DNA of 32,543 nucleotides from Alkalicoccus daliensis. GTDB lineage: Bacteria; Bacillota; Bacilli; Bacillales; Salisediminibacteriaceae. The stretch is taken from contig NZ_FNIL01000017.1 of the NCBI RefSeq assembly GCF_900103955.1, forward strand, positions 1-32,543, in the 5' to 3' direction. Positions 1 to 32,543 of this stretch are shown piece by piece (position 1 is the first letter of the stretch; each line of letters begins with the position of its first letter). The notes beneath the pieces are model-generated. The model did no database searches and was not told the origin of the DNA. It was given only the letters and a program-made list of their open reading frames with translations. The position numbers and the translations under genes are program-made.

Positions 1-77
1 TTTCTTATAGAAGTTGCAAAAGGAAGCCCATCTTATTGCATACGATAACTTAAAAATATCAAAGATTGCTCAGGTAA

Positions 78-114
78 TAAAAAAAGCGCTGCTCGTGTTG
101 TATAAACAGCGCTT
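78..114 (-). terminator. terminator-like hairpin, minus strand
   Basis: AAGCGCTG (84-91) pairs perfectly with CAGCGCTT (107-114). Read on the minus strand the stem is followed by a run of seven T. It closely resembles the hairpin at 1111-1141, including a similar loop (CTCGTGTT...), so it may be the terminator of a minus-strand operon lost from this spot or a duplicated 3' end. No gene that would need it lies between it and the next hairpin. Confidence 0.5.
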
Positions 115-186
115 CGGATTATTAAGAAAGTATTTATTGTATAAGTATATACTTCTATCTACGGAGGCAGGGAAGATACCTTAACT

Positions 187-430
187 TTTAGCTACCTTGA
201 AAATAAAAGTTCCGCTAAAAAGAAGTAATACTGCTGCTTCACTTTCGGAGCGGCTTACCCAAGGGCTTGTTCTCGACTAATTTTGACGGAAAGAACGTCC
301 GCCAAAATGGATTCTCCAACTGCGCTGGTGCGTCCTCTCCTTCGTTCCACAGCCGTATTAATTTTCATACTTCATGGTGCAAAAATTTTGCATGAATGTC
401 TCTGTTAAAGACTGGGGCTCTTACGTGAAT
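187..430 (-). repeat. class 1 structured repeat, long copy (core 227-359)
   Basis: Read on the minus strand, the core starts and ends with near-complementary termini (9 of 10 positions, 227-236 with 350-359). It contains a central hairpin, ATTTTGGCGG / CCGTCAAAAT, paired throughout with one G-U wobble. The conserved blocks TGGAGAATCC, ATTAGTCGAGAACAAGCC and CCGAAAGTGAAGCAG are shared with the copies at 12601, 22986 and 26131. The inner helix arm on the 5' side is deleted. Similarity to the region 8385-8570 continues outside the core on both sides, so the repeated unit is longer than the hairpin. Confidence 0.75.
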
Positions 431-613
431 AAAGTGATTTTACTTTTTGGTTATTAATTTCCAGTTATTCTTGTGCTCAAAAAGCCGTGAGTAAAGGTTT
501 GAACAGCTAAAGTTATTTGGTTAAATTTAGAAAATTTGTTAAATAAACCTTACTTGCACTAGGTGTGCGTAAGAGCCAAGACTGGTGTTGATATAAGAAA
601 GGCACGCCTGCGG
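431..613. other. intergenic stretch without recognised feature
   Basis: AT-rich sequence with no open reading frame preceded by a ribosome binding site, no hairpin with a T-run and no clear repeat copy. Confidence 0.5.
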
Positions 614-955
614 CTCCTTTTTCCGCAGGCGTCTTGAAAAATCACCTTGGCTTCGTTTTTTAGAGAGAAGAAAATAGGAAAGAAACAGTCCCTTTCTTTT
701 GTTTTACATAGTAAGAACGAAGCGGAAACCGGCGGACGCCTGTATTAGAGAGAGCATTGCTCCGCTCGACCAACAGTCCTCTTCACAAAGAACGTGAAGA
801 GGACTTTAAGATCATTTGGTCGGCTGCGCAAATGCTTCCGGCGGTGAAAGTTCACACCGCCTGTGGAAGAAGGAGGTCGGAAGATCCCGGAAGACGTCAG
901 TCTGAGGAAGCTGGACATCTCCTCCACGGCAGGTCAGTTGCAGCGAAGTTTTCTA
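614..955 (+). repeat. class 2 structured repeat; left arm of long inverted repeat
   Basis: This region matches 7041-7311 in inverted orientation: positions 711-955 align with the reverse complement of 7041-7253 over almost the whole length, and 614-634 is an exact 21-base inverted match to 7291-7311. Inside are a perfect 12-bp hairpin (775-786 with 794-805) and a class 2 hairpin in which GCCTGTGGA (859-867) pairs with TCCACGGC (923-930) around the motifs GGAAGATC and GAAGCTG. Short open frames here (for example 757-975) are judged non-coding because the repeat explains the sequence and they lack ribosome binding sites. Confidence 0.75.
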
Positions 956-1006
956 ATACCAACAATGAACATTAACAGAGCTCAACTTTTAAGCAGAGAA
1001 TAAAAA

Positions 1007-1062
1007 AAATAGCTGAAGACGGGTCGTCAAGCTTCCGCTGGAAAGCAGAGGAGAACCCATAT
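1007..1062 (+). repeat. class 1 repeat remnant (3' half)
   Basis: The blocks AATAGCTGAAGACGGGTCG, CAAGCTTCCGC and AAAGCAGAGGAGAA match the 3' half of the copy at 18798-18933. The 5' half is absent, so this is a truncated copy. Confidence 0.6.
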
Positions 1063-1107
1063 AGGAAACATCATAATAAATACGAAAATGATAACTTTAT
1101 AAACAGT

Positions 1108-1145
1108 TTAAAACGCTGCTCGTGTTATACGAACAGCGTTTTTAT
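1108..1145 (-). terminator. terminator of the beta-glucoside operon
   Basis: AAACGCTG (1111-1118) pairs with CAGCGTTT (1134-1141). The stem sits 19 bp past the end of the beta-glucosidase gene. Both strands have short T-rich tails, so it could act in both directions. Confidence 0.6.
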
Positions 1146-1159
1146 ATGCTGCAGAGAAG

Positions 1160-2503
1160 TTAAACTTCCAGCCATTTCGTTTTCAAAAACTGCTGGTACC
1201 AGAAATAACTCTCTTTTTCTGTACGCACCAACGTGCGGTAATTCACGTGTACGAGACCAAACCGCATATTGTAGCCTTCTGCCCACTCAAAGTTATCCAG
1301 CAGCGACCAGGTCATATAACCTTTAATCGGGACCCCGGATTGTATTGCCCGGTGCAGTGCTGTTAAATGCTTCTCCAGATAACGGATTCTGCCATCATCT
1401 GCTACTACGCCATCGACCGGCTCATCGTTGTAGCAGGAGCCGTTCTCGGTAATATAGATGGGCATGTCTCCATATTGCTGATGAATTTTAGTAAGAATTT
1501 TATAAAATCCTTCAGGATAAATATTCCATCCGATATCTGTTTTTTCATAACCTTGATCAACACGTTCGTGATCAAATAAACTGGCACCTTTTTGATAACG
1601 GGCAACACCGCCTGTGTAGTAATTAATCCCTAAGAAGTCAATGGGCTGACTGATAATATCAAGATCACCTTCTACGATGGGAACCTGTACTCCTTCTTTT
1701 GCAAACCAATCTGTCAGAAATTCAGGATAGCTTCCTTTAAACACGGGATCAAAGAACCAGTCTAAAAACCAGCCGGTTGCACGGCGGCATGCTTCAGCGT
1801 CTTCCTCGCTGCTGCTGTAGGGCTCATTCCACTCCACGTTAGGGGCGTAACCGATCTCCCCTTCGAAAGAGAGGGCACGAAAACTCTGTACAGCGCGGCC
1901 GTGGGCGATCATCAGGTGGTGTGCTGTATCGACACCTGCCTGCAGGCTTTGTTTCCCGGGAGCATGAGCACCTATGTAGTTCGATAAGAAGGAAGCGCAC
2001 CATGGTTCATTAATAGTTAGATACTTTTTAATTTTCCCTTCAAAAGAACGGAAGATGGTTTCCGCATACGCTGCAAACGCATCGATTGTATCCCGGTTTT
2101 CCCAGCCGCCATTTTCCTGAAGTGCCTGCGGAAGATCCCAATGATACAAGGTGCAGACAGGTTCAATGCCGCTGTCCAGTAAGCTGTCCACCAGTCTGTG
2201 ATAATAGGCGAGTCCTTCTTCATTTACTTCACCAGTACCCTTCGGAAAGATACGGGGCCAGGCGATGGAAAAGCGATACATATCTACACCCAGTTCTTTC
2301 ATTAGTTGTACATCTTCAGGAAAACGATGGTAGCTGTCGCAGGCAACATCCCCGTCATGTCCTTTAAAAACGTTTCCTGGTGTTTTGGCAAAGGTATCCC
2401 ATATGGAAGGGCCTCGGCCATCTTTCCGGGCAGCTCCTTCAATTTGGTAAGAAGCAGTAGCCGTACCCCATTTCATATCTTTTGGAAATTGTAAGATCGT
2501 CAT
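1160..2503 (-). CDS. glycoside hydrolase family 1 beta-glucosidase
   Basis: A 447-residue enzyme of GH1 length, predicted to cleave beta-glucosides (or 6-phospho-beta-glucosides) in the cytoplasm by the retaining mechanism. The general acid/base lies in the TINEP motif (Glu166) and the nucleophile in YITENG (Glu353). The family start pattern FPKDMKWGTATASYQIEGA and the WSLLDNFEWAEGY segment near the C-terminus are present. There is no signal peptide. Its start codon overlaps the stop of the LacI-type regulator by an ATGA junction, so the two are probably translationally coupled. It is the last gene of an ABC sugar uptake operon and no PTS gene is nearby, which favours unphosphorylated beta-glucosides such as cellobiose as substrate. 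The exact sugar cannot be read from sequence alone. Confidence 0.95.
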   Translation of the reverse strand: MTILQFPKDMKWGTATASYQIEGAARKDGRGPSIWDTFAKTPGNVFKGHDGDVACDSYHRFPEDVQLMKELGVDMYRFSIAWPRIFPKGTGEVNEEGLAYYHRLVDSLLDSGIEPVCTLYHWDLPQALQENGGWENRDTIDAFAAYAETIFRSFEGKIKKYLTINEPWCASFLSNYIGAHAPGKQSLQAGVDTAHHLMIAHGRAVQSFRALSFEGEIGYAPNVEWNEPYSSSEEDAEACRRATGWFLDWFFDPVFKGSYPEFLTDWFAKEGVQVPIVEGDLDIISQPIDFLGINYYTGGVARYQKGASLFDHERVDQGYEKTDIGWNIYPEGFYKILTKIHQQYGDMPIYITENGSCYNDEPVDGVVADDGRIRYLEKHLTALHRAIQSGVPIKGYMTWSLLDNFEWAEGYNMRFGLVHVNYRTLVRTEKESYFWYQQFLKTKWLEV

Positions 2504-3549
2504 GTTGAAACCTCCTGAGTAGTCAAAATATTGGGTGGTGTATTATGGGTGCTTGATTCCCTGACAATCAGCTTGGGCTCTAATAAAAGAGGGGCAGGGG
2601 CAGGATGACCGGAAATCAATTCATTAAGCATGGTGGCTGCCATGGTTCCGATCATTTTTTTGTTTTGCCGAATCGTCGTTAAACTGGGCTGTACGAGTGA
2701 ACCTGCCGCGAGATCATCGACCCCGATAACAGAGAAATCTGAAACTGGAAAAACTGATTCTTTAATTGCACGAAGTGCTCCGAGCGCCATAAGATCTGAT
2801 GATGCAAAGACAGCATTTGGTTTGTGATCCATAGATAAAAGCTGTTTCATTAAGTAATAGCCGCTTTCTTCGAAAAAGTCGCCGATGAACTGCCATTCCT
2901 GTTTTGAATGCAGAGAAAATTGCTGCACTGCCTGCTCAAATCCATAACGGCGTTCCTTGGAAATAAAAGAAGTTTCTGAACCTCCGAAAAATGCCACATT
3001 CTTATATCCGAATTCATAAAAATGACGTAACGCAAGACTGGAAATTTCCCGGTTATCGGTCATAATATAACTGGACTTGGGTCCGCTCATTTTTAAATCA
3101 ATCCCGATACTCGGAATAGAGCTTTTATCAATCTTTGCGATCGAAGGTTCTACTTCTTCTCCACTGATGATTACGCAGCCATCCACATTATAGTGAAGGC
3201 ATCGTTCTAAATAATCTTCTTTATGCTGATGAAACTTTTCGTTGGAAAAAAATAATAAATCATATCCTAAACTTCCTATCTCCCTTTTGAAAGCATCCAG
3301 TACATCTACAAAAAAAGGATGGCTGAATCCGACATTTACCTTCCCAGCATAAATAACTCCAATTACATTCGTCGAGTTACTTGCCAGAGATTTTGCAGAG
3401 TAGGAAGGACGGTAGTTATGTTCTTCGATGATCTTCCAGACTTTTTGTTTCGTTTCTTCATTAATATCATCATAGTTATTAATTATTTTTGAGACAGAAG
3501 AGGTAGATAATCCTGCTAATTTTGCGATTTCTTTAATAGTAACTCTCAC
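2500..3549 (-). CDS. LacI/GalR family transcriptional regulator
   Basis: A 349-residue LacI-type regulator. The N-terminal helix-turn-helix is clear (TIKEIAKLAGLSTSSVSKII, residues 4-23), followed by the hinge helix region around YRPSYSAKSLASN and a periplasmic-binding-protein-like sugar-sensing domain (about residues 60-335). The start codon is GTG, with AAGGAGT nine bases upstream. It lies inside the operon it probably controls, after the permeases and before the beta-glucosidase. The inverted repeats in the operon promoter (6840-6847 and 6913-6922) are typical LacI-family operator shapes, so autoregulation as a sugar-released repressor is inferred. Confidence 0.93.
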   Translation of the reverse strand: MRVTIKEIAKLAGLSTSSVSKIINNYDDINEETKQKVWKIIEEHNYRPSYSAKSLASNSTNVIGVIYAGKVNVGFSHPFFVDVLDAFKREIGSLGYDLLFFSNEKFHQHKEDYLERCLHYNVDGCVIISGEEVEPSIAKIDKSSIPSIGIDLKMSGPKSSYIMTDNREISSLALRHFYEFGYKNVAFFGGSETSFISKERRYGFEQAVQQFSLHSKQEWQFIGDFFEESGYYLMKQLLSMDHKPNAVFASSDLMALGALRAIKESVFPVSDFSVIGVDDLAAGSLVQPSLTTIRQNKKMIGTMAATMLNELISGHPAPAPLLLEPKLIVRESSTHNTPPNILTTQEVST

Positions 3550-3575
3550 AATAAGAGACTCCTTTACATAGGATA

Positions 3576-4430
3576 CTAACTTTTTACAGCTCCATCTGTA
3601 ATACTCTTAATGAAGAGACGATTAAAGAGCAGGAAGACGACAACAAGAGGCAGGGTAGACCAGAATGTACCAGATAAGATCATTCCATAGTCACGCACCC
3701 GGTCATCCATTAAGCCACGGATGGCAACTTGTACAGTATGCGTTGATTGATCCTGAAGTACTACGAGCGGCCAGAGATAATCGCCCCAGATAGTCATGTA
3801 AACAATAATTCCCAAAGTAGCGAAAGCAGGAAGAATTGTCGGCACTACAATATTCCAATAAATACGGAAGTTGGAACACCCATCAATTCTCGCAGCTTCA
3901 ATCAATTCATTAGGGATAGCAGAACTAATATACTGCCTCATCCAAAATATTCCGAAAGCATTCATGAATCCAGGTACAATTACTGCAGGAAGCGTACTTA
4001 ACCAGCCAAGCTCCGCAATAATCATATATTGGGGAATTAAGCTAAGCTGAGGCGGCACCATCATTGTGGCAAGAATAAAGATAAAAAGAATGTTTCTGCC
4101 TGGAAAGTCCAGCTTTGCAAAAGCGAATCCAGCCAGTGAGCATAAAAAGAGAACGCCGATCGTTACACTTGTTGCAACGATAAAGGAATTGAGCAGCGAT
4201 TGGAAAAAAGGAATACTGTTTAATACGTTTTGAAAGTTTGTAACAAGCTCTGTTCCAGGCATAAACGCAGGCGGCGTTTCATTAATTACGTTGTTCGGGT
4301 TGGTGGCCATGACAAACATCCAGTAGAAAGGGAAAAGAGAAGCAAACGAAAATAGAATCAGCATAGAATAAACGAAAATTTTCGCACCGGAAAATTTCTT
4401 CGCGCCGACTTCAGTAACAGGTGCAGCCAT
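3576..4430 (-). CDS. carbohydrate ABC transporter permease (MalG-type)
   Basis: A 284-residue inner-membrane permease of the CUT1 type with about six hydrophobic segments. The cytoplasmic EAA loop that docks the ATPase is visible as EAARIDGCSNFRIYWNIVVP. The start codon overlaps the stop of the upstream permease by one base (TAATG), so the pair is translationally coupled. It should form a heterodimer with the MalF-type permease. No ATP-binding subunit is encoded in the operon; a shared ATPase of the MsmX type encoded elsewhere would be needed, as in other Bacillaceae CUT1 systems. Confidence 0.94.
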   Translation of the reverse strand: MAAPVTEVGAKKFSGAKIFVYSMLILFSFASLFPFYWMFVMATNPNNVINETPPAFMPGTELVTNFQNVLNSIPFFQSLLNSFIVATSVTIGVLFLCSLAGFAFAKLDFPGRNILFIFILATMMVPPQLSLIPQYMIIAELGWLSTLPAVIVPGFMNAFGIFWMRQYISSAIPNELIEAARIDGCSNFRIYWNIVVPTILPAFATLGIIVYMTIWGDYLWPLVVLQDQSTHTVQVAIRGLMDDRVRDYGMILSGTFWSTLPLVVVFLLFNRLFIKSITDGAVKS

Positions 4431-5380
4431 TATAATCCCCTCCTAGGTGACTGGCCGATACGATTTGCAATTAATAAATTCGCAACAGCCAAAATGATAA
4501 TTATAAAGAATAGTACAAGCGCAACCGCAGAGGCAGTACCAAAGTAGTTGCTTACGAAGGCTTCGCGGTATAAGTAAAGCACAATGGAAATACCTTCCGG
4601 TCGCCCGCCGCGTCCCTGGAAAATCTGGGGCTCGGCAAATACCTGCAGCGCGCCGATAGTAGAAGTGAAAACCGTAAAGAAAATAAATGGCTTCAGCATA
4701 GGAATAGTAATATGGCGAATTTGCTGCCCGACAGTAGCACCATCCATTTTGGCAGCTTCATACAGATCGTTTGGTATAGCCTGCATCCCCGCCAGATAAA
4801 TAATCGTATTATAACCGACCCAGCGCCAGAAGATCATCGTAGCAATCGCTACTTTAGTACCCCACTCAGATCGGGACCAAGTGATAGGTTCAACACCGAA
4901 AAGACCAAGGAAAGAGTTTACAAGTCCACCCTCCTGGTTGCTGAAAATAACACTGAACACAATCGCCACAGCTACAATTGAAGTAACATAAGGGAGAAAA
5001 ATAGCCACTCGAAATATATTTGTAAAGCGAAGCAGCGCTGAATTTAAAGCGTATGCCAGCAGCAAACCAAAAACAAGCTGAGGAGCCGTTCCCATTAGGC
5101 CGATAATAATTGTGTTATAAATAGATTTCCAAAAAAGCGGGTCATTAAAAATAATAGAGAAATTGTTAAAAGCAACAAAAGTCATATCTCCAAGTCCATC
5201 CCACTGGAAGAAAGCTAAGTAAAAACTGAATAAAATTGGAAATAACCCAAAAACAATAAACAATAAGTAGAAAGGAGAAATAAATAGATAGCCGGAAATC
5301 ATATTTTTAACTCTTTGGCTCATTCCTTTTTTTCTCTTATTAAGTTTAACTTCTTCTGCAGCAGTAGTATCTGAAGACAT
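4430..5380 (-). CDS. carbohydrate ABC transporter permease (MalF-type)
   Basis: A 316-residue membrane protein with a Lys/Arg-rich cytoplasmic N-terminus, about six transmembrane segments and the EAA loop EAAKMDGATVGQQIRHITIP. It is the partner of the following MalG-type permease in a sugar importer. It is separated from the solute-binding protein by 79 bp that hold a strong stem-loop (5417-5447), a common arrangement giving more binding protein than permease. Confidence 0.94.
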   Translation of the reverse strand: MSSDTTAAEEVKLNKRKKGMSQRVKNMISGYLFISPFYLLFIVFGLFPILFSFYLAFFQWDGLGDMTFVAFNNFSIIFNDPLFWKSIYNTIIIGLMGTAPQLVFGLLLAYALNSALLRFTNIFRVAIFLPYVTSIVAVAIVFSVIFSNQEGGLVNSFLGLFGVEPITWSRSEWGTKVAIATMIFWRWVGYNTIIYLAGMQAIPNDLYEAAKMDGATVGQQIRHITIPMLKPFIFFTVFTSTIGALQVFAEPQIFQGRGGRPEGISIVLYLYREAFVSNYFGTASAVALVLFFIIIILAVANLLIANRIGQSPRRGL

Positions 5381-5416
5381 TATTTTTCCCCCTTATAAAC
5401 AAGCAGTATGTAAAGA

Positions 5417-5447
5417 GAAAGAAGGCGGAAAGCTCCAGCCTTCTTTC
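5417..5447 (-). terminator. intercistronic stem-loop between binding protein and permease genes
   Basis: GAAAGAAGGC (5417-5426) pairs perfectly with GCCTTCTTTC (5438-5447) around an 11-base loop. The minus-strand 3' side is T/C-rich rather than a pure T-run, so partial termination or protection of the upstream mRNA against 3' decay is more likely than a full stop. Confidence 0.55.
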
Positions 5448-5459
5448 AGGTGAATTTAA

Positions 5460-6809
5460 TTAACGGTCAATGCGCTGTTCAATACGCTGAATCATGTCAT
5501 CCCATTCCTGATCTGGGTCTGCACCATCAAATACATTAAATAATGCATCAATCATTTCATCGTTTGCAGCAGTATAGTTCGGGCCTGTATAGGTGTGCTC
5601 TACCTCTTCAGCAGCGTTTGCGAAGATGGAAGCTGTTTCCTGGCCGCCGAAGTAATCGTCAGTATAATTCTGGAATTCTTCCATTTCATAAACTTCCGGT
5701 GCAGAAGGGAAAAGTCCCATATTTTCAAAGGCTTCCAACTGCTGCTCTGGAGAAAGTAACCAGTTTAGGAAAGCGTACGCTTCTTCCGGATGCTCGCTCT
5801 GCTCAGGAATAGTAATCCAGGAACCACCCCAGTTGCCGGCGCCTTCAGGAAGAGAAGCAATTCTCCAGTCTTCATGGTCTGGAGCATTATCTTTGATTAC
5901 ACCCTGCATCCAGGCAGGAGCAGGCAGCGTTGCATAGCTTCCATCAGACATGCCGGAGCCCCATTCAGGTGTCCACATTTCGTAGCCGCCGACATATCCT
6001 GCTTCGATCATCTCTGTTGTAAAGTCATAAGCTTCTCTAAGATCTTCATTTTCTGGAAGAATAAAGTCACCTTCTTCGTTGAAATAAAGCTGTTCGCTCT
6101 GATCGCGCAAAGCATTAAAAATAGTTTCCGGACTGTCTACCATCGGCAGGCCTGTAGCGTCATAAATCTGAGCTGCAGCCTCCTCATATTCATCCCAGTC
6201 AGTAAGCATTTCTTCTACGGATTCCGGATCAGAATCGAGGCCGGCCTCTTCAAAAATATTCGCCTGATAGAACATAACTGTAGGGCCAATATCAGTTGGA
6301 AGTCCAAACAAATAATCGGATTCCGGATCCTGTCCGATTTCCCATACCCAGTCCAGGTACTGATCTTCCATTTCTTCTGCACCTAATTCATTTAAGTTGT
6401 AGAACCGATCTTCCGCTCCCCGGTATCGTTCAATCTCAGCTACTTCCACCGCGGCCATATCAGGTGCCCCGCTCCCTGCAGAAAGCGCAGTAAATAAATT
6501 GTTGTGATGATCTTCCATATCAATTTCCTGGAAGTTAATATAAATATCAGGATTTTCTTCCATGTACTGTTCTGCCAGATCAGGATAACCAGTTGCCCCG
6601 AACAGCCAGAAATTTAATTCAATCTGGTCCTCGGAGGCACCACTGTTATTATTTGCTGCTTCTTCACCTTCATTATTCGCCGCTTCTGCATTACTATTGT
6701 TTGCATTGCCATCATCATTACCGCCATTATTTCCATCAGCGTTGTCGCCGCCGCAGGCAGCGAGTACGAACAGTGCAGCAACAGATGTTAAACCAAAATA
6801 CTTTTTCAT
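5460..6809 (-). CDS. extracellular sugar-binding lipoprotein (ABC transporter)
   Basis: A 449-residue family 1 solute-binding protein. It has a short signal peptide ending in the lipobox LAAC (Cys19), so it should be lipid-anchored outside the membrane. An Asn/Gly/Asp/Glu-rich linker (about residues 20-62) follows, then the two-lobe binding domain. The C-terminal half contains the family-like segment YAFLNWLLSPEQQ. The protein is strikingly acidic, with many Asp/Glu and few Lys, which fits an exported protein of a salt-tolerant organism. It is the first gene of the operon, 100-150 bp from the promoter, and supplies substrate to the two permeases. Confidence 0.94.
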   Translation of the reverse strand: MKKYFGLTSVAALFVLAACGGDNADGNNGGNDDGNANNSNAEAANNEGEEAANNNSGASEDQIELNFWLFGATGYPDLAEQYMEENPDIYINFQEIDMEDHHNNLFTALSAGSGAPDMAAVEVAEIERYRGAEDRFYNLNELGAEEMEDQYLDWVWEIGQDPESDYLFGLPTDIGPTVMFYQANIFEEAGLDSDPESVEEMLTDWDEYEEAAAQIYDATGLPMVDSPETIFNALRDQSEQLYFNEEGDFILPENEDLREAYDFTTEMIEAGYVGGYEMWTPEWGSGMSDGSYATLPAPAWMQGVIKDNAPDHEDWRIASLPEGAGNWGGSWITIPEQSEHPEEAYAFLNWLLSPEQQLEAFENMGLFPSAPEVYEMEEFQNYTDDYFGGQETASIFANAAEEVEHTYTGPNYTAANDEMIDALFNVFDGADPDQEWDDMIQRIEQRIDR

Positions 6810-6839
6810 AATATTTCCCCCAGTATTCGTTAGTTTTTA

Positions 6840-6847
6840 AAGCGCTT
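6840..6847. promoter_or_regulatory. candidate LacI-family operator, proximal
   Basis: The perfect palindrome AAGCGCTT lies 31 bp before the binding-protein start codon, within the untranslated leader. A second perfect palindrome, ACAAATTTGT, lies at 6859-6868. Either could be an auxiliary site; no binding is proven. Confidence 0.35.
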
Positions 6848-6912
6848 CTTAGTGACAAACAAATTTGTAAAACACTTGCTTAAAAAAATGGCTGAGTAAA
6901 AAATCATTTACT

Positions 6913-6922
6913 AAACCGGTTT
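6913..6922. promoter_or_regulatory. candidate LacI-family operator at the start of transcription
   Basis: AAACCGGTTT is a perfect 10-bp palindrome with the central CG step typical of LacI-family operators. It lies just downstream of the predicted -10 box, where a bound repressor would block transcription. The probable ligand is the LacI-type protein encoded at 2500-3549. Confidence 0.5.
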
Positions 6923-6933
6923 CGTTAATTTGT

Positions 6934-6962
6934 ATTTTATATGTAAGCGTTTTATTTGTCAA
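6934..6962 (-). promoter_or_regulatory. sigma-A promoter of beta-glucoside operon with cre-like spacer
   Basis: On the minus strand, TTGACA (6957-6962) and TAAAAT (6934-6939) are separated by 17 bp. The spacer contains a sequence that on the plus strand reads ATGTAAGCGTTTTAT (6941-6955). It matches the CcpA cre consensus except at its last two positions, so glucose repression is plausible. Confidence 0.65.
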
Positions 6963-7040
6963 TTAAATTTACAAAATATTTTTAAAAATATTAATAAAAC
7001 CCATTTATAATATGTTTTAGCCTGTAAAAGAGGAGGTATA

Positions 7041-7311
7041 GAGAGAACTTTCGCTGCCACTGACCTGCAGTGGAGGAGATCTTCCCAGCTCGTGCTTCCT
7101 AAGACTGTGTGGACTTTCACCCTCGAAAGCATTGGTGCAGCCGATCAAATGGTCGTGAAGTTCTCTTCACGTTTTATGTGCAGAGAAATGTGGGGTGAGT
7201 GGAGCAATGCTCTCTCTAAAAAAGACGTCCTCCGGTTTTCGCTTCGTTCTTTCCTTTGCGAAACAATAGAAAATGAGAACAAGGCGGTGCAGACGCCTGC
7301 GGAAAAAGGAG
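7041..7311 (-). repeat. class 2 repeat; right arm of long inverted repeat
   Basis: This is the inverted counterpart of 614-955. Its class 2 hairpin is partly deleted, and the internal hairpin has changed sequence (GTGAAG / CTTCAC instead of the 12-bp stem of the left arm). The open frame 7092-7367 crosses the repeat, has no ribosome binding site and is considered non-coding. Confidence 0.7.
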
Positions 7312-7370
7312 GAGTGAAGATCGAAGGTTTGTCTCGAACTGCAGACGGACTCGTAAAGCAGGTGTGATTT
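7285..7370 (+). repeat. partial class 2 repeat
   Basis: GACGCCTGCGGAAAAAGGAG followed by GTGAAGATCG resembles the 5' half of the class 2 element at 19209-19303 (GACGCCTGTGGAAAAAG and TTTGAAGATC). The 3' arm TCCACGGC is not found. The rest of the gap to 7601 is AT-rich and shows nothing else I can support. Confidence 0.5.
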
Positions 7371-7601
7371 TCAAGGTCGCCTTTTAATAAAGTTTTAATA
7401 GCTGATTTTAATGAAATACTGGATAATTTTGCAGGATACGCAGTAGAAACTTAATATACTGACCCAAATAAACATATTTTCTATCTTTAATGAAATTTAT
7501 TTTAAAAAAAGATAAAAAGAGTAGATGTACGTACCTCTTTCTGTTAGTATAGATAGAGTGAGAAAATGACAATGAACGAAACATCTAAGGAAGGTGACAA
7601 T

Positions 7602-7772
7602 ATGCAAGAAGTACTATTGGCGATGCTCGCAGGTTTAATTGTAGGATTTGTATTTGCGTGGATAAAGCTGCCTATACCAGCACCCCCGGCACTACCGGGA
7701 ATCATGGGAATTTTCGGTATTTATTTTGGATATCAAATATTTCAGTGGGTCTCCCGTTCATTTTTCGGATAA
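7602..7772 (+). CDS. XapX domain small membrane protein
   Basis: A 56-residue protein with two hydrophobic segments separated by a Pro-rich turn (LPIPAPPALPGIMGIFGIYFGY), the pattern of the XapX domain family. The family is named for a small protein linked to xanthosine permease, and its function is not established. I chose the ATG at 7602 because AAGGAAGGTG lies directly upstream; an in-frame ATG at 7566 would add 12 residues but has no good ribosome binding site. The next gene encodes a nucleobase/nucleoside deaminase, which may be a thematic link, but a terminator separates them. Confidence 0.8.
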   Translation: MQEVLLAMLAGLIVGFVFAWIKLPIPAPPALPGIMGIFGIYFGYQIFQWVSRSFFG

Positions 7773-7777
7773 TACAG

Positions 7778-7815
7778 AGCCTTCTATCGTGTCATACCGA
7801 TAGAAGGCTTTTTTT
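7778..7815 (+). terminator. rho-independent terminator after XapX gene
   Basis: AGCCTTCTATCG (7778-7789) pairs perfectly over 12 bp with 7798-7809, leaving an 8-base loop, and is followed by seven T. Confidence 0.9.
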
Positions 7816-7922
7816 CATACAGAAGTAAAGTCGTCCACAATGGTGAACAATTAGATATTTCTTTTATAGAGAGTTATCAATCTCTGTAAACAGGTTATAT
7901 AGCAGTAAGAGGAGGAATTTCT

Positions 7923-8366
7923 ATGACTTCACACGAGGAATGGATCGAGCGGTGTATTGCTATGGCAGGCGCAAATGCAGATGCAGGGCAGATGCCATTT
8001 GCATCAATCATAGTAAGAGACGGAGAAGAGGTAGCAAGAGGACTCAACGATGGAAAAGCAGCAATGGATCCGACGGCTCATGGAGAAATAAGAGCACTGC
8101 AGGCTGCAGGAAAAAAACTGAAGCAGACAGATCTTACCGGATGTATTCTTTACACAAATTGTGAACCTTGTCCCATGTGTCTTGGCGCAGTCTACTGGAG
8201 CGGTATTAAAGAAGTTTATTACGGATTATCCATTGAGGCACAGGCAGAGTTTGATCAGCTTCCCAAGTATATGTATGAAGAATTTCAGCGGAATAAAGAA
8301 GACAGAGAAGTAAAAGTTACAGAAATAAAAGGAAAGACAGACAGCAGAGCACCATTTAAAAAATAA
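7923..8366 (+). CDS. CDA-fold nucleoside deaminase, guanine deaminase-like
   Basis: A 147-residue cytosine deaminase-like zinc hydrolase. The zinc and catalytic residues are visible as HGE (His53, Glu55) and PCPMC (Cys83, Cys86), in the context TNCEPCPMCLGAVYW that resembles bacterial guanine deaminase GuaD and related nucleoside deaminases. Length fits the GuaD family (about 150-160). It would deaminate a purine base or a nucleoside in the cytoplasm; the segment after the zinc site is too divergent for me to fix the substrate. AGAGGAGG lies eight bases before the ATG. The gene stands alone between the XapX terminator and a repeat-filled gap. Confidence 0.88.
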   Translation: MTSHEEWIERCIAMAGANADAGQMPFASIIVRDGEEVARGLNDGKAAMDPTAHGEIRALQAAGKKLKQTDLTGCILYTNCEPCPMCLGAVYWSGIKEVYYGLSIEAQAEFDQLPKYMYEEFQRNKEDREVKVTEIKGKTDSRAPFKK

Positions 8367-8384
8367 GATTTATCAAAGTTTTAT

Positions 8385-8565
8385 TTTATTAAAAGCCCCT
8401 GTTAAAGCCTGAACGTTAACAAAGACCTCCATGCAGAAAAAAATGCACCATGAAAGCAGAAAATTAATACTGTGTAACAAAGGCAAGAAGAAGCCCTTAG
8501 GTAAGCCTCACCGAAAACGAAGCAGTATTATTACTTCTTTTAGCAAAACTTATATTTATAAGATA
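8385..8565 (+). repeat. class 1 repeat, internally deleted copy (core 8466-8529)
   Basis: AATACTG (8466-8472) and CAGTATT (8523-8529) are the paired termini of a class 1 element. The middle is missing, so the core is 64 bp instead of about 135. The retained 3' part (AAGCCCTTAGGTAAGCC, CCGAAAACGAAGCAG) matches the other copies. Similarity to the reverse complement of 187-430 extends about 60 bp upstream (TGCACCATGAA, GAAAATTAATAC) and about 40 bp downstream (ATTACTTCTTTTAGC). Confidence 0.7.
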
Positions 8566-8835
8566 GCTGAGCCAATTTCATAATTCCATTTCCAAAGAGA
8601 ATTAACGAACATTTATTAATATTATACATTTAATGTTCGTTTTTTATTAAGGGTTCCGAAGTGGCAGACGGTGACTCCCAGAGGATCAGCGCAGGCTGAA
8701 GATCCAATAGGACGAAGGTTTTTATCGTCCTATTTAGCTGAAGACAAGCCCTCGGGAAAGCATCCGTCTACAACGCAGGAACCTTCTATTATTCGTATTA
8801 AATCATCTGATTTTGTATTATGAAATCGGCTCAGC
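8566..8835 (+). repeat. 270-bp element with 18-bp terminal inverted repeats, containing a class 1 copy
   Basis: GCTGAGCC-ATTTCATAA at 8566-8583 is repeated inverted at 8818-8835 (17 of 18 positions). Between them lie an AT-rich hairpin (8604-8641) and a complete class 1 element (about 8649-8785). That element has termini GGTTCC / GGAACC, helix AGACGG / CCGTCT, a bulged helix TCCC(A)GAGG (8676-8684) / CCTCGGGA (8750-8757), and a perfect 10-bp central hairpin AATAGGACGA / TCGTCCTATT. No protein is encoded inside. Confidence 0.7.
8604..8646 (+). terminator. terminator-like AT-rich hairpin downstream of the deaminase gene
   Basis: AACGAACATT (8604-8613) pairs with AATGTTCGTT (8632-8641) around an 18-base AT-rich loop and is followed by a T-run. 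It is the first T-tailed hairpin after the deaminase gene, though it lies inside the repeat. Confidence 0.45.
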
Positions 8836-8906
8836 TTAATAAAAAATGAAGAGGGTGCTTTTTTTCTTCTTTTAACGCCGTGCTGCAGGATCCTGGACAA
8901 ATTTCT

Positions 8907-8945
8907 CCAGCAGATCTCAGTATAGGTGGCCTGCTGGATTTTTTT
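8907..8945 (+). terminator. possible terminator, plus strand
   Basis: CCAGCAG (8907-8913) pairs with CTGCTGG (8931-8937) and is followed by ATTTTTTT. Its polarity would stop plus-strand transcription before it runs into the opposing ATPase gene. Confidence 0.45.
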
Positions 8946-8958
8946 CTGTAGGGCAGCA

Positions 8959-10857
8959 TTAGGAACGGAGCAGGCGGAGACCGTTAAGAATAACGAGAAT
9001 AGTACTTCCTTCGTGCCCGATTACCCCGAGTGGAAGTGTCAGATGCTGAGCGAAGTTTGCGGTAATCAGTAATGCAATAACAGCAATAGAGAAAATCAAA
9101 TTTTGCATGATAATACGTTTCAAGCGATAAGACAGCTGAAAAGCGAGGCGTATCTTCGAAAGTTCACTTTTCATCAGCACCATATCCGCCGTATCTATCG
9201 CTACATCCGTGCCGGAGCCCATAGCGATGCCGATATCAGCTTTTGCCATAGCAGGAGCATCGTTGATTCCATCCCCGATCATCGCCGCAGCACCGAAGCT
9301 GGAGCGGAGTTTTTCTATTTCTTTTACTTTCTGCTCGGGGAGGCACCGGGAAATCCACTCTTCTATCCCGGTTTCCGCTGCAATTGCTTTTGCAGTTGCT
9401 TCATTGTCCCCGGTAATCATTACTGGATGAATGCCCCGGCGTTTAAGTTCGGTGACAAGCTTGACTGCTTCTTTTCGTACTTCATCTTTCAGCGCAAAGA
9501 TCGCTTGAGGGGTATTGTTTTTCATCACGAATACCACAGTGTGCCCATCTTTCATCCACTGCTGATGAAGCTGCGCGGCTTTCCTGGACCATGGACCAGC
9601 AGAAACAAGAGACTCGTTTCCTACAAGCCAGGTATCACTGCCTGCAGAAGCTTGAACGCCAAAGCCTGTAATGTCTTTAACTGTATCTATTGAAGCTTTT
9701 TTATGAATATATTTTTCCGCATACTGCGTAACAGCTTTTGCGAGAGGGTGGGAGGATTGTTCTTCAATTCCAGCAACGATTTCCAAAAGTGCTGTTTGCG
9801 TTTCTGCTCCTGGCTCCATATGAATATGCGTAACAGCCGGTTCTCCTTTCGTTAAAGTACCGGTTTTATCAACAGCGACAACTTTTACTTTAATTAACGA
9901 TTCCAGCGGGAGTCCGCCTTTTGTTAGGATTCCATGCCGGGCACCCGTGGAAATTGCGGAAAGCAGTGCAGGCATAATGGAGGCAACTACTGCACAGGGG
10001 GAAGCAACTACCAGCAGCACCATTGCCCGGTAAAAAGTTTCCTGAAAAGGAGCAGCGAAGAGAAGTGTTGGAACTGTGAGCATAAGAAAAACGACAGCAA
10101 GGACGGTAATAACGTAGGGACCTTCAATTCGTTCAATCAGTTTTTGAGAGGGAGGCCTGCTGGTCTGTGCTTCTTCTACAAGCTGGATCATTTTTTGAAA
10201 AAGAGAATCTTTATTTTCTTTCGTAACTTTTAAAGTAAGGGTGCCGCTGCCATTCATCGTGCCATTGTACACAGTGTCTCCCGGAAGCTTTTCCACCGGA
10301 ACCGATTCGCCGGTAATTGCCGCCTCATCTACCGCAGAGATACCGTTCTGCACAATGCCGTCTGCAGGAAGGCGCTCTCCATTCCTCACCATAATCAGGT
10401 CGCCCGGGCGAAGAGATTCTACAGGCACAATGATCTGCTGCCCCCTGTCATCAATACGAAGCGCTTCCATCGGTGCTAGCTTCACGAGTGCAGCAAGATC
10501 CTTTTCGCTTTTTTGCAGGGTGTATGTTTCTAATGCACCGCTCATCGCAAAAATGAAGATAAGTATGGCCCCTTCATTCCAGTAGCCGATGGAAGCTGCT
10601 CCCAAAGCAGCGAGTATCATAAGTATTTCCACATTCAGTTTCCGGTCCGTGATTAAATCTTCCAAGCCTTCTTTTGTTTTAAAATATCCTCCGCACACAT
10701 AAGAAAGCAAATAGAAAAATAAAGCTGCGGCAGGGGAGGCGGTGAATATGCCGAGCAGTAGAAACAAACCTCCCCCCAAAGCGAAAAACAGTTCCCGGTG
10801 TTTCCAGACAACAGGCAGCTTTGTTTCTGTGTAAACTGCAGAATCAGCAATATTCAC
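8959..10857 (-). CDS. zosA: heavy-metal P-type ATPase, ZosA-like
   Basis: A 632-residue P1B-type metal-transporting ATPase of the plasma membrane. Visible signatures are the membrane metal site SPC (Ser286-Pro287-Cys288, in ASPCAVVAS), the phosphorylated Asp330 in DKTGTLTKG, the SSHPLA motif of heavy-metal ATPases and the hinge GDGINDAPAMAKADIG. There is no N-terminal heavy-metal-associated domain. SPC instead of CPC, together with length and lack of that domain, resembles Bacillus subtilis ZosA, a zinc transporter, but cobalt/zinc/cadmium export by a CzcD/CadA-like relative cannot be excluded. AGGAGG lies just upstream of the start. No metal regulator gene is adjacent, and I see no convincing Per box. 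Confidence 0.85.
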   Translation of the reverse strand: MNIADSAVYTETKLPVVWKHRELFFALGGGLFLLLGIFTASPAAALFFYLLSYVCGGYFKTKEGLEDLITDRKLNVEILMILAALGAASIGYWNEGAILIFIFAMSGALETYTLQKSEKDLAALVKLAPMEALRIDDRGQQIIVPVESLRPGDLIMVRNGERLPADGIVQNGISAVDEAAITGESVPVEKLPGDTVYNGTMNGSGTLTLKVTKENKDSLFQKMIQLVEEAQTSRPPSQKLIERIEGPYVITVLAVVFLMLTVPTLLFAAPFQETFYRAMVLLVVASPCAVVASIMPALLSAISTGARHGILTKGGLPLESLIKVKVVAVDKTGTLTKGEPAVTHIHMEPGAETQTALLEIVAGIEEQSSHPLAKAVTQYAEKYIHKKASIDTVKDITGFGVQASAGSDTWLVGNESLVSAGPWSRKAAQLHQQWMKDGHTVVFVMKNNTPQAIFALKDEVRKEAVKLVTELKRRGIHPVMITGDNEATAKAIAAETGIEEWISRCLPEQKVKEIEKLRSSFGAAAMIGDGINDAPAMAKADIGIAMGSGTDVAIDTADMVLMKSELSKIRLAFQLSYRLKRIIMQNLIFSIAVIALLITANFAQHLTLPLGVIGHEGSTILVILNGLRLLRS

Positions 10858-10926
10858 CTGGACCTCCTCCTTTGAATGGAGCTCATTTGATAAAGAGAAT
10901 CATACTCAATTAGCCGCTCAAACGAG

Positions 10927-10961
10927 AAATTGCTGCCGCCTGAGAGAGGCAGCAGCAATTT
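10927..10961 (-). terminator. strong hairpin, probable terminator of cardiolipin synthase gene
   Basis: Fifteen-position stem with one mismatch (AAATTGCTGC... / ...GCAGCAATTT) and a 5-base loop. The minus-strand tail TTTCTCGTTT is only moderately T-rich. It lies between two minus-strand genes. Confidence 0.55.
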
Positions 10962-11048
10962 AAATTAAAGTCGTTGGTGTCGATTCATGATGTTATTAAA
11001 CAATTACCCTTTTATCCACATTATAAACACACATTCTGAGATTAAATC

Positions 11049-12239
11049 TTACATCCAGGGAGAAATTAATTTTGCTGATTTTTCTCTTGTATGATCCCAG
11101 AAGTTCCGGCTGTCGAGCATCTCGTAAGTAATTTCTTCGCCATAGGTAAAAAAGTCTCGCTGAATAATATTCTGTACATTTTTTACCCAGGCTTTATCTT
11201 CGATCGTGCAGTTAATTTCGTGATTAATATAAAAACTTCTCATATCAAAGTTGGAAGTACTGATATCCAATATTTTGTTGTCGATAAGCATAAGCTTTGC
11301 ATGATAAAATCCTTCAGAAAACTGCCGGACCCCAACGCCTGCATCCAGCAGTTCACGGATATAATTAAAGGCACCGTCCCTTACCAGCGGATGATCCGGA
11401 TTTTTAGGAATTAACAGCTGTACTTTCACCCCGCGCTCGGCCAGTTTCAATACTTCGGTATGCATCTCATGTCCTGGAATATAGTAGGGAGTACCGATAA
11501 AAACAGATTTTTTCGCTCTGGAAAAAAGTTCTTTAAAGTGATCTGTCACATGTGCTCCGTCTGTGGACAAAAGCTGTATAGGTATTTCCTTTTCAGGTCT
11601 TTTCTTCGGCCGGGTAATCCGGAGTTTTTCCCCGGACGCTGCGAACCAGTCCCTTGCAAACTGTTTTCCAAGGGAGGCTACAGCAACGCCTTGTACATAT
11701 AGATGATAATCACGCCACATGCCGATCTTAGGGTCGCCCCCTGTATATTCATCTCCGACATTAAATCCTCCAACATAAGCATGCTCCCCATCAATTACAG
11801 TGACCTTGCGGTGGTTACGTTCATTCAAAGAATAAAATAAAAAGGGGAGACGCGGTTTTTGCGCATAATGCAGCTTCACACCGGATTTCTTCAGTCTGCG
11901 GCGGATTTTTGGAGATAAACGAGCACCTACCCAGTCTACTAAAAGCTTTACTTTTACCCCTTCCTTTGCTTTCCGTTGCAGAGCTTTTAAAATTTCTCCT
12001 CCGATAGAATCGTTTCGGAAAATATAAAAGTGCATATAAATGGTAGATTCCGAAGCGCGGATCTGCTTTAGTAAATGCTCAAAAAAAGTTTCTCCATGTA
12101 TGAATAAAGAAGCATCACCTGTAGTAATTGCAGGCGGCTCATAAAGTCCCGCTTTACTGCGGTGATGTTTTTTTCCGAAATAAAGATCAAGTGTAATCCA
12201 GGCAGCTACTCCAGCAGCGGCCCACGGCAGCTTTCTCAT
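11049..12239 (-). CDS. ywjE: cardiolipin synthase / phospholipase D family protein, YwjE-like
   Basis: A 396-residue membrane-anchored phospholipase D superfamily protein with two HKD motifs: HRKVTVIDGEHAYVGGFN and HAKLMLIDNKILDISTSNFD. It has one N-terminal hydrophobic segment (LPWAAAGVAAWITLDLYFG), unlike the longer two-segment ClsA type, and matches the length of minor synthases such as Bacillus YwjE. It should condense two phosphatidylglycerols to cardiolipin. I set the start at 12239 because GGAGGAAAGTTC precedes that ATG; a start nine codons upstream has no such site. In B. subtilis ywjE neighbours fadF, as here, though here the two are divergent. Confidence 0.85.
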   Translation of the reverse strand: MRKLPWAAAGVAAWITLDLYFGKKHHRSKAGLYEPPAITTGDASLFIHGETFFEHLLKQIRASESTIYMHFYIFRNDSIGGEILKALQRKAKEGVKVKLLVDWVGARLSPKIRRRLKKSGVKLHYAQKPRLPFLFYSLNERNHRKVTVIDGEHAYVGGFNVGDEYTGGDPKIGMWRDYHLYVQGVAVASLGKQFARDWFAASGEKLRITRPKKRPEKEIPIQLLSTDGAHVTDHFKELFSRAKKSVFIGTPYYIPGHEMHTEVLKLAERGVKVQLLIPKNPDHPLVRDGAFNYIRELLDAGVGVRQFSEGFYHAKLMLIDNKILDISTSNFDMRSFYINHEINCTIEDKAWVKNVQNIIQRDFFTYGEEITYEMLDSRNFWDHTREKSAKLISPWM

Positions 12240-12464
12240 GAACTTTCCTCCTTCAGGTACAATCAACTGAAATATATATTCCCTAATTCTAAAAAATTAA
12301 CCGTTGGAGCAGGCGTTTTGTGCAGGGTAAATATCGTTACATGCATCAATTTCACAAGAAACAATTTTTGAAAATACAGGTTCATGAGGTACAGGCGGAA
12401 TCGATCCAGGTTCTTAAATACAGCATGGCGGTCTTTGAAGAGATAGAAGCCGTGCCTTGTTTTA

Positions 12465-12520
12465 GAGAAATGATTCGAAGACAAGTCCTTTAGCAAGTCT
12501 TTTCCGAAAATTGGAACCTT
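12465..12520 (+). repeat. degenerate class 1 repeat remnant
   Basis: ATTCGAAGACAAGTCC, TAGCAAGTC and CCGAAAATTGGA resemble the 3' half of class 1 elements. The rest of 12240-12600 shows no supported gene; the minus-strand frame 12263-12583 lacks a ribosome binding site and family features. Confidence 0.45.
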
Positions 12521-12600
12521 CTGCTCAACAGAAAAATTTACTTTATGTTGATAAAGAATGATACATAAGAATATCGACCCCACGAATGATAAAACTTACC

Positions 12601-12734
12601 ATTGCTGCAGAACGAAGGAGAGGACACCTAAAGGATGAGCGCAGCCTGAGAATCATTTCGAAGAAGCGGAGCGACGAAGAATTAGGTCGAAGACAAGCCT
12701 TCGAGCAGTCCTTCACCGAAAGCAGCGCAGCAAT
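12601..12734 (+). repeat. class 1 structured repeat
   Basis: Complete copy. The termini ATTGCTGC (12601-12608) and GCAGCAAT (12727-12734) pair perfectly. The next helix is GAAGGA / TCCTTC, where the copies at 22986 and 26131 have GAAGGC / GCCTTC, a compensating change. The inner helices are weaker here (AAGG / CCTT; ATTTCG / CG-AAT). It lies in the divergent gap between the cardiolipin synthase gene and fadF, about 170 bp upstream of the fadF operator. Confidence 0.75.
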
Positions 12735-12907
12735 ATAAGCTGTTCTATTTCAAAAGTCGTTTTTCATGAGAGTGCCAGGCAGGTGCTGTGGAAAGCGCGG
12801 GGACATCATGCAGACCCTTTTCTTCTGTTGAAAATACCTTTATAGTAAGAGATAAGAAATTAAAATACCTAAAAATCTCTCTAAAAGAAAAAACAAAAAA
12901 TAATTTA

Positions 12908-12925
12908 TGAATGAGTATTCATTCA
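12908..12925. promoter_or_regulatory. FadR-type operator upstream of fadF
   Basis: TGAATGAGTATTCATTCA is an 18-bp inverted repeat matching the known Bacillus FadR box (TGAATGANTANTCATTCA). It covers the -35 side of the predicted promoter. A repressor bound here would be released by long-chain acyl-CoA, by analogy with B. subtilis. Confidence 0.85.
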
Positions 12926-12936
12926 TATAAAAACTA

Positions 12937-12945
12937 TGCTATAAT
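12937..12945 (+). promoter_or_regulatory. extended -10 promoter of fadF
   Basis: TGCTATAAT is a perfect extended -10 element (TGnTATAAT). The -35 region is poor (TTCATT within the FadR box), as expected of an extended -10 promoter. About 40 bp separate it from the ribosome binding site AAGGAAAGGAG. Confidence 0.7.
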
Positions 12946-12994
12946 AACTTCACAAACATAAAAAAAGCCTAACAGAAGGAAAGGAGCATTTCTC

Positions 12995-15097
12995 ATGGAT
13001 CCAATCGTAATCAACTGGATTATGTTTCTGCTTGTAACCGCTTACGCCGTATATTTGTTCGCCAGTCTCGTCAGAACACGACTTGCATACATTAAAATGG
13101 GGAAAAAGCCGGAATTTATCTTATCGATGAAAGAACGCCGTGATGCCATGATTACTATGGTTTTCGGACAGAAGAAGCTGTTAAAAGACAAGAAAAGCGG
13201 CATTATACACGTCATGTTTTTCTATGGGTTTTTACTCGTTCAGTTCAGTGCAATTGACGTAATCTGGAAAGGATTAAATCCGGGAAGCCATCTTCCGCTG
13301 GGCCCGGTCTATCCGGTATTTACATTTTTCCAGGAAATTGTTGTACTCATGATTCTTGTCGCTGTCGTGTGGGCTTTCCACCGGCGATATGTAGAAAAAC
13401 TTGTCCGTCTGAAGCGTAACTTCAAGGCTGGGCTTGTACTCATCTTCATTGGAGGGCTTATGGTCTCCAAGCTGTTTGCAAAAGGATTTGAATTCGTCTG
13501 GCTCGGAAAAGACCTGACAGCAGCAGAACCGATCGCTTCCGGAATTGCTGCCATGGTTGCACCTCTGGGAGTTACGGCAGCAAGCGTTGGATTCTTTGTT
13601 TTCTGGTGGGCACACCTTTTATTCCTGCTCATCTTTCTCGTATACATTCCACAGTCCAAACACGCACACCTTATCGCAGGGCCTGCAAACGTATGGGTGG
13701 GGCCGACACACAAGCGCGGACAGCTGGAAGCTATCGATTTTGAAGATGAAGAAGCAGAAAAATTCGGAAAGAACCAGATCGAAGACTTTGACCAAAAGCA
13801 GCTGCTGGATCTTTACGCATGCGTAGAGTGCGGACGCTGTACAAATATGTGTCCTGCAACTGGTACAGGGAAAATGCTGTCACCCATGGATCTGATCATA
13901 AAGATGAGAGATCATTTAACCGAAAAAGGAGCAGCTGTTACTTCACAGAGTCCGTGGATGCCAGCTTATGCTTTCGGCCATACACGCGGCAATAAAATTG
14001 CAAATGCGGATGAGGAAACAATCAAAGGAATGGATATCAATCCTTATGACGTAAGTCTGATCGGGGATGTTATTACAGAGGAAGAGATCTGGGGCTGCAC
14101 GACCTGCCGGAACTGTGAAGACCAGTGCCCGGTAATGAATGAACACGTGGATAAAATTATTGATCTGCGCCGTTATCTTGTGCTGACGGAAGGGAAAATG
14201 GATGCCGATACACAGCGTACGATTAAAAACATTGAAAAGCAGGGGAATCCTTGGGGGATTAACCGTAAAGAAAGAGAAAACTGGAGAGACGGACGCGAAG
14301 ATATTGATGTCCCTACAGTACGTGAGATGAAGAAGCGCGACGAAGAATTTGAGTATCTTTTCTTTGTAGGCTCTATGGGCTCCTATGATAACAGAAGTAT
14401 GAAAGTAGCCCAGTCTTTTGCAAAATTAATGAATGAAGCAGGGATTAAATTTGCGATCCTCGGAAACAAAGAAAAAAATTCCGGTGATACACCGCGCCGA
14501 ATCGGCAACGAATTTCTTTTCCAGGAGCTTGCGGCTGCAAACATTCAGGAATTTGAGAAAAATGATATTAAAAAAATCGTAACAATCGATCCGCATATTT
14601 ATAACACGTTTAAAAATGAGTATCCTGACTTTGGGCTGGACGCGGAAATTTTCCACCACAGCGAGCTGCTTTTCCAGTGGATTCGGGAAGGACGCCTAAA
14701 GCCGACCCACGAAGTAAAGGAGCAGATTGTGTATCATGATTCCTGTTACCTCGGACGTTACAATGACGTATACGATCCACCACGCGAAATTCTTAAGTCG
14801 ATTCCAGGTGTAGACCTGGTAGAGATGGAGCGCAACCGCGAAAACGGCATGTGCTGCGGTGCCGGCGGCGGAATGATGTGGGCAGAAGAAGATACAGGAA
14901 CACGGGTGAACGTAGCCAGAACAGAACAGGCACTCGCCACGTCCTCCTCCATGATCGGCAGTGCATGTCCTTACTGCTTAACGATGATGAGTGATGGCAC
15001 GAAAGCAAAAGAAGTGGATGAAGACGTACAGACAATGGATGTTGCCGAAATTCTGGAACGCTCCATCGTGAAAAGAGAAGAACCTGCTGCAGTTTAA
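12995..15097 (+). CDS. fadF: FadF-like membrane iron-sulfur oxidoreductase
   Basis: A 700-residue fusion resembling Bacillus FadF (YwjF). The N-terminal part (about residues 1-220) has several transmembrane segments of the nitrate reductase gamma-subunit type. A ferredoxin domain with two 4Fe-4S motifs follows (CVECGRCTNMCP and CTTCRNCEDQCP, about residues 276-380), then a C-terminal heterodisulfide-reductase type half with cysteine-rich motifs (CYLGRYNDVYDPPR, MCCGAGGG, SACPYC). It probably passes electrons from acyl-CoA dehydrogenases, via ETF, into the membrane quinone pool during beta-oxidation. Its FadR-type operator, and the nearby thiolase and acyl-CoA dehydrogenase genes, support that role. 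The electron partners are inferred from the family. Confidence 0.92.
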   Translation: MDPIVINWIMFLLVTAYAVYLFASLVRTRLAYIKMGKKPEFILSMKERRDAMITMVFGQKKLLKDKKSGIIHVMFFYGFLLVQFSAIDVIWKGLNPGSHLPLGPVYPVFTFFQEIVVLMILVAVVWAFHRRYVEKLVRLKRNFKAGLVLIFIGGLMVSKLFAKGFEFVWLGKDLTAAEPIASGIAAMVAPLGVTAASVGFFVFWWAHLLFLLIFLVYIPQSKHAHLIAGPANVWVGPTHKRGQLEAIDFEDEEAEKFGKNQIEDFDQKQLLDLYACVECGRCTNMCPATGTGKMLSPMDLIIKMRDHLTEKGAAVTSQSPWMPAYAFGHTRGNKIANADEETIKGMDINPYDVSLIGDVITEEEIWGCTTCRNCEDQCPVMNEHVDKIIDLRRYLVLTEGKMDADTQRTIKNIEKQGNPWGINRKERENWRDGREDIDVPTVREMKKRDEEFEYLFFVGSMGSYDNRSMKVAQSFAKLMNEAGIKFAILGNKEKNSGDTPRRIGNEFLFQELAAANIQEFEKNDIKKIVTIDPHIYNTFKNEYPDFGLDAEIFHHSELLFQWIREGRLKPTHEVKEQIVYHDSCYLGRYNDVYDPPREILKSIPGVDLVEMERNRENGMCCGAGGGMMWAEEDTGTRVNVARTEQALATSSSMIGSACPYCLTMMSDGTKAKEVDEDVQTMDVAEILERSIVKREEPAAV

Positions 15098-15118
15098 TCT
15101 GCAGAGAAATAGCAGAAA

Positions 15119-15149
15119 AGCTCTCGAATAATGATTCGGGGGCTTTTTT
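15119..15149 (+). terminator. rho-independent terminator after fadF
   Basis: An 11-position stem (15119-15129 with 15134-15144, including G-U wobbles) with a 4-base loop is followed by six T. It isolates fadF from the GGDEF gene. Confidence 0.85.
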
Positions 15150-15317
15150 GCATCCTGCTGAGTCTTTATACTCACCTGCTCACAATGAAAGAAAGTTCTA
15201 CGATGATATATTTATATTTGGTAGTTTCTATGAATTATTTATCCATTGCTCCACTGGCTTTCTTTCTGAATAGCTGGGCTATATCAAAATACTAATAAGA
15301 TATGAGTCTTTAGTGTT

Positions 15318-15344
15318 TTGAAAAAATATGTAATTGGGTATAAT
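15318..15344 (+). promoter_or_regulatory. candidate promoter of GGDEF gene
   Basis: TTGAAA (15318-15323) and TATAAT (15339-15344) are separated by 15 bp, shorter than ideal. The leader of about 90 bases contains a small hairpin (ACGG / CCGT) ahead of the ribosome binding site AAAGGAG. The remaining 15150-15317 is AT-rich with nothing recognised. Confidence 0.4.
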
Positions 15345-15438
15345 ATACTAGATGTATTTTATGTATAGTGATATATTATAGGAATTAATTATCATTTTAC
15401 TGAGGAGAAACGGTTAAAACGCCGTAAAGGAGCCCCTG

Positions 15439-16500
15439 ATGAAAAACTCAATCGTAGACTTTGGTGAATACAGCAGTCTGATCCGCATGGATTTTCAGAA
15501 AATCAATTTTGTAATATGCGCAGTTCACTTAGTATTTTTAACGATCTATCTCGTATTGAATGTTCCGTTCCTTTTTTGGATGAACCTGTTTATGGCGTCC
15601 CTTAGTTTATTTTATCTCCTTATTTTAAAGAATAATAATTTCCTGCTTTTTTATGGACTGATTTTTTGTCAGGTTACTGCAGTTATCATAATGACTACAA
15701 CAGTTTTAGGATGGGATGCAGGGGTGCAGCATTATCTTGTTATCTTCCCGGCTTTTGTATTTACTGTAGTAAGAGGATGGCAGAAATACGCGGTAGTTAT
15801 TATCAGCGGAGTTTCTTATTTCGGATTGTATAAATGGGTTCCGGAAGCAACCGGAGCTGTCTCTGAAGAGGTAATGAGTTCATTTTATATTGTCAATATA
15901 GCTGGTGTGCTCCTGGTACTTGTTTTTATCAGCAACTTGTACGGTAAAACAACGCAGAAAATATTAAACGAATTAAATGATTTGTCCCGTATAGATCCAT
16001 TAACAAAAATATTAAATCGAAGATCGATGTATCAATACGTAAATAAAGCAAGAAAGAAAAAAATACAAAGCTACCTGCTGCTCATTGATCTGGATGATTT
16101 TAAAAATATCAACGATAAATGGGGGCATGAATGCGGAGATATGGTGCTGATTCACTGCGCAGAAGTTTTCCGCCAATTCACAAAAGAGAAGGGACGCGCA
16201 GCCCGCTGGGGCGGAGAAGAATTTTTACTTCTTCTCTATGCTAAGAATAAAGATGAAGCACTTGGAAAAGCAGAAGAAATTGCGGAAACAATTAATAAAA
16301 AAAGAACGTTTTTTTATCAGCAGAAAGAAGTGCCGCTGTCGATCACCGGAGGTATGATTGCTTTGGATCCTGTCATTCATACAGAAAAAATGATTAATGC
16401 TGCTGATGAAGCGCTGTATCACGGAAAACAGAGAGGAAAGAATCAAATTGTATACGCAGGATCATTCAAAAATAATGAAAAAATAGATAATTTAGGGTGA
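15439..16500 (+). CDS. membrane-bound GGDEF diguanylate cyclase
   Basis: A 353-residue protein. Residues about 15-175 form five or six hydrophobic segments, and residues about 185-345 form a GGDEF domain beginning DPLTKILNRRSM. The active-site loop is GGEEF (Gly258-Phe262) in the context RWGGEEFLLLL, so catalysis (2 GTP to cyclic di-GMP) is likely retained. The RxxD inhibitory site expected five residues before it is absent, suggesting no product inhibition at that site. No EAL, HD-GYP or PilZ partner is visible. The signal sensed by the membrane part is unknown. It has its own promoter and terminator and is not part of a fad operon. Confidence 0.9.
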   Translation: MKNSIVDFGEYSSLIRMDFQKINFVICAVHLVFLTIYLVLNVPFLFWMNLFMASLSLFYLLILKNNNFLLFYGLIFCQVTAVIIMTTTVLGWDAGVQHYLVIFPAFVFTVVRGWQKYAVVIISGVSYFGLYKWVPEATGAVSEEVMSSFYIVNIAGVLLVLVFISNLYGKTTQKILNELNDLSRIDPLTKILNRRSMYQYVNKARKKKIQSYLLLIDLDDFKNINDKWGHECGDMVLIHCAEVFRQFTKEKGRAARWGGEEFLLLLYAKNKDEALGKAEEIAETINKKRTFFYQQKEVPLSITGGMIALDPVIHTEKMINAADEALYHGKQRGKNQIVYAGSFKNNEKIDNLG

Positions 16501-16527
16501 AATCTATTATTCTTTCGCGAGCTAAGC

Positions 16528-16564
16528 AAAAAGGAGTCCTCCATAATTGGAGCGGCTCCTTTTT
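16528..16564. terminator. bidirectional terminator between GGDEF and ABC exporter genes
   Basis: AAAAAGGAG (16528-16536) pairs with CTCCTTTTT (16556-16564), with an inner CTCCA / TGGAG hairpin. It has T-runs on both strands and lies between convergent genes. Confidence 0.75.
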
Positions 16565-16699
16565 AAAATTTATTTAGAAAAAACGAATATTTAAAATCCC
16601 TTACTCAGTATAATCAGAAACCTTTATGAATATTTCTGCCGAAGTTATTGTTTAATTTGATACATACTTTCATCGCTGGACAAGACAACTCCCGGGATC

Positions 16700-18418
16700 T
16701 TAAGCATACACATGCTGTGCCTGCTGCAGCTTCGCGTAATGTCCGCCCCGCTTCAGCAGCTGTTCATGGGAGCCCTGCTCTTCTATGCCTTCCGGCGTGA
16801 CGACGACAATCCGGTCAGCATGCCGGATTGTTGCAAGGCGGTGTGCGATGATAAGCGTAGTTCTGCCTTCAGCGAGCTCAGACAGTGAGCGCTGGATGGA
16901 AGCTTCTGTTTCGGTATCAAGCGCAGAAGTTGCTTCGTCCAAAATCAGGATCGGCGGATTTTTCAGGAACATGCGGGCGATGGAAAGCCGCTGTTTCTGT
17001 CCGCCGGATAGTTTCACGCCTCTTTCTCCAACGATGGTGTCCAGCCCGTCAGCCAGCCCCCTAATAAAGGATTCAAGTTCTGCACGGCGGGCAGCCTCCC
17101 ACACCTCTTCATCACTTGCTCCAAGTTTTCCGTAGCGGATGTTATCCCGAAGCGTTCCGGAAAACATAAAGACATCCTGCTGTACAATCCCGATCTGTCT
17201 GCGTAAAGAGGTAAGCTGTATATCACGAATATCCAGTCCATCCACCGTAATTGCACCTTCCTGTATTTCATAAAAGCGCGGCAGAAGGCTGCAGAGGGTA
17301 GTTTTCCCGGCGCCTGAAGGACCGACAAAAGCAACTGTTTCTCCAGCAGCAATCGTAAGGTCAATACCTTCCAGTACCGTACGCCCTTTTTCATACCCGA
17401 AGCTGACATCGCGGTACTGGATATCACCTCTTGCCTGCGGCAGTTCTGCCGCATTGGGACGATCGAGAATATCCGGTTCCGTATCAAGCAGCGCAATGAA
17501 TCTTTTAAAACCAGAGTATCCCTTAGGATAACTTTCTATAATTGCATTGATCTTTTCAATAGGACGGAAGAAAACATTTGTTAATAAAACGAAGGCCATA
17601 AAATCTCCGATGGACAGCTGGCCCTGAATAATAAAATATGCACCGCAGAGAAGCACAAACAGCGTCATAATCCGCATCATCATATAGCTGAGGGAATTAT
17701 TAATACCCATAATACGGTAGGACCAGATTTTAGCTTCTTTGAATCGGATATTGTCTTCATGAAAAAGCTTACGCTCGTGCTTTTCATTTGCAAACGCCTG
17801 GACAAGGCGGATTCCGCCGACGGTATCTTCGACTCTTGCATTAAAATCAGCCATCCGGGTAAACATATTTTTCATCGCAGCCGTCATTTTCCGGTTGCAG
17901 TAAATAACGATAAAGATAAGCAGCGGAACCACCAGGAAAGTAAGCACGGCTAATTCCACATTAATATAAAGCATGACGGCAAAAGAACCGAACAGCGTCA
18001 TAATCGCGATGAAAACATCCTCAGGGCCATGGTGGGCAACTTCCCCGATTTCAAATAAATCATTTGTCAGGTTCGAAAGCAGGTGCCCGGTCTTATTATT
18101 ATCATGATAAGTAAAAGAAAGCTTCTGAATATGTTCAAATAATTCGGCGCGCATATCTGTTTCAATATTAATTCCAAGACGGTGCCCCCAGTAGGTTACG
18201 ATAAAATGAGCACCGGAATTGAAAATATAAACGATAAACAGCGCGACACATGCCCAGAAGATAATCATCAGATTCCCGCCGGGCAGGAGAGAGTCCACCA
18301 CATAGTTAACGATCAGCGGAAAGGCAAGCTCAAGCAGAGCAACAAAAACAGCGCAGATAAAAGTCATCGTAAATAATTTTTTATAAGGCTTATAGTAAGT
18401 CATAAACCGTTTTAACAT
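16700..18418 (-). CDS. ABC exporter, fused membrane and ATPase domains
   Basis: A 572-residue half-transporter of the MsbA/LmrA/BmrA type, expected to work as a dimer. It has an N-terminal six-helix domain (about residues 1-310) and a C-terminal ATPase with Walker A GPSGAGKTT (about residue 365), signature LSGGQKQRL, Walker B ILILDEATSALD and the switch histidine in IIAHRLATI. The start at 18418 is chosen for the upstream GAGGAGG; an ATG five codons earlier would overlap that site. Substrates of this family (drugs, lipids, peptides, siderophores) cannot be told apart from sequence. A Fur-like box in its promoter (18466-18484) hints at iron control. No partner half-transporter is adjacent. Confidence 0.93.
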   Translation of the reverse strand: MLKRFMTYYKPYKKLFTMTFICAVFVALLELAFPLIVNYVVDSLLPGGNLMIIFWACVALFIVYIFNSGAHFIVTYWGHRLGINIETDMRAELFEHIQKLSFTYHDNNKTGHLLSNLTNDLFEIGEVAHHGPEDVFIAIMTLFGSFAVMLYINVELAVLTFLVVPLLIFIVIYCNRKMTAAMKNMFTRMADFNARVEDTVGGIRLVQAFANEKHERKLFHEDNIRFKEAKIWSYRIMGINNSLSYMMMRIMTLFVLLCGAYFIIQGQLSIGDFMAFVLLTNVFFRPIEKINAIIESYPKGYSGFKRFIALLDTEPDILDRPNAAELPQARGDIQYRDVSFGYEKGRTVLEGIDLTIAAGETVAFVGPSGAGKTTLCSLLPRFYEIQEGAITVDGLDIRDIQLTSLRRQIGIVQQDVFMFSGTLRDNIRYGKLGASDEEVWEAARRAELESFIRGLADGLDTIVGERGVKLSGGQKQRLSIARMFLKNPPILILDEATSALDTETEASIQRSLSELAEGRTTLIIAHRLATIRHADRIVVVTPEGIEEQGSHEQLLKRGGHYAKLQQAQHVYA

Positions 18419-18457
18419 TATAATCCTCCTCAAAAAGCCATCTATCGCAAAACGGGC

Positions 18458-18486
18458 ATATAATTGAAAATGAGATTCATTATCAA
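18458..18486 (-). promoter_or_regulatory. promoter of ABC exporter gene
   Basis: On the minus strand TTGATA (18481-18486) and TTATAT (18458-18463) are separated by 17 bp. The spacer is almost filled by the Fur-like box. Confidence 0.5.
18466..18484 (-). promoter_or_regulatory. Fur-like box
   Basis: On the minus strand GATAATGAATCTCATTTTC matches 15 of 19 positions of the classical Fur box GATAATGATAATCATTATC. Its position between -35 and -10 would allow direct repression in iron-replete cells. Confidence 0.5.
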
Positions 18487-18602
18487 CAACGCTAATAATT
18501 ATATTGATTATTTAAAAGGGAAGCAAGCACTTGTTAAAAAGGCATTATGCATTTTTCTGAGGCAGCTGAAAAACGATATTTTTATTTATAAATATACAGC
18601 AG

Positions 18603-18735
18603 CATGCTTTCGCCTTTCGCGGCACGCTTTCCGGGCGGGCCGGCCTCAGCTAATTTCTTCCTTCATTCGGCGGAAGAAATGGATCTTCTGCTCGTCCTGA
18701 TTCGCCCCGGAGTCGACCGCTGCGGCTGCAGCGTC
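18603..18735 (-). repeat. class 1 structured repeat (minus)
   Basis: Read on the minus strand: a bulged helix TCCGGG(G)CG / CGCCCGGA, conserved GAAGATCC, a perfect 9-bp central hairpin ATTTCTTCC / GGAAGAAAT, then TTAGCTGAGG. It is arranged head to head with the copy at 18798-18933. The outer termini are weak. Confidence 0.75.
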
Positions 18736-18797
18736 AGAAAAAGTAATATTACTTTTAAAAAAAGTCCTGCCATATCGGTCTTTCTGTTAAAAAAACG

Positions 18798-18933
18798 GCT
18801 TTTCTCCGGAGCGTCCGGCGGTGACGTCTGTGGGATTTAAGCGAAGTCTGAAGATCAATTTTCTTGTCTGCGGACAGGGGAATTAGCTGAAGGCGGGTCG
18901 GCAAGCTTCCGCCGGCAAGCGCAGGAGAAAAGC
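18798..18933 (+). repeat. class 1 structured repeat (plus)
   Basis: The most regular copy. Termini GCTTTTCTCC (18798-18807) / GGAGAAAAGC (18924-18933) are perfect over 10 bp, the next helix is CCGGCGG / CCGCCGG, and the central hairpin AATTTTCTTGTC / GACAGGGGAATT pairs at all 12 positions only if G-U wobbles are allowed. The motifs TGAAGATC and TTAGCTGAAGG flank the hairpin. Confidence 0.8.
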
Positions 18934-19208
18934 TAATCACGAAAAGCGAATAAAAATAAGCTATTTACCACTTTTTCAGCAGCCCCTTTTTTCTTGCGGG
19001 TTTTTTAAGGAAAATGGCAGACATGAAACGAATTTTGTTTTACAATAGAATAATGAAAGCGCTTTAATTTAAAATCTCTGATTTTTGAAAAAGACTGTCT
19101 TGCTTTTTAAATCTCGCTTGGGAAAAGAGATGCTGTAGTTTCACGAAGTGAGGAGATACCATTATTTCTTCCTCTTAAATAAAAAGATATTCCGCAGGGG
19201 CAAGGTGT

Positions 19209-19303
19209 TATTTCAAGACGCCTGTGGAAAAAGAAAGTTTGAAGATCACCCCGGCGTACTCCCGGGGAAGCTGAAAGCTTTCTCCACGGCAAGCGAAGAA
19301 ATA
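19209..19303 (+). repeat. class 2 structured repeat
   Basis: Four nested helices: TATTTC (19209-19214) / GAAATA (19298-19303), GCCTGTGGA (19220-19228) / TCCACGGC (19283-19290, one bulge), AGAAAG / CTTTCT, and the central hairpin CCCCGG / CCGGGG. The central hairpin is bordered by GAAGATC and AAGCTGAA, the same inner motif as class 1. The rest of 18934-19443 has no supported gene. Confidence 0.7.
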
Positions 19304-19443
19304 GAAACCGCAGACACTGCATTACCGTATCCTAAAATGATTTTTTCAAATAAATGGATAATCAACAGGCGTGATTTTATACCTGGCAGAACTATTGCAG
19401 CAAATGCAGCCGAAAATCAGATAGTCACTTCCTGGGGAGGCTT

Positions 19444-19495
19444 TGAGCGAGCGTTCATTCACAACTCACGACAAAAGTGAACGAGCATTCACTCA
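19444..19495. promoter_or_regulatory. two FadR-like boxes upstream of the thiolase operon
   Basis: TGAGCGAGCGTTCATTCA (19444-19461) and TGAACGAGCATTCACTCA (19478-19495) each match 14 of 18 positions of the fadF box at 12908 and lie 34 bp apart. A possible promoter (TTGAAA 19611, TATATT 19633, 16-bp spacer) is much closer to the gene, so the true start relative to these boxes is uncertain. Confidence 0.6.
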
Positions 19496-19661
19496 GAAAG
19501 CAGAAAAGCTGTTCTATCCGGGAAGTCTTTATAAAAAATCCTTTCCTCGATGCAGACTTTTATTTTAGCAAGCGATAATTCCAAGGGAGAATTTGTGAAA
19601 GTTTAATTCTTTGAAAGCTTGAAACTCAAAAATATATTTTATTACAAGGAGGAACAATAAT

Positions 19662-20846
19662 ATGAATAAAACAGTAATCGTTGGCGGAGCAAGAACACCG
19701 GTAGGGAAATTAGGAGGTGCCCTTTCGGGATTTACAGCTGCGCAGCTGGGCGGGAAGGCAATTACAGCCGCGCTGGAACGAAGCAGGACTTCCCCGGAAA
19801 ATGTAGATCATGTCATTATGGGGTCCGTCCTGCAGGGCGGGCAGGGGCAGCTCCCTTCCCGGCAGGCAATGCATGAAGCAGGCATTCCGTGGGAGACAGA
19901 AACGGAAACAATCAATAAAGTCTGCGCTTCAGGAATGCGCAGCGTCACGCTTGCAGATATCTTAATCCGGGCAGGGGAATATCAAACTGTCGTCGCAGGC
20001 GGCATGGAATCCATGAGCCAGGCGCCGTTTTTCGTAAAAGGAGCAAGGTTCGGCTTTAAAATGGGAGAACAGAAATTTCATGACATGATGGTGCACGACG
20101 GACTGACCTGTACCTTTACCGGAGTGCACATGGGCAGCTATGGAAATAAAACAGCAGACGAATTCAAGCTCACCCGCGAAAAGCAGGATGAATGGTCCTA
20201 CCGGAGCCATCAGCGTGCAACCGCAGCAGCAGAAGCAGGGAAAACAGAGGAATTAATTCCTGTAGAAGTTCCGCAGCGTAAGGGGGACCCGCTGCTCGTG
20301 GAGCATGATGAATCTCCACGAAAGGATACCACCGTCGAGCGGCTCGCGAAGCTGAAGCCCGTTTTTGGAAAAGACGGCTCGATCACAGCAGGAAATGCCC
20401 CCGGAGTAAATGACGGTGCGGCGGCAATGGTGCTCATGTCGGAGGAAAGCGCAAAGGAAAAAGGCCTCGAGCCGCTTGCTGTTATCGCAGGACATACGCA
20501 GATTGCGGTAGAGCCGGAGAGATTTCCCCAGACGCCGGGTCTTGTCATTAATAAGCTGTTGGAGAAAACAGGACGTAACCTGGAAGATATCGATTTATTT
20601 GAAATAAACGAAGCTTTTGCTGCAGTGTCTCTTGCCAGCGGGGAAATTGCAGGCATTGATCCGGAGAAAGTAAATGTAAACGGTGGGGCTGTGGCAATCG
20701 GCCATCCGATCGGCGCGAGCGGCGCAAGAATTATTTTAACGCTTGCATACGAATTAAAAAGACGCGGCGGCGGACTTGGAATTGCAGCAATATGCAGCGG
20801 CGGCGGTCAGGGCGATGCAGTGCTGATTGAAGTATCCCCGTCCTAA
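19662..20846 (+). CDS. acetyl-CoA C-acetyltransferase (thiolase)
   Basis: A 394-residue thiolase, usual family length. The catalytic triad is visible: nucleophile Cys88 (CASGMRS), His348 (GHPIGASGAR) and Cys378 (ICSGGGQGDA), the same numbering as clostridial ThlA. It cleaves acetoacetyl-CoA to two acetyl-CoA, or condenses them. It is the first gene of the operon thiolase-hbd-acyl-CoA dehydrogenase, with AAGGAGG close to the ATG and only 15 bp to the next gene. Order and content resemble the Bacillus mmgABC set, but here FadR-like boxes precede it. A broader 3-ketoacyl-CoA thiolase role is possible. Confidence 0.95.
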   Translation: MNKTVIVGGARTPVGKLGGALSGFTAAQLGGKAITAALERSRTSPENVDHVIMGSVLQGGQGQLPSRQAMHEAGIPWETETETINKVCASGMRSVTLADILIRAGEYQTVVAGGMESMSQAPFFVKGARFGFKMGEQKFHDMMVHDGLTCTFTGVHMGSYGNKTADEFKLTREKQDEWSYRSHQRATAAAEAGKTEELIPVEVPQRKGDPLLVEHDESPRKDTTVERLAKLKPVFGKDGSITAGNAPGVNDGAAAMVLMSEESAKEKGLEPLAVIAGHTQIAVEPERFPQTPGLVINKLLEKTGRNLEDIDLFEINEAFAAVSLASGEIAGIDPEKVNVNGGAVAIGHPIGASGARIILTLAYELKRRGGGLGIAAICSGGGQGDAVLIEVSPS

Positions 20847-20861
20847 AGGAGGAAAAACAAT

Positions 20862-21713
20862 ATGAAAATAGCGCAGGTAATGGTTATTGGTGCAGGACAG
20901 ATGGGTTCCGGCATAGCGCAGGTCTGTGCAGAGAATGGGTATGAAGTGTTTCTGCATGACCTGAAAGAGGAGCAGACGAAAAAAGGAATCGCAGGAATTG
21001 AAAAAAGATTGCAGCGAAACATAGAGAAAGAGCGCATTACCGAACAGGACAAAGAACAGACGATGAAAAGAATCCAGGCTTCGACGAAGTTAGAAAATGC
21101 GGGAAAGGCAGATATCATTATCGAGGCTGCTGTAGAAAACATGGAAGTGAAAAAAACCATCTTCCGGCAGCTGGATGAGCGTGCTGCAGAACATGCAATA
21201 CTCGCAACAAACACATCCTCCCTGCCGATTACGGAAATAGCTGCGGTGACCAGCCGGCCGGAACAGGTAATTGGAATGCATTTCATGAATCCCGTTCCGG
21301 TAATGAAGCTTGTCGAAGTGATCCGCGGGCTGCAGACTTCTGACGAGACGTATGAGGCAGTGGCGGACATCGCTTCTTCCCTAAAGAAAACATCGGTAGA
21401 AGTAAATGACTTTCCGGGATTCGTTTCCAACCGCATTCTGATGCCGATGATTAATGAAGCAATATATACCGTGTACGAAGGGGTAGCTTCTCCAGAGGAT
21501 GTAGATCAGGTAATGAAGCTCGGCATGAACCATCCTATGGGACCGCTGACGCTTGCTGATTTTATCGGCCTTGATACTTGTTTATACATTATGGAAACGC
21601 TGCACGAAGGATTTGGAGATGACAAATACCGTCCCTGTCCCCTGCTCCGGAAGTATGTGAAAGCAGGCTGGCTCGGAAAGAAAACAGGCCGGGGATTTTA
21701 TCAGTACAACTAA
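20862..21713 (+). CDS. hbd: 3-hydroxybutyryl-CoA dehydrogenase
   Basis: A 283-residue NAD-dependent dehydrogenase interconverting 3-hydroxybutyryl-CoA and acetoacetyl-CoA. It has an N-terminal Rossmann fold ([19 protein letters not shown], residues 9-27), the [10 protein letters not shown] segment, and the catalytic [15 protein letters not shown] motif. The C-terminal dimerisation domain follows ([33 protein letters not shown]). Length equals stand-alone Hbd/MmgB enzymes; no crotonase domain is fused. It lies 15 bp after the thiolase and 17 bp before an acyl-CoA dehydrogenase gene. Confidence 0.95.
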
Positions 21714-21730
21714 GAGAGGGTGGCATCAGG

Positions 21731-22873
21731 ATGAATCTTCACTTTACGGAAGAACAAGAAATGACAAGAAAAATGGTGCGTAAGTTCGCCGAAGAAAAAG
21801 TTGCTCCAGCTATCCCTATGATGGAGGAGCACGATGCATTTCCTGAAGAGCTCGTCCGGCAAATGGGGGAGCTCGGCCTGATGGGGATGCCGATTCCGGA
21901 AAAATACGGCGGGATGGCAATGGATTATACCTCCTATGTGATTGCGATACACGAACTCTCCAGAGTAAGCGCAGCGGTCGGTGTTATTTTATCCGTGCAC
22001 ACTTCTGTGGGAACCAATCCTATTTTATATTTCGGCACGGAAGAACAGAAGCAGCGCTTTATCCCGAAGCTTGCCTCCGGAGAATATCTGGGAGCTTTTG
22101 CGCTCTCTGAAGCAGGTGCCGGAAGTGACGTTTCCTCCATGCGCACAACCGCGGTGAAAGATGGAGATCATTATGTGCTGAATGGCTCCAAAATGTGGAT
22201 TACCAGCGGGGGCTATGCAGATACATATATTGTTTTTGCCAGAACAGGCAAAGAAGCCGGGAACCGGAATATCAGTGCTTTTATTGTGGAAAAAGACACA
22301 CCCGGTTTCACGGTGCAGCCGAAAGAAAAAAAGATGGGACTGAAAGGTTCCAGTACTACTCCTATTACCTTCGAGGACTGCAGGGTTCCCATAGAGAATA
22401 TGCTGGGAGAAGAAGGAGACGGCTTTAAAATTGCGATGGCGAATCTGGATGCCGGACGTATCGGCATCGCTGCCCAGGCGCTTGGAATTGCAGAAGGAGC
22501 GCTGGACGCAGCAACTGCCTACGCCAAAGAAAGAAAACAGTTCGGTAAACCAATTGGGCAGATGCAGGGCATCGGCTTTAAGCTGGCAGACATGGCCACC
22601 CGGGTAGAAGGAGCAAAACTGCTTACGTACCATGCAGCCGACCTTCGTACGCAGGGAGAGGCAGCAGGAAAAGAAGCGTCCATGGCGAAAATGTTTGCCT
22701 CAGACACCGCAATGGCCGCTGCAATTGAATGCGTCCAGATCCACGGCGGATACGGTTATACAGAAGATTACGCAGCAGAACGCTTCTTCAGGGACGCCAA
22801 AGTAACCCAGATATACGAAGGAACCAACGAAATACAAAGAATCGTCATCAGCAAACATCTGCTGCGAGACTGA
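21731..22873 (+). CDS. acyl-CoA dehydrogenase, short-chain type (MmgC/Bcd-like)
   Basis: A 380-residue FAD enzyme of the short-chain acyl-CoA dehydrogenase family. It has the signature ALSEAGAGSD, FAD/substrate segments ([36 protein letters not shown]) and catalytic base Glu363 in IYEGTNEIQR. It should oxidise butyryl-CoA or a branched short acyl-CoA to the enoyl-CoA, passing electrons to ETF. It closes the first tight gene group; a 308-bp gap holding a class 1 repeat follows. It is closely related to the next acyl-CoA dehydrogenase, so a duplication is likely. Confidence 0.95.
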   Translation: MNLHFTEEQEMTRKMVRKFAEEKVAPAIPMMEEHDAFPEELVRQMGELGLMGMPIPEKYGGMAMDYTSYVIAIHELSRVSAAVGVILSVHTSVGTNPILYFGTEEQKQRFIPKLASGEYLGAFALSEAGAGSDVSSMRTTAVKDGDHYVLNGSKMWITSGGYADTYIVFARTGKEAGNRNISAFIVEKDTPGFTVQPKEKKMGLKGSSTTPITFEDCRVPIENMLGEEGDGFKIAMANLDAGRIGIAAQALGIAEGALDAATAYAKERKQFGKPIGQMQGIGFKLADMATRVEGAKLLTYHAADLRTQGEAAGKEASMAKMFASDTAMAAAIECVQIHGGYGYTEDYAAERFFRDAKVTQIYEGTNEIQRIVISKHLLRD

Positions 22874-22985
22874 GTTTTATAAGTTGCTGTAAATAAACTG
22901 CTCGAGTTTTTACAGCTCGTTCGAAACATGTATTGAATTAATTTTAACCAAAAATAAATACAACCTCTTGGATGAGCAGGGAAGC

Positions 22986-23125
22986 ATTTACAGCTGCGGA
23001 ACGAAGGCGAGGACACCAGGAGGATTAGCGAAGTCTGAGAATCCATTTTGACGAAGCGGAGCGGAGACGAAATTAGTCGAAGACAAGCCCTCCGGTAAGC
23101 CTTCGCTGAAAGTGAAGCAGTAAAT
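22986..23125 (+). repeat. class 1 structured repeat
   Basis: Complete copy between two acyl-CoA dehydrogenase genes. Termini ATTTAC / GTAAAT, helix GAAGGC / GCCTTC, and bulged helix ACC(A)GGAGG (23015-23023) / CCTCCGGT (23089-23096). The central region contains GACGAAGCGGAGCGGAGACG with weaker pairing. It ends 56 bp before the next start codon and would be transcribed in any read-through mRNA. Confidence 0.78.
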
Positions 23126-23181
23126 AGAACTGGCCACCTTAAATATTTCATCATAAAAACCATCAAAGGAGAGAAAATAAC

Positions 23182-24324
23182 ATGCAGTTTAAATTATCAG
23201 ATGAGCAGGACATGATCCGCAAAATGGTACGTGATTTTTCAGTGAAAGAAGTCGAGCCGACCGCCGCAGAACGAGATGAAGAAGAAAGATTCGACCGCGG
23301 GCTGTTTGATCAGATGGGAGAGCTCGGCCTTACAGGAATCCCCTGGCCGGAAGAGTACGGAGGAATCGGTGCTGACTACTTAAGCTACGTTATTGCAGTA
23401 GAAGAACTATCCCGCGTGTGTGCTTCCACCGGAGTAACCCTTTCTGCACACACTTCCCTTGCTGGCTGGCCGGTGTACACTTTCGGCACGGAAGAACAGA
23501 AGCAGAAATTCCTGCGTCCAATGGCCGAAGGAAAACTGCTGGGAGCCTACTGCTTATCTGAGCCGGGATCCGGCAGTGACGCTGCTGCCATGAAAACAAC
23601 GGCGAAAAAAGACGGAGATGACTATATCCTGAACGGATCCAAAGTATGGATTACCAACGGGGGAGCGGCGGATCTGTATATTATGTTTGCCCTGACTGAT
23701 CCAGAGAAAAAACATAAAGGCTGCACCGCTTTTATTTTAGAAAAAGGAATGGAAGGCTTTTCGATGGGCAAGAAAGAAAAGAAGCTCGGAATCCGTTCCT
23801 CTCCTACGCTGGAAGTCATTATGGACAACGTACGCGTACCGGCCGCCAACCGTCTCGGAGAAGAAGGTGAAGGCTTTAAAATCGCGATGATGACGCTTGA
23901 TGGCGGAAGAAACGGAATCGCGGCGCAGGCAGTAGGGATTGCGCAGGGAGCGCTTGATCATGCAGTTGCCTATGCCAAAGAAAGAAAGCAGTTCGGCAAG
24001 CCGATCGGACAGATGCAGGGAATCGGCTTTAAGCTGGCAGATATGGCGACCAAAATTGAAGCTTCCCGGCTGCTTACCTACCAGGCAGCCTGGAGAGAGT
24101 CAGAAGGTGTCCCTTACGGAAAGGCATCCGCTATGTCAAAGCTTTTTGCTGGAGACACAGCTATGGAAGTGACGGTAGAAGCCGTACAGGTGCACGGAGG
24201 CTATGGCTATACGAAGGACTATCCGGTGGAAAGATATATGCGAGATGCAAAAATTACGCAGATTTATGAAGGGACGAATGAAGTGCAGCGGCTCGTAATT
24301 TCAAAAATGCTGCTGGCAGACTAG
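23182..24324 (+). CDS. acdA: acyl-CoA dehydrogenase (AcdA-like)
   Basis: A 380-residue paralogue of the preceding enzyme with the same length. Signatures are [33 protein letters not shown] and [21 protein letters not shown], with catalytic Glu363 in [10 protein letters not shown]. The Thr/Ala and Leu differences around the substrate pocket suggest a different acyl chain preference, for example isobutyryl-CoA versus butyryl-CoA, but the sequence does not decide this. In B. subtilis acdA sits next to rpoE and fadF. It starts a second tight group with meaB and the TetR gene (11 and 4 bp gaps). AAAGGAGAG precedes the start. Confidence 0.93.
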
Positions 24325-24335
24325 GGGGGATAAGG

Positions 24336-25262
24336 ATGGATCAGCAGCTGATAGATGCCTTGCTTCAAGGACAGGAACGCGCCGTCGGAAAAGCGATATC
24401 GATCGTGGAAAATCGTGCGCTTGCGCAGAGGGATCTGATGAAGCAGATACATCCTTATACAGGAAAAGCACAGGTGATCGGCATTACAGGATCGCCGGGT
24501 GCCGGGAAAAGTTCCCTCGTAAATCATCTGCTGAAACACTGGCGCAGAAAAAAAGAAAAAGTTGCAGTCCTTGCGGTCGACCCGACGAGCCCGTTTTCAG
24601 GGGGCGCCCTGCTCGGGGACCGTATCCGTATGCACGATCACGATGCGGATAAAGGAGTATTTATCCGGAGCATGGGAACCCGGGGCAGTTTGGGAGGTCT
24701 TTCCGAAGCCTGTCAGGACAGCGTGCGCCTGCTTGATGCAGCGGGCTACGACAGGATTATTATTGAAACAGTAGGAGTCGGCCAATCAGAGCTTGATATT
24801 ATGAAAACCGCGGACACAGTAGCACTCGTGCTCTATCCCTCCGGCGGAGATATTATTCAGGCATTTAAAGCAGGAATTATGGAAATTGCGGACATCTTTA
24901 TTATAAATAAAGCAGATCTTCCGGGCGTGACGCAGCTGCGTGCAGAACTGGAAGATTTACTTCATATTTCTGCAGCGCCGGAGCACCGGAAAGTAGTGGA
25001 GACGGTCTCCACCACAGGAGAAGGAACGGAAGATGCTGTTGAAGCACTTCATACACATCATCAATACCTTGAATCTTCCGGCGAAAAACAGCAGCGGCGC
25101 AGAAGGCAGCTTGATTCCGAAGTGAAGCGGCGCCTCACAGAAAAGTTTCATGCGGCTGTTGCTCCTTTATTGGAAGAAACGCTCCAGCAAATGGAGAATG
25201 ACGACCCGTATGAGCTTGCAGAAATAATTTACGAAACGTACCGGAAGAACGAAAGGGAGTGA
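24336..25262 (+). CDS. meaB: MeaB-family GTPase, acyl-CoA mutase chaperone
   Basis: A 308-residue SIMIBI-class GTPase of the MeaB/ArgK family. It has Walker A GSPGAGKSS (Gly52-Ser60), [19 protein letters not shown] (switch/base region), ETVGVGQSE (Walker B/switch II) and NKAD (base recognition). Family members load, gate and repair the B12 cofactor of methylmalonyl-CoA type mutases. It lies between acdA and a TetR gene, just upstream of icmF, which already has its own fused GTPase domain. Its client is therefore not obvious: it may serve IcmF or a separate mutase elsewhere in the genome. Confidence 0.93.
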   Translation: MDQQLIDALLQGQERAVGKAISIVENRALAQRDLMKQIHPYTGKAQVIGITGSPGAGKSSLVNHLLKHWRRKKEKVAVLAVDPTSPFSGGALLGDRIRMHDHDADKGVFIRSMGTRGSLGGLSEACQDSVRLLDAAGYDRIIIETVGVGQSELDIMKTADTVALVLYPSGGDIIQAFKAGIMEIADIFIINKADLPGVTQLRAELEDLLHISAAPEHRKVVETVSTTGEGTEDAVEALHTHHQYLESSGEKQQRRRRQLDSEVKRRLTEKFHAAVAPLLEETLQQMENDDPYELAEIIYETYRKNERE

Positions 25263-25266
25263 TGAC

Positions 25267-25902
25267 TTGGAGAAAAAAGAAGTTCCTTCCCTGGTAAAAG
25301 ATCAGCGGCTCATTTTGAAAAGGCGTGCCCAGATTGTAAAATCAGCGGTACAGCTATTTAATGAAAAAGGCTATCACAAAGCAACCACCCGCGAACTGGC
25401 TAAGGCTTCAGGATTCAGCATTGGTACACTGTACGAATATATTGGCTCGAAAGAAGATATTCTCTATCTCGTCTGCGACTCAGTATACGACGAAGTGATG
25501 AGCAAATGGGAAAAACTGCTCAACAGCAGGCTGAACGGATTGGAACGGCTCAAACAGGTGATTGAGGCATACTTCCGCGTGGTCAATGATTTACAGGACG
25601 AAGTGCTTGTCATGTATCAGGAGTCAAAGTCCCTCTCCGACGAAGCACTCACGTATGTGCTTGAAAAGGAAATGAAAATGAAAGAAATGTTTGAAGCCGA
25701 GCTTACACGTGCCCGGTCAGAAAATGTACTTACACTCGACGACAGAGAAATCTCCCTGGCAGCACACCAGATCCTCGTCGTGGGGCAGATGTGGACCTTC
25801 CGCCGCTGGGCCGTACAGCGGGAATACAATATAGAAGAATACATTACTTCTCAGCTCCGGCAGCTCCTCTACGGCTTCAAAGTCACTGCCGCAGACAGCT
25901 AA
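25267..25902 (+). CDS. TetR family transcriptional regulator
   Basis: A 211-residue TetR-type regulator. Its helix-turn-helix lies at about residues 35-65 (KATTRELAKASGFSIGTLYEYIGSKEDILYL). The start is TTG, with AAGGGAG seven bases upstream, and only 4 bp separate it from meaB, so it is co-transcribed with acdA and meaB. It probably controls branched-chain/short-chain acyl-CoA degradation and may bind an acyl-CoA in its C-terminal domain. It does not look like a direct FadR equivalent in its recognition helix region, so it is unclear whether it binds the FadR-like boxes at 12908, 19444 and 19478. Confidence 0.92.
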   Translation: MEKKEVPSLVKDQRLILKRRAQIVKSAVQLFNEKGYHKATTRELAKASGFSIGTLYEYIGSKEDILYLVCDSVYDEVMSKWEKLLNSRLNGLERLKQVIEAYFRVVNDLQDEVLVMYQESKSLSDEALTYVLEKEMKMKEMFEAELTRARSENVLTLDDREISLAAHQILVVGQMWTFRRWAVQREYNIEEYITSQLRQLLYGFKVTAADS

Positions 25903-26005
25903 AAATATATAGAGAAGAATCTTCCATAGAAGAGCTGCGTGAATGCATACGATTTCCCTGGAAGAAGATTAACAATGTTTAGGTTTAGCGGTATAGCAAA
26001 ATACA

Positions 26006-26070
26006 CAATGAAAACCAATACTGATGCGACCCGAATACGAAAACATTCGGTTGGGAATTCTTTCTGAGGG
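26006..26070 (+). other. weak hairpin in the tetR-icmF gap
   Basis: CCGAAT pairs with ATTCGG around an 8-base loop, but no T-run follows, so I do not call it a terminator. No promoter or cobalamin riboswitch pattern is recognisable in 25903-26130. Confidence 0.3.
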
Positions 26071-26130
26071 AACTTCGTTACAGTAAATTATTCCCTTGTG
26101 CAGAATACTGAAGTACAGGTCTTGGAAATT

Positions 26131-26268
26131 TTTACTGCTGTGAAATGAAGGCGAGGACGCTCGGAGGATCAGCGCAGTCGGAGAATCCTTTTCGAAAGCG
26201 CGAAGCGAAAGAGAAATTAGTCGAAGACAAGCCCTCGAGCAAGCCTTCGCCGAAAGTGGAGCAGCAAA
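26131..26268 (+). repeat. class 1 structured repeat
   Basis: Complete copy 64 bp before icmF. Termini TTTACTGCT / AGCAGCAAA (one mismatch), helix GAAGGC / GCCTTC, bulged helix GCTCG(G)AGG (26159-26167) / CCTCGAGC (26233-26240), and a central hairpin TTTTCG / CGAAAG. The blocks GAGAATCC, AATTAGTCGAAGACAAGCC and CCGAAAGTGGAGCAG are shared with other copies. Confidence 0.8.
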
Positions 26269-26332
26269 TGAAACTCTTTTTCTAAATAGCTTTAATATGT
26301 AGATTTTCCATTAATAAAAAGGAGGGGTCTCT

Positions 26333-29300
26333 TTGAGTTATCAGCCAGAACACCCGGTCCGCTTTGTTACCGCATCCGCCCTGTTCGACGGGCACGATGC
26401 TTCCATCAATATTATGCGGCGTATGCTGCAGGCATCCGGAGCAGAAGTCATCCATCTCGGCCATAACCGCTCAGTAGGAGAAATCGTCCAGGCAGCCATT
26501 CAGGAAGACGTGCAGGGTATCGCAATTTCCTCTTATCAGGGCGGCCACGTAGAATATTTTAAATATCTGCGGGATGAACTAAACGCCCTGAATGCTTCCC
26601 ACATAAAATTGTTCGGCGGAGGCGGCGGGGTTATCATTCCGTCGGAAATTAAAGAACTGCATGCTTATGGAATCAGCCGGATCTTTTCCCCGGAAGACGG
26701 AAGGAAAATCGGTCTGCAGGGGATGATCGATGAAATCATGCAGGAATGTGATTTTGAAACGCCTGCCGGAAAGCTTTCCTATGAAGAAGTGAAAGAGAAA
26801 CAGCAGCGTGCACTTGCCAAGTTCATTTCCCTCGCGGAAAAAAAGTCATTCGGACAGGAACTTTCAGATGAAGAAACAGCACAGCTGCAGGAACTCCAGC
26901 AGAAAATCGATAAAAAAGCGCCGGTGCTTGGGATTACAGGTACCGGGGGAGCTGGAAAAAGTTCTTTAACCGATGAACTTATCCGCCGTTATTTGAGAGC
27001 GTTTCCAGAGAAGACTGCTGCAATTCTTTCCGTAGACCCTACAAAAAAGAAAACCGGCGGTGCACTGCTTGGCGACAGAATCCGGATGAACGCGATTCAT
27101 CATGAGCGGGTATATATGCGCTCTCTAGCTACGCGGGACAGCCGGCAGGAATTATCCAAAGCGGTGGGGGAAGCAATTCCCGTCGTACAGGCTGCCGGCT
27201 ATGACTTGATAATTGTCGAAACAAGCGGGATCGGGCAGGGGGATGCGGCAGTTACCGATGTTTCTGATGTTTCCATGTATGTAATGACAAGTGAATTCGG
27301 TGCCCCTTCCCAGCTGGAGAAAATAGATATGATAGATTTTGCGGATATTATAGCGATTAATAAGTTTGACCGGAAAGGTTCAGAAGACGCCCGCAGAGAA
27401 GTGCGGAAGCAGTATCAGCGCAGCCATCTGCTTTTCGATCAGGAGCCTGAAACTATGCCGGTGTACGGAACGGTAGCAAGCCAGTTTAATGATCCGGGAA
27501 TGAACCGGCTTTTTTATGAAGTGGTGCAGATCATCAATAAAAACTTTGGCACCGATTGGGAAACTGACCTTGGAAAAGATGATGAGATTCAGCTGAGGAA
27601 CGCGGTGATACCGCCGGATCAGATTCATTATTTACGGGATATCGCCCACACAGTCAAAAATTATCATAAAGAAACCGAAGAGCAGGCGGCGGCTGCCAGA
27701 CAGCTGTTTCAGCTCGAAGGAACGATGGAGCTCCTGGAAGAAGCAGGAACAGAGATGCAGGAGCTGCCGGCACTGAAGGAAAAGGTAGAAACAAAACTTC
27801 TGCCGGAAACGAAGCAGTCTCTGGAACAATGGGAAGCTGTGAAGAAAGCATATGCAGAAGATACATTTGTGACGAAAATCCGTGATAAGGAAATTGTGAC
27901 GGAGTTAAAAACACGGTCTCTTTCCGGCATTGATATTCCCAAGGTGTCTCTCCCGAAATATAAGGATTACGGGGAAATTATCCGTTGGATCCGCAGCGAA
28001 AACGTGCCGGGAGCTTTCCCTTATACCGGCGGAGTATTTCCGTTTAAACGAAAAGGAGAAGATCCGAAGCGACAGTTTGCCGGGGAAGGAAGCCCGCTCC
28101 GCACGAACCGCCGCTTTCACTATCTGTCCGACGGGGATGAAGCAAAACGTCTGAGTACGGCTTTTGATTCCGTGACGCTTTATGGGGAAGATCCGGATCA
28201 CCGGCCTGACATTTATGGAAAAGTCGGAGAAAGTGGTGTAAGCATCTGTACGCTGAACGATATGAAGCAGCTTTATGCCGGCTTTGATCTGACTGCTCCT
28301 TCCACTTCGGTATCCATGACAATTAACGGACCGGCACCGATCATTCTTGCAATGTTTATGAACACGGCAATTGATCAGCAGCTCGCGAAATTCGAAGAAA
28401 AAGAAGGGCGTGCACCGAACCAGGAAGAACAAACGAAAATTCAAAACGAAACGCTGAGTGTCGTGCGCGGCACCGTGCAGGCCGATATTTTAAAAGAAGA
28501 CCAGGGCCAGAACACCTGTATTTTTTCCACAGAATTTGCGCTCCGGATGATGGGGGATATCCAGCAGTATTTTATCGATCATAAAGTCCGTAACTATTAC
28601 TCGGTCTCTATTTCCGGCTACCACATTGCAGAAGCAGGCGCGAACCCGATCAGCCAGCTTGCCTTTACGCTCGCAAATGGTTTTACGTATGTGGAATACT
28701 ATTTAAGCAGAAAAATGGATATTGATGACTTTGCTCCAAACCTTTCGTTTTTCTTCAGTAACGGACTGGATCCTGAATATGCAGTTATCGGCCGGGTGGC
28801 AAGACGTATCTGGGCGACCGCGATGAAGCGGAAGTACGGTGCAAACGAACGAAGCCAGAAGCTGAAGTATCATATTCAGACTTCCGGACGGTCCCTGCAT
28901 GCGCAGGAAGTGGATTTTAACGATATCCGCACCACGCTGCAGGCGCTGATGGCAATTTATGATAACTGTAATTCCCTGCACACAAATGCATATGACGAGG
29001 CTGTAACAACGCCGACAGAAGAAAGTGTCCGCCGTGCAATGGCGATTCAGCTCATTATTACAAAGGAAATGGGGCTGGCGAAAAATGAAAATTCCCAGCA
29101 GGGCGCTTTTATCATTGAAGAGCTGACAGATCTCGTCGAAGAAGCCGTTCTTCTGGAGATGGAGCGGATGAGCGACCGCGGCGGCGTCCTGGGTGCCATG
29201 GAAACCCAGTATCAGCGCGGAAAAATCCAGGAAGAATCTATGCTCTACGAAACCAAAAAGCACAATGGCGATCTGCCGATTATTGGGGTGAATACGTATT

Positions 29301-29569
29301 TAAACCCAAATCCGCCGTCTGAGGAAGACTTTGATATGGAGCTTGCCAGAGCAACAGCGGAAGAAAAAGAAACACAGATTGATGAGCTGAATACTTTTAA
29401 AGAAACACATGCGGCAGAAGCAGAAGAAGCCCTCGCAGTTTTAAAGCAGACGGCGCTTGACGGCGGAAATATATTTGCAGAACTGATGCACACTACGAGA
29501 GTGGCGAGTCTCGGGCAGATAACGACTGCTCTTTACGAAGTAGGCGGACAGTACCGAAGGAACCTGTAG
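26333..29569 (+). CDS. icmF: fused isobutyryl-CoA mutase IcmF
   Basis: A 1078-residue adenosylcobalamin enzyme interconverting isobutyryl-CoA and n-butyryl-CoA (some homologues also act on pivalyl/isovaleryl-CoA). Domains in order: B12-binding (about residues 8-145, cobalt ligand His21 in DGHDAS, SSYQGGH, GGGGGVI); MeaB-like GTPase (about 195-410, Walker [10 protein letters not shown] from Gly203, [22 protein letters not shown]); linker; substrate-binding TIM barrel of the large mutase subunit (about 540-1078, [65 protein letters not shown]). Length equals known IcmF. The start is TTG with AAGGAGGGG nearby. With the upstream genes it links valine-derived isobutyryl-CoA to butyryl-CoA oxidation. 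Confidence 0.96.
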
Positions 29570-29761
29570 CAGGCAGTACGGAAGCAATCTCTCTGCATTT
29601 TCATGAATTTACGCAAAAAAATCTCTATTCTGCTGGAAATATAGCGCAGCTTGTGTTTATAATGGAAGGTATGAATTTATGCGTAGAATCGTCTCTGAAT
29701 GCCTTACAGCAAAGAGAGGTTGTCACTGATACAGGATGAATTGGGAAAGGGTGTGCCTACT

Positions 29762-30268
29762 ATGAGTTTAAAAGACTACACAGAAGAACAATTAAAAGAA
29801 ATCGCGATGATTGATGTTGCATTTGAACTGCTCACGGAACAAAACAGTCCCGAAGATTACAGCAGCCTGCTGAGCCAGGTAGCTGAAATTCAAGGATTGT
29901 CACAGAAACGCAAAGAAGAGCGTATTGCTCATTTATATACGCAGATGTCTCTGGACGGACGTTTTGTGAACCTGGGAGATAACCGCTGGGCACTTCGTTC
30001 CTGGTACCCGTTTGAACAGACAGAGGAAGAACTTTCTCAAATGATGCCGAACCGTCGTAAAGCAGAGAAAGAAGAAGGCTTTGACGATGAACTCGAGGAA
30101 GTAGATGAGTTTGAAGATATTGAAGACGAACTCGATGAACTGGCAAACGAAGAAGATACAGACCTGGACGAAGTGGATGAAGAAGACTTCGGCGATGAAA
30201 CACCTGAAATTGATGAAGAATCTGAAACAGACGAAGATGAAGAAACGGACGAGGAAGAATCAAAGTAA
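29762..30268 (+). CDS. rpoE: RNA polymerase delta subunit RpoE
   Basis: A 168-residue delta subunit of Gram-positive RNA polymerase. The N-terminal HARE-HTH domain (about residues 1-85; DVAFELL, RIAHLYTQMSLDGRFVNLGDNRWALRSWYPF) is followed by a long Asp/Glu-rich unstructured tail. It promotes polymerase recycling and promoter selectivity. I chose the ATG at 29762 (MSLKDYTEEQLKEIA), which lines up with the usual N-terminus; an in-frame ATG at 29699 would add 21 residues not seen in the family. A TATAAT at 29658 may be its promoter, but the -35 is poor. It is followed at once by the pyrG promoter. Confidence 0.95.
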   Translation: MSLKDYTEEQLKEIAMIDVAFELLTEQNSPEDYSSLLSQVAEIQGLSQKRKEERIAHLYTQMSLDGRFVNLGDNRWALRSWYPFEQTEEELSQMMPNRRKAEKEEGFDDELEEVDEFEDIEDELDELANEEDTDLDEVDEEDFGDETPEIDEESETDEDEETDEEESK

Positions 30269-30276
30269 AATCGCGC

Positions 30277-30313
30277 TTGACTTTTACCCGGGACGCCGAT
30301 AGAATCATCTTTG
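30277..30313 (+). promoter_or_regulatory. pyrG promoter with GGGC transcript start
   Basis: TTGACT (30277-30282) and TAGAAT (30300-30305) are separated by 17 bp. The first G of GGGCTCC (30313) lies eight bases past the -10, the expected start. Gram-positive pyrG transcripts starting GGGC undergo repeated G addition when CTP is low, as established in B. subtilis. Confidence 0.75.
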
Positions 30314-30352
30314 GGCTCCATAAAAACGGAGTAGCATCTTGAGCGAAATTAC

Positions 30353-30386
30353 GCGCCCCCTCTTAATAAAAGAGGGGGCGCTTTTA
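30353..30386 (+). terminator. pyrG leader attenuator (rpoE/pyrG intergenic terminator)
   Basis: GCGCCCCCTCTT (30353-30364) pairs perfectly with 30370-30381 around a 5-base loop and is followed by TTTT. The 5' arm has a C/U-rich tract (CCCCCUCUU) that could instead pair with slippage-added G residues at the 5' end of the transcript, preventing termination when CTP is scarce. It would also end rpoE transcripts. Confidence 0.85.
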
Positions 30387-30548
30387 CTTTTTGTGAGCAC
30401 ATTGTTTGAGAAGAGATCTTACGTATTAAAGGCTGTGTTACAGGTGGTTGTTTACAATTACAGAAGACGCCGCAGCGGCAGTCACTGAAAACAAGCACGC
30501 AGATATAACCGGACTTTATAAAGAATCTTTCAAGCAGGAGACACTCAC

Positions 30549-30662
30549 ATGAAAAGCCTGTGGAGCGATGAAATGCAGTTTCTTTGCAGCGAAAAACGAA
30601 AACATCGTTACGTCCGCTCACAGATACATCAAATATTCCTCCTTTTCAAATGTCTTTTTTGA
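30549..30662 (+). CDS. possible small ORF in the pyrG leader
   Basis: A 37-codon frame (MKSLWSDEMQFLCSEKRKHR...) with AGGAG eight bases before its ATG, between the attenuator and pyrG. It has no recognisable domain and could be chance. The rest of 30387-30758 shows no other feature except the pyrG ribosome binding site (AAGGAGA). Confidence 0.2.
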   Translation: MKSLWSDEMQFLCSEKRKHRYVRSQIHQIFLLFKCLF

Positions 30663-30752
30663 TCAGAAAAACCAGGCAGGAACCCTTATTGTCACGACCC
30701 CATAATAACCACCACACATGCACATAAAGTGCGGAAGATATGAAGGAGATGA

Positions 30753-32351
<1,599 letters not shown>

Positions 32352-32362
32352 ATAAGCACCAG

Positions 32363-32396
32363 AGCTGTCCTGCTGATAACGGGACAGCTTTTTTTT
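32363..32396 (+). terminator. rho-independent terminator after pyrG
   Basis: AGCTGTCC (32363-32370) pairs with GGACAGCT (32382-32389), followed by eight T. Confidence 0.92.
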
Positions 32397-32416
32397 CGCT
32401 TTTTCGAGGCTGGAGA

Positions 32417-32543
32417 TGCCCGCTTATTTTACTGTGGCGCCCGCTATTTTACTCCGAACCGGCTATGCTGACATGAAAACCGTCTATACTTTACTCCGAA
32501 CCGGCTATACTAACATCCAAATCAGCTATACTGACATAAAATC
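32417..32543. repeat. 21-bp tandem repeat array, running off the window
   Basis: Six successive 21-bp units begin at 32417, 32438, 32459, 32480, 32501 and 32522. Units 3 and 5 read CCGGCTATgCTgACATgaAAA and CCGGCTATaCTaACATccAAA (case marks differences); others alternate with a CCCGCTATTTTACTCCGAA form. No gene is evident and the array continues past the right edge. Confidence 0.8.

Follow-up and report, generated by a model that had tools for sequence, protein, structure and literature searches.

IS1182-family insertion sequences are DDE transposons. Two of them, IS1272 and TnSha1, target inverted repeats (PMC4923244, PMC5678879), several of which were confirmed to be transcription terminators (PMC4923244). 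The accessible text of these papers describes a hairpin that is partly deleted or replaced and reports no target duplication, and duplication of a whole stem-loop is drawn in the accessible part of PMC5678879 merely as a possible pathway. Other systems share traits with the elements analyzed here, as far as the accessible parts of the papers describe them. BOX elements of Streptococcus pneumoniae are, like our module, modular, folded, high-copy and partly transcribed repeats that are probably mobilized by an insertion sequence, although they occupy another host, have ISSpn2 as their proposed mover and come with no reported terminator duplication, the likeness being one of description and not of sequence (PMC3049150). 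ISPpu9, a different insertion sequence likened by description alone, uses a REP hairpin repeat as its insertion site and has two sRNAs beside its transposase gene (PMC8450116). IS110 encodes a structured bridge RNA in its non-coding end (PMC11208160), whereas here no evidence for a guide was found and many module-free IS1182s show the same target habit.

The window analyzed here, a stretch of 32,543 nucleotides from Alkalicoccus daliensis, holds copies of a ~140-nt structured module that is probably a piece of mobile DNA, a passenger of IS1182-family insertion sequences and of their short non-autonomous derivatives (MITEs). Searches of open papers by phrase and by sequence string, directed at dispersed repeats of Bacillus, at MITEs, at IS1182 and at terminators, did not find the module element. 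Terminator targeting has already been published for IS1272 (with deletion); within the literature searched, the duplication of the whole hairpin and a module this widespread appear to be novel.

Copies of the module in the window

The original prediction listed seven copies of a structured element, and all seven were recovered on the predicted strands and within a few bases of the predicted places, with model R2 scores of 42.8–106.1 bits. They share one common ~140-nt fold with an eighth copy (19188–19323) that is new to the list. The modules are:

227–362, minus strand: structured module, noted copy 1 (R1 72.0 bits, R2 72.3 bits), inner helix mostly lost
831–953, plus strand: diverged module with the same fold (R2 34.8 bits, E = 7.5e-9; R1 16.8 bits, E = 0.01)
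8644–8788, plus strand: structured module, noted copy 2 (R2 106.1 bits)
12595–12737, plus strand: structured module, noted copy 3, decayed (R2 42.8 bits)
18598–18743, minus strand: left module of the 18560–18984 composite, noted copy 4 (R2 94.4 bits)
18794–18934, plus strand: right module of the same composite, noted copy 5 (R1 122.7 bits)
19188–19323, plus strand: eighth module (R1 49.6 bits, E = 2.2e-12; R2 86.7 bits)
22984–23127, plus strand: structured module, noted copy 6 (R2 102 bits), upstream of an acyl-CoA dehydrogenase-like gene
26128–26271, plus strand: structured module, noted copy 7 (R2 82.9 bits), upstream of icmF

Model R1 was trained on own-genome copies only. The training set of R2 excluded the copies at 8644, 12595 and 26128, to which its nearest rows are 79–92% identical; it included the eighth module through locus L066 and the copy at 227 through locus L120, where contig C1 overlaps the window with identical sequence. 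The module at 18794–18934, used as a BLAST query, gave 43 matches in the same genome, and 114 module matches were scored there, counts that are limited because only 150 of the 1328 first-look candidates were scored. One own-genome copy is counted twice, as contig C1 shares 549 identical bases with the window, and the identical pair L081/L082 may be a double count of the same kind. A hammerhead-like reading of CTGAAGA was rejected, many copies having GAGAATC at that place, as was a tRNA-derived element, the window holding no tRNA.

Fold and covariation

The helix arms quoted in the original prediction are present in the sequence. To assess covariation, 25 copies were aligned with MAFFT, and 45 pairs were compared with 500 shuffles; the alignment was not fitted to the structure, but the structure was taken from a single copy, L015, so that some lean is to be expected. 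Paired cells amounted to 85.3% (shuffled mean, 74.9%), double changes occurred in 27 of the 45 pairs (15.2 in the shuffles), and the covariation score was 0.303 (0.141 when shuffled). No shuffle reached the observed value on any of five covariation measures, and moving the partner by 1–3 columns reduced pairing to 36–51%. The fold of the module is thus kept while its sequence drifts, and the predicted structured family with compensatory changes is supported.

The prediction that the arms still pair in each copy holds for the overall covariation (27/45 pairs, 0/500 shuffles) but not copy by copy. In this alignment, the inner helix retains two of eight pairs in the 227 copy and four of eight in those at 12601 and 18798; the central hairpin retains 5/11 pairs at 12601 and 4/11 at 26131; the outer helix keeps just one or two of its six pairs in five of the seven noted copies, its ends pairing in other registers in single-copy folds. 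Single copies folded only moderately better than their shuffles (z from −1.55 to −4.79). Conserved unpaired blocks stand between the helices.

On the module strand, G-U outnumbered A-C in the MAFFT alignment (64 versus 37 cells; 19 versus 8 pairs, p = 0.052) and, more strongly, in both model-fitted alignments, which are biased in that direction; a further count gave 243:118. This excess is suggestive of an RNA made from the module strand.

Type A elements and duplicated hairpins

The copies had been presented as isolated RNA-like units, a view that did not survive inspection of their surroundings. The copies at 18603 (minus) and 18798 (plus) are the two ends of one mobile element, the copy at 8649 lies within another, and the copy at 227 belongs to an element that is itself nested within a third one, which has a duplicated terminator-like hairpin. 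The elements concerned are:

81–114, no strand: left copy of the duplicated terminator-like hairpin, the target duplication of the 115–1109 element (83–114 recurs at 1110–1141, 84% identical)
115–1109, plus strand: old composite that has other elements nested in it; its ends, CGGATTATTAAGAAAGT... / ...CTTTATAAACAGTTT, are of type A
191–408, minus strand: type B element nested in 115–1109, carrying the module 227–362, with flanks of the kind that prevails among 23 type B copies
1110–1143, no strand: right copy of the duplicated hairpin
8569–8832, plus strand: type C element with inverted ends GAGCCAATTTCATAAT / ATTATGAAATCGGCTC, similar to those of IS1182 loci L216–L218 (TGAATCAATTTCATAAT), holding the module 8644–8788 (noted copy 2)
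18560–18984, plus strand: type A composite with ends AGGCAGCTGAAAAACG ... CACTTTTTCAGCAGCC and two inverted modules inside

Type A elements, mostly 323–660 bp long with imperfect ends AGGCTGTTGAAAAAGT / CAGAGTGTTTATAAAGT, hold inverted module pairs, one module near each end (100 of the 105 loci L047–L151 entered an analysis bearing on these pairs). The stretches taken contained 44 type A right ends, 13 of them lacking a left partner. A locus-specific terminator-like hairpin was found on both sides of 20 of the 31 two-ended elements, which outscore every one of 930 mismatched pairings, and was not seen duplicated in the other 11. Such a hairpin adjoins 30/44 type A right ends, compared with 32 of 2000 random positions. 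Within the window, positions 1007–1105 of the 115–1109 element match type A right parts. The 18560–18984 composite showed no flanking duplication; 18548–18929 aligns to another composite, L004, at 70%. The ends of types B and D (TTAACAGAGACAC.. / ..TTTCAAGGTAG) matched, by eye, none of the IS1182 ends examined.

Type A elements occur in many copies and have no transposase. None of the 30 own-genome loci L047–L076 contained IS1182 pieces, and a search of this genome for an autonomous partner gave no NF033551 or PF13751 match, while IS1182s are present in relatives. As transposase candidates, ten ORFs that lie close to unpaired ends or on small contigs were considered, and all are ordinary genes.

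IS1182 elements with and without the module

The ends of IS1182 loci L201 and L204 (CAGGCTGTTGAGAAA / CAGATTGTCGAGAAA) are similar, though not identical, to those of type A. From 69 named IS1182 loci, 37 intact ones were chosen for a near full-length gene and enough flank, and 30 of these are flanked by a duplicated hairpin; among mismatched pairings the figure was 10 of 600. They include loci from Bacillaceae, Paenibacillus, Photorhabdus, Gilvimarinus and Marinomonas. In both type A elements and IS1182s the hairpin targets are alike in shape, not in sequence. With a hairpin on both sides at 20/31 type A and 30/37 IS1182 loci, the whole hairpin is duplicated here, unlike what the accessible text describes for IS1272. 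Sharing similar ends and the same hairpin habit with IS1182s, type A elements are therefore IS1182-type MITEs with a common structured module. Close to them stands the ISBspe1-like clade of the IS1182 family, which has ends similar to type A and the same whole-hairpin duplication but differs in that type A elements lack a transposase and only 7/37 named clade members have the module. The clade name is the one used on an annotated plasmid of Alkalihalophilus pseudofirmus OF4.

Some IS1182s carry the module between their end and the transposase. R1 found it at ten IS1182 loci (L201, L204, L205, L208, L210, L213, L215, L217, L218 and L219; 23.8–97.4 bits), upstream of and antisense to the transposase in eight of them, and downstream on the transposase strand in L217 and L218. 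R2 found it in 11 of 18 IS1182 loci of relatives (10/13 within the same bacterial family), ten of the positive loci having themselves trained R2. Some Neobacillus IS1182s hold modules in inverted pairs. Module similarity does not track that of the transposase (Spearman 0.11, 45 pairs). Among the 30 named IS1182s without the module, 24 still have duplicated hairpins, and the module is therefore not needed for hairpin duplication.

Relation to tsr24

The original prediction recognized no named family, which holds for the window, where an Rfam search at gathering thresholds gave no match and RF02577 (tsr24) did not match the copies, but not for the module at large, which occurs in IS1182s and their derivatives and overlaps tsr24 in relatives. 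Two sub-threshold Rfam hits in the window lie near pyrG, away from the module copies. In relatives, tsr24, a small RNA of Staphylococcus aureus, coincides in part with the module and has the same strand: R2 hit all ten loci fetched out of 61 RF02577 matches, although the tsr24 score was below its cut-off at eight of these ten. Locus L323 reached 82.8 bits with tsr24 (cut-off, 50 bits) and shows, by eye, a repeated hairpin on both sides. The two differ in extent (a 238-nt model versus a ~140-nt module), and tsr24 matches in IS1182 loci fall below the cut-off. Open papers retrieved for tsr24 were all unrelated. An orphan staphylococcal sRNA family is now tied to mobile DNA.

Possible roles of the module

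Taken together, type A elements have IS1182-like ends and, in most two-ended cases, are flanked on either side by a terminator-like hairpin specific to the locus, and intact IS1182s of one clade are placed in the same way. Less surely, the module of module-bearing IS1182s would in most cases sit within the interval that separates the end from the transposase gene, in the antisense orientation, and might be a structured transcript that dampens or insulates transposase expression, as the Rfam entry tsr24 suggests. Copies in front of genes would be moved or left-over modules. A large set of unnamed Bacilli genome repeats would then be explained as one IS1182-linked module. The transposon group would leave a host transcription terminator on both sides upon landing, and therefore the stop signal of the neighboring gene would survive. 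With this many duplicated hairpins, each specific to its locus, the stem-loop-duplicating pathway drawn earlier becomes directly testable.

The module could instead matter, if at all, at the DNA level, as a cruciform serving as a binding or landing site, its arms changing by template switching at quasi-palindromes and not by selection on RNA; we regard this as a serious but less likely reading. The inverted module pairs of type A elements and some Neobacillus IS1182s are what end-recognition DNA would show. IS insertion into REP hairpins occurs, and it is resembled by nine insertions of an IS3-like element, whose two end sequences are likely its 5′ and 3′ ends; these insertions would fit a single site within the module. 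The G-U excess on the MAFFT alignment (64 versus 37 cells; 19 versus 8 pairs) is also weak. However, pure arm repair fails to predict the conserved unpaired blocks between the helices, all three alignments show more G-U than A-C on the module strand (with the lean of the fitted ones), and tsr24 was entered in Rfam as an RNA on that strand. The predicted selection or replication based on structure is thus possible, but template switching could also match the arms, and the strand comparison is suggestive only.

It is improbable that divergent IS1182 lineages and their MITEs, across many Bacilli families, have passed one structured RNA module among themselves owing to a role of this module in transposition directed by hairpins or in its control; DDE transposons would then gain an RNA partner, and the transposon RNA would be widespread, with tsr24 as one of its visible members. 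We consider it very unlikely that the structured RNA itself acts in IS1182 transposition, for instance by finding hairpin targets like the guide RNAs of other insertion sequences: it is structured, covaries and adjoins the transposase in several IS1182 subgroups that have diverged from one another, but 30/37 named IS1182s lack it, 24 of those 30 still have duplicated hairpins, and the targets are common in shape, not sequence. An RNA family of the host that serves neighboring genes, as a cis-regulator or in trans, is equally unlikely, for while the copies at 22984–23127 and 26128–26271 lie directly upstream of catabolic genes and genome G014 also has a copy upstream of icmF (L345), the icmF surroundings in all seven same-genus genomes gave no R1 match, the window has no Rfam match at gathering thresholds, and a terminator-like hairpin abuts 30/44 type A right ends.

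The module and its fold

The module, a foldable repeat of about 140 nt, is real, widespread and structured, and it occurs as part of IS1182-type mobile elements and of elements derived from them. The seven copies of the original prediction (labelled here by their starts: 227, 8649, 12601, 18603, 18798, 22986 and 26131) were all present in the window with the positions and strands claimed, and all seven were recovered by R2, a module model built from a wider set that did not include three of them. R1, a model built from own-genome copies only, added an eighth at 19188-19323.

A MAFFT alignment of 25 copies (the seven plus 18 from elsewhere in the genome) was tested against the fold of a single copy, L015. 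Paired cells amounted to 85.3%, both sides had changed in 27 of the 45 pairs, and the covariation score was 0.303 compared with 0.141 after shuffling, with none of 500 shuffles equal on any measure. Sliding the partner columns by one to three positions made the pairing signal collapse. The fold is a single long imperfect hairpin made up, in order, of an outer helix, a helix of 7-9 bp, the bulged inner helix already described in the prediction, a short helix and a variable central hairpin. The claim that the arms pair in each copy holds in part: covariation is far above shuffles, but several helices are lost or weak among the seven. Copy 227 has lost most of its inner helix, and copies 12601 and 18798 half of theirs; 12601 also has a weak central hairpin, as does 26131, and few window copies keep the outer helix in the register of the MAFFT alignment.

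A genome search with R1, built from the 25-copy alignment, gave at least 114 own-genome matches (E ≤ 0.01) among the best 150 of 1328 candidates scored, at least one of them through an overlap of contig C1 with the window. C1 is identical (100%) to window positions 1-549 over 549 bases, which reflects either an assembly overlap or a genuine duplication. A second inverted-repeat pair lies in the window (713-886/7078-7251, 81% complementary; 917-947/7050-7080, 94% complementary); its core resembles the module fold, and R2 scores only 831-953.

Composite elements and hairpin duplication

Comparison of copy flanks placed many modules inside a longer unit. The composite, type A, runs from a left end AGGCTGTTGAAAAAGT.. 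through a minus-strand module, a spacer (mostly about 50 bp) and a plus-strand module to a right end ..TTTCTTACTTTATAAACACTCTG. Most right ends are followed by a terminator-like hairpin whose sequence varies by locus, and often the same hairpin also precedes the left end. Among stretches taken from the own genome, a hairpin with a stem score of 8 or more began at most 4 nt past the right end in 30 of 44, versus 32 of 2000 positions drawn at random from these loci. Matching hairpins on both sides were found at 20 of the 31 two-ended elements from these stretches (323-660 bp, plus one of 1122) and not at the other 11; they scored 17-34, and the highest of 930 mismatched left-right pairings scored 14. 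Where the two copies have diverged, each can in several cases still fold into a stem.

Elements identified in the window
115-1109, older type A element; hairpin 83-114 repeated at 1110-1141 (84% identical)
191-408, type B element nested within 115-1109; encloses copy 227
8569-8832, type C element with ends GAGCCAATTTCATAAT; encloses copy 8649
18560-18984, type A composite; encloses copies 18603 and 18798

No hairpin duplication was seen at the flanks of 18560-18984, and no clear element ends were found for type D (copies 12601, 22986 and 26131). R1 detected the module around icmF in none of seven same-genus genomes, so the copy at 26128 was either gained in this lineage or lost elsewhere. In another genus, a module lies upstream of icmF (genome G014, locus L345, 2765-2900). 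Before pyrG, window positions 30313-30392 match the PyrG leader at 46.5 bits, under the cut-off of 65, and are probably an ordinary PyrG leader; after pyrG, two 42-nt repeats (81% identical) stand in tandem at 32445-32528. Five own-genome loci (L149, L147, L146, L150 and L123) carry a lengthened right module with up to about 125 extra nt. This insert, reminiscent of BOX expansions, contains further hairpins, one around CATCTCGTATGCTTTTTCCGAGATG, and replaces part of the central hairpin.

IS1182 elements as the probable mover

The IS1182-family transposase (NF033551) was searched for in the own genome, with no match, and in 39 others, of which 32 had matches. Exact duplicated hairpins flank four IS1182 genes (L201, L203, L204 and L206), and the ends of L201 and L204, CAGGCTGTTGAGAAA/CAGATTGTCGAGAAA, are close to those of the type A composite; the type C ends are close to those of IS1182 loci L216-L218. 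With the Evansella halocellulosilytica transposase as query, at least 69 named IS1182 loci were obtained; 37 were chosen because their gene was nearly full-length and their flanks were long enough. The duplicated hairpin was present at 30 of these 37; judged in the same way, 10 of 600 mismatched flank pairs had one. Loci with it include Paenibacillus, Photorhabdus, Gilvimarinus and Marinomonas, the last three gammaproteobacterial, whose elements (L240, L271, L275 and L276) have exact copies on either side.

Terminator targeting within the IS1182 family is already known. According to the available portions of PMC4923244 and PMC5678879, IS1272, a member of this family, inserts at hairpins, several of them terminators, and partly deletes or replaces them without duplication, whereas the clade studied here duplicates the whole hairpin; the available text of PMC5678879 attributes palindromic targets in the family to a review. 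Duplication of the whole stem-loop, drawn there as a possible pathway, would be the mechanism in our elements. Within the literature searched, seen in part, it is new that this clade and its MITEs duplicate the whole hairpin.

R1, trained on own-genome copies only, placed the module within IS1182s at ten loci of relatives. In eight it sits on the strand opposite to the transposase gene, between that gene and the element end; in L217 and L218 it is downstream of the gene on the same strand. With R2 the module was present at 11 of the 18 loci from relatives (10 of 13 within the own family, one of five outside) and in seven of the 37 chosen named loci (Evansella, Neobacillus and Thalassobacillus), many R2-positive loci having been members of its training set. 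Since 24 of 30 named loci lacking the module still have the duplicated hairpin, the module seems not to be required for the hairpin-target habit. Four Neobacillus loci (L239, L243, L287 and L293) carry inverted modules, one per end, around the transposase gene or its remains, a layout equivalent to a type A element plus a gene.

Module similarity did not track transposase similarity (Spearman 0.11, p 0.47; 45 non-independent pairs from ten loci): L201 and L204 have transposases 85% identical and modules 57%, and L201 and L215 28% and 73%. The module therefore seems to have been exchanged among IS1182 lineages.

Distribution and link to tsr24

R1 matched 30 of 40 genomes, own included: all 23 further genomes from its family and, weakly, six of 16 from the order's other families. 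Across the class, R2 under stricter filters matched 24 of 121 genomes, own included. Bacillus sp. OV166 and two Neobacillus genomes have at least 40-41 matches each (best 40 candidates scored). Sub-cut-off matches to Rfam RF02577 (tsr24) overlap the module in IS1182 loci and other relatives. Direct search with RF02577 gave 61 matches in four of 13 genomes, above cut-off in two, and R2 matched all ten fetched RF02577 loci on the same strand. By eye, the best tsr24 match (L323) is flanked on each side by a repeated hairpin, and L325 resembles an element that lacks a transposase but has IS1182-like ends, a single module and a terminator-like hairpin in duplicate. A literature search found no paper on tsr24; within the literature searched, seen in part, the widespread module and its link to tsr24 are new.

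A role as RNA or DNA

We infer that the module somewhat more likely acts as RNA, on transposase expression, than at the DNA level. The RNA reading is favored by the conserved unpaired blocks, by the tsr24 overlap and by an excess of G-U over A-C on the module strand: 64 versus 37 in the MAFFT alignment (19 pairs versus 8, p 0.052), and 243 versus 118 and 31 versus 20 in alignments A3 and A4, where model fitting biases both toward G-U. A DNA-level role is favored instead by the inverted module pairs at element ends and by nine IS3-like insertions whose junctions fit one module site, CGGCAAG/CAAGCTTCCG, in either orientation, one side of each being seen, near contig ends.

Own-genome loci with IS3-like junctions
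L083, L085, L073, L115, L152, L153, L154, L155, L156

A helix-turn-helix ORF accompanies the 5′ end of the inserted element, TGCACCCCAGAAGTTAGAG, and an integrase-core ORF its 3′ end, TGACCCCTAAAAGTTAGAG.
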